Assembly (NCBI GenBank): GCA_003056165.1
Contig: LSNR01000011.1
Location: 1-40,215, forward strand
DNA length: 40,215 nt
Reading direction: 5' to 3'
From: Parcubacteria group bacterium M6-OD1-3
GTDB taxonomy: Bacteria; Patescibacteriota; Minisyncoccia; Moranbacterales; UBA9337
The notes below the pieces were generated by a model, which was not told the origin of the DNA, ran no database searches, and was given only the letters and a program-made list of their open reading frames with translations. Positions 1-40,215 of the stretch are shown here, piece by piece; the first letter of the stretch is position 1; every line of letters begins with the position of its first letter. The position numbers and the translations under genes were made by a program.

Positions 1-81
1 ACCTACTCCCTGTGTGCCATTGAGAGACGCCGACCACGCACACACTCATCACCAGCAAAAACAACGAACTTGATATTTTTT

Positions 82-348
82 TTAATTTTTCCTTTCTTTT
101 AAGATACGATAGGCTGTTTCCACCCCAGATGCTGTTGCTCCAGCATTTTCAAACGCATTATGGATATAGGGAACTTTCCAGGCGGTATATGGATGCAAAG
201 TTGAAGTTACCTCTAAACAACCGGTTGCATTTATCACTACCACAGGATCATCAGTAGCATTCAAAACGTTTCTGACAATTGTTGGAATTCCACATCCGGC
301 ACAAGTTGCGTGTCCTGGTGCAAATTTTTTTGTCAATTTTTTATTCAT
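82..348 (-). CDS. porB: 2-oxoacid (pyruvate):ferredoxin oxidoreductase beta subunit, N-terminal fragment
   Basis: Thiamine-diphosphate-binding beta subunit of the PFOR complex that oxidises pyruvate to acetyl-CoA and reduces ferredoxin. The 88 residues match only the N-terminus of a protein normally near 300 residues: GHATCAGCG with two cluster-ligand cysteines (about residues 13-20), then NATGCLEVTS and FENAGATASGVETAYR. The frame closes at TAA (82-84) inside a run of eight A on the coding strand (76-83). Shifting one base across this run continues as KFVVFAGDE, the expected PorB continuation, so the stop is a frameshift. Beyond about position 50 similarity is lost and the base composition changes. 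It starts 4 bases after the sigma factor stop, so it is the last gene of the por operon. The C-terminal two thirds lie outside the window or are replaced by artefact. Confidence 0.85.
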   Translation of the reverse strand: MNKKLTKKFAPGHATCAGCGIPTIVRNVLNATDDPVVVINATGCLEVTSTLHPYTAWKVPYIHNAFENAGATASGVETAYRILKERKN

Positions 349-352
349 AATT

Positions 353-1249
353 TTATTTTTCTTTTAAATAATCATCGTAATATTGTTTTAAGAATGATTC
401 CTCATCTTCATTAATTCTCTTGCTCATTTTTTCAATAGCACTACTAATGCTTTGATTTACTGCAGACTCACTAACTCCCATTTTTTTTGCGACCTCTACT
501 TTTGCCATTTCATCCAAAAAATGCATCCTTACATAACCTTGTTGTTTCGAAGGTAGACAATCCATTTCTTTTTCAATTATTTTTTTTAATTTCTTTTTAT
601 CAAAGATCTCTCCATTATTTACATTAAACATATGTTTATTGACAACATTTGGATTTAAATAAGTTTCACCAATAACACTACTGCTTCCGCCATTACCATT
701 ATTTTTGCTAAAATATAGTGATTGTGGACTTAACTTATAAAATATTCTTTGCAATTCCAAATATTTTTCTTGGGATATATTTAATTTTTTCGCAATTTCA
801 TTATCAGATGGCTTTCTCTCAAGGATTGTTATTAAATCATCTCTTACTCTTTTATATTCTTTAATACTCTTGCTTTCACCTCTAGAAATTGGACCAACTT
901 TTCTAATATAATCCATTACCGCACCTCCAATTTTACATTCCACATAGACAGCGAATTCTCCTCCATTTATCTTTTTAAGATCTTTTTTTCTGACCGCCTT
1001 CATCACACCTTCTGCCCCCGCCAACTCTAATTCATCTGAAGAAAAAAATTGTATCAAATTGTTTTGTTTCAATATTTTTGCTACTACTCTTTTAATTAAA
1101 TAATCATATTTTTTAATAGCTTCTTCTTCTGCCTCTTTATTTTTTCTTTCAATTGATACTTCCTCTTCGCCATTTGTTAAATAAGTTTTCCTATTTTTTC
1201 TATCTTCAGAACACCTTTCTCCTCCAATATTTAATTCTTCTCGGAACAT
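353..1249 (-). CDS. RNA polymerase sigma factor, sigma-70 family, FliA/SigB-like (group 3)
   Basis: Directs RNA polymerase to an alternative promoter class. The 298 residues show region 2 at about 45-118 (DELELAGAEGVMKAV, then the GGAVMDYIRKVGPISR block typical of FliA/WhiG/SigB factors), region 3 at about 125-172, an Asn/Gly/Ser-rich linker at 180-215, and region 4 with a helix-turn-helix at about 228-280 (VEVAKKMGVSESAVNQSIS). The first 40 residues are charged and unlike the family. The start ATG has no clear Shine-Dalgarno sequence. It sits between the MazG-like gene and porB, in an operon otherwise made of oxidoreductase subunits. No flagellar genes are in view, so the regulon cannot be stated; a stress or general adaptive role is a guess. 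The family call is firm. Confidence 0.85.
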   Translation of the reverse strand: MFREELNIGGERCSEDRKNRKTYLTNGEEEVSIERKNKEAEEEAIKKYDYLIKRVVAKILKQNNLIQFFSSDELELAGAEGVMKAVRKKDLKKINGGEFAVYVECKIGGAVMDYIRKVGPISRGESKSIKEYKRVRDDLITILERKPSDNEIAKKLNISQEKYLELQRIFYKLSPQSLYFSKNNGNGGSSSVIGETYLNPNVVNKHMFNVNNGEIFDKKKLKKIIEKEMDCLPSKQQGYVRMHFLDEMAKVEVAKKMGVSESAVNQSISSAIEKMSKRINEDEESFLKQYYDDYLKEK

Positions 1250-1287
1250 ATTCGTAAATATTAAAAAATTATTAGAAATAAAACATA

Positions 1288-1577
1288 TTAATTTCTGTTT
1301 TCCTCTACAAATTTTCTTTGTGCTTTTTTGGCAATTTTAATACATTCTTCTGGGTTGTAACCTAAATCGTCGCACCAACGAATTGTGGAAAAATAATATT
1401 TCCCAATTCTTTCTTTAATTCTTCATCGGTATGTGTATCTTTATTTTTTAAATCACCTCGCTCCCAGCGACAAATATCACCAAATATTTTTCCCATCCGC
1501 ACAATAATTTGTCCTAATAATAATTTTTCCTCTCCCCAAATTTCTCTGGATTGTTTTAACAATTCTTTAATTTCCAT
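1288..1577 (-). pseudogene. MazG-like nucleotide pyrophosphohydrolase-type small protein, frameshifted
   Basis: The continuous frame (1362-1577) gives 71 residues ending ELGNIIFPQFVGATI. Adding one T in the run after ATTATTTTT restores a conserved-looking end, ELGNIIFSTIRWCDDLGYN followed by PEECIKIAKKAQRKF, closing at TAA (1288-1290), about 96 residues in all. This all-helical pattern, with Glu-rich first half and the ELGNIIF...DDLG...A..K..RKF half, fits small MazG-like NTP pyrophosphohydrolases, which clear non-canonical nucleoside triphosphates. The exact family is inferred from pattern only. It lies 109 bases after porA and 38 bases before the sigma factor. Because the lesion is a homopolymer indel next to another one in porB, a sequencing error is at least as likely as a real mutation. 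Confidence 0.6.
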
Positions 1578-1587
1578 AGTTTTTTAA

Positions 1588-1638
1588 CTACATAATATTA
1601 TTTCTCTCCTAAATGAGAATTGTGTAACACTACACAAT
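1588..1638 (-). promoter_or_regulatory. Hairpin, Shine-Dalgarno and start-stop codon pair before the MazG-like gene
   Basis: In the porA to MazG gap the coding strand carries a perfect 8-bp hairpin with a 4-base loop (1619-1638, ATTGTGTA/TACACAAT). It is followed by AGGAGAG (1604-1610) and, 10 bases on, ATG immediately followed by TAG (1588-1593). The gene's own ATG (1575-1577) is 10 bases further down and has no SD of its own. This arrangement could affect translation of the MazG-like gene, or AGGAGAG may simply be a distant SD. Function is inferred. Confidence 0.35.
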
Positions 1639-1686
1639 ATACAAAATCTGTTTTTGAATTTTTAATATTTAGCAATTATTTATTTT

Positions 1687-2859
1687 CTATTGAATATATT
1701 TTATTTTTTCTTTCAATTTTTTGGCAATCAAATCTTCAAAAACTTTTTCAATTTGTTTGGCGAAAATATCGCGACCACCTAAGCCGTAAATATAACTTGC
1801 AACTTGTATCTTCGTTAATTTATTAGTAAATGCAGTATTTACTATCTCCGAATACAATGGTCCAACCGAACCAAATGGCATTACTCGTTCCATCACTGCT
1901 ACACTTCTTGCCTTTCCTAAAACTTTTGCAACTTCCCGATATGGAAAAGGTCTAAACATTTTTATTTTTAATAAACCAACTTTTTTTCCTTCCATCCGCA
2001 TTTTATCCACTACATCTTTAGCTGTTCCCGCCGTTGACCCCATCAAAATAATAATCTGTTCAGCATCCTTTGTTTGATATTCCTCAATGACACCGTATTT
2101 TCGTCCAGAAATATTTTCAAATTCTCCAGTAATTTTTTTATAACTTTCAGCAACTTTATCTATTATTTCCGCTTGCGCTATCTTAAATTCAAAATATGAA
2201 TTCGGCAAGGCTACTGCTCCAAAAGTTTTTGGATTATCAATATCTAGGAGAGAATTTTTTGATTGATATTCGCCTACAAAATTTTTTACAACTGCATCTG
2301 GCAAAGTTTCTAAAACTTCCACGCTGTGCGAAGTTGTAAATCCATCCATAATAACCATCGTCGGTATTTTTGTTTCTTCTGCTAGTTTTGTTCCAATAAT
2401 CGTATTGTCATAAACTTCTTGCGCATCTTCAGAAAATAATTGTATCCAACCAGTATCGCGTGCACCCATCACATCGCTATGATCGCCGTGAATATTTATC
2501 GGCGCTGACAATGCTCGAGAAGAAATGAGCATTACAATCGGTAATTGCATTCCACTGGCAATGTATAAAATCTCATTCATTAGAGCTAATCCTTGAGAAC
2601 TGGTTGCTGTCACGGTTCTCGCGCCTGCCACCGAAGAACCAACACAAGCTGAGATAGCGGAATGTTCCGACTCAACTGTAATAATTTCCGTATCCACTTT
2701 TCCATCCGCTTGAAATTTAGCAAAAGCCTCCACAATCGGTGTTTGTGGAGTGATTGGATAAACTGGCATTACATCAGGCTCAACTTGACGCAAAGCTTCC
2801 GCTGATGCTGCACCACCAGTTAATGCCTTTTTAATATTTTGTATTCTCTGTTTTTTCAT
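1687..2859 (-). CDS. porA: 2-oxoacid (pyruvate):ferredoxin oxidoreductase alpha subunit
   Basis: Alpha subunit of the four-subunit PFOR, cytoplasmic, contributing the pyrimidine-binding TPP domain and the transketolase C-terminal domain. The 390 residues are full length for the family. Visible are YPITPQTP (34-41), the ESEHSAISACVGSSVAGART and TATSSQGLALMNE blocks of domain I, NIHGDHSDVMGARDTGW, and a C-terminal half with IILMGSTAGTAKDVVD and KMFRPFPYREV. Together with PorG, PorD and PorB this makes the anaerobic pyruvate to acetyl-CoA step, or the reverse with reduced ferredoxin. Substrate assignment to pyruvate rather than another 2-oxoacid is inferred from the gene set. The gene follows porD by 53 bases. 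Confidence 0.92.
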   Translation of the reverse strand: MKKQRIQNIKKALTGGAASAEALRQVEPDVMPVYPITPQTPIVEAFAKFQADGKVDTEIITVESEHSAISACVGSSVAGARTVTATSSQGLALMNEILYIASGMQLPIVMLISSRALSAPINIHGDHSDVMGARDTGWIQLFSEDAQEVYDNTIIGTKLAEETKIPTMVIMDGFTTSHSVEVLETLPDAVVKNFVGEYQSKNSLLDIDNPKTFGAVALPNSYFEFKIAQAEIIDKVAESYKKITGEFENISGRKYGVIEEYQTKDAEQIIILMGSTAGTAKDVVDKMRMEGKKVGLLKIKMFRPFPYREVAKVLGKARSVAVMERVMPFGSVGPLYSEIVNTAFTNKLTKIQVASYIYGLGGRDIFAKQIEKVFEDLIAKKLKEKIKYIQ

Positions 2860-2912
2860 TTATTTTTCATTAAGGCAGTCTCACTTATAATTAAACACTA
2901 TTTCATTAGCTA

Positions 2913-3182
2913 TTAACTATCCATCACCATTTTAATTGCTTTTGCTGGACAAACTTGCTCACAAACACCACAACCTTTGCAAAAATTATAATCAATCACC
3001 GCCAACTTCTTTTCATCACCATTGGCTTCCTTAATTTTTTTCAAAACTATACACGCATCTGGACAATGCTTAACACAAGTCCCACAACCGATGCACTTAT
3101 TTCTATCTACAATTGGTGTCACATTTCTCCAGTCGCCGGTTTTAGTAGCCTTATCTATATTGTGTTTTATATTATTTTTCAT
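2913..3182 (-). CDS. porD: 2-oxoacid:ferredoxin oxidoreductase delta subunit (2x[4Fe-4S] ferredoxin type)
   Basis: Small electron-transfer subunit of the PFOR complex. Two classical cluster motifs are present: C30-C33-C36-C40-P (CIGCGTCVKHCP) and C68-C71-C74-C78-P (CKGCGVCEQVCP), with one extra cysteine at 44. The 89-residue length and the N-terminal TGDWRNVTPIVDRNKC stretch are typical of PorD rather than of free ferredoxins. It carries electrons from the TPP/Fe-S centre of PorB to soluble ferredoxin; the ferredoxin gene at 30.5 kb is one possible acceptor (inference). It lies between porG and porA, the usual gamma-delta-alpha order. Confidence 0.93.
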   Translation of the reverse strand: MKNNIKHNIDKATKTGDWRNVTPIVDRNKCIGCGTCVKHCPDACIVLKKIKEANGDEKKLAVIDYNFCKGCGVCEQVCPAKAIKMVMDS

Positions 3183-3273
3183 TTTATAATTTCTTTCATC
3201 AACAGTGAGTTTGTCCGTCTATTGACCGACGAAAATCTTACTGCCAGAAAGCATTGAAAAATATTAAATATTT

Positions 3274-3846
3274 TTATAAACTATCGTAGCCCTTTTCAAT
3301 AGCTAGGATATTTTTTTTTGTCAGAGTTTCTCCAATCTTTTTTTCAAAAATTCTTTTAAATTGCTCCACGGCAGTTTCCAGTTTGACAATTTCAATAACT
3401 TGAATTAATTTTCCCAAAATAATTCCATTAGTATAATTACGTCCAATGATATCCATTGCTATCATATTGGCATCAATTGTTTTTATATTTCCTTTAAAAT
3501 CATGGATTTCTTTTCTAATAACCTTCTCTGTTTTTATGGTGTTAATTATCAAAGATTCATCATCATCCAAATTGTTAGCAACATTTTCACTTTTAATAAG
3601 CGTATCGTCCAGTACTACCGCCACATCCGGATCAACAATCGGCTCGTGATTTCGTATTGGCTTGTCGGAAATTTTTACATAAGTCTTGGTTGGAGCACCA
3701 CTTCGTTGTGGACCATAAAAAGAAAAGGCTTGTACGAACTTTCCTTCCGCCATCGCCGATTGTGCCAAAACTTCAGCAATACTTTTCGCGCCCTGCCCAG
3801 CTCTAGCAAAAAAAACTATTTTGAATATATTATTACTAAAATTCAT
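3274..3846 (-). CDS. porG: 2-oxoacid:ferredoxin oxidoreductase gamma subunit
   Basis: Gamma subunit of PFOR (POR_N/EKR-type catalytic domain). The 190 residues have the family start FFARAGQGAKSIAEVLAQSA, then FSFYGPQRSGAPTKTYVKISDKPIRNHEPIVDPDVAVVLDD, and the C-terminal GNYTNGIILGKLI-like block (here GRNYTNGIILGKLIQ). Length is normal for the family. It is the first por gene; its ATG is only 18 bases after the ABC permease stop, so the por genes may be read through from the transporter promoter. No separate promoter was recognised in the short gap. The 91-base gap to porD holds only a weak dyad (CGTC...GACG near 3216-3231). Confidence 0.92.
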   Translation of the reverse strand: MNFSNNIFKIVFFARAGQGAKSIAEVLAQSAMAEGKFVQAFSFYGPQRSGAPTKTYVKISDKPIRNHEPIVDPDVAVVLDDTLIKSENVANNLDDDESLIINTIKTEKVIRKEIHDFKGNIKTIDANMIAMDIIGRNYTNGIILGKLIQVIEIVKLETAVEQFKRIFEKKIGETLTKKNILAIEKGYDSL

Positions 3847-3863
3847 TTTTTATAAAATTAAAG

Positions 3864-5057
3864 TTATTTATATCTTAAAGCTTTTAGCGTATCTAAAGCA
3901 GCTGCTCTTTTCGCTGGATAAAACCCAGTTATCAATCCAACCAATGTGGAGAATACTATGACAAACACTACAAATAAAAGCGGAATGTAAAATAAATCTA
4001 TTTTCGCCCCACCAAAATTTACTGCAATCAAATTTAAAATAAAATTAAAAAACTTTGTTCCTAAATAACCTGTCAACACTCCCAGCGTTCCACCCAAAAA
4101 ACCGATTAGAATTGATTCTGTTAAAAACATACTCCAAATATCTTTTGCTGAAGCTCCTAACGATTTCATTATAGCAATTTCTTGAGTTCTTTCCAAGAGA
4201 GAAATTGTCATAGTATTAAACATTCCAATAGCACTTACAATTAATGCCAACATTCCAAATGACAATAATACAATTTGTATGACGCTAAATATTTTTCTAG
4301 TCTGATCAACTGTATCAGAGATAGCAGAAACTAAATAACCTTTCTCTGCCAGAGCCTTACGAACTGGATCAATTTGATTGTTTGAAGTAACTTTAATTTT
4401 TACTCTGTTATAATAGTCAAAACCCATTCCTGCAACCGAGCTAATTGGAATATAAACATTTGCCTTATTTTCATTTTTTATAACACCTTTAATCAAATAT
4501 TCCTTTGAAAAAGTCTTTTTGGGTGCGCCATCTTTCTTATTTTCTGAAGGAATAGCTATATCAATTATAATTTTTTTATCTTGAAAATTATTAACATTTA
4601 TATGCAACAGATCGAGTAAATTTTTAGTAACAATTGCTGTATTTACATCTTTGACAGAAAATAGTTTTCCATATTGAACATTAACGCCCTCCATTCGAAA
4701 AAAATTTGAATTAACAATATTTATTTTTGTATCGGTCGTAAAGTTGTCATTGTGAATTTGTACCTTCTGTGTGATAACTGGTGTTGCATTGACAATTCCG
4801 TGGATATTTTTAATAGCTGGCATTTCTTTCTCCATGATTACACCCTCGTCTGTATTCCCCGAAAATACATCAAGAGAAAGTAAAGAATCGCTAGTGGCAA
4901 TTTTTTCCAAAACGACTTTTTGCATTCCATAGCCCAAAGAAACGAGAAAAAATATTGAGGCAATACCAACACTAATCCCCATTATTGTTAAGAATGTTCG
5001 CAAACGATTATTTTTAAACGATCGTGCTGATATTTTAATTGTATCTAGTATTCGCAT
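3864..5057 (-). CDS. ABC transporter permease, MacB/FtsX family
   Basis: Membrane subunit of a MacB-type ABC system. The protein begins MRILDTIKISARSFKNNRLRTFLTIMGISVGIASIFFL, the typical cytoplasmic lead-in and first membrane segment. A large extracytoplasmic MacB_PCD-like domain follows (about residues 45-260), then three C-terminal membrane segments of the FtsX domain, including LLERTQEIAIMKSLGASAKDI and the end GFYPAKRAAALDTLKALRYK. The frame is open 16 codons further upstream, but those residues look unlike the family and would overlap the ATPase gene, so the internal ATG at 5055-5057 is preferred. It forms a pair with the upstream ATPase. Such systems move lipoproteins, peptides or drugs, or act as mechanotransmitters; the substrate here is unknown. 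Confidence 0.88.
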   Translation of the reverse strand: MRILDTIKISARSFKNNRLRTFLTIMGISVGIASIFFLVSLGYGMQKVVLEKIATSDSLLSLDVFSGNTDEGVIMEKEMPAIKNIHGIVNATPVITQKVQIHNDNFTTDTKINIVNSNFFRMEGVNVQYGKLFSVKDVNTAIVTKNLLDLLHINVNNFQDKKIIIDIAIPSENKKDGAPKKTFSKEYLIKGVIKNENKANVYIPISSVAGMGFDYYNRVKIKVTSNNQIDPVRKALAEKGYLVSAISDTVDQTRKIFSVIQIVLLSFGMLALIVSAIGMFNTMTISLLERTQEIAIMKSLGASAKDIWSMFLTESILIGFLGGTLGVLTGYLGTKFFNFILNLIAVNFGGAKIDLFYIPLLFVVFVIVFSTLVGLITGFYPAKRAAALDTLKALRYK

Positions 5058-5085
5058 ATTTTTGATATTAAAACAAATATTCCGC

Positions 5086-6399
5086 CTAAGACATTCCATA
5101 TCCAATCATCAATATTAAATCCATTTTTTTAGATATTTTTTTGGCCGTTTTCTTATTGAAGCCAACACCGCCGACTCTTTCTGGTATATCTAATAAATTT
5201 TGAAATTTTTCTCTATCAATTTTATTTATTATTCTATGCTTAACAGCTTCTCTTAGCCTATTCAACTGACTGAATTTTATATTTATATCAACTTGCGATA
5301 ATAAATATTTTAAAACAATTTCAGTTCTCTTATCGCTACCTATTTTTTTTGTCGCTGATACACTATGTGCAACAGCAATAAATGATTCTATTTTTTGCGA
5401 AACTTTTTTGGCTGTTCTGGCATCCATATCTAGCCCACCTCGCTCTTCTGAATCATCCAATCTTCTGTAAAGCTCTTCTTCATCCACTGTCCCTAAAATT
5501 CTTTGCCTAACGGTGTCTTCTAGGAATTTAACTTGTCTCTCGTCCATCTCAATCAATAACGCTCGTGTCAAAATTTTAGCTTTCATCGGTGTTATCAACA
5601 TTTTAATTTGCTCTCGACTTAAGCCCTGAAAATTTCTAAATAAAACTTCAAGTTTGCTCATTTCGTCAGAGTCCTTATTATCAGTCTTTGTAATTTCCCC
5701 GCTAGTATCTCTAAATTCTTGATTGATGATTTTCCCATCTTTCATATATATAATATGATCACCCCATACTATATTATCAGGATTGTGTGACACCATTATG
5801 ATAGTTTTCTCCTCTTTCCTATTTAAATTACTTAAAATTTTCATTACATTATTGGCAGATTTCGAATCCAAATTTCCTACCGGCTCATCTGCCAATAAAA
5901 TTGGCTGACTATTTATAATTGCTCGAGCAATTCCTATCCGTTGTTGTTCTCCTCCAGAAAGTTCAGTTGGAATTTTGTTAGCATGTTCTTTAATGCCAAA
6001 TCTGTCCAAAAGCTTTAAAGCCTTTGTTTCTCTTTGTTTTTTGCTATAATTTGTAAAAATTTGCGGGATAACAACATTATCCAAAACACTAAGCGTCGGA
6101 ATGAGGTTATAAGACTGAAAAATCATTCCAATTGTTTTTCTGTGAAAACGAACTTTCGCACTTTCAGTCATCTTATAAAGATTTTTATCTTCCACAAGAA
6201 CTTCACCATCATCCGGTTTTTCTAATCCAGAGATAGTATTGAGCAAACTTGACTTTCCACATCCTGATGGTCCAAAAATAATTACAAAATTATTTTTTTC
6301 TATTTCCAAATTCACATCAAAAAGAGCCTGGAAAGCATTGGCTTTGTTCTTATTATATGTAAGGTTAATATTCTTTAATTTAATCAGTGTTTCTGCCAT
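5086..6399 (-). CDS. ABC transporter ATP-binding protein (MacB/LolD type) with long duplicated C-terminal extension
   Basis: Residues 1-225 are a complete ATPase of the LolD/MacB class: Walker A GPSGCGKS (43-50), Q-loop near 95, signature LSGGEQQ (147-153), Walker B ILLADEP (167-173) and the switch His in MVSHNPD. It energises the adjacent FtsX-type permease. The remaining about 200 residues are not part of the family core. They contain two roughly 50-residue copies of one helical unit (about 288-338 and 378-427), each ending in a GG-x-(D/G)-x4-(R/K)TAKK(V/I)S-x-K(I/M) motif. The extension has no membrane segment and is presumably cytoplasmic. The gene ends 28 bases before the chosen permease start. 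Role of the extension is unknown. Confidence 0.9.
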   Translation of the reverse strand: MAETLIKLKNINLTYNKNKANAFQALFDVNLEIEKNNFVIIFGPSGCGKSSLLNTISGLEKPDDGEVLVEDKNLYKMTESAKVRFHRKTIGMIFQSYNLIPTLSVLDNVVIPQIFTNYSKKQRETKALKLLDRFGIKEHANKIPTELSGGEQQRIGIARAIINSQPILLADEPVGNLDSKSANNVMKILSNLNRKEEKTIIMVSHNPDNIVWGDHIIYMKDGKIINQEFRDTSGEITKTDNKDSDEMSKLEVLFRNFQGLSREQIKMLITPMKAKILTRALLIEMDERQVKFLEDTVRQRILGTVDEEELYRRLDDSEERGGLDMDARTAKKVSQKIESFIAVAHSVSATKKIGSDKRTEIVLKYLLSQVDINIKFSQLNRLREAVKHRIINKIDREKFQNLLDIPERVGGVGFNKKTAKKISKKMDLILMIGYGMS

Positions 6400-6452
6400 T
6401 TTGTTTTGTTTTTGTTAAAATTTCATCAATAAAATAAAACCACAATGTAATT

Positions 6453-6461
6453 ATTATACCA
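6453..6461 (-). promoter_or_regulatory. Extended -10 promoter for the ABC/por operon
   Basis: On the minus strand TGG directly precedes a perfect TATAAT (6453-6458), an extended -10 element, about 55 bases before the ATPase start. No good -35 hexamer is seen. It would drive the ATPase, the permease and possibly the por genes. Confidence 0.5.
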
Positions 6462-6544
6462 CCTTTTTGAAAAAATACGAAACTGATTTTAATACCAGCA
6501 TTGTTTTCAAAGTAACAAATAAAAATTCCACTGTCTACTAAAAT

Positions 6545-7804
6545 TTAAATTTCATTGTTTTTACAAATCTTAGCATATTTCCAAGCACTGGGACGAATTT
6601 TTCTCTCTTGTGTTTTAAAATCAACTTCCACCAAACCAAATCTCGGCCAATAACCCTTATCCCATTCAAAATTATCCAATAATGACCAATAAAAATACCC
6701 TCGCACATCCACGCCTTCTTCAATTGCTTTATGCACCCAACGCAAGTGTTCTTTAATAAATTGCTCTCGCCGACTATCATCCGCATCCGCCAAACCGTTT
6801 TCGGTGATATAAATGGGAAGACCATATTTCTTCAAATCTTTTAAAATTCTATAAATACCTTTTGGATATATCTCCCACTCCAAATCGCTAACTATACGAT
6901 CATTTGTCTTAATAATTTGAACTGGAAGTTTTATCTTTTTATGAAAATAATATTGAACCGTTAAAAAATCATTTTTTCCACTTACCATCTTTAAAAATTT
7001 ATCTCTAGAAAAATAATTTGCTACTTTTAACACAAAATTATTCAATTTTGATTTCTCATTGATAGCCTCAAAATCTGTAATAATGTTAGCAAAACCAATC
7101 TTACAATCATTATTTAAATTATGAATAACATTATACGCTTCATTATGTGTCATTGCTAATATTTTATAAACTCGCCAAGCCGATAAAATACTTTTTTTTT
7201 GCGGTGGCCATACTCCAGTAATATATGAACTAGCGATAACAGACATTGGCTCATTAATAGTTATCCAAAAATTTACCAAATCTCCCAAGTTAGCGACCAC
7301 GAATTTCACATAATTTGAAAAATGTTCAGGAAATTTCTTATTATATTCTCCTCCTTTTTTTGATAACCAAACCGGATTAGTCCAATGCCACAAAGTCACC
7401 ATCGGTTCCAGCCCTCGTTTTTTTAATGCCAAAATAACTTTCCGGTAATGTTCAATTTCTTTTTCGTCAAACTTTCCTTCCTCTGGTTCAATCCGCGACC
7501 ACTCAATGGAAAAACGATGCGCGTTGTGCCCTAATTCTTTGGCAATATCAAAATCCTCTTCATAACGATTATAGTGATCACAAGCCTTTTCAGAGATATA
7601 GTTCTCCAATTCAAACATTTCCGGAAATTTTTCTTGTTGCCATTTTTTCCATTTGTCGCCCGCCTCCTTTGCCAATCGCTCAGCATTTTTTTTCTCCCAT
7701 TCACTCCAACTATTTTTATTTCCACCCTCAACCTGATGAGCGCTAGTTGCCGAACCCCACAAAAAATCTTCTGGAAATTTATTCTTTAATTCTATTTCTG
7801 ACAT
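6545..7804 (-). CDS. Glycoside hydrolase family 1 protein (beta-glucosidase-like)
   Basis: Retaining beta-glycosidase with a TIM-barrel fold. The 419 residues start with the family signature FPEDFLWGSATSAHQVEG, carry the acid/base Glu in the TINEP motif (E185) and the nucleophile Glu in YITENG (E335), and end with the YFYWSLLDNFEWDKGYWPRFGL block before RKIRPSAWKYAK. All catalytic landmarks are intact and no signal peptide is seen, so the enzyme is probably cytoplasmic and acts on short beta-linked sugars such as cellobiose or lactose-type disaccharides. It is slightly shorter than the usual 440-480 residues. It lies 18 bases after the upstream hypothetical gene, suggesting co-transcription. 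Exact substrate cannot be read from sequence. Confidence 0.92.
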   Translation of the reverse strand: MSEIELKNKFPEDFLWGSATSAHQVEGGNKNSWSEWEKKNAERLAKEAGDKWKKWQQEKFPEMFELENYISEKACDHYNRYEEDFDIAKELGHNAHRFSIEWSRIEPEEGKFDEKEIEHYRKVILALKKRGLEPMVTLWHWTNPVWLSKKGGEYNKKFPEHFSNYVKFVVANLGDLVNFWITINEPMSVIASSYITGVWPPQKKSILSAWRVYKILAMTHNEAYNVIHNLNNDCKIGFANIITDFEAINEKSKLNNFVLKVANYFSRDKFLKMVSGKNDFLTVQYYFHKKIKLPVQIIKTNDRIVSDLEWEIYPKGIYRILKDLKKYGLPIYITENGLADADDSRREQFIKEHLRWVHKAIEEGVDVRGYFYWSLLDNFEWDKGYWPRFGLVEVDFKTQERKIRPSAWKYAKICKNNEI

Positions 7805-7822
7805 TTTTTTTACAACAAAAAA

Positions 7823-8251
7823 TCACACCAATAAATTATTTTTAATTTCTATAATAATATTATGCATTTCAGTTAAGTTACCTGAAATCATTGAGCGAAC
7901 ATCTTTTATGGCAGTAGTTTTGTCAAATTTATCAGTAAAACTTTTTAACTCTTCATAGTTCTTTTTTAAATAATTACTACCGCTTAATTTTTTTCCGAAC
8001 TTTTCACAAGTACTATCTAATAAAAGTAATCCTAAGTTTATTGCCATTAGCGTATCTTTAAAACATAACGACAAATCATTGTCAGTTTTTTCTTCACACT
8101 GCTTAATTCTATTCAAAACGCCCGATATTTTCGTTGTTTCTAATAAAAAATCCAATTGCTCACCAATTTTTTGTTCAAATAAATTATCTTCTTTTTTGCT
8201 ATCTGATTGTTCAATTAAATTATCTTTGATCGAATCAACTGGTTTTTCCAT
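7823..8251 (-). CDS. Hypothetical helical protein
   Basis: A 142-residue protein that I do not recognise. It is acidic to neutral, predicted almost entirely helical, with amphipathic stretches and no signal peptide or membrane segment. The N-terminal 35 residues are polar and Lys/Asp/Glu-rich. Three cysteines (in KQCEEK, LCFKD and STCEKF) are scattered and do not form a metal motif. It stands between raiA (52 bases upstream) and the GH1 gene (18 bases downstream) on the same strand, and is probably transcribed with both. No function is assigned. Confidence 0.6.
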   Translation of the reverse strand: MEKPVDSIKDNLIEQSDSKKEDNLFEQKIGEQLDFLLETTKISGVLNRIKQCEEKTDNDLSLCFKDTLMAINLGLLLLDSTCEKFGKKLSGSNYLKKNYEELKSFTDKFDKTTAIKDVRSMISGNLTEMHNIIIEIKNNLLV

Positions 8252-8303
8252 AATATTATAATCATATTACTTCAATAAAAAATTTATAAATATCAACTAT
8301 CCA

Positions 8304-8654
8304 TTAAAACCTAGCATCCTTATCTATAGATATCTTTTTCTTTATTGACCTGGCTCCACGAATAATTTTTGTCCAAACCTTATCTTTTCTTCTACTAATT
8401 TGAGTTTTTAATTCATCGACAACAATATCAATAGAGCCTTCGATACTATCAGAAATTTCTTCCGCTCTAAATTTATTTTTTGGAACAGTTATCATAACCT
8501 CCACTCGAAATTTCCCCCGCTTATCTTTCCCAACTTCTATTTCTGTTTTAATAATTTTATCCAATATTTTATTAACGGCAGTGAGACGCTTTTCAATATA
8601 GTCTCTAGTTTTCTCATCTACTTTAACATTTTTAAATAGATATTTTATGTTCAT
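8304..8654 (-). CDS. raiA: Ribosome hibernation-promoting factor, short form (HPF/YfiA)
   Basis: Binds the 30S decoding region and silences ribosomes in slow growth. The 116 residues show the beta-alpha-beta-beta-beta-alpha pattern of the S30AE domain: NIKYLFKNVKVDEKTRDYIEKRL, then VEVGKDKRGKFRVEVMITVPKNKFRAEE, and the second helix SIEGSIDIVVDELKTQISRRKDK. The C-terminal dimerisation domain of long HPF is absent, so this is the short type. The tail is Lys/Arg-rich. A promoter at 8749-8776 lies about 95 bases upstream, giving it a leader independent of murB. Confidence 0.88.
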   Translation of the reverse strand: MNIKYLFKNVKVDEKTRDYIEKRLTAVNKILDKIIKTEIEVGKDKRGKFRVEVMITVPKNKFRAEEISDSIEGSIDIVVDELKTQISRRKDKVWTKIIRGARSIKKKISIDKDARF

Positions 8655-8748
8655 AATATTACTTATCAGTTAAATGTAAAAAATGCTTTTTAAAATTTAA
8701 CTAAAACAAATTAAAGCAAATTAATTTTAAACTTCCTCCTCACACATT

Positions 8749-8776
8749 ATTATACAACATTTAAGAATGATAACAA
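8749..8776 (-). promoter_or_regulatory. Sigma-70 type promoter for raiA
   Basis: Minus strand: -35 TTGTTA (8771-8776), 16-base spacer, -10 TATAAT (8749-8754, perfect). It sits just after the murB stop. The leader also holds an unused GAGGAGG stretch not followed by a usable start codon. Confidence 0.6.
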
Positions 8777-8781
8777 CCGGT

Positions 8782-9759
8782 TTAAAATCCTACCATTTGA
8801 AGTTCTTCTTCCAGTTGCACACCATAGTTATCTCTAATTTTTTGTTTTATCAGACTAATTAAAATTATCACATCCTCAGCAGTAGCCTGACCAGTGTTAA
8901 TTATGAAATTACCGTGTTCTTCGCTTACTTTTGCTCCACCAATTTGTTTTCCCATTAAGCCGAACTGCTCAATCAAAAAGCCGATTGGAATTTTTCCATC
9001 CTCATTAACAACACCTCGTCGTCTAGCATTTTCTGCTATTTCAACATTATGCTTTTCAACAACTTCTATTTGTGCAGTATTTTTAAAAACACTACCAGCA
9101 CTGGGAAATTTCGGGTAACTGTTTTTTCTATGTTGTACACTTTTATCTATCAAATTCTGAATATAGTTAGGATCTTTTTCCTCAAATTTCAAAATTGCAC
9201 CCCAAATTAAATATTTCTCCTTCTTTTTAAAAATACTGTCCCGATAAACAAACTGACATTCTTCTCGATTAAATTTTTTAAATTCTTTTTTTTCCAAATC
9301 AAAAACTTTTACCGCTTCAATCGAATCACTCATCGCCACTCCAAAAGCACCTGCATTACCTTTAATAGAACCACCAACCGTCGCACGAGGAATTCCCACC
9401 GACCATTCCAAACCACTTAAATTTTTTTTCGCCAATTCCAACGCCAATCCCGCCAATCCGGCACCAGCACCACAAAATACTTCAATATTTTCACCGCTTT
9501 TCGCTTTATTCAAATCATTTAAAATTTCATACCCACCATTTTGTATTTTCAAAACCAATCCAGCAAAACCTCTATCACTAACAAGCAAGTTTGAACCTCC
9601 GCCTAAAAAAAATATTTTTTGATTATTATCTTTTGCCCAAACCAATGATTCCATCAAATCATTTTCATTTTTAATCTCCACAAAAAATTTTGCCGGTCCG
9701 CCAATTCTAAAAGTAGTATATGGAGCCAAAGATATATTTTTTTGAATATCAATATTCAT
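8782..9759 (-). CDS. murB: UDP-N-acetylenolpyruvoylglucosamine reductase
   Basis: FAD- and NADPH-dependent enzyme that reduces UDP-GlcNAc-enolpyruvate to UDP-MurNAc, the second committed step of peptidoglycan synthesis, in the cytoplasm. The 325 residues start APYTTFRIGGPAKFFVEI, with the FAD-binding block FLGGGSNLLVSDRGFAGLVL and GVPRATVGGSI-type GIPRATVGGSIKGNAGA. The catalytic Ser lies in KFPSAGSVFKN and the Glu-containing segment VSEEHGNFIINTGQATAEDV follows, typical of type II MurB. It is the last gene of the scp-mur cluster, 14 bases after the preceding hypothetical. It works with MurC, MurG and the DD-carboxypeptidase encoded upstream. Confidence 0.95.
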   Translation of the reverse strand: MNIDIQKNISLAPYTTFRIGGPAKFFVEIKNENDLMESLVWAKDNNQKIFFLGGGSNLLVSDRGFAGLVLKIQNGGYEILNDLNKAKSGENIEVFCGAGAGLAGLALELAKKNLSGLEWSVGIPRATVGGSIKGNAGAFGVAMSDSIEAVKVFDLEKKEFKKFNREECQFVYRDSIFKKKEKYLIWGAILKFEEKDPNYIQNLIDKSVQHRKNSYPKFPSAGSVFKNTAQIEVVEKHNVEIAENARRRGVVNEDGKIPIGFLIEQFGLMGKQIGGAKVSEEHGNFIINTGQATAEDVIILISLIKQKIRDNYGVQLEEELQMVGF

Positions 9760-9773
9760 TTGTCTTTTGCAAT

Positions 9774-10067
9774 TTATTCTTGTTCTGCCGGTTTTTGTTT
9801 ACTCCTCGATTCACTGATCAAACAAATATTTCTAAATATAATTTGTTTACCATCATCAGTAGTTTTAGCATTCTCAGTTATACCAAAAGAATAAGTATTG
9901 CCCACGGTAATTCCCAGTTTCTGAAAATCAGTTTGCGCCCTACTTGGTTGACCATCTCTTTTTGTTTGAAAAAAAGAATAATAAGTTCCTCCCGCCTTGA
10001 TTACAATTCGACCGTTGTCAGATTTCACTTCTTCCACGGTCAAATCCACAAATTTAATATCACCCAT
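9774..10067 (-). CDS. Hypothetical small beta-rich protein
   Basis: A 97-residue protein that I cannot place. It is mostly beta-strand-like (FVDLTVEEVKSDNGRIVIKAGGTYYSFFQTK), followed by a Gly/Thr-rich middle and a charged tail ending in KPAEQE. The pattern could be a small OB-like fold, but no diagnostic motif is present, so this is only a guess. It has its own extended -10 promoter upstream (10131-10139) and lies 14 bases before murB, so it may be co-transcribed with it. No signal peptide or membrane segment. Confidence 0.6.
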   Translation of the reverse strand: MGDIKFVDLTVEEVKSDNGRIVIKAGGTYYSFFQTKRDGQPSRAQTDFQKLGITVGNTYSFGITENAKTTDDGKQIIFRNICLISESRSKQKPAEQE

Positions 10068-10130
10068 AGTTTTTTTTAAAAATTATTATTTATTTTATTA
10101 TTTTATTAAACTCTTGTTTTGTCCAGACTA

Positions 10131-10139
10131 ATTATAGCA
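10131..10139 (-). promoter_or_regulatory. Extended -10 promoter before the small hypothetical and murB
   Basis: Minus strand TGC followed by a perfect TATAAT (10131-10136) with no obvious -35 box. It lies about 65 bases before the hypothetical gene start and just after murC, so the last two genes of the cluster may be transcribed separately as well. Confidence 0.5.
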
Positions 10140-10219
10140 CAATTTTTTATAAATTGGAAAAATAAAACAACAGTTTTTCCATCAATTGATAAACAAGCAA
10201 TTTCACTATTGTTAAAGAA

Positions 10220-11614
10220 TTATTTTCCCGCCAATTTATGTGTTACTCGCCAAACATCACCAGCACCGAGGGAAATTATTATATCATCTTTACCGATTTT
10301 GTCTTGCAAAAAGTTTATAGTCTCTTCTATGGTTGGAATATATTCAGCCTTGTTTTTGTTGATAGAATATTTATTAATTTTGTCCACCAAGTCTTGCGAA
10401 CTAACCTTACCGGAGTTTTCCCGCACACTTCCATAAATATCCAACACAAAAACTTTGGTACAGTCATCAAAGCTTTGCGCAAAATCTTCCAGCAAAGCTT
10501 CTGTTCGAGTAAAAGAATGCGGATGAAAAATTGCGATAATTTTTTTGTCCGAATAAATTTTTAGAACTGTTTTTAAAGTTGTTTTTATTTCTTCAGGATG
10601 ATGCGCGTAATCATCAATCAAAATTGCTCCATTCTTTTCTCCGATATATTCAAAACGACGAACCATCCCGGAAAAATCAGCCAAAGCTTTTTTAACATTT
10701 TCCATATCCAATCCCAACTTATGGCAAAAAGTAATGACCGCCGTAGCATTTAAAGCATTGTGCTTCCCCACTAACTGAGTTGTAAATTCTCCCAATAAAT
10801 TATTTCTGTGCAAAACTTCAAATATTTGTTGCGGTTTTTTTGTAGATTTTTTTAATTTAATTTTCAAATTATCAATCAAAAAATCGCTGTCCTCCGTAAA
10901 ACCGTAACTCATTTTTTGACAACCGACACCATCAGCAATTTCAACCACATCGCGGCTATCATTGCAATAAATCAAAAATCCGTGTTGGGGAATTTTTTTT
11001 ACAAAATCCACAAAAGCTTTTTTATAATCGGCAAAAGTTTTGTAAAAATCTGGATGATCATAATCAAGACTAGTTAAAATAACTGACCACGGATTGTAAT
11101 GTTTTAATTTATTTTGATATTCATCAGCTTCAATTACAAAATAATCACCTCTACCTGTTAAACTGTTTCCTTGCCAATCAATCACCTTACTTCCAACAAT
11201 CGCGCTTGGTTTTAAATCCAATTCATTCAAAACAAATGCCAACATTGCCGTCGTAGTTGTCTTTCCATGTGTCCCGCAAACCGCAATTCCAGTTTTTTGA
11301 TTAAACAATTCTGCCAATGCTTCCGGATAAGAAAACGTTTTTATTTTCTTTCTCCGTGCTTCCATAAATTCAAGGTTATTTTCTTTTATAGTAGTTGAAT
11401 AAACAACTTTAAAGATATCCCGAGAAATATTTTTCTTATCATAATTATCAAAAACTTTTATCCCCGCATGTGCCAAAACATCACCATAAAAATGATCGCC
11501 ATTATCCGAACCAGAAACGTCATAGCCTAAATTTTTATACATCAAAGCCAGCGCCGAAGTCCCCGCTCCTTCAATTCCGATAATATAAACTTTTTTACCT
11601 ACAATATCTTCCAT
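10220..11614 (-). CDS. murC: UDP-N-acetylmuramate--L-alanine ligase
   Basis: ATP-dependent ligase that adds L-alanine to UDP-MurNAc in the cytoplasm. The 464 residues have the N-terminal Rossmann-like domain (VYIIGIEGAGTSALALMYKNLGYDVSGSD), the Mur ligase P-loop GTHGKTTTTAML, the central-domain segment EADEYQNKLKHYNPWSVILTSLDYDHPDFY, and the C-terminal domain with LIDDYAHHPEEI and FHPHSFTRTE. Length is normal. The start motif reads IIGIEGAGTSA where many MurC have GIGGxGMSxLA, an acceptable variant. It follows murG by 39 bases. Confidence 0.95.
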   Translation of the reverse strand: MEDIVGKKVYIIGIEGAGTSALALMYKNLGYDVSGSDNGDHFYGDVLAHAGIKVFDNYDKKNISRDIFKVVYSTTIKENNLEFMEARRKKIKTFSYPEALAELFNQKTGIAVCGTHGKTTTTAMLAFVLNELDLKPSAIVGSKVIDWQGNSLTGRGDYFVIEADEYQNKLKHYNPWSVILTSLDYDHPDFYKTFADYKKAFVDFVKKIPQHGFLIYCNDSRDVVEIADGVGCQKMSYGFTEDSDFLIDNLKIKLKKSTKKPQQIFEVLHRNNLLGEFTTQLVGKHNALNATAVITFCHKLGLDMENVKKALADFSGMVRRFEYIGEKNGAILIDDYAHHPEEIKTTLKTVLKIYSDKKIIAIFHPHSFTRTEALLEDFAQSFDDCTKVFVLDIYGSVRENSGKVSSQDLVDKINKYSINKNKAEYIPTIEETINFLQDKIGKDDIIISLGAGDVWRVTHKLAGK

Positions 11615-11653
11615 ATTTTTTAACAGTAAAGTTCAAAATCACTATTACCGCAA

Positions 11654-12757
11654 TTAGTTAACTAACTCTAATAATCCTTTGGCGATTTTTTCAGAAGCAT
11701 CAGAATGATAAAATTTTGCAATATTGTTGCTAAGATTTTTTCGCAAATCTTCATCCTGAAATATTTTATTGATTTTTTGCAATAAAATATGTCGTCCTAA
11801 GTTTGATTCCTCTAAAACAATCGCTCCACCTTCTTCGGATAAAGCATAGGCGTTCATTTTTTGATGATTGTTTGCCGCCGTTGCCAAAGGAATTAGGATA
11901 GCTGGTTTTTTATTGGCGGCAATTTCCGAAATAGAGTTAGCTCCCGCTCGACTAATAACAATATCCGCTCCCGCAAAAGCATCTTTTAGGTCATCCAATT
12001 CTAAAAATGGCACAGGATAATATCCTCGTCTCCCTTCCTTTACTCCTGCTAATCGTGATTGATGGATTGCCGTTTTATAATTTTTTTCTCCAGTTTGATG
12101 AATTACTTGTGCAACTTTTAAAATCTCATCCAAAGCATTTGCGATAGCTTCGTTTATTTTTTGTGCACCCTGACTACCGCCCAAAACCAAAATTATTGGC
12201 CTCGACTCGGTCAAATTAAATTTTTGCAAGCAAGACTCTTTGCTACCCATAACAATATCTTCTCGCACTGGATTTCCAGTTAAAAATGTTTTGCTTTCTA
12301 CAAAATATCTTTTGGCACGCGGATAAGAAACGGCAATTCTTTTGGAAAATTTACCGACAATTCTATTGGCTATTCCTGGGATAGAATCAGATTCGTGAGT
12401 TAAGACTGGAATTCTGTAAATCCATGCCACAATTACTATTGGAACAGAAGCATATCCTCCTTTAGAAAAAATAACGTCTGGCATAAACCACAGCAAATGC
12501 CACAGTGATTGAACAATTCCAATTGGTATTTTAAAAACATCTACAATATTAGCAAAAGAAAAATATCGCCGAGCTTTTCCACTCATCACATATTTACTAT
12601 TAATGGTGTTTTCTTCCATGACTTTCTTCTCCAAATCTCCCTTTGGACCCAAATACAAAAAATCAGCCTGATTATCAGTCTCTCTTATTTTTTTTGCCAC
12701 GGCCACTAATGGAAAAATGTGTCCGCCTGTTCCGCCACCAATTAAAACTATGTGCAT
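11654..12757 (-). CDS. murG: UDP-N-acetylglucosamine--N-acetylmuramyl-(pentapeptide) pyrophosphoryl-undecaprenol GlcNAc transferase
   Basis: GT28 enzyme that converts lipid I to lipid II at the inner face of the membrane. The 367 residues begin MHIVLIGGGTGGHIFPLVAVAKKI, the family P-loop-like acceptor motif, with GGYASVPIVIVAWIYRIPVLTHESDSIPG in the N-terminal domain and the UDP-sugar binding domain VLGGSQGAQKINEAI, ADIVISRAGANSISEIAANKKPAILIPLATAANNHQ. Length and motifs are standard. It is placed between the DD-carboxypeptidase and murC, on the same strand. Confidence 0.95.
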   Translation of the reverse strand: MHIVLIGGGTGGHIFPLVAVAKKIRETDNQADFLYLGPKGDLEKKVMEENTINSKYVMSGKARRYFSFANIVDVFKIPIGIVQSLWHLLWFMPDVIFSKGGYASVPIVIVAWIYRIPVLTHESDSIPGIANRIVGKFSKRIAVSYPRAKRYFVESKTFLTGNPVREDIVMGSKESCLQKFNLTESRPIILVLGGSQGAQKINEAIANALDEILKVAQVIHQTGEKNYKTAIHQSRLAGVKEGRRGYYPVPFLELDDLKDAFAGADIVISRAGANSISEIAANKKPAILIPLATAANNHQKMNAYALSEEGGAIVLEESNLGRHILLQKINKIFQDEDLRKNLSNNIAKFYHSDASEKIAKGLLELVN

Positions 12758-12792
12758 AAAATTTGAGATATTAATAATTAATAATTATTTTT

Positions 12793-13839
12793 CTATTGCC
12801 ATTCATACGAGGCAAACGCCCATTCTATCATATTTCTAGCATCACGCCAACGATAAGGGTCATTCAAAACCACTGCAATAATTTTGTGCTTACCGGCTTT
12901 ATCAATGGCTGCCAACATTAATGATTTTCCTGCCAGTGGCGTAAATCCAGTTTTTGTTCCTAAACAATTCGGCATCTCTCCCAATAAACGATCGGTATTA
13001 AAAATAGTATGAGATCGCTTACCATCTATTGAATATATTTTTGTTCCCGGCGTTTTAAAAATATTCCAAATTGTTTTATATCTCATTGAATAAGCAGCAA
13101 TTCTCGCAACATCGTAAGCACTGGAATAACATTCATCTTCATGCCCGTCAATTTCCAATCCTGAAGGTGTACAAAAATGAGAATTTTTGAGACCCATTTC
13201 TTTAGCTCTTTTATTCATCATTTCAGCGAATTTTTTTTGTGACCCAGCGATATGTTTGCCTAAGGCTGTTGCCGAATCATTAGCGCTATTCATTAACATC
13301 GCCATCAATAAAGATCTTGCAGAAATTTTTTCACCAATTTTCAATCTATTACTGATACAATACCCTGATCGAGGACAACCAATTTTTGTCCCCTCGATAT
13401 AAACAGCTTCTCCATCAATAGTAACTACCTCTTTATCTAAATCTTTGATATTCTCCATAACCAAAATCGCCGTCATTAATTTAGTTAACGAGGCTATCTG
13501 TCTCTGTTTTTCTCCATTTTGATAATATAACAATGTTCCAGATTCAGCATCTAAAATAACCGCAGCGTGTGCATTAGGGATAACCAAATTTGAAGCATTT
13601 TTCTTTTTTATCGGTTTATAAACTGGCACAGGGAAACTGTATTTTGAGACCATATTTTCTTTTTCAATACTTCTATTATCATAGTCTCCTTTGACAGCGG
13701 AATTCTCTGAAAAAATTTTCCCATTATTCTTCGCGTCATCTTGTCCAAAAGAAAAATTATGTCCGTAAAAAACAAAAATACAAACTATTGCCACCAAAAA
13801 TACGACTGCAATTTTAATCGTCGCTTTTCTTCTTCTCAT
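12793..13839 (-). CDS. D-alanyl-D-alanine carboxypeptidase (PBP5/DacA-like, S11 family)
   Basis: Membrane-anchored or secreted serine peptidase that trims the terminal D-Ala of peptidoglycan stem peptides. All three active-site motifs are present: S-x-x-K in IASLTKLMTA, S-x-N in MNSANDSATALGKHIAG, and KTG in LGTKTGFTPLAGK. An N-terminal hydrophobic segment (IAVVFLVAIVCIFVFYG) follows a RRRK patch, i.e. signal anchor. The frame is open to an ATG at 13908, but that start would overlap scpB by 62 bases; the ATG at 13837-13839, 7 bases after the scpB stop, places the basic patch directly at the N-terminus and is preferred. No SD supports any of the candidate starts. The C-terminal beta domain of E. 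coli PBP5 appears to be absent. Confidence 0.88.
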   Translation of the reverse strand: MRRRKATIKIAVVFLVAIVCIFVFYGHNFSFGQDDAKNNGKIFSENSAVKGDYDNRSIEKENMVSKYSFPVPVYKPIKKKNASNLVIPNAHAAVILDAESGTLLYYQNGEKQRQIASLTKLMTAILVMENIKDLDKEVVTIDGEAVYIEGTKIGCPRSGYCISNRLKIGEKISARSLLMAMLMNSANDSATALGKHIAGSQKKFAEMMNKRAKEMGLKNSHFCTPSGLEIDGHEDECYSSAYDVARIAAYSMRYKTIWNIFKTPGTKIYSIDGKRSHTIFNTDRLLGEMPNCLGTKTGFTPLAGKSLMLAAIDKAGKHKIIAVVLNDPYRWRDARNMIEWAFASYEWQ

Positions 13840-13846
13840 TCCGATT

Positions 13847-14404
13847 TTATTTTTCCGAATGGATGTTGATGATTGATTCAACTCGTTCATCGGTTGAAAG
13901 TTTTTCATAATCAGGCAATTCTTTTATATTATTTATACCTATTTTCTTTAAAAATTCAAATGATATTTCGTAAAAATAACTTCGTTGATTTGTGCTTTTC
14001 GTTTTTTTAATTATCAATCCTTGCATTAATAAATTTCGTAAAATAAAACTGGAATTAACACCTCGTATCGCATCAATTTCCGGCCTACTAATCGGACCGC
14101 GGTAAGCAACAATCGCCAAAGCCTCCAGAGCAGTTTTACTTAAAGAATTTTGCAGATCCTTCTTAATCATTTTTTCGATATAATCGGCATTGTCGGGATT
14201 TGTCACCATCTGTATTTTAGCATCTTTTTCAATAATAGTTAAACCTCGCTTATTTTGGGCATAATCCTCAACAATATCCGCAACAATCTTTTCAATTTCC
14301 TGTTTATTAACTTTTATATTTTTTGCCAGCTGAATAATACTGACTGGACTGCCCTTTATAAACAATGTGCTTTCTATAATAGATTTTATTCTTTCTTTTT
14401 TCAT
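13847..14404 (-). CDS. scpB: Segregation and condensation protein B
   Basis: Winged-helix kleisin partner of the SMC-ScpAB condensin that organises and segregates the chromosome. The 185 residues contain two tandem winged-helix domains; recognised are ESTLFIKGSPVSIIQLAKNI near the start, LSKTALEALAIVAYRGPISRPEIDAIRGVNSSFILRNLLMQGLI (the family's best block) and the end RSYFYEISFEFLKKIGINNIKELPDY. Length is normal for ScpB. It lies 34 bases after scpA on the same strand; no smc gene is in the window. Confidence 0.93.
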   Translation of the reverse strand: MKKERIKSIIESTLFIKGSPVSIIQLAKNIKVNKQEIEKIVADIVEDYAQNKRGLTIIEKDAKIQMVTNPDNADYIEKMIKKDLQNSLSKTALEALAIVAYRGPISRPEIDAIRGVNSSFILRNLLMQGLIIKKTKSTNQRSYFYEISFEFLKKIGINNIKELPDYEKLSTDERVESIINIHSEK

Positions 14405-14438
14405 TTTATTGATAAATTTAGATTTAGAGTTTATATAA

Positions 14439-15143
14439 TTAATCTTGCCTCTCCTTCAGTGTGATATCATAAAACATTTCTTGTTGTTCCACTATTATTA
14501 CTTTTTGCTTGACCATTTCTAACATTGCTAAAAAGGAAACTATTACATCCACCCGACTCGTTTCTTCTCCAACCAGCTTATTAAAAGATGTTTCCGCCTT
14601 TTTTTTCAAAATATCCCGCAAAACATTAATTCTCTCCTTCAAAGAAATAATCTTTTTAACTCGCTCTTCATCCAGTTTTTCCATAACGGGAACCTCAGAC
14701 AAAACATTTTCATAAATATTTCTTAATTCTTTGACACCAATATTTTTCGGCGGATTAAATATCGGCTCCTTACCGTAAAAACTTTCTCTGGAAAATGAGC
14801 GTTTTTTATTCTCAATCATTGCACCCAAGTCAATTGCTATATCTTTGAATTTTTTATACTCGGCAATCTGTTTCGCCAAATCCACAATTTCCTCTTCCTC
14901 ATCATTATCCAGAACCAATAATGGCAATAATGATTTCGATTTTATCAAAATCAATTTTGACGCTACTGTTAAAAACTCCGCCAAATTCGCCAAGTCAATT
15001 TCTTTTTTGTTTTCCAAATAGTTTAAATATTGATTTGCCACCTGTGCCAAACTGATGTTAGTTATATCCAGCTTTTCTTTGCCAATTAACTCCAATAACA
15101 AATCCAACGGACCCTCAAATTGTTCCAATTTTACATTATACAT
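14439..15143 (-). CDS. scpA: Segregation and condensation protein A
   Basis: Kleisin subunit that closes the SMC ring. The 234 residues start with the family block VKLEQFEGPLDLLLELIGKEKLDITNISLAQVANQYLNYLE, then DLANLAEFLTVASKLILIKSKSLLPL and a Glu-rich linker (DNDEEEEIVDLAKQIAEYKKFK). The C-terminal winged helix ends VIVSFLAMLEMVKQKVIIVEQQEMFYDITL. It is the first gene of the scp-dac-mur cluster and has a promoter candidate 26-55 bases upstream. Confidence 0.93.
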   Translation of the reverse strand: MYNVKLEQFEGPLDLLLELIGKEKLDITNISLAQVANQYLNYLENKKEIDLANLAEFLTVASKLILIKSKSLLPLLVLDNDEEEEIVDLAKQIAEYKKFKDIAIDLGAMIENKKRSFSRESFYGKEPIFNPPKNIGVKELRNIYENVLSEVPVMEKLDEERVKKIISLKERINVLRDILKKKAETSFNKLVGEETSRVDVIVSFLAMLEMVKQKVIIVEQQEMFYDITLKERQD

Positions 15144-15168
15144 ATCAATTTATATATCAACCGTACTA

Positions 15169-15197
15169 ATATTACTATTTTTTTCAGAAAATGGCAA
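15169..15197 (-). promoter_or_regulatory. Promoter for the scpA-scpB-dac-mur cluster
   Basis: Minus strand: -35 TTGCCA (15192-15197), 17-base spacer, -10 TAATAT (15169-15174). The -10 is weaker than consensus. It lies between the pyrophosphatase terminator and scpA. Confidence 0.5.
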
Positions 15198-15235
15198 TTA
15201 AACGCACCTACATTCTACTCCCAATCTTAATCTAG

Positions 15236-15266
15236 AAAAAAAACACGCTAACCATAAGTTGCGCAT
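15236..15266 (-). terminator. Intrinsic terminator after the pyrophosphatase gene
   Basis: On the minus strand ATGCGCAAC pairs with GTT(A)GCGTGT, nine pairs with one bulge and two G-U pairs, and is followed by eight T (15236-15243). It lies about 20 bases after the stop. Confidence 0.65.
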
Positions 15267-15284
15267 TTTTTCAGTGAATTGTTA

Positions 15285-16211
15285 TTATTGTTGCTTGAAA
15301 TGTTTTTCAAAAGTCGGAACAATTTGTTTTTTTCGCGAAACTAATTTATCAACGAATAATGTTCCCTCTTGTTCTTCCGCTTTAAATAATTTTGTAAATA
15401 ATTCATTTTCTTCATTTCCCGAACAAAGCGTCCAACTTTTCTCTTCCAAAATATCAATTACCACAAAAAATACTCCCATTAAATTATCCGTTTTTTTAAT
15501 TTCTTTCAATTTTTCCAAAATTTCATCTTTTTTATCCAAAGCAAAGTTTTTATTGGTCGTTTCCATAACACCAATGCCATAATCATCCCCATCGAAATTG
15601 AAAATTTTGTAATCCAATTTAATCAATTTTTCTGTGCTAATATCGCCAAGGTCACTTTTGGCATTAAACATTTCCAGACTGAATTTTTCCAAGTCAGAAA
15701 TTTTGGCTATTTCATTTAATTTCTCAACCAACTTCTTGTCAATTGCTGTTGTAGTCGGCGAACGAAAAAATAAAGTGTCCGAAATTATTCCCGCTATCAG
15801 AATAGACGCTATGACTTGTGATATTTCAACGACTTCATTAAAATATTTTTCCGCAATGATTGAACAAGAAGACCCTAGTGGTTTAATATAAATTGAAATT
15901 GGTTTATCAGTTTCCAATTTAATTTTATGATGATCAATAATTTCCACGATATCTAAATCGTTAATATTATCAATACTTTGCTTTTCTTCATTATGATCAA
16001 GCAAAATTATTTCTGCTCCTTGAGGCAATTCGGAAATTTGTTTCGGAGCTTGGACGCCAAATTCATCCAATATAAATTGTGTTTCTTTGTTTAATTCTCC
16101 TAAAGCAAATGCCTGAGCTTCTGTGTTTTGCTTAATTAAAAAGTTTTGATAAGCAATTGCACTACAAATCGTATCCGTATCTGGATTTTTATGACCAATG
16201 ATGTGTTTCAT
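15285..16211 (-). CDS. ppaC: Manganese-dependent inorganic pyrophosphatase (family II, DHH)
   Basis: Hydrolyses pyrophosphate in the cytoplasm, pulling biosynthetic reactions forward. The 308 residues carry the family II metal-ligand motifs GHKNPDTDT (6-14), LLDHNE and IIDHHKI (the DHH motif), a C-terminal DHHA2-type domain, and the basic SRKKQIVP motif near the end that binds substrate in this family. Length matches the standard 310 residues with no CBS insertion. The start follows immediately on the duplicated tRNA-Ala downstream segment: the 51-bp repeat begins one base inside the gene's start codon region, so the start and the repeat overlap by two bases (16210-16211). Confidence 0.93.
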   Translation of the reverse strand: MKHIIGHKNPDTDTICSAIAYQNFLIKQNTEAQAFALGELNKETQFILDEFGVQAPKQISELPQGAEIILLDHNEEKQSIDNINDLDIVEIIDHHKIKLETDKPISIYIKPLGSSCSIIAEKYFNEVVEISQVIASILIAGIISDTLFFRSPTTTAIDKKLVEKLNEIAKISDLEKFSLEMFNAKSDLGDISTEKLIKLDYKIFNFDGDDYGIGVMETTNKNFALDKKDEILEKLKEIKKTDNLMGVFFVVIDILEEKSWTLCSGNEENELFTKLFKAEEQEGTLFVDKLVSRKKQIVPTFEKHFKQQ

Positions 16212-16260
16212 AATTTATGAATAATTATTTAGTATCACTTTTGTGGACCAGACAGGACTT
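16210..16260. repeat. 51-bp direct repeat, copy 1 (contains tRNA-Ala 3' end)
   Basis: Identical over 51 bp to 16351-16401. The last 17 bases before 16401 in the other copy belong to the tRNA-Ala gene (T-arm and acceptor 3' part); this copy therefore carries a truncated tRNA 3' end with no gene attached. Period 141 bp. Confidence 0.9.
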
Positions 16261-16318
16261 CTCCTCACTCCGACTCGGAGCCTGGGTACTCGCGCCTGCT
16301 CGCACCCTTCAAGTCCTT
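16253..16318. other. G+C-rich insert bounded by a short inverted repeat
   Basis: A segment rich in G+C in an AT-rich surround, framed by AGGACTT (16254-16260) and AAGTCCT (16311-16317). Inside lies a perfect CTCCGA-C-TCGGAG dyad (16267-16279) and a GCGCCTGCTCGC stretch. Neither a tRNA fold nor an open frame is seen. It sits exactly where the tRNA-Ala copy breaks off. Confidence 0.5.
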
Positions 16319-16350
16319 AATAATAACACTGAGAGTTTTCTTTTTAAATT

Positions 16351-16401
16351 ATAATTTATGAATAATTATTTAGTATCACTTTTGTGGACCAGACAGGACT
16401 T
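16351..16401. repeat. 51-bp direct repeat, copy 2 (overlaps tRNA-Ala 3' end)
   Basis: Second copy of the repeat at 16210-16260. It spans the downstream flank and the final 17 bases of the intact tRNA-Ala gene. Confidence 0.9.
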
Positions 16402-16457
16402 GAACCCGCTGCCTCCTCAGTGCAAATGAGGTGCTCTACCAGATGAGCTACTGGCCC
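16385..16457 (-). tRNA. tRNA-Ala (anticodon TGC)
   Basis: 73-nt cloverleaf. The acceptor stem GGGCCAG/CTGGTCC contains the G3-U70 pair that is the alanine identity element, the discriminator is A, the anticodon stem CCTCA/TGAGG encloses the loop TTTGCAC, and the T-loop TTCAAGT is standard. CCA is not encoded. Partial copies of the gene lie on both sides (3' end at 16210-16260, 5' end at 16549-16596). Confidence 0.97.
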
Positions 16458-16522
16458 GTTTTTATCACTCCTTTTTTTCTATTATTTTTTCAATGAATGA
16501 CTTTTATGAGAATACTATCGTT

Positions 16523-16596
16523 GCCTCTCTAATAAATATTGGAATGATTTACCAGATGCCTGTCTAACGAATAGTGGAAGCTACCGGCCCGTTTTT
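16523..16596 (-). repeat. tRNA-Ala 5' remnant with a 22-bp imperfect repeat
   Basis: ACCAGATG (16551-16558) and AGCTACCGGCCCGTTTTT (16579-16596) match the 5' part and upstream flank of the neighbouring tRNA-Ala (one change), but about 20 bases separate them. The interrupting segment (16558-16579) is an 18/22 copy of 16523-16544 just beside it. So this is a tRNA fragment broken by a local duplication; it cannot fold as a tRNA. Confidence 0.65.
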
Positions 16597-16716
16597 CGTC
16601 AAGGAACTATTCACTAATCAGTCTCACTAAAAACTAAAAAGAATTATACACCACAAATAATATTTTGTCTAGCGCCTAAATCAAAAAGTAAACTTAAAAT
16701 CTAAATCAAATTTCCC

Positions 16717-16740
16717 ATCTACAGAGTTAACTCTGTAGAT
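16717..16740. terminator. Perfect 24-bp palindrome downstream of tRNA-Ser(TGA)
   Basis: ATCTACAGAGTT and its exact reverse complement, 12-bp arms with no loop bases between them. It begins 12 bases after the 3' end of the minus-strand tRNA-Ser. T-rich sequence follows on the plus strand rather than on the minus strand, so it is a weak terminator or an RNA-processing hairpin. Confidence 0.45.
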
Positions 16741-16752
16741 TTGTTTTATTTG

Positions 16753-16839
16753 CGGAAGCGAGAGGATTCGAACCTCTGGTACCGGTTAAGGTACGACGGT
16801 TTTCAAGACCGTTGCTTTCGACCACTCAGCCACGCTTCC
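16753..16839 (-). tRNA. tRNA-Ser (anticodon TGA)
   Basis: 87 nt, class II with long variable arm. Acceptor stem GGAAGCG/CGCTTCC, discriminator G as expected for serine, anticodon stem ACGGT/ACCGT around CTTGAAA, T-loop TTCGAAT. CCA is not encoded. Confidence 0.96.
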
Positions 16840-16924
16840 ATACCAGTCACTATACCAGCTGGAAATATATTTGTAAATATGTTACTATTATAGAGTAAAG
16901 AAATTATATAATTATACTATTTAT

Positions 16925-17488
16925 ATGCAAAGTATAGATTTGCGAAAAAATAAAACCGGACCTTCTAGAAATTTAAAGCACAAAAGTGAGCTGGAACAAC
17001 CACACGATTTTATGATTGAAGAAAAAAGCAATGTTTTGCTTGAGTGGCAAGGACCCGAATTTGAACATTATCCAAAAGAAAAACGCTGGTATCTAATCGC
17101 ATCATTGATTTTGTCTGCTATTATAATTTATGCTTTGATAGTAAACAGTCCTATTATGGCAATTACTTTTGTTTTAATTGGTATTGTTGGGTATATTCAA
17201 TTGGAAAAATCTCCGCGAGTTTTAGATTTTAAAATAACACACGATGGTATAATGGCGGGAAACGAACTTTATGATTTTGACAATATTGAATCCTTTTGGA
17301 TTTTTTATGAACCGCCTCATACCAAAATTCTCAGTCTTCACATAGATGCCCTATTTGCTCCCTATGTCCACATCCCCGTTCATCAGATAGACCCAGTAAA
17401 ACTCCGCGAAATACTCTTGGATTTTGTTCCCGAAGAAAAACAAAGACCAACCATAGTCGACACAATTGAACGACTTTTGCACATTTAA
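16925..17488 (+). CDS. Hypothetical membrane protein with two transmembrane segments
   Basis: A 187-residue protein with a polar, charged N-terminus (about 50 residues), then a hairpin of two membrane segments (YLIASLILSAIIIYALIV and IMAITFVLIGIVGYIQL, about 58-98), then a cytoplasmic domain of mixed strands and helices containing DFKITHDGIMAGNELYDFDNIESFWIFYEPP. This layout recalls bacterial PH-like or DUF5673-like membrane proteins, which is a resemblance only. It is the first plus-strand gene; its stop is 12 bases before tRNA-Arg and the three (this, tRNA-Arg, recG) may share a transcript. Function unknown. Confidence 0.75.
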   Translation: MQSIDLRKNKTGPSRNLKHKSELEQPHDFMIEEKSNVLLEWQGPEFEHYPKEKRWYLIASLILSAIIIYALIVNSPIMAITFVLIGIVGYIQLEKSPRVLDFKITHDGIMAGNELYDFDNIESFWIFYEPPHTKILSLHIDALFAPYVHIPVHQIDPVKLREILLDFVPEEKQRPTIVDTIERLLHI

Positions 17489-17500
17489 GATGGCGGGAAT

Positions 17501-17574
17501 GTTCCTATAGCTCAGCTGGATAGAGCGTTGGCTTGCGGAGCCAAAGGTCGGAGGTTCAAATCCTCCTAGGGACA
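17501..17574 (+). tRNA. tRNA-Arg (anticodon GCG)
   Basis: 74 nt. Acceptor stem GTTCCTA/TAGGGAC with one U-G pair, discriminator A, D-arm GCTC/GAGC, anticodon stem TTGGC/GCCAA around TTGCGGA giving GCG, T-arm GGAGG/CCTCC with TTCAAAT. The first anticodon base is G rather than the usual A (inosine) of bacterial CGN-reading tRNA-Arg. CCA is not encoded. Confidence 0.95.
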
Positions 17575-17593
17575 CATAATATTATCACAATGT

Positions 17594-19678
17594 ATGATAG
17601 ATTTAGATCTTCAAATTGATAAACTTTCCAAAGTGGGACCGAAACAAGCACAAAAATTGGAAAAGCTCGGGATTAAAAATGTCCGGGATTTTTTGTTTCA
17701 TTTTCCAGCTCGCTATGATGACCTTTCAAAAATTAAAAAAATTTCCGAGTTAAAAGCAGACGAGAATACTACAGTTACTGGAAAAATTATCAAATTTGCA
17801 ACCAAGCGAAGTTGGCAAAAAAGAATGAAAATTATAGAAATTGTTTTGGCCGACGATACTGGAGAAATCAAGGCGGTTTGGTTTAATCAAGATTATTTAA
17901 TCGAGTCTTTCTCGTATTCTTACAACAAAAATATTCGCCTCAGTGGAAAAGTAAAATTAGATAAAAATGGATTCTCAATGTCCAACCCTGTTTGGGAACC
18001 GGTTTCCAAATCACCAAACCATACCGGCAGGATTGTACCAATTTATCCGGAAACAAAAGGTGTTACTTCTCGTTGGCTTCGTTGGCAAATCGAAAATATT
18101 TTTCGAGCTGACTTCGAAATTGAAGATTTTCTTCCTAAAAAAATTCTAGAAAAATATAATCTACCCTCTCTTAAAAAAGCTCTTTACGACTTGCACTTCC
18201 CTGCTTCTGAAAATTCTTATCTTGTTGCTCAAAAAAGATTTGCTTTTTCTGATATGTTTTTAATCCAACTTAAATCACTGCAAATAAAACAAAATTTAAA
18301 AAATGAAAACGCGCAAATCTTTAAGTATAATAAAAAAATTACCGAAAAATTTTTAAATTCCCTACCATTCAAACTAACTAGAGACCAACAAAAAGCTTGG
18401 CGAGAAATTAGAAAAGATTTAAACAGACCTAATCCAATGAACAGACTCCTAAATGGAGATGTCGGTTCTGGAAAAACCGTTGTCGCTATGCTTGCGTCAA
18501 TACAAATAGCCAAGGCTAATTCTCAAATCGCACTAATGGCACCGACGGAAGTTTTGGCGTACCAACATTTTAAAAGTTTTTCAGATTTTTTTTCCGACTT
18601 CAATATTTCCATCGGACTATTGACTGCTTCCTATAAAATTATTTTTAAAAACGGTAATGAACAAAAAATTAAACGCGACGAAATGTTGGATAAAATAAAA
18701 ACTGGTGAATTAGATATCGTCATTGGCACACACGCTCTTATTCAAAAAGATGTCGCTTTCAAAAACTTAGCACTGGTGGTTGTTGATGAACAACATCGCT
18801 TTGGTGTTAAACAGCGTGCTTATTTGCAACAATCCGTATCTAATCAACATAAATCTGCATCAATACCACATTTTTTAACAATGACTGCCACGCCAATTCC
18901 GCGAACAATTTCTATGACTTTATTGGGAAGCCTAGATGTCTCTTTAATTGCAGAGATGCCGAAAAATAGAAAACCAATTGCAACTTCTGTTGTTTTGCCG
19001 ACAAAAACCGCCGAGGTTTACGAATTTATTCGTCAGCAAGTCAATAAGGGTTTTCAAACTTTTGTAATTTTGCCCTTAGTCGAAGAATCTGAAAAATTGG
19101 CGGATTTAAAAGCGGTTTTAACCGAGCACGAAAGATTATCTCAAGAAGTTTTTCCGGAATTTAAGCTAGGACTTTTGCACGGTAGAATGAAATCGACAGA
19201 AAAAGAAAATGTTATGGAAGATTTCAAAAATAAAAAAACTCAAATTCTAGTTTCCACTTCCGTTATTGAAGTCGGTATTGATATTCCTAACGCTACAACA
19301 ATGATAATTGAAGACGCTTATCGGTTTGGACTTTCGCAACTTCATCAATTTCGCGGTCGCATCGGGCGAGGCGAAAAACAATCTTATTGTTTTCTGTTTT
19401 CTAAACGGTCTACTAAGAGACTTCGAGTTATCGCCAACAATTTAAACGGCTTTAAAATAGCAGAAGAGGATTTAAAACTTCGCGGTCCGGGCAGTTTTCT
19501 CGGCGTTCGTCAGTCAGGATTAGCTGATGCTACAATGCAAAATATTACCAACATCAAAATGATAAAAGCTGCTAATATAGATGCTACGAAAATTATCACC
19601 GCTGATCCAGAACTAAAAAATTATCCGCTTCTTTCTCAATCTCTCAAAAAAATGAATAGAGAAATTCATTTGGAATAA
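17594..19678 (+). CDS. recG: ATP-dependent DNA helicase RecG
   Basis: Double-strand DNA translocase that remodels stalled forks and D-loops. The 694 residues have the N-terminal helical start (LSKVGPKQAQKLEKLGIKNVRDFLFHFPARYDDLS), the wedge OB domain (about 60-145) and an SF2 helicase core: Walker A GDVGSGKT, DEQH box VVVDEQHRFG, TATPIPRT motif III, and motifs V-VI STSVIEVGIDIPNA and HQFRGRIGRGEKQSY. It ends with the RecG C-terminal region EEDLKLRGPGSFLGVRQSG. It lies 19 bases after tRNA-Arg. Start ATG at 17594 lacks a Shine-Dalgarno sequence, as is general in this window. Confidence 0.96.
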   Translation: MIDLDLQIDKLSKVGPKQAQKLEKLGIKNVRDFLFHFPARYDDLSKIKKISELKADENTTVTGKIIKFATKRSWQKRMKIIEIVLADDTGEIKAVWFNQDYLIESFSYSYNKNIRLSGKVKLDKNGFSMSNPVWEPVSKSPNHTGRIVPIYPETKGVTSRWLRWQIENIFRADFEIEDFLPKKILEKYNLPSLKKALYDLHFPASENSYLVAQKRFAFSDMFLIQLKSLQIKQNLKNENAQIFKYNKKITEKFLNSLPFKLTRDQQKAWREIRKDLNRPNPMNRLLNGDVGSGKTVVAMLASIQIAKANSQIALMAPTEVLAYQHFKSFSDFFSDFNISIGLLTASYKIIFKNGNEQKIKRDEMLDKIKTGELDIVIGTHALIQKDVAFKNLALVVVDEQHRFGVKQRAYLQQSVSNQHKSASIPHFLTMTATPIPRTISMTLLGSLDVSLIAEMPKNRKPIATSVVLPTKTAEVYEFIRQQVNKGFQTFVILPLVEESEKLADLKAVLTEHERLSQEVFPEFKLGLLHGRMKSTEKENVMEDFKNKKTQILVSTSVIEVGIDIPNATTMIIEDAYRFGLSQLHQFRGRIGRGEKQSYCFLFSKRSTKRLRVIANNLNGFKIAEEDLKLRGPGSFLGVRQSGLADATMQNITNIKMIKAANIDATKIITADPELKNYPLLSQSLKKMNREIHLE

Positions 19679-19699
19679 TGGTAAAAATTTAATTATTTT

Positions 19700-19740
19700 T
19701 ATAAAAATAAAAAGCAGGTTGGTCGTTGACCACTCTGCTT
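19700..19740 (-). terminator. Terminator shared by the converging recG and hypothetical gene
   Basis: Hairpin AAGCAG-GT-TGGTC-GTT-GACCA-CT-CTGCTT (19712-19740). On the minus strand a T-rich stretch follows, so it ends transcription from the hypothetical at 19763. On the plus strand it lies about 35 bases after recG without a good T-run. Confidence 0.65.
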
Positions 19741-19762
19741 AATTTCGACACATTGAAAAAAA

Positions 19763-20026
19763 TTAAATGGGCGAATATTCTACGAGGAAATATTTCCAAT
19801 TCGGCTTAATTCCCTTGTCATCGCCAGATTTTTTGGCAATGATTTTGAAAATTGAATCACCAGTGGCTGGCAGAAATAGTATGCCCTCACCAACGAAAAA
19901 TGATACTGTACCGACATTTACAGTAAATCTCATTTGTAATCCGTCATATTTGGCAAGTAATCCGCCATTGGCGAACGAAATTATCATTGTTATGTCGACA
20001 CTTGATAACAAATATTCTTTGCCCAC
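19763..20026 (-). CDS. Hypothetical small protein
   Basis: An 87-residue protein that I do not recognise. It is predicted beta-rich, with alternating hydrophobic residues (DITMIISFANGGLLAKYDGLQMRFTVNVGTVSFFVGEGILFL) and an end KYFLVEYSPI. No cysteines, signal peptide or membrane segment. The frame is open to a TTG at 20030, but GAGGAG ends immediately before it; the GTG at 20024-20026 is 6 bases after GAGGAG and is the better start. It follows the Cys-rich gene at 20076 by about 50 bases and ends at the hairpin near 19740, so the two form a short operon. Strong SD use sets both apart from their neighbours. Confidence 0.6.
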   Translation of the reverse strand: MGKEYLLSSVDITMIISFANGGLLAKYDGLQMRFTVNVGTVSFFVGEGILFLPATGDSIFKIIAKKSGDDKGIKPNWKYFLVEYSPI

Positions 20027-20075
20027 TATCAACTCCTCAGCTCCAACTATTTACATTTCCATAATCTACCTCCCA

Positions 20076-20411
20076 TTAATTTGCTAATGAAAACATAATT
20101 ATGAAACTATTTTCTGTTTCACACTCACACTCTATCTCGATCCTAATAATAAGATCATTGCTAGTAGGTAAATAGTTTGTAATTGTAATTTTAGTTTTAG
20201 TTTTTGCATTAGTAATTTCTTTTCCACAAGCCGAACAATAACAATTGCTATCATCGAGAACGACTGATACTTTTATCGGGTCCATTTCTTTACCCGAGCA
20301 AGTGCCATAAATACATACTACCCCCTTTTTACGAACAGCGTTGATAAAACAAATCTCCGCTCTAGTAAAAACTATTGAGCCATAACTAACCTGTTTAAGA
20401 TTGCTATTCAT
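20076..20411 (-). CDS. Hypothetical Cys-rich protein, possible zinc site
   Basis: A 111-residue protein with no recognised family. Eight cysteines at 21, 33, 38, 57, 59, 62, 95 and 97; CYCSACGKEI (57-66) resembles a zinc-knuckle half site and ECEC (94-97) could complete it. The rest is beta-rich. No signal peptide. The start ATG has a strong AGGAGG Shine-Dalgarno about 9 bases upstream. It is transcribed away from thrS, and the upstream region overlaps the thrS promoter: a minus-strand TTGATT...TATTAT pair lies at about 20471-20496. Metal binding is inferred from cysteine spacing only. Confidence 0.6.
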   Translation of the reverse strand: MNSNLKQVSYGSIVFTRAEICFINAVRKKGVVCIYGTCSGKEMDPIKVSVVLDDSNCYCSACGKEITNAKTKTKITITNYLPTSNDLIIRIEIECECETENSFIIMFSLAN

Positions 20412-20445
20412 CGTACTTATCCTCCTGTTGTTTTTTATTGTTAAG

Positions 20446-20473
20446 TTGCTATTTTCACTAATTGTAGTATAAT
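20446..20473 (+). promoter_or_regulatory. Promoter for the thrS leader
   Basis: -35 TTGCTA (20446-20451), 16-base spacer, perfect -10 TATAAT (20468-20473). Transcription would start near 20480, leaving a leader of about 195 bases before the thrS ATG. Confidence 0.75.
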
Positions 20474-20479
20474 AACAGA

Positions 20480-20646
20480 AGAGAAAAATAAATCAAGTGG
20501 TGATGCGACTTAACCAATCGCTGAGCTTGCGTTAAGAATTTAGCGAAATAAATTCAAAAAGCGCCCTGATAAGTGTTGGGAAGCTGAGTGGAACCGTCCT
20601 CTATTAGGACCTCGGCATTAAAACATTATGTTTTGGTGTTTTTTTA
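20480..20646 (+). promoter_or_regulatory. T-box-like tRNA-sensing leader of thrS
   Basis: The antiterminator has the exact T-box architecture: lower helix GCUGAG (20583-20588) with CUCGGC (20611-20616), six pairs; a 7-nt bulge UGGAACC (20589-20595) that carries the UGGN tRNA-binding sequence; upper helix GUCCU/AGGAC (20596-20600 with 20606-20610) closed by CUAUU. UGGA would pair with a tRNA ending UCCA. A terminator (20614-20645) overlaps the 3' strand of the lower helix, giving the on/off switch. The upstream part (20480-20580) is short for a canonical stem I: visible helices are CUUAAC/GUUAAG (20509-20514 with 20531-20536) and GAAUUU/AAAUUC. An ACC triplet (20513-20515) is one possible specifier, uncertain. 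Known T-boxes control aminoacyl-tRNA synthetase genes, which fits thrS. Confidence 0.75.
20614..20646 (+). terminator. Attenuator terminator in the thrS leader
   Basis: CATTAAAACA/TGTTTTGGTG (20616-20625 with 20629-20638, ten pairs, two G-U) with a TTA loop, extendable by two G-U pairs, followed by seven T (20639-20645). It overlaps the antiterminator's CUCGGC strand by three bases. Confidence 0.75.
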
Positions 20647-20676
20647 ATTTAAAAATAATATTTTTATATAAACTAT

Positions 20677-22449
20677 ATGTCAAATTCAAAAAGGGAAATT
20701 AAAAATGAAATCTTAAAACACTCCACTGCACATATCTTAGCAACAGCGGTTTTGGAAATGTTTCCAGAAACAAAATTCGGAATTGGTCCGGCAATTGAAG
20801 ATGGTTTTTATTATGACTTTGATTTACCTCGCACTTTAATTCCAGAAGATTTGGAAATTCTGGAAGAAAAAATGCGAACTATTATCAAATCAAAATTTCC
20901 CTTTGAACGACAGGAAATTTCTATTGATGAGGCGTTGGAACATTTTAAAAAACTTGGGCAAAATTATAAAGTGGAACTGTTGGAAGATTTAAAGAATAAA
21001 AATGAAACAAAAGTTTCTATTTATAAAACAGATGGTTTTGTTGATCTTTGTCGTGGACCGCATCTAGACTCAACCGATAAAGTTAATCCCCAAGCTTTTA
21101 AATTAACCAAAATTTCCGGTGCCTACTGGAAAGGCAATGAGAAAAACAAGCAATTACAAAGAATTTATGGTGTAGTTTTTAACGATAAAAAACAATTGAA
21201 ACAATATTTATTTCAACAGGAAGAAGCTAAAAAACGCGACCACCGAAAATTGGGAGAGGAATTAAACCTCTTTATGATTTCTGAAGAAGTTGGAAAAGGC
21301 TTACCGCTTTGGCTTCCCAACGGGGCTTTCGTTCGAAAAAAACTTGAAGACTATATGTACAAAATAGAAAGAAAAAATGGTTACGACTTTGTTTATACTC
21401 CAATCCTTGCTAATGAGAAACTTTATCAACAATCTGGTCATCTAGCTCATTATAATGATGATATGTACAACCCGATTGATATTGAAGGTGAAAATTATTA
21501 TCTAAAACCAATGAATTGTCCTCATCATCATATAATTTACAACCATAATTTAAAAAGTTATCGAGATTTGCCAATTAGACTTTCTGATTTCAGTCCCATT
21601 CATAGATTTGAACGCTCGGGAGTTTTGACTGGGTTAATCAGAGCTCGCTGTTTCTCACAAAATGACGCCCATATTTATTGTCGTCAGGACCAGCTAAAAA
21701 AAGAAATTGAGAATACTTTAAATTTATTCAAAGAAGTTTATAAAGATTTTAAAATAGAAAATTATTGGTTTAGATTGTCTTTACCGGACTTTAAAAACAA
21801 AGAAAAATATGGTGATATAAAAAATAAAGAGATGTGGGGAAAATCAGCCGAAATTGCTCGTAAAGTTTTAGATAAATCTGGAGAAAAATATACTGAAGAA
21901 AGTGGCGAGGCTGCTTTCTATGGACCAAAAATTGATGTTCAAATAAAAAATGTCAACGGAAAAGAAGATACTATTGCTACAATGCAAATTGATTTTTATA
22001 TGCCGGAAAGATTTGATTTAGAATTTACAAACAGCAAAGGAGAGAAGGAAAGACCAGTAATTTTTCATCGCGCTATTATGGGCTCGTTTGATAGATTTTT
22101 TGCGTTTCTTATTGAACAAACTGGTGGAGCTTTTCCACTTTGGCTATCTCCTACTCAAGTTTCTATTGTACCAGTTTCAGAAAAATTCAATGATTATGCT
22201 GAAGAAATTCGCCAACAATTATTTACTAAAGATATTCGCGTAAAGATAAATAATCGCGATGAAAGTCTTGGCAAGCGAATTCGCGAAGAAGAAAAACAGA
22301 AAGTACCTTATATTTTAGTTGTCGGTGAAAAAGAAGCTAAAGAAAAAACGGTCGCTGTCCGCGCCCGCAATGAAAAAAACAAACAAGAGATTGTTCTTCT
22401 TGATAAATTTATTGAAAATATCCTAAAGGAAATCAAAGAAAAAAGATAA
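20677..22449 (+). CDS. thrS: Threonyl-tRNA synthetase, TGS-less form
   Basis: Class II synthetase charging tRNA-Thr. The 590 residues start directly at the editing domain (HSTAHILATAVLEMFPETKFGIGPAIEDGFYYDF, then DLCRGPHLDST with the second HxxxH/CxxxH-type site). The N-terminal TGS domain of about 60 residues present in most bacterial ThrS is missing. The catalytic core holds motif 1 near PLWLPNGA/RKKLEDYM, zinc ligands in MNCPHHHII, motif 2 in RARCFSQNDAHIYC, and motif 3 in HRAIMGSFDRFFAFLIE; the anticodon-binding domain begins VSIVPVSEKFNDYA. It has its own promoter and a T-box-like leader, and a strong terminator downstream. No Shine-Dalgarno sequence precedes the ATG. Confidence 0.96.
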   Translation: MSNSKREIKNEILKHSTAHILATAVLEMFPETKFGIGPAIEDGFYYDFDLPRTLIPEDLEILEEKMRTIIKSKFPFERQEISIDEALEHFKKLGQNYKVELLEDLKNKNETKVSIYKTDGFVDLCRGPHLDSTDKVNPQAFKLTKISGAYWKGNEKNKQLQRIYGVVFNDKKQLKQYLFQQEEAKKRDHRKLGEELNLFMISEEVGKGLPLWLPNGAFVRKKLEDYMYKIERKNGYDFVYTPILANEKLYQQSGHLAHYNDDMYNPIDIEGENYYLKPMNCPHHHIIYNHNLKSYRDLPIRLSDFSPIHRFERSGVLTGLIRARCFSQNDAHIYCRQDQLKKEIENTLNLFKEVYKDFKIENYWFRLSLPDFKNKEKYGDIKNKEMWGKSAEIARKVLDKSGEKYTEESGEAAFYGPKIDVQIKNVNGKEDTIATMQIDFYMPERFDLEFTNSKGEKERPVIFHRAIMGSFDRFFAFLIEQTGGAFPLWLSPTQVSIVPVSEKFNDYAEEIRQQLFTKDIRVKINNRDESLGKRIREEEKQKVPYILVVGEKEAKEKTVAVRARNEKNKQEIVLLDKFIENILKEIKEKR

Positions 22450-22460
22450 CGCAATCTATT

Positions 22461-22494
22461 TTTCCTTGTGTATCTTTAAAGATACACAAGGAAA
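22461..22494 (+). terminator. Terminator after thrS
   Basis: Perfect inverted repeat with 17-bp arms (TTTCCTTGTGTATCTTT and its reverse complement) followed by TTTTTATTT, 12 bases after the thrS stop. The arms meet without spacer bases, so the real loop uses the central TTTAAA. Confidence 0.9.
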
Positions 22495-22593
22495 TTTTTA
22501 TTTAACAACTTTATCTAGTAACCTGATTGCTAAACCTAACGACTTGGTCGTTACTAACTGGCTTAATCACTAATACTTATTGCAAATAAAAAA

Positions 22594-22654
22594 GGAGCAA
22601 GAATCTTTTTATTTGTTATCCTCCCCCTGATAAACAAATAATGATTCTTGCTCC
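22594..22654 (-). terminator. Long hairpin terminator of the secreted-protein/lipoprotein operon
   Basis: GGAGCAAGAATC (22594-22605) pairs perfectly with GATTCTTGCTCC (22643-22654); an inner stem ATTTGTTATC/GATAAACAAAT with one bulge extends it. On the minus strand six T follow. The apical loop reads GGGGGAG. It lies 15 bases after the lipoprotein stop. Confidence 0.85.
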
Positions 22655-22669
22655 AACTGGTCTGTCCCG

Positions 22670-22804
22670 TTACTTTGTAGCGGGCGACATCGGTAGTTCT
22701 ACCGGTACCGACGGATTAGCTGTATAGGTTTTGACCGCTGTTCCACAAGCGGTCAGACCAAAAATGAAAAGCCCTGCTATAATGGCATTAACGATTTTTT
22801 TCAT
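22670..22804 (-). CDS. Small lipoprotein, 44 residues
   Basis: A short gene with a clear lipoprotein signal: MKKIVNAIIAGLFIFGLTAC with lipobox LTAC and the acceptor Cys at 20, then a 24-residue mature part GTAVKTYTANPSVPVELPMSPATK that is Pro- and Thr-rich. The start ATG lies 2 bases after the stop of the upstream secreted-protein gene and has GGAGG inside that gene's last codons, so the two are translationally coupled. Size and layout recall entericidin-like small lipoproteins, but the mature sequence is not similar. A strong terminator follows. Function unknown. Confidence 0.75.
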   Translation of the reverse strand: MKKIVNAIIAGLFIFGLTACGTAVKTYTANPSVPVELPMSPATK

Positions 22805-22806
22805 GG

Positions 22807-23715
22807 TTATTTTTCCTCCAATTTCTTGATCTCAATTTTCGGAGCAGTTGCTCCGTTTTTCTTAAAAGGTATTACCGCCGAACCAGTTCCTGCCCAAAGC
22901 CTGGCTGTAACATAGGGTCGGGTCTCCCTCGTAATTGAAGACTTTCCGTACCCTGTTCCTCCGGCACCGGAAACACTGGCTTTCTCATCGTTTCCGATGA
23001 TTCCGCTAGCGCCGATACCAGTGCCGACATGCCAACCTTCGGAGGTCGGCTTCGTCATCGCATCGAAAGCGATGATTTCAATAATATTACCACCTATTTT
23101 GGCAGCCTCACTCTTGATGATTTCCATGGCATCGGCAGTAGTTTGCTCTTCCGTTACAATAACGGAAATTTGAGCGAGCAAATCACCCTGAGCTCCACTA
23201 TATCCGACAACTTTTACTCGTGATACTGGATCACGAGTCTGCCAAACATTTTTAGAAATGCGAAAATACGGAACCTTGTTTTCCAGTTTCGGGTTAACCC
23301 GCCATGTCGCGCCCATAACAGGAGTAACATTCCAAGGGTTTTCCTCGAACTGTCCATAATACTGCATCGTATTAGGAGACTGGTCTATCCCCGTCTGATA
23401 AAACTGGCGATTATAAACCTTCGAAAAGTTTCGCTGATCAAGGACCATGTACTGGTCCCCACCAACTGCAAGTGCCGAGCTGGATCCACCGACTCCAACG
23501 CCGGTAGCCGTCGGATTCGCCTGAACCCCAACACTTGTCGTCTGGTCAGCTGATGACGACGAGCTAATGTCGGGCGTCTGCTGAATAATCGTCGTCTGGC
23601 TTTGAATTCCTACCGCCGTTGCCGACGGTCCTGCCGGTGACTGTTCCTGATTAGTAGCCATTGCTGGCATTGCTGCCAACAGAAAAATTGCCAACATTCC
23701 AAACACTTTTTCCAT
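22807..23715 (-). CDS. Secreted protein of unknown function
   Basis: 302 residues with a Sec signal peptide (MEKVFGMLAIFLLAAMPAMA, cleavage after residue 20). Next comes a Ser/Thr/Gln/Gly-rich low-complexity stretch (21-85), then a domain with YMVLDQRNFSKVYNRQFYQTG, then ISVIVTEEQTTADAMEIIKSEAAKIGGNIIEIIAFDA, whose helix followed by GGNII recalls the A-x-GAN-V motif of RcsF/DUF4156-type envelope proteins (resemblance only). A Gly-rich segment (GTGIGASGIIGNDEKASVSGAGGTGYG) and a Lys-rich tail follow. Base composition is about half G+C (31 of 60 in 22861-22920) against 13 of 60 in recA nearby at 24301-24360. A GGAGG Shine-Dalgarno precedes the ATG. Likely acquired; no family assigned. Confidence 0.75.
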   Translation of the reverse strand: MEKVFGMLAIFLLAAMPAMATNQEQSPAGPSATAVGIQSQTTIIQQTPDISSSSSADQTTSVGVQANPTATGVGVGGSSSALAVGGDQYMVLDQRNFSKVYNRQFYQTGIDQSPNTMQYYGQFEENPWNVTPVMGATWRVNPKLENKVPYFRISKNVWQTRDPVSRVKVVGYSGAQGDLLAQISVIVTEEQTTADAMEIIKSEAAKIGGNIIEIIAFDAMTKPTSEGWHVGTGIGASGIIGNDEKASVSGAGGTGYGKSSITRETRPYVTARLWAGTGSAVIPFKKNGATAPKIEIKKLEEK

Positions 23716-23794
23716 CCTGTCCTCCGTTGTTTTTTGCTTTCCACCGTTTTGGCGAAAAGTTTTTTAAAGTTACTTTCCTTTACAAGTTCTAGCT

Positions 23795-23822
23795 ACCATA
23801 GCACAAACCAAAATTTTGTCAA
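23795..23822 (-). promoter_or_regulatory. Promoter for the secreted-protein/lipoprotein operon
   Basis: Minus strand: perfect -35 TTGACA (23817-23822), 16-base spacer ending TGTGC, -10 TATGGT (23795-23800), i.e. an extended -10. It lies about 80 bases before the start codon. Confidence 0.65.
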
Positions 23823-24027
23823 GGGTTTTTTAAAGATTTATCCACAATTTAAAAATTTAGATAAAAATTCAAAAATATTTTAAATTTTAGAGTTTAGATT
23901 TCAAATAAATTAAGTTCTCATAATTTACCTCGTTCACTAAAAATTTCTATTTTCTAGGCTAAAATATACTATTTAATGCGAGCAAATTAACTAGTCCTGA
24001 CCAAAAATTTTAAAACAATTCAAAAAT

Positions 24028-24063
24028 GGGTATCGATAGGGTATCGATACCCTATCGATACCC
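24028..24063. repeat. Perfect 36-bp nested palindrome built on GGGTATCGATA
   Basis: Two 18-base arms are exact reverse complements with no spacer. The sequence is GGGTATCGATA, then GGGTATCGATACCC, then TATCGATACCC, so the 14-bp palindrome GGGTATCGATACCC stands in the centre, flanked on each side by a further half-overlapping copy; TATCGATA occurs three times at 11-base spacing. No T-run follows, so it is not a typical terminator. An operator or a protein-binding site is possible. Confidence 0.85.
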
Positions 24064-24162
24064 CTCTTACTAACTGAGTAGTAATAGTCACTATATGTGC
24101 ATATGTCTATGCTGATGCTCTCGCATCTATAAAAGCTCCATTGAATTAAAAATTTAATAATA

Positions 24163-24198
24163 AAAAAGTGTCTACAATTACAAGCATAGACACTTTTT
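24163..24198 (-). terminator. Terminator downstream of recA
   Basis: AAAAAGTGTCTA and TAGACACTTTTT form a 12-bp stem with a 12-base loop; on the minus strand the stem ends in a T-run. It lies about 50 bases after the recA stop and is symmetrical enough to act in both directions. Confidence 0.85.
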
Positions 24199-24247
24199 CG
24201 TTTTTTAGAATTGCAATTCAGCTAAAAATGTGTAGCCTAAAATCAGC

Positions 24248-25270
24248 TTACTCTGCAGACATAGCTTCTTTTAAAACTTTCTTTTCTATAGTGTTAAAGA
24301 TTTTTTTATTTTCTTTCAAAAATAATTTGACTTTTTCTCTACCTACTCCCAATTTTTCTTCTTTGAAAGAATAAGAATTTCCAGCTTTCTTAATTACCCC
24401 TAATGCCACTCCAGTATCAAGCAAATCTCCAGAACGAGAAATTCCTTCAGCATACATAATATCAAATTCAGTATTTTGGAAAGGTGGAGCAACTTTATTT
24501 TTAACAACTTTTACTTTTACTCTATTTCCAACAACCTTATCACCTTTTTTGATTTGAGCACTTCGTCGCACTTCAATTCTTACTGAAGAATAAAATTTTA
24601 AAGCCTGTCCACCGGTCGTTGTCTCTGGACTTCCAAATATTACACCAATTTTCATTCTGATTTGATTAATAAAAATAACAATCGTATTTGATTTTGCCAC
24701 AATCGGAGTAAGTTTTCGCAATGCTTGAGACATTAATCGGGCGTGCTTACCGACATGATAGTCACCCATATCTCCTTCTATTTCCGAACGAGGCACTAAA
24801 GCTGCTACCGAGTCAATTACGATTAAATCCACAGCGTTACTTCTAACTAAGGTTTCTACAATATCCAAGGCCTGTTCTCCAGCATCTGGTTGTGAAATTA
24901 ATAAATTTTTAATATCCACTCCAATTTTTTGAGCATAAGAAGGATCCATGGCGTGTTCAGCATCTACAAATGCCACCGTTCCACCTGCCTTTTGAGTATT
25001 GGCAGCGATATGTAATGACAAGGTTGTTTTTCCAGAAGATTCCGGACCATAAATTTCTATTACTCTTCCTCGTGGAACCCCACCAATCCCTAAAGCAATA
25101 TCCAAAGATATTGAACCAGTAGGAATTGATGCAACATCTACTTTTTTAACATCACCTAATTTCATTATCATTCCATCACCAAATTTTTGCTTAATTTCAT
25201 CAACGACAATTTCCACTTTTTTATCTTGGTCTTTTTTATCTTTATTTCCTTTCTCTTTTTTCTTTACCAT
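24248..25270 (-). CDS. recA: DNA recombinase RecA
   Basis: Forms ATP-dependent filaments on single-stranded DNA for homologous recombination and SOS control. The 340 residues begin with a Lys-rich extension (about 18 residues), then [11 protein letters not shown], Walker [28 protein letters not shown], Walker [12 protein letters not shown]1 [15 protein letters not shown], and L2 [28 protein letters not shown]. The C-terminal domain is present but lacks the strongly acidic tail common in other bacteria. No LexA-like box was recognised upstream. It follows the RodZ-like gene by 22 bases and ends at its own terminator. Confidence 0.97.
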
Positions 25271-25292
25271 ATTTTTATTATTAAACTACATT

Positions 25293-25970
25293 TTAATTAT
25301 CATATTGAGCATCAACGGAAACTGATGATTTACTTTCTTTGCCAAATCTATTGACACTTTTCACTGTTATCACATTGATACCATTTTTTAAAATAATTTT
25401 CTCATCAAAAAATCCATTGTCATCAATTGTTACTGGTTGATTATTCACAAATACTTTATTACCTTTTCCTGTTTTACCCCTAATAACTATTTGACTTTCT
25501 TTTACAATACTATCTTTTTCTGGATTTAAAACTACTAATTCTGGCGTAGCAACGAAGCTATCTATCTTCGCGTACAAGTAAAATGACAATCCCAGGAAAA
25601 GCATTGATATTAAAACTGCGGAAATAATTTTTGGCGTTACATAAAATTTTGACAAATTTATTTTCCTCTCTTTCTTCTTATTTTTATTACCAGTGAGATT
25701 TTTTTGAATACTTTTTTCTTTTTGAAACGATTTGATTAAATCTCTTTCATCAGCTCCTAGATATTCAGCAAAACTTTTTAAAAAACCTTTTACATACACA
25801 TCGGCGGGTAGTTTATTATATTCGCCACATTCCAAATATTCCAAATATTCAATTTGAATCATCGTATTCTTGGAAATATCTGAAAAACTCGCTCGTTTAT
25901 CACTTCTTATTTTCTTCAATTTTTCAGACAATGTCAATGATTGAATTTTCTTTCTTCTAAAGCCATTCAT
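25293..25970 (-). CDS. RodZ-like helix-turn-helix membrane protein
   Basis: 225 residues in three parts. Residues about 13-85 are an HTH_25-type domain (LSEKLKKIRSDKRASFSDISKNTMIQIEYLEYLECGEYNKLPADVYVKGFLKSFAEYLG), the cytoplasmic domain found in RodZ. A basic linker leads to one membrane segment (IISAVLISMLFLGLSFYLYA, about 114-133). The outside part (about 145-222) is a beta-sandwich-like domain (IRGKTGKGNKVFVNNQPVTIDDNGFFDEKIILKNGINVITVKSVNRFG) resembling a glucodextranase-type or Big-like module. RodZ links MreB to the elongation machinery; no mreB is seen here. It lies between ftsK and recA. Confidence 0.8.
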   Translation of the reverse strand: MNGFRRKKIQSLTLSEKLKKIRSDKRASFSDISKNTMIQIEYLEYLECGEYNKLPADVYVKGFLKSFAEYLGADERDLIKSFQKEKSIQKNLTGNKNKKKERKINLSKFYVTPKIISAVLISMLFLGLSFYLYAKIDSFVATPELVVLNPEKDSIVKESQIVIRGKTGKGNKVFVNNQPVTIDDNGFFDEKIILKNGINVITVKSVNRFGKESKSSVSVDAQYDN

Positions 25971-26004
25971 AATCAGTTATATCTAACAAGTAATGTATCC
26001 CCTA

Positions 26005-28461
26005 CTACATCTGCCATTTATCTCTTTGTTCCTGATCTTTTTGTGCATCTTCATAATTTGTCTCTCCCTTTTTTTCAGGAGAGCTAGAGGCATTAACTAA
26101 AACTTCTCGTGCTTTTTGTCCTTCTGCTGAACCAACTATACCTTCTGCTTCTAAATCATCAACCATTCTTGCTGCACGATTATATCCTATTCTAAACCTT
26201 CTCTGCAATAAAGAGGCGGACGCTCTATCAGATTTAATTATAAAATCTTTAGCCTCTTCATACAAGTCATCTTTTTCTTCCTCAACTTGTGATTGCGAAA
26301 AATCCATTCGTTGAAAAGGTTGCTCCTGTTTTTCGTCAAAATCAATTTCTAATTTATTTTCTCCATTATTCCCATCTTCACCGTCACTTTTTTCATTCTT
26401 TTTTAAATTTAAATCTTGTTTTTTTATAAATTTAACAACTCGTTTAACTTCGGCCTCCGTAACAAAAGAGCTCTGTATTCTCTTTGGCTTTGGAGAATCA
26501 TTTGACGAAAATAACATATCTCCTTTGCCTAATAATTTTTCCGCTCCACCCATATCTATAATTGTTCGCGAATCAATTTGTGTCGCTACCTGCAGAGCAA
26601 TTCTAGTGGAAATATTAGCTTTAATAACACCTGTTATGATTTCCACCCGCGGACTTTGTGTTGAAATAATCAAATGAATTCCTACCGCTCGAGCCATTTG
26701 TGCTAATCTCATAATTGCCCCTTCTACATCCTTGCCATATGATACCATCAAATCCGCTAGTTCATCAATAATAATAATAATAAAAGGTAATTTTTTTAAA
26801 TCCTCCTCGACTCTATCGCCAGTATCTGGATCAATATATTTTCTTTTTACACCTTGTGCAAGTTTAGTAGAATAAGATTCCAAATCACGCGAACCAACGC
26901 TTTGCAAAATTTTATACCTTTCTTCCATTTCCCTAATTGCCCAGCGCAAAGCGTTGATAACTTTCTTATTATCGACTATTACATCAGCTAGCAGATGTGG
27001 AATTTTATTATACAATGATAATTCCACCCTTTTTGGATCAACTAAAATCATTTTTAAATCATCCGGTGAGTTTTGGAAAAGCAAGGACAATATAATGGAA
27101 TTTATACAGACACTCTTACCTGTTCCGGTCGCTCCAGCAACTAGTAAATGTGGCATTATTCCCAAATCTGCAACCATATATTCACCCTCAACATCCTCTC
27201 CTAAAGCCAGAGTTAGCCCATTTTTTTTATCTTGAAAAATATCACTTTCCAAAATTTTTCTTAATTTAATAACTTCGCCCTTTTCATTCGGAACTTCTAT
27301 TCCAATTAAGGATTTTCCGGGAATAGGAGCTTCGATTCTAATCGGATGAACCGCTAAGGCTAATGCCAAATTATCTCCCAGCGCCATGATTTTACTAAGC
27401 TTTACTCCAACTGCTGGGCGAAAACTATATTGAGTAACAGTTGGGCCTATTTTCACACCACCGTCATTAAGTTCTATTCCAAAATTAGCAAAAGTCTCTT
27501 GAATAATTTCTCTATTTTTTTCAATATTACCGCTAAGAATATCTACATTTTTTGGACTATCTAATAAATCTAACGGTGGTAATTCCCACTCATCTGAATT
27601 TTTCTTGTTTGTAATTTTAAGAGGTTTTTTTTTCTTTTTTTCAATATTTTCTTGGAGAAAATCAGATTGCTCGTTTTTTGGATATTTTTCACTTTTAGTA
27701 TCACCTGCATTATTCGGACCATTGGCAAACTCAATCTTTTTTATATTATTTTTTAAGTTAGTATTTTCTAGAGAGTTACTTTCTTCTTTTTCTTTATCAG
27801 AAGTCTCAATTACAGTATCTACTTTTTTAGGTTTTTTTTGCTCATCATTATCGTGGTCATTATTATGATCATTTTCATCATCCTTATTTTCTTTATCTTT
27901 ATTTTTCTCAAAAAGTTTAGTAAAAAATTCCAGAACGGAAAAATTAAACGCCACCATAATTCCAATAGTTGAAAAGGCCAATAATACTATCGAACCAGCG
28001 ACCCTTCCAGTAAACTTAATTAGTAATTTTGCTTCCAAATATCCGATATATCCTCCACCCTCTCCACTTTTTGCAATTTTTAAAAAATCATTTTGTGCAA
28101 AAAATATATGGAAAAAACCCAAAACACTCAAAAAAAGTATTATTAATCCAATAATTTTAACAGTATAAAAAGTAGTGCTTTTTCTGCGCAATAAAATTCC
28201 ACTGGCTAAAAGAAGAGCGATTGGAAAAAGCCATTTCCCCCAGCCGAAAACAAATCCTGCTAATTTGTTCAAAAACACTCCGAGTGCCCCACCAACACCA
28301 AAAAAACCGAAAGTAAATAATATTGCCATTAAAAATAACAATACGACTACAACACCTCTTTTAACATCACTTTTTAGCTTAAGTTTATTGTTTATTTTTT
28401 CTTTATTCCCTTTGTCCTTAGTTTCCTTATTCGCTTTTTGTTTTTTAGTTTTTTTTGTCAT
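26005..28461 (-). CDS. ftsK: DNA translocase FtsK/SpoIIIE
   Basis: Membrane-anchored hexameric motor that pumps chromosome ends through the division septum. The 818 residues have four N-terminal membrane segments (about 36-63, 77-90, 103-122, 155-175), a charged linker (180-300), the alpha domain (GGVKIGPTVTQYSFRPAVGVKLSKI), the RecA-like beta domain with Walker A GATGTGKS (443-450), LVDPKRVE, Walker B IIIIIDELADL and the QSPRVEIITGVIKAN block, and a C-terminal winged-helix gamma domain (ASASLLQRRFRIGYNRAARMVDDLEAEGIV), the part that reads oriented chromosomal sequences. Length and domain order are standard. It follows the HtrA-like gene and precedes the RodZ-like gene. Confidence 0.96.
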   Translation of the reverse strand: MTKKTKKQKANKETKDKGNKEKINNKLKLKSDVKRGVVVVLLFLMAILFTFGFFGVGGALGVFLNKLAGFVFGWGKWLFPIALLLASGILLRRKSTTFYTVKIIGLIILFLSVLGFFHIFFAQNDFLKIAKSGEGGGYIGYLEAKLLIKFTGRVAGSIVLLAFSTIGIMVAFNFSVLEFFTKLFEKNKDKENKDDENDHNNDHDNDEQKKPKKVDTVIETSDKEKEESNSLENTNLKNNIKKIEFANGPNNAGDTKSEKYPKNEQSDFLQENIEKKKKKPLKITNKKNSDEWELPPLDLLDSPKNVDILSGNIEKNREIIQETFANFGIELNDGGVKIGPTVTQYSFRPAVGVKLSKIMALGDNLALALAVHPIRIEAPIPGKSLIGIEVPNEKGEVIKLRKILESDIFQDKKNGLTLALGEDVEGEYMVADLGIMPHLLVAGATGTGKSVCINSIILSLLFQNSPDDLKMILVDPKRVELSLYNKIPHLLADVIVDNKKVINALRWAIREMEERYKILQSVGSRDLESYSTKLAQGVKRKYIDPDTGDRVEEDLKKLPFIIIIIDELADLMVSYGKDVEGAIMRLAQMARAVGIHLIISTQSPRVEIITGVIKANISTRIALQVATQIDSRTIIDMGGAEKLLGKGDMLFSSNDSPKPKRIQSSFVTEAEVKRVVKFIKKQDLNLKKNEKSDGEDGNNGENKLEIDFDEKQEQPFQRMDFSQSQVEEEKDDLYEEAKDFIIKSDRASASLLQRRFRIGYNRAARMVDDLEAEGIVGSAEGQKAREVLVNASSSPEKKGETNYEDAQKDQEQRDKWQM

Positions 28462-28500
28462 ATTTATTTATACAATTATTACTGTTATTCTAGCACAAAA

Positions 28501-28521
28501 TAAGCTTACTAGGTAAGCTTA
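28501..28521 (-). terminator. Short hairpin at the end of the HtrA-like gene
   Basis: TAAGCTTAC-TAG-GTAAGCTTA, 9-bp perfect arms with a 3-base loop, overlapping the stop codon of the HtrA-like gene. TTATTTTG follows on the minus strand, a weak T-run. An extended -10 candidate for ftsK, TGCTAGAAT, lies directly downstream. Confidence 0.5.
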
Positions 28522-29697
28522 GATAAATTTTACTTTCACTTCTATTTCTTTATTATTTCGTAAAATTTTAAGTTTTATTTCATCACCCTTTTTATATTCA
28601 TTTATATAATTCGATAAAGGATGTTCTAAATCAATATTTTTCCCATCAACAGCTATTATGATGTCATTTATTTTTAAACCTGCCTTTTCCGCCGAACTTC
28701 CGCTAATAATAGCTAACCCTTGTTCTCCTGATGGAGCGTATATTATTGCTCCATTTTTAATTGATAAATCATATAACTTCTGATTAAACTTATCTATGGA
28801 TACATAATAAATTCCTAACCTAGCATTTTGATTAAGTCCATTATTTGAAATTTTAGCCATTGATTCTTTAATAATATTAACCGGTATTTGAAAATAGATA
28901 TCCTTATTATCAATTTTCATCATTTCAGTAATCGCAATCATTTCTCCATTATAATCAATAACTGGACCTCCAATATATTTCTCATCTTCATCAAATGCTA
29001 TATCAAAAACTCCTTCCAACTTTTCAGAGGAAGAAACTGTCTTTCCCGATAAATTAAATCTCTCTTTGAAATCACTTAAGACACCTTCTGTCAGACTAAT
29101 TTTATTTCTCCCCTGTGAATGTCCCATAACGATAACTTTCTTTCCTAAATCAACATCATCAGAATTTACAAACGGAATTGCCGGCAAATTAACCCCTTCT
29201 ACTCGCAGATATGCTAAATTTGTAAAAGTATCTACACCTAAAAGCTTCGCCTCATAAATACTTCCATCAAAAATAACTACCTCATAAGTTGCATCTTTTT
29301 TAAAAATATTATCACTATAGGTAACAATCACACCATCATTCGTTAAAATTACTCCAGCGCCTTTTTTGCCCCTTGATTTACTATTACTAATTTTTTTGGA
29401 TAGAGCGTTTTTCTTAATTGATTTTTTATCATCCAAAAAAGAAAATACTGTTACGACTGAAGACACAGCATTGGAAGAAACTTCATTAATTAAATTATTA
29501 TCTCTTACTACAATTCTTTCAGTTTTATTTATAATAGTTGTATTTTTTTCCATTTGTTGAAAAATGTGATACTTCCCAAAAAAACTACTTTTTCCCAAAA
29601 CAGGTACTAAATATTTTTCAAAAAATATGCCACCAATTCCACCTAAAACAAAAATCAACAATGCAATAAATAACCACTTTAATATTTTTTTTGTCAT
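28519..29697 (-). CDS. HtrA/DegP-like protein without catalytic triad, with PDZ domain
   Basis: Membrane-anchored envelope protein built like HtrA: one N-terminal membrane segment (about 6-26), a coil region, a trypsin-fold domain (about 72-285) and one C-terminal PDZ domain (about 325-390, GLAIISGSSAEKAGLKINDIIIAVDGKNI). The active-site positions are all changed. The His of T-x-x-H-V is replaced in TYSDN (D129), the Asp of D-x-x-TDLA is Asn in DTFTNLA (N160), and the Ser of GNSGGP is Ile in KYIGGP (I242). The scaffold motifs around them (GAGVILTNDGVIVT, GGPVIDYNGEMIAI) are kept, so the fold is probably intact but the protein cannot be a serine protease. A substrate-binding or regulatory role is inferred. 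Confidence 0.85.
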   Translation of the reverse strand: MTKKILKWLFIALLIFVLGGIGGIFFEKYLVPVLGKSSFFGKYHIFQQMEKNTTIINKTERIVVRDNNLINEVSSNAVSSVVTVFSFLDDKKSIKKNALSKKISNSKSRGKKGAGVILTNDGVIVTYSDNIFKKDATYEVVIFDGSIYEAKLLGVDTFTNLAYLRVEGVNLPAIPFVNSDDVDLGKKVIVMGHSQGRNKISLTEGVLSDFKERFNLSGKTVSSSEKLEGVFDIAFDEDEKYIGGPVIDYNGEMIAITEMMKIDNKDIYFQIPVNIIKESMAKISNNGLNQNARLGIYYVSIDKFNQKLYDLSIKNGAIIYAPSGEQGLAIISGSSAEKAGLKINDIIIAVDGKNIDLEHPLSNYINEYKKGDEIKLKILRNNKEIEVKVKFI

Positions 29698-29722
29698 AAT
29701 AATATATTTAACAAATTATAAT

Positions 29723-30463
29723 TTACAATCTTGGTAACCATCTCGAACTATACAGAACTATCGTCGTCAAAACAACAAACAAAATTAAATTCATTATAAC
29801 AGTTTTTTTTGATAAATTTCCATAAAAATAATTCTGTGCCAAATCCCATAAAATATAATAAAACATCAATAGAATTAATCCTGAAGTTAAATATCCAAAC
29901 GGCCAAAAATTAATCACCCAACCCATTTCCAGCATAGCAAAGCCCAATATTAAACTATACACCAGTACATCTTTTTTGTTTCTATTTTCAATAATCGTAA
30001 AATATCGATAACTAATTACAGAAATATTTATAAAGTAGAACAACATTAACCACCACGAAGCTACCTCAAAATTAAGATATACGCCATAAGTAGCTGACAA
30101 AAATAAAAAGACCGTTGCCATTAAGACCATAGCTACAATACCACGAGCAGTTTCATCATTTGGTTTCTTACCGATTTTGTAACCACCTAGTAAAAAAAAG
30201 TAGTAAATAATGGCACTTAAAAATATAAAAATATCTTTTTCAAAACTATAATCAATCAAATGCAACATTGTCCAAGTTGACAAAGTAAATAATCCAACAG
30301 AATACCAAAGTAACCATTTCTTAGTGACAAGTCTAAATCCTACTAAAACCAATGATAACAAGATGACTAACAACAACCAAAATAAACTGCCGTAAAAAGC
30401 TACTGCTTTTAAAACAATGGCAAATAAAATAGCTTGAAATATGGCGGGAATATATAAAAACAC
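29723..30463 (-). CDS. Hypothetical polytopic membrane protein
   Basis: 246 residues, almost entirely hydrophobic, with about eight membrane segments separated by very short loops; the longest polar loop is KIGKKPNDETARG near residue 100. No catalytic motif or family signature was recognised. It lies between the ferredoxin and the HtrA-like gene on the same strand, 25 bases before the latter. The function is unknown, and location in the cytoplasmic membrane is the only safe statement. Confidence 0.7.
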   Translation of the reverse strand: MFLYIPAIFQAILFAIVLKAVAFYGSLFWLLLVILLSLVLVGFRLVTKKWLLWYSVGLFTLSTWTMLHLIDYSFEKDIFIFLSAIIYYFFLLGGYKIGKKPNDETARGIVAMVLMATVFLFLSATYGVYLNFEVASWWLMLFYFINISVISYRYFTIIENRNKKDVLVYSLILGFAMLEMGWVINFWPFGYLTSGLILLMFYYILWDLAQNYFYGNLSKKTVIMNLILFVVLTTIVLYSSRWLPRL

Positions 30464-30515
30464 TACAGTATATTTTAATTAAATTTTTTCACTTATCCTA
30501 CTTTACAAAAATATT

Positions 30516-30710
30516 CTATTTTCCCTCTTCTATAGAAATTGCATTTACTGGACAGCTATTGACTACCTCCTGACAATCACATTCTTCACAGTTATCACTT
30601 ATTACTTTCGATTTTCCTGAATCCATATCTAACTTGAAAACTTTCGGACATAACGCCTCGCATGTACCGCAACCTATACATAGGTTTTCATCAACTTTAA
30701 CTTTTGACAT
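30516..30710 (-). CDS. Ferredoxin (4Fe-4S)
   Basis: 64 residues from the chosen ATG (30708-30710), starting MSKVKVDENLCIGCGTC. Cysteines at 11, 14, 17 and 53 (last in a CP pair) bind one [4Fe-4S] cluster as in monocluster ferredoxins; C21, C41, C44 and C46 are additional and may hold a second cluster or a disulfide. The sequence is acidic (final ISIEEGK), as for soluble electron carriers. The open frame continues 10 codons upstream (Ile/Lys-rich) but that region looks like untranslated leader. It could serve as electron acceptor of the PFOR encoded at 0-4 kb; this is inference. Confidence 0.88.
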   Translation of the reverse strand: MSKVKVDENLCIGCGTCEALCPKVFKLDMDSGKSKVISDNCEECDCQEVVNSCPVNAISIEEGK

Positions 30711-30763
30711 AAAATTATCTTTTTTAATAATGATAATCACATTATTAAAAAACTTTAAATAAA

Positions 30764-31828
30764 TTACAATGTTATTAACGAAACATCTCTTTGCGGATTA
30801 CTTAATGCTTTCTTTTCAAACTCTTGCATTTTAGAATCTTTAAACTCCACAATTCCTTTTTTAGTATCCCACTGATATTCATTCAATAATACATTAACTT
30901 TCATTTTTTTGATTTGTCCATCAAGCCAATCGGCAAAGCTCAATTTTGGAAAAAATATTTGACTTAAATCATATAGCTCTTCATTATCTTTATTTTTTTT
31001 ATCATTTAATTTTAAGATATGATACCCTAATTTGCTCTCTATTATATCACTAGTTTCACCTTTTTGCATTGAGACTACAACACTCTGTAATTCAGTGGCT
31101 AAATATTCTTTTTTAAACCAACCAATGTGACCACCTTCTGGCGCTTTATTGCTCTTTGAGTTATTAGCAACATCTTCAAAAGAGATTCCTTTATCCAAAT
31201 TTGTTTTAGCTTCTTCAATGTCTTTCCTAGCCCGCTCTTTTTTTTGTTTTCCAGTATTTTTTTCTACCCAAGATTCTAGATTTGCTTTATACAGACTAAA
31301 CTTAACAATTTTATTTTTAAAGTCCTTTAATGACCAACCATAAAGATTATTTAAATTTTTAATCACAGCATCTTTACTGCCAGCTTCAGCTATTTTTCTA
31401 TTTACAGCCTCATCTACCATTTTATTCGTTATTTTTATACCTTTTTCTTCCGCCAACATCTCAATGGCTCGATCTTCAATCATTTTGTTTATCAATTCTC
31501 GTTCTCGCACTTTTAATCGCTTTTTGCCATCTTCAGTAGAAAAATCAACCCTATATCCAAGAGATGCAAAATCTTGATTTTCATAAAAACTTTCAATAGC
31601 TCTTAAATTATTCTTTACCTCACCTATTGTAATAATTTTTTTTCCATTTATAATAATTGCGGGCAATGGCATTTTTTCATCTATACTACTCAAGATAGAA
31701 TTATCATTTGAAAATTTATAAATAAAAAGTATTCCAATTATAATCAATACTAATACAAAAAAAACTACGCTATACAACACCGTACTCAATCTAATTTTCT
31801 TTAATTTTACTTTATTATTTTTCTCCAC
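30764..31828 (-). CDS. Parvulin-type peptidyl-prolyl isomerase (SurA/PrsA-like)
   Basis: Extracytoplasmic folding factor. The 354 residues begin with a short basic stretch and one membrane anchor (TVLYSVVFFVLVLIIIGILFIY, about 15-37). A SurA-N-like helical chaperone part follows (about 60-200: NLRAIESFYENQ, RERELINKMIEDRAIEMLAEEKGIKITNKMVDEAV). The parvulin domain is at about 205-275, with SFEDVANNSKSNKAPEGGHIGWFKKEYLATELQ and KLGYHILKLNDK, the typical rotamase PpiC pattern. The last 70 residues are a further helical segment. It lies between argS and the ferredoxin gene. Confidence 0.9.
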   Translation of the reverse strand: MEKNNKVKLKKIRLSTVLYSVVFFVLVLIIIGILFIYKFSNDNSILSSIDEKMPLPAIIINGKKIITIGEVKNNLRAIESFYENQDFASLGYRVDFSTEDGKKRLKVRERELINKMIEDRAIEMLAEEKGIKITNKMVDEAVNRKIAEAGSKDAVIKNLNNLYGWSLKDFKNKIVKFSLYKANLESWVEKNTGKQKKERARKDIEEAKTNLDKGISFEDVANNSKSNKAPEGGHIGWFKKEYLATELQSVVVSMQKGETSDIIESKLGYHILKLNDKKNKDNEELYDLSQIFFPKLSFADWLDGQIKKMKVNVLLNEYQWDTKKGIVEFKDSKMQEFEKKALSNPQRDVSLITL

Positions 31829-31883
31829 AACTTAATAATAAGCTAAATCTAACGCCTCGTCAAATATCAAATGCTAATTTAAT

Positions 31884-33596
31884 TTACATTTTATCAATCA
31901 TTTCTATTCCCAATAATTCTAATCCATTTCGCATTGTTATATTGACAGCCTTTGTTAGCGCTATATTGTTAAAATAGTCTTTATTCTTATCATCTAATAT
32001 TTTTGTTTTTGCATAAAATGAATTGAATTCTGATGCCAATTGATATAAATAATTTGCTAAATGATGTGGTGTATAATTTTTTGTGGCTTGCTCAATTGCT
32101 TGCGTAAATCTCAAAAGAATTTTTTCCACATTTGGAATATCTCCTAATCTTTCCTCATTCTTTATTTTTTTCAAATATTTTATTTTTTTCAAAATAGAAT
32201 TAGTCCTAACGAATGTATATTGTAAGTATGGGCCAGCGTCACCATCAAAAGAAATTGACTTTTCAAAATCAAAAACAATATTTTTTCCCGCATTCGATTT
32301 TAAGATTGAATATTTTAAAGCACCAATAGCAACTTTCTCTGCAATCTCTTCGCTTTTTTTAGTAGAAAAATTTTGTTCTGCTATTTTTGCAAAAACTTTC
32401 TTTTTAACAGAATCTATTAGCTCTTCAGCTAATGGAACATTGCCAAAACGAGAAGAGATTTTTCCACCAGAAAAACGCAGTCTTCCATGCTGAATAAAAT
32501 CGCTTTTCTTCCCCCATTCTCTATTTATCAGCTCAGCTGTTTTTTTAACTAATTGAAAATGTTCTCGCTGTTCTACATCTGTAACAGTTATTGATTTGTC
32601 GAAATTAAATTTTTCAAATTTAATTTTTAACAAACCGATATCCTTAGCTAAATATGTTCCAAACCCATCTGAGTTGATAAAAACATTATCAAATAAGCCG
32701 TATCTAGAACCTGGAAAAATAACCGCTCCGTTTGATCGTTCAAATATTTTCGGAATATTTTTTTCAACAATTTTCTTTCCAACAATTTCTGCCTCTGATT
32801 CAAAAATTAAATCATCAAATTTACTTCCTAATCTTTTGGTAATTTTTTTAAAATAATCTAATGATATTTTTTGCCCTATTCTATAAATATCCAAACCATC
32901 AAATTTTTTCTTTAAATAAAGTTGTCTATTTATTTTATCAATTTCCTTTTTTATTTCTTTGCTTTCTTCATATTTTTTCACCCCAAAAACATATGCCTTG
33001 CCGATATTTTCAATAGTTATTTTATTTGTCCACCCTTTTTTATTTATTGCCCAAACTGTTTTAGCAATACCAGGCGAAATGTCAGACGGAAAAGAAACTG
33101 TCTTAATGTCAGCACCAGCTTTTTTCAAAATTCTAACTAGAGATTCTCCGATAGAATTATTCACCAAATGACCAATATGAAACGGTTTAAATAAATTTGG
33201 CGAAGAATGCTCAAAAATATATCGTTTATTTTTTAAAAAATTTATCTGTCCCCATTTTTTATCTTTTATTATAATATCTTCAACAAAATCAACAAAATAT
33301 TTTTTTGTTAAATAAAAATTAATATAGCCCGGCTTAACCACTTCTATTTTTTCTACATTTTTAATTTTTCGTTTTTTTAAAATTGCAACAATTTTTTCCG
33401 CAACTTTAAATGGATTTATATTCAGCCTTCCTGCTAAAATCATCGCTATATTAGAACTATAATCTCCAAATCTATATTCTCTAACACTGAAAATTTCTAT
33501 TTTTGTTTTTTTAATATCAAAAATTTCTTCATTGAAATATTCCAATTGAACTTCAGGAATTGCTTCCTTAATATTTTTTTTAAGTAAATTAATCAC
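31884..33596 (-). CDS. argS: Arginyl-tRNA synthetase
   Basis: Class I synthetase for tRNA-Arg. The 570 residues have the N-terminal Add-1 tRNA-binding domain (about 1-110), the HIGH signature in EHSSPNLFKPFHIGHL (HIGH at 140-143), the Rossmann core with VTDVEQREHFQLVKKTAEL, a KMSKS-loop counterpart GGKISSRFGN, and the C-terminal anticodon-binding DALR domain (LLRFTQAIEQATKNYTPHHLANYLYQLASEFNSFY). Length is normal. Its start overlaps the upstream membrane protein gene by 8 bases, indicating translational coupling. It charges, among others, the unusual tRNA-Arg(GCG) at 17.5 kb. Confidence 0.95.
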   Translation of the reverse strand: MINLLKKNIKEAIPEVQLEYFNEEIFDIKKTKIEIFSVREYRFGDYSSNIAMILAGRLNINPFKVAEKIVAILKKRKIKNVEKIEVVKPGYINFYLTKKYFVDFVEDIIIKDKKWGQINFLKNKRYIFEHSSPNLFKPFHIGHLVNNSIGESLVRILKKAGADIKTVSFPSDISPGIAKTVWAINKKGWTNKITIENIGKAYVFGVKKYEESKEIKKEIDKINRQLYLKKKFDGLDIYRIGQKISLDYFKKITKRLGSKFDDLIFESEAEIVGKKIVEKNIPKIFERSNGAVIFPGSRYGLFDNVFINSDGFGTYLAKDIGLLKIKFEKFNFDKSITVTDVEQREHFQLVKKTAELINREWGKKSDFIQHGRLRFSGGKISSRFGNVPLAEELIDSVKKKVFAKIAEQNFSTKKSEEIAEKVAIGALKYSILKSNAGKNIVFDFEKSISFDGDAGPYLQYTFVRTNSILKKIKYLKKIKNEERLGDIPNVEKILLRFTQAIEQATKNYTPHHLANYLYQLASEFNSFYAKTKILDDKNKDYFNNIALTKAVNITMRNGLELLGIEMIDKM

Positions 33597-34218
33597 GATT
33601 ATATTTATATTCTATAAATCTTTTAATTATTCTATCAAAAATTCCAGTTTTTTTCTTTTTTAAATAAAAAAATCCCAAAATACCAACAACGGAAGCTCCT
33701 CCAACATCCATCATTAAATCTGTCATCGTATCAACCAGTCCACTTTTTTGCATAGAAAATCCAAAAAAATAATCCACACTAAATTCAAAAATTTCCCAAA
33801 GAACACCAACAAAAACAGCAAATGTTATTGAAAATAAGGCAATAAAAAATGGTTTGGCTTGCATTCTACTGGTTAATAATAATCCATAAGCTAAAATAAA
33901 ACCTACTAATCCCAGAATCAAACTATTACCTCCGTGTAAAAACAAATCCCACCAATCAAAAATTACATAAAAATGATTATATTCTCCTAAAGCATAATGC
34001 AAATATAAAAGTAGTGTTACTATAAAATCAATTTCAATTGGTAATCTTATTTTATAACTGCGACTGATTATCGTCGGTGCAAAAGATAAAAATAATACTA
34101 TCATCGAAATGACAACTAAAAATATTTCTTGTCGAACGGCGCTAATTACAACTAATAAACCAATTAATATTTTTAAAAATATAGAAACTCTATATTGAAT
34201 AGTCTCAAACTTAGTCAT
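33589..34218 (-). CDS. Membrane protein, YjdF/DUF2238-like
   Basis: 209 residues with about six membrane segments. WWDLFLHGGNSLILG, GVLWEIFEFSVDYFFG and GLVDTMTDLMMDVGGASVVGILGFFYL form a pattern of conserved His, Glu and Asp residues inside membrane segments that resembles the DUF2238/YjdF family; family membership is recognised by pattern only. The C-terminus is Lys/Arg-rich and cytoplasmic. It precedes argS with an 8-base overlap. A 162-base gap separates it from efp and holds the efp terminator. Function unknown. Confidence 0.75.
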   Translation of the reverse strand: MTKFETIQYRVSIFLKILIGLLVVISAVRQEIFLVVISMIVLFLSFAPTIISRSYKIRLPIEIDFIVTLLLYLHYALGEYNHFYVIFDWWDLFLHGGNSLILGLVGFILAYGLLLTSRMQAKPFFIALFSITFAVFVGVLWEIFEFSVDYFFGFSMQKSGLVDTMTDLMMDVGGASVVGILGFFYLKKKKTGIFDRIIKRFIEYKYNRD

Positions 34219-34343
34219 ATCTTTTTATTTTTTAAAATAATATTTTCTAATAAATAATTGTACATCATCCATATTCTACATCTCTTCATTACAAAAATCA
34301 ATTAGATTTATTAAACAATCAAATCTAAAATTTTCATAATAAT

Positions 34344-34373
34344 AAAAAATACCGATTTCTATCGATATTTTTT
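34344..34373 (-). terminator. Terminator downstream of efp
   Basis: AAAAAATACCGAT and ATCGATATTTTTT form a 13-bp stem (one G-U on the RNA) with a 4-base loop, ending in a T-run on the minus strand and starting 8 bases after the efp stop. It closes the rpsF-ssb-rpsR-efp group. Confidence 0.9.
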
Positions 34374-34380
34374 ATTAAAT

Positions 34381-34938
34381 TTAAGCTCTGGAAACATATT
34401 CTTTTTTTTCCGTATTTACGATTATCGAATCACCTTCATTTATGAAAAGTGGCGTAGTTATTTTTGCTCCAGTTTCCAAAGTCACCAATTTATCGCCACC
34501 TGATGCCGTATCCCCCCTAATCCCAGGAGGCGCCTCTGCAACTTTTAACTGAATCTTTACGGGAAGTTCAATATTGATTGGTTTATTATTAAAGTTAATT
34601 ATATTTACCTCAACTTCCTCTACTAAAAAATCAGATAACTCCCCAACGACTTCAATAGGCAAAGAAAATTGCTCATAAGAACTAACATCCATAAAGACAA
34701 AACTATTTGTATCTTTATATAAATATTGTGCATAAGTTTTTTCTATATCTGCTTCCTCAACCTTGTCAGCACCTTGAAAAGTTTTATCCAGAACAGCTCC
34801 AGTTTCTAAATTTCGCAATTTAGTTCGCAAAACAGCTCCTGCTCTTCCCATTTTAGAATGTTCATCATTGAGCACTTTGTACGGCTCATTATTTAACACA
34901 ATATTTTTTCCAGATTTAATCTTAGAAATGGTTAGCAT
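34381..34938 (-). CDS. efp: Elongation factor P, Arg-type tip
   Basis: Relieves ribosome stalling at poly-proline stretches. The 185 residues show the KOW-like first domain (MLTISKIKSGKNIVLNNEPYKVLNDEHSKMGRAGAVLRTKLRNLETG), the OB domain II (EKTYAQYLYKDTNSFVFMDVSSYEQFSLP) and the OB domain III with VKIQLKVAEAPPGIRGDTASGGDKLVTLETGAKITTPLFINEGDSI. At the loop tip, where E. coli has the beta-lysylated Lys34, this protein has Arg32 (KMGRAGA). Arg at this site is the EarP/rhamnosylation type in some proteobacteria; no earP or epmA gene is in view, so any modification is unknown. It lies downstream of rpsR by 55 bases. Confidence 0.95.
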   Translation of the reverse strand: MLTISKIKSGKNIVLNNEPYKVLNDEHSKMGRAGAVLRTKLRNLETGAVLDKTFQGADKVEEADIEKTYAQYLYKDTNSFVFMDVSSYEQFSLPIEVVGELSDFLVEEVEVNIINFNNKPINIELPVKIQLKVAEAPPGIRGDTASGGDKLVTLETGAKITTPLFINEGDSIIVNTEKKEYVSRA

Positions 34939-34993
34939 AATTTTATCTTACTATACTACTAAAGATATTACCTCTTCGTCGTGTTTTCTTTAG

Positions 34994-35224
34994 CTACTTG
35001 ATTACAAATGGTGTCATTCCCATTATTCTAGATCTTTTAATTGCTCGTGTTAATATTCGCTGATGCTTAGCGCAGGTTCCAAATCTTCTCGGTGGATATA
35101 TTTTCCCTTGAGAATTAACAAAACGACGCAAAAGTTCAGCATCTTTATAATCGACTTTATCCATTTTTTCTTCACAGAAAAAACAACTTTTCTTCACATC
35201 TTTCTTTAGGTTGTTTATATACAT
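34994..35224 (-). CDS. rpsR: 30S ribosomal protein S18
   Basis: Small-subunit platform protein that pairs with S6. The 76 residues contain the core DYKDAELLRRFVNSQGKIYPPRRFGTCAKHQRILTRAIKRSRIMGMTPFV. The N-terminal CFFC pair together with C51 and the nearby His (GTCAKHQ) suggests the zinc-binding C+ form. It is the third gene of rpsF-ssb-rpsR, 33 bases after ssb. Confidence 0.96.
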   Translation of the reverse strand: MYINNLKKDVKKSCFFCEEKMDKVDYKDAELLRRFVNSQGKIYPPRRFGTCAKHQRILTRAIKRSRIMGMTPFVIK

Positions 35225-35257
35225 ATTTTTATTTAAAAAAATAAATTATTTAAAAAT

Positions 35258-35794
35258 TTAAAATGGAACATCTTCAATCTTGACATCTTCTTGTTCATCG
35301 TCAAGATTAATTGTTGGAATGTCTTCTTCTTGTGGTTGATTTTGTGAAATATTATTTTTAGAATCAGTATTTTGCGAAACATTACCATTACTATTACTAT
35401 TTTGAGGAGTAGCCGTCACATTTGTTTGGCTATTATTACTATTATAACTTCCATTTGACCCTTGTGGTTTTGCTCCGAACTCAAATTTATCTAAAACGAT
35501 TTCCGTTTTATACATTTTTTTATTAGTTTCTTTATCTTCCCAGCTATGAGTTTCCAGTCGTCCTTCAACATAAATCTCCTGTCCTTTAGTAAAATATTGA
35601 GCAATTACCTCTGCCTGTTTTCCCCAAGCAACAACATTGTGAAATTCTGTCTTTTCTTGTTTTTGCCCAGCTTGGTCCTTATAAGTAAAACTTGTCGCAA
35701 CAGAAATGGAAGCAACTTGTCTACCGCTTTGAGTTGACCTCAATTCTGGATCACGAGTAAGTCTCCCAATTATAATAGCTTTATTAACATTCAT
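35258..35794 (-). CDS. ssb: Single-stranded DNA-binding protein
   Basis: Coats single-stranded DNA in replication and repair. From the chosen ATG the 178 residues start MNVNKAIIIGRLTRDPELRSTQSGRQVASISVAT, the OB-fold of bacterial SSB, continuing through FHNVVAWGKQAEVIAQYFTKGQEIYVEGRLETHSWEDKETNKKMYKTEIVLDKFEF. An Asn/Ser/Gln-rich linker (about 108-155) leads to the acidic tip EDVKIEDVPF, the partner-binding tail. The frame is open 8 codons earlier (Met at 35818), but residues before MNVNKA do not match the family. It lies between rpsF and rpsR, the usual order. An 18-bp palindrome lies just upstream. Confidence 0.95.
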   Translation of the reverse strand: MNVNKAIIIGRLTRDPELRSTQSGRQVASISVATSFTYKDQAGQKQEKTEFHNVVAWGKQAEVIAQYFTKGQEIYVEGRLETHSWEDKETNKKMYKTEIVLDKFEFGAKPQGSNGSYNSNNSQTNVTATPQNSNSNGNVSQNTDSKNNISQNQPQEEDIPTINLDDEQEDVKIEDVPF

Positions 35795-35812
35795 ATTTTT
35801 TTGCAAACTTAT

Positions 35813-35830
35813 ATTCAATATGTATTGAAT
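35813..35830. repeat. Palindrome upstream of ssb
   Basis: ATTCAATA-TG-TATTGAAT, 8-bp perfect arms with a 2-base centre, 19 bases before the ssb start. It could be an operator or a chance AT-rich dyad. Confidence 0.4.
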
Positions 35831-35917
35831 TAAATTTGTTTTTGTTTATGTTTATTAATATGGAAATTTTGCCTAATCCTTATTTCATCTTTAAAGAAAT
35901 GCAAGTATCCCAAAAAC

Positions 35918-36589
35918 CTAAATATTTAATATCTCATCCAATTTATCATCAATGTTTTTTTCTGAAATTTTATCAACATCTTTTTTCTCCATTTTCTTTT
36001 TTGTATTTTTCTTAACAATCTTTTTTTCTTTCTTTAGACTTTCGTTTTTGGTTTTTACTGTTTTCTTTTTCATAACCACAGTTTCTTTCTTTTCAGATTT
36101 ATCTTCTTCTTTTTTTTCTTCTACTTTCGTTCCAGAACTACTTTTTTTAGTTTCATTTTTTTTAACAAACTTCCTATTTATTGATTCTCGATTATTAAAA
36201 TTTCTCTTTTCATTACTTGTATCAATTTCTTTTTTCATCTCAGCTTCTTTCTTTTTTAGCTCAGATAAATTTGGGACATCATCAGTCTTTACAATGACAA
36301 ATCGCAATACCTCCTGATTAAAATTAAGTTCCTTAGTAATTTCTCCAATAAAGTCAATTCCAGAAAATTTTTCATCCCGTTCATCTTTATCGGGCAAAGA
36401 AAATCTCTTAGCAACATAAGTTCCCCTAGCTTCTTTCTTAATCTCATAAGCTAGTCTTCTCTTTTTAACAAACTCATCTTCATCAATTTTTCCTTGATTC
36501 TTTTTAATAATAGCTTCAACATTTTCTCTTATTTTGTCTAAATTAGCTTCCTTAGATTCTCCTATTAGATAGAAAATTTCATATTCCAT
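35918..36589 (-). CDS. rpsF: 30S ribosomal protein S6 with long charged tail
   Basis: Small-subunit platform protein, partner of S18. From the chosen ATG the protein has 223 residues. The first 100 are a normal S6 ferredoxin-like fold (YEIFYLIGESKEANLDKIRENVEAIIKKNQGKI, KKRRLAYEIKKEARGTYVAKRFS, ITKELNFNQEVLRFVIVKTDD). The last about 120 are extremely Lys/Glu/Ser-rich without hydrophobic core, roughly doubling the usual size; CPR S6 proteins often carry such tails. A TTG five codons upstream is an alternative start. It is the first gene of rpsF-ssb-rpsR, with its own promoter and leader. Confidence 0.92.
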   Translation of the reverse strand: MEYEIFYLIGESKEANLDKIRENVEAIIKKNQGKIDEDEFVKKRRLAYEIKKEARGTYVAKRFSLPDKDERDEKFSGIDFIGEITKELNFNQEVLRFVIVKTDDVPNLSELKKKEAEMKKEIDTSNEKRNFNNRESINRKFVKKNETKKSSSGTKVEEKKEEDKSEKKETVVMKKKTVKTKNESLKKEKKIVKKNTKKKMEKKDVDKISEKNIDDKLDEILNI

Positions 36590-36656
36590 TTCGTTGCATA
36601 TCAATTATATTTAAACTTTTCTGAAAAATCTTAAATATAATTTTTAAATTATTAAC

Positions 36657-36754
36657 AAAAAAACTCGTCGGAAAAAGTCCCCTCTAACGAGTTAGTATAG
36701 TATCCTATCCTTATTACTGTTAATAAAAGGCGGGATAACTTAACGGACTTTTTT
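36657..36754 (-). promoter_or_regulatory. Attenuator-like leader of the rpsF operon
   Basis: On the minus strand the leader (start near 36766) contains AACTCGT/ACGAGTT (36662-36693) followed by a T-run, a terminator form. Its loop carries GGGGACTTTTTCCG. AAAAAAGTCC near the transcript start (36745-36754) can pair with GGACTTTTT (36672-36680), nine pairs, which would rearrange the loop. S6:S18 feedback on such leaders is known in other bacteria; CCG trinucleotides at the stem base and near the 5' end fit loosely. Regulation is inferred. Confidence 0.45.
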
Positions 36755-36772
36755 ATATATTACATTAACTAT

Positions 36773-36800
36773 AGTATACAGTCATTACCATATTTGTCAA
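36773..36800 (-). promoter_or_regulatory. Strong promoter for rpsF-ssb-rpsR
   Basis: Minus strand: perfect -35 TTGACA (36795-36800), 16-base spacer, -10 TATACT (36773-36778). It lies 26 bases beyond the 3' end of tRNA-Ser(CGA). Confidence 0.85.
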
Positions 36801-36825
36801 TGCACTAACTTATTTTAATAATAGG

Positions 36826-36912
36826 CGGTGGAGGGAGGATTTGAACCTCCGAGACGATTTCTCGCCCACTGCTTTTCGAGAGCAGCGCTTTCAACCACTC
36901 AGCCACTCCACC
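36826..36912 (-). tRNA. tRNA-Ser (anticodon CGA)
   Basis: 87 nt, class II with long variable arm. Acceptor GGTGGAG/CTCCACC, discriminator G, anticodon stem CTGCT/AGCAG around CTCGAAA, T-loop TTCAAAT. CCA is not encoded. It begins 10 bases after the stop of the upstream flippase-like gene. Confidence 0.96.
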
Positions 36913-36922
36913 ATTTTTCATA

Positions 36923-37882
36923 TCAAGTAATTTTTGTTTTATTTTTTCTTTCTCTCAAATAAGCTGGCAAAGCAAAAAAACTTAATACCATCTGGATTGT
37001 TCGACTGAGAATTGCCACACTAATTACCGCAGACGGATTAGCTCCAAAAAAACCGAAAAAAGAAATATAGGCCCACTCTTTTATTCCAATATTATTAACA
37101 GTTATCGGAATAGATGATACGATACTAATCAAAAAAATTACCGATAAATAATTTAAAATTCCGATTTGAATTCCCATTGCCAAAAAAAGAATATAATTTG
37201 CTCCAGCCAAACCGATAAAATTAAATGGGAACGAAAGCGCCACAGCTTTCCAAATTTCATTGCTTTTTCCATTATATCGATTAACTTCACTTATAACCAT
37301 ATTTAGCATTCTGTCAACTTTTTTGACTGATGTTTTTATTTTCCTCTGCTTGAAAAATTCTAACAATAAAAACCAGAAAATTAATCCTCCCAAAATTACT
37401 AAATTAATAATCGTCAGCATTTTATTTTGAACAATATTTGAAAAATTAAATATCGCAAAAATTAACGCCAAAATCATTGCTCCCCACAGTCCGGTAAGTC
37501 TATCCATTATTACACTAGAAGCAACCTCTTTATATTTTTTAACCTGTCGTCCGATTTGATAGACTTTAAAGCTATCTCCACCGACAAAAGACGGCATAAA
37601 ATTGTTGATAAAAGTGGCGGTAAAATACGACTTAAAAAAATTTACCAAAGGTAATTTAATTCCCTTATGTCTTGCCAAAAATTTCCATTTATAAGCGGAG
37701 AAAATCATTCCTACTAAATAAAAAACTATATATAAACCAAGCTGCCAAAAAGTTACTTTCTGCAAATACGACCAAACTTCCGACCAATCAATTTTAAAGA
37801 CAATCCACCAAATAAAAAATAAACTCCCCAGAGCCTTGATCAAAAATTTTATTAATTTTTTATTTTTAAAAATTTTATCCAT
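36923..37882 (-). CDS. Flippase-like membrane protein (LPG synthase TM-domain family, UPF0104/AglD-like)
   Basis: 319 residues with seven to eight membrane segments. Recognised are the family start FLIKALGSLFFIWWIVFKIDWSEVWSYLQ, YKWKFLARHKGIKLPLVNFFKSYFTATFINNFMPSFVGGDSFKVYQIGR (the conserved G-D block), SSVIMDRLTGLWG, and VSSIPITVNNIGIKEWAYISFFGFFG near the end. Such proteins occur beside glycosyltransferases and are thought to move or handle lipid-linked substrates; the C-terminal lysyltransferase domain of MprF is absent. It follows the GT4 gene by 23 bases, so the genes likely act in one envelope polysaccharide or glycolipid pathway. Confidence 0.85.
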   Translation of the reverse strand: MDKIFKNKKLIKFLIKALGSLFFIWWIVFKIDWSEVWSYLQKVTFWQLGLYIVFYLVGMIFSAYKWKFLARHKGIKLPLVNFFKSYFTATFINNFMPSFVGGDSFKVYQIGRQVKKYKEVASSVIMDRLTGLWGAMILALIFAIFNFSNIVQNKMLTIINLVILGGLIFWFLLLEFFKQRKIKTSVKKVDRMLNMVISEVNRYNGKSNEIWKAVALSFPFNFIGLAGANYILFLAMGIQIGILNYLSVIFLISIVSSIPITVNNIGIKEWAYISFFGFFGANPSAVISVAILSRTIQMVLSFFALPAYLRERKNKTKIT

Positions 37883-37904
37883 TATTCACTCGCCAGCTGG
37901 CAAA

Positions 37905-39074
37905 TTAATTTTTAATCGCTTTATATAATTCCCAATACTCTTCTGCTATATTTTCCCAATACATACTCTCCGCCAAACGGCGACTATTTTTAGACATCTT
38001 TTTTTCTAATTCAAAATCATTTAAAATACTTTCTATTTTTTCAGCAATATCTTTCGCAGAATTCATTTCTATTATAAACCCGTTTTTTCCCTTTTGTACC
38101 ATTTCATCCGTTCCGCCAGTTTTTGTTGCAACAATAGGCAATCCACAAGCCAAGGCTTCCAACATTGTATTACTCATCCCTTCATTAAGCGAAGCTGAAA
38201 TATAAATATTTGCTTGCTGGTAATATCTTGGTAACTCAGTATGTTTGATAATTCCTAAAAATTTTATTTGATCTTGCAAATTCAAATCAGTAACCATTTT
38301 TTCCAAATTATTTTTTTCATTTCCATCACCGATTATTTCCAGATTGATTTTAATTCCCTTCTTTTTTAACAAATTTATCGCTCCAACAATAAAACGAAAT
38401 CCTTTTCTCGGCGTTACACGCGACCCACAAATTACCTTAAATTTCTGCCTTCGTCTATCATCATTTTCATATTCAATAAAAGTTTTCACCGAAAATTCCT
38501 TTCCATCTATTCCGTTTGTAATCACACTAATTTCTTGCTGTGGACTGACTTTTTTTGCCAATTTTTTAAATTCCAAACTATTTGCAACCACAGCTCTTGA
38601 TTTTTTCCAAATATACTTTATTAATGGGGTAAGAACTTTATATATAAAAGAAAACCTTTCGCTATAACCAGGAACATCCGAACCTCGCAAAGAAATAATA
38701 TATGGAATTTTTTTTCTCCTCCACAACAAAAGCGACAACGGACCGCAAGGCACCGTAAAGAAGGAATGTGTTAAATCATAGTTATTTTTTCTGGAAAGTT
38801 TACGTGCAAAAAAATATGCCCGCCAAGTATAAACCAATAATTCTTTTTGTGATTGAAAATGTAAATTGTTTTTATTTTTTCCAATGGGTAAACGATGGAT
38901 ATTGATATTGTCTCCAATTTTTTCTAGATGATATTTCTCATTGATGGAAGAAGTTATTAAGTCCAATTTCAATTCTGGGTTTTTCGAAAACTCACGCAAA
39001 ATATAGGCAGTAGCATTCCCTGCCCCACCTCCCAATGGAGGATATTCGTAATTGAAAAATAATACTTTTATCAT
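37905..39074 (-). CDS. Glycosyltransferase family 4 protein
   Basis: GT-B retaining glycosyltransferase using a nucleotide sugar, cytoplasmic or membrane-associated. The 389 residues begin FFNYEYPPLGGGAGNATAYILREFSKN with the Gly-rich acceptor loop, have ISLRGSDVPGYSERF and SRAVVANSLEFKKLAKK in the N-terminal domain, and the donor-binding domain VICGSRVTPRKGFRFIVGAINLLKKKG, LEIIGDGNEKNNLE, and the E-x7-E motif in NEGMSNTMLEALACGLPIVATKTGGTDEMV. Acceptor and sugar are unknown. It lies between the GT39-like membrane protein (9 bases upstream) and the flippase-like gene. Confidence 0.92.
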   Translation of the reverse strand: MIKVLFFNYEYPPLGGGAGNATAYILREFSKNPELKLDLITSSINEKYHLEKIGDNINIHRLPIGKNKNNLHFQSQKELLVYTWRAYFFARKLSRKNNYDLTHSFFTVPCGPLSLLLWRRKKIPYIISLRGSDVPGYSERFSFIYKVLTPLIKYIWKKSRAVVANSLEFKKLAKKVSPQQEISVITNGIDGKEFSVKTFIEYENDDRRRQKFKVICGSRVTPRKGFRFIVGAINLLKKKGIKINLEIIGDGNEKNNLEKMVTDLNLQDQIKFLGIIKHTELPRYYQQANIYISASLNEGMSNTMLEALACGLPIVATKTGGTDEMVQKGKNGFIIEMNSAKDIAEKIESILNDFELEKKMSKNSRRLAESMYWENIAEEYWELYKAIKN

Positions 39075-39083
39075 AAAGTCATT

Positions 39084-40215
39084 TTATTGTTTTTCTAAAT
39101 CCACATTAGCCATTTCAAAAATTTCTTTCCATTTATATCTTTTTGCTACTGCTCCTCCCTCTCCTTTATAATTACGAAAAGTTTTTTGATTTGGCACCTC
39201 GCAATTTATTATAGCAGGTTTTGGTCTTAGATGAAAAACTGTCAGCGTTCCAAATAGCTTTTTTTCTATAATGCTAAATTTTTTAAGATACTTTTGAAAA
39301 TTATCTAAATTTGATTGCGTCCTGATAATTAGAAAATAATTTCCTTGCCGACAAATTGTAGCATTGTCTCCTTTTCCAACTCCATCTCGAGGAATTTTTC
39401 GGTCATCCAAGAGGTATGAAAAAGAACGGTGAAATTCACTTTGTCCATGAAAAAATACCGGATATTTATTTCTTTTGTAAAATTTTTCCATATAATCAAC
39501 AATGGCAATTTCTTGTTCTAAAGTGATTCGGGTTTTTTGTTTCATAATTCTATCTAGTCCTATTTTAATCGGTTTCGATTTAGCGTTTTTCAATTGATTG
39601 AAATAATTTATTACAAAATATAAATTAAATGCCATTATAATAACCGCCAACATCCAAACAAAATTTTTATTTCCGACAATTTTTCCTAAACGACGAAAAA
39701 TAAGTCCCCAAAAAATAAACGGCAACGGTACAACAATTAGAAAAAATCTTGGCGACATATCATACGCCAAAGGAAGGAATACGCCTGAAGAAATAATCAA
39801 CAATATTAAATTAATAATTAAAAAATTTTTCTTACGAATATCTTTTTCCAAAAAACTTTCCAGCAATAATAAAAATATGCCTAGGACAAAAAAACTCAAA
39901 GCTAGACCGCCTTTGAATAAATTGTCCCGACAATATTTATCACATTGAATGTCTGTCACACCCTTTTTTATTCTAACTTTCGGCAATTCCGCTAATTGCG
40001 AACCAGTAGTCATCGTCCAATATTTTAATGAGCTCTCAGTAAAATCTCTATACGCTTTCTCGACTATCGTATAATGTTTTTTGCTATCCGACTTGCCAGC
40101 AACCGCTTTAATAAATAATTGAGCGTTATTACCACCGGTTTTCGCTTCGTTTATAAAAACAGGCAAATGCAAAAATAAGATTATGCAAACTGCCCCAATC
40201 CAAAATTGCGATTTT
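39084..40215 (-). CDS. Polytopic membrane protein, GT39/PMT-like glycosyltransferase, C-terminal part
   Basis: The gene runs off the window: the reading frame is open to the last base, with FWIGAVCIILFLHLPVFI forming a membrane segment across the apparent TTG start at 40172, so the true start is outside. The visible part holds an outside loop (TESSLKYWTMTTGSQLAELPKVRIKKG), about four further membrane segments (GLALSFFVLGIFLLLLESF, LIINLILLIISSGVFLPLAY, FFLIVVPLPFIFWGLIF, MLAVIIMAFNLYFVINYF) and a C-terminal soluble domain ending MANVDLEKQ. The layout fits the C-terminal half of lipid-linked-sugar transferases such as GT39 or ArnT-like proteins; the catalytic N-terminal loops are not in the window, so this is a tentative call. 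It leads the GT4/flippase operon. Confidence 0.7.
   Translation of the reverse strand, partial: KSQFWIGAVCIILFLHLPVFINEAKTGGNNAQLFIKAVAGKSDSKKHYTIVEKAYRDFTESSLKYWTMTTGSQLAELPKVRIKKGVTDIQCDKYCRDNLFKGGLALSFFVLGIFLLLLESFLEKDIRKKNFLIINLILLIISSGVFLPLAYDMSPRFFLIVVPLPFIFWGLIFRRLGKIVGNKNFVWMLAVIIMAFNLYFVINYFNQLKNAKSKPIKIGLDRIMKQKTRITLEQEIAIVDYMEKFYKRNKYPVFFHGQSEFHRSFSYLLDDRKIPRDGVGKGDNATICRQGNYFLIIRTQSNLDNFQKYLKKFSIIEKKLFGTLTVFHLRPKPAIINCEVPNQKTFRNYKGEGGAVAKRYKWKEIFEMANVDLEKQ

Follow-up and report, generated by a model that had tools for sequence, protein, structure and literature searches.

The thrS leader at positions 20480-20645 of the window (the whole stretch of 40,215 nucleotides of Parcubacteria group bacterium M6-OD1-3 that was analysed) was confirmed to be of T-box type, and the fold reported for it is real. 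We consider it highly probable that this leader acts as a T-box riboswitch controlling the transcription of thrS, although there are no data on expression or binding. Support at the level of sequence extends to its anatomy, the covariation of its helices, the matches of specifier and discriminator, its gene context and a long-range pairing in relatives.

Anatomy and covariation of the leader

The elements of the leader and its surroundings are listed in Table 1. The initial annotation, made from the sequence alone, had described an antiterminator with a 6-bp lower helix, a UGGAACC bulge and a 5-bp upper helix, which lies exactly where it was placed. A promoter-like site is likewise present upstream, from which a transcription start near 20480 is inferred, as is a threonyl-tRNA synthetase downstream, whose reading frame exceeds its family cut-off and starts 31 nt past the U-run. 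The folding energy of the leader was 2.6 sd below that of dinucleotide shuffles. A simple terminator scan missed the hairpin at 20615-20645, because the hairpin is rich in A/U and G.U pairs and the scan demands at least three G-C pairs.

Table 1. Positions of the thrS leader elements and flanking features in the window
Feature	Position	Strand	Details
Sigma-70-type promoter-like site TTGCTA-16 nt-TATAAT	20446-20473	+	10/12 consensus matches
Ultrashort Stem I, 36 nt	20494-20529	+	covariation, 47 leaders
Stem I base helix CAAGU/GCUUG	20494-20498/20525-20529		5 bp
Stem I 3-nt bulge	20499-20501		
Stem I tandem G.A	20502-20503 and 20523-20524		
Stem I upper helix	20505-20508/20518-20521		4 bp
Stem I apical loop CUUAACCAA, 9 nt	20509-20517	+	specifier ACC (Thr) 20513-20515, then purine
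Stem II-like hairpin	20530-20563	+	CGU/GCG (weak support) + GAAUUUA/UAAAUUC, loop GCGAAA
Stem III purine string + Stem III AAAAAGCG	20556-20582	+	CCC 20564-20566 / GGG 20578-20580, then AA
T-box antiterminator / tRNA 3'-end receptor	20583-20616	+	A1, bulge, A2
Helix A1 GCUGAG/CUCGGC	20583-20588/20611-20616		6 bp
T-box bulge UGGAACC	20589-20595		7 nt
Helix A2 GUCCU/AGGAC	20596-20600/20606-20610		5 bp
Terminator 3' region	20615-20645	+	local hairpin GCAUUAAAAC/GUUUUGGUGU, then U-run 20639-20645 (U7)
thrS, threonyl-tRNA synthetase, regulated gene	20677-22449	+	NCBIfam TIGR00418, 683 bits vs cut-off 384

A reduced element for tRNA recognition had also been anticipated, and this can now be refined: the element is an ultrashort Stem I of defined build, which bears a kink-turn signature and carries its specifier in the apical loop. 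Across 47 leaders, Stem I consisted of a 5-bp base helix, a 3-nt bulge, tandem G.A, one mismatch, a 4-bp helix and an apical loop of 7-9 nt, and all of its pairs (9/9) showed two-sided changes above the best of 500 shuffles. An automatic specifier finder was too noisy for gene-by-gene scoring, and an extraction anchored on the kink-turn was used instead; as the GA motifs were a condition of this extraction, how often they occur is no test. The tandem GA and 3-nt bulge may be taken as a kink-turn signature, the kink-turn fold itself not being shown.

The Stem II-like hairpin is kept across leaders, and its lowest helix (CGU/GCG) is without covariation support, the variation there being mostly wobble, so that this helix is only tentative. 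A recurrent RCGAR loop (GCGAAA, ACGAAU, GCGAAC) was seen in the hairpin (20536-20555 in the window, and relatives); a T-loop motif in the same loop failed to hold across leaders. No Stem IIA/B pseudoknot was recognised in thrS leaders, judged by eye only. The stretch AAGCG-CCC..GGG-AA of the window fits the T-box motif 5'-RRRxG-StemIII-AA-3' as defined previously (PMC7583486), and relatives carry AAAGAGYG; their AAAGAG string was initially read as a Stem II S-turn and later matched the Stem III purine string. The CCC/GGG helix of Stem III covaries among leaders.

An alignment of 34 leaders contained 97.2% standard pair cells, with two-sided changes in 16/17 pairs. Such changes affected 111 cells, compared with 31 in shuffles, and slid partners abolished the signal. 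Having been fitted to the modelled structure, the alignment is biased in its favour, but the slid and shuffled controls were far off. Both A1 and A2 covary in these leaders, and the refutation that the initial annotation had set for itself, namely an absence of such covariation in aligned leaders, did not materialise.

The A2-terminal pair (20596/20610) is G-C in the window, as against the G-U wobble described as an aminoacyl sensor. This replacement, and the fact that no IIA/B pseudoknot was recognised by eye, could point to a vestigial T-box that has lost the ability to tell charged from uncharged tRNA and terminates partially and constitutively. Against such decay stands the strong compensatory change seen in 34 genera of the order as well as in other families of its class, which places the leader structure under selection, and we regard a vestigial T-box as very unlikely. 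The A2-terminal pair is itself variable in the family (GC, UA, GU and others), the G-U wobble is not conserved, and we treat this wobble as not obligatory for T-box membership.

Distribution and tRNA specificity

Homologous leaders were found 5' of thrS in four other genomes (G002, G006, G009 and G014) by a DNA search of relatives. A covariance model built from four leaders, the window's among them, matched 63/131 genomes of the order in 34/66 genera. Its 65 matches lay before thrS (57), glyS (5) or cysS (1) or at a contig end (1), with one due to chance, and 63 of the 65 had an aminoacyl-tRNA synthetase gene downstream; the match G017:C9:11521 (E 0.002) resembles coding sequence and was put down to chance. 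A refined model matched 50 of 384 genomes of the class and 59 of 380 genomes of the phylum, and the phylum-level loci examined all stood before thrS (18/18). Relatives also occur in Portnoybacteria and other Patescibacteria. Those near relatives of the window genome that have a name are Candidatus Moranbacteria/Moraniibacteriota, in keeping with the CPR-like origin proposed for it. Within the short thrS/cysS family, the UGGAACC bulge was conserved in 54/54 leaders. In two genomes (L002:521-1099 and L064) another gene, exonuclease-like or, by eye, NYN-like, sits between T-box and thrS and would therefore be co-regulated. On the upstream side of the thrS leader, both in the window (20076-20411, minus strand) and in G006 (L002:1758-2066, plus strand), lies a divergent gene for a small paired-cysteine protein of ~100 aa.

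The Rfam T-box model RF00230, which the initial annotation had put forward as a check, was of no help with this leader: a scan of the window region as permissive as E=10 left it unscored and returned chance matches only, none of them RF00230. Across the order, RF00230 was matched in 98/124 genomes at E<=0.001, and its gathering score was passed by none (0 genomes, ileS elements included), which is why routine annotation shows no T-boxes in the order. The gathering score is a detection threshold and not a structural feature. One RF00230 match in the window genome (G000:C17:48204, 17 bits) was rejected, as it falls within an ORF. A second T-box of that genome precedes ileS (L006:1501-1687, equivalent to G000:C19:106459-106645), with an apical AUC, the bulge UGGU and a local terminator of the canonical kind (CCUUAAAC/GUUUAAGG); it reached 51 bits in Rfam, where the cut-off is 93.

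Specificity for threonine was examined in the apical loops and the tRNA genes. The loops of thrS leaders contained ACC, or ACU in four leaders, followed by a purine; these are synonymous Thr codons read by the same GGU anticodon. The initial annotation had predicted from the bulge UGGA a tRNA-Thr with U at the discriminator, and U is present in all three tRNA-Thr genes of the window genome (TGT, GGT and CGT), so that its other condition for refutation failed as well. The covarying helices, the ACC specifier and this discriminator match together bear out its assignment of a T-box specific for Thr. One genome (G048) carries two near-identical elements in tandem (L076:507-626 and 2560-2675), with UGC before cysS and ACU before thrS, which on sequence grounds would represent a natural specifier swap following the downstream gene. 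Its discriminators are U for Thr, Cys and Gly (UGGA bulge) and A for Ile (UGGU bulge). Many ileS elements of the order had AUC in their apical loops according to the noisy automatic specifier finder. T-boxes of single-subunit glycyl-tRNA synthetases (L087, L096, L100, L103, L109, L282, L283 and L287) had UGGA bulges and, by eye, GGC, GGU or GGA loops. Those of aspS (L220, L224, L289, L292 and L303) showed, by eye, AAC (Asn) in some apical loops and GAC (Asp) in one; the AAC loops before aspS hint that in some genomes tRNA-Asn, too, may be a substrate of AspRS.

In other bacteria, thrS is autoregulated by protein binding to its leader. With that precedent and no Rfam T-box score, the window leader might be imagined as a thrS attenuator that depends on a protein or on translation and is a T-box in appearance only. 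We hold this to be extremely unlikely, given that the bulge is invariant in the short family, that the specifier tracks the downstream gene and the bulge tracks the tRNA discriminator, and that the kink-turn signature and RRRxG-StemIII-AA are known T-box features.

Terminator and proposed mechanism of the T-box

The competing terminator of the initial annotation stands only in part. A hairpin followed by U7 does exist, but in the window it has only GC/GGC (2-3 nt) in common with A1, and the terminator conserved in most relatives is a long-range helix, which involves the Stem III region and is no competitor of the antiterminator. The sequence before the U-run in relatives is complementary to the purine string, the Stem III 5' strand and the Stem III loop, and in most of them the terminator 5' arm seems to consist of the purine string and Stem III rather than the antiterminator 3' strand. 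This arm lies 5' of the T-box bulge, which allows the antiterminator and the terminator to exist side by side. Most of the family thus departs from the canonical rule (PMC7583486), in which the 5' arm of the terminator is made of the 3' strands of A1/A2. The phylum-level thrS elements examined had local terminators in most cases.

Covariation and energy calculations were used to assess the long-range helix. Its pair at offset -3 showed 22 two-sided changes in 54 leaders, compared with at most 15 in shuffles. Cognate arms averaged -13.7 kcal/mol and swapped arms -8.7, the best value among 5000 permutations being -10.1. Since kinship inflates such arm-pairing tests, ileS elements were taken as controls: within the short thrS/cysS family, 44/54 leaders favoured the long-range helix over the local one by >5 kcal/mol, compared with 2/31 controls. 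Long-range terminator and antiterminator were held together in the minimum-energy fold of 38/46 leaders, eight leaders of another terminator type having been excluded by hand.

For the window itself, the terminator in use can only be inferred. The 3' arm GGUGU (20635-20639) can also pair with GCGCC (20561-20565). Unconstrained folding favoured the local hairpin (probability 0.83 versus 0.17), and the corresponding minimum-energy fold retained the local hairpin with the antiterminator disrupted; when folding was constrained to the long-range helix, the antiterminator was kept. The choice is thus ambiguous, with the local hairpin favoured as far as the folding model goes. The same minimum-energy fold paired Stem I with A1 (AGCUU/AAGCU), and this was not adopted as an anti-antiterminator because the pairing is lost in families with GAAUUCGAG.

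The folding preference of the window and the canonical terminator of the ileS element in the same genome would agree with a canonical switch alone, in which the hairpin at 20615-20645 competes with A1, while the long-range pairing seen in relatives would be a by-product of A/U-rich sequence. We find this possible but doubtful in view of the short overlap with A1, the covariation of the long-range arms, the many minimum-energy folds that hold both structures and the three relatives (G002, G006 and G009) whose local hairpins are weak (0 to -5.2 kcal/mol) and long-range ones strong (-13.6 to -21.3). We lean instead, with some confidence, towards uncharged tRNA working by locking Stem III, as opposed to protecting the antiterminator from a hairpin that competes with it. 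In most relatives the gate would be Stem III and not A1, as the 5' arm of the OFF hairpin comes from the purine string and Stem III.

The steps of this mechanism are inferred from the anatomy and from published T-box structures, and tRNA binding and charging-dependent read-through are likewise inferences. The ultrashort Stem I of the nascent leader would present the ACC of its apical loop to the GGU anticodon of tRNA-Thr. If the tRNA is uncharged, its U-CCA end could pair with UGGA of the T-box bulge, and Stem III and the purine string would clamp the tRNA/bulge duplex, blocking the terminator so that polymerase reads through and ThrS is made. With charged tRNA, the discriminator would stay unstabilised, the hairpin and U7 would form, and transcription would end.

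Comparison with known T-boxes

T-boxes have been described mainly from Firmicutes and Actinobacteria. An older survey reported them in five phyla, none of them CPR, and had no CPR genomes in its set (PMC2494555), and TBDB looked for the translational class only in Actinobacteria and among truncated class I matches (PMC7778990). We found no paper on T-boxes in CPR, Patescibacteria or Parcubacteria in the open-licence literature. The presence of T-boxes below the Rfam cut-off in most genomes of a CPR order would extend direct tRNA sensing to very reduced genomes.

An apical-loop specifier is already known from T-boxes with a short Stem I, which are mainly translational, and transcriptional T-boxes are reported to need, in general, a long Stem I (PMC7583486). 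The closest likeness is to the ultrashort-Stem-I T-boxes (translational, Actinobacteria ileS; TBDB class II), which share the apical specifier and a very short kink-turned Stem I without the distal motif that binds the tRNA elbow (PMC7583486, PMC10651847). Unlike these, the window family has a terminator and U-run instead of a translational platform, with U-rich terminators in relatives, as well as specificity for Thr (also Cys, Gly and Ile), a CPR host and no IIA/B pseudoknot recognised in the thrS elements. With the canonical transcriptional T-box (RF00230, Firmicutes aminoacyl-tRNA synthetase leaders) it has in common the specifier codon, kink-turn signature, Stem III purine string, 7-nt UGGNACC bulge, terminator and synthetase gene, but it lacks the long elbow-binding Stem I, falls below Rfam detection and, in most relatives, takes its terminator 5' arm from the Stem III region and not from the A1/A2 3' strands. 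The reduced middle region recalls glyQS-type T-boxes, in which a strong G/C-rich specifier reportedly makes Stem II dispensable (PMC7583486), and accepted glycine T-boxes do without the Stem IIA/B pseudoknot; the window differs from the glyQS type in its 36-nt Stem I, where transcriptional T-boxes generally have a long one, and in retaining a Stem II-like hairpin.

What appears to be new, judging from comparative evidence with the biochemistry untested, is a T-box that is both transcriptional and ultrashort and whose switch strand, in most members, has moved. Its ultrashort Stem I is combined with a transcription terminator, although transcriptional T-boxes were generally believed to require a long Stem I for fast tRNA capture. 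The natural ACU/UGC sister elements offer ready specificity swaps, and the relocated terminator makes it directly testable whether A1 competition is essential for T-box switching.
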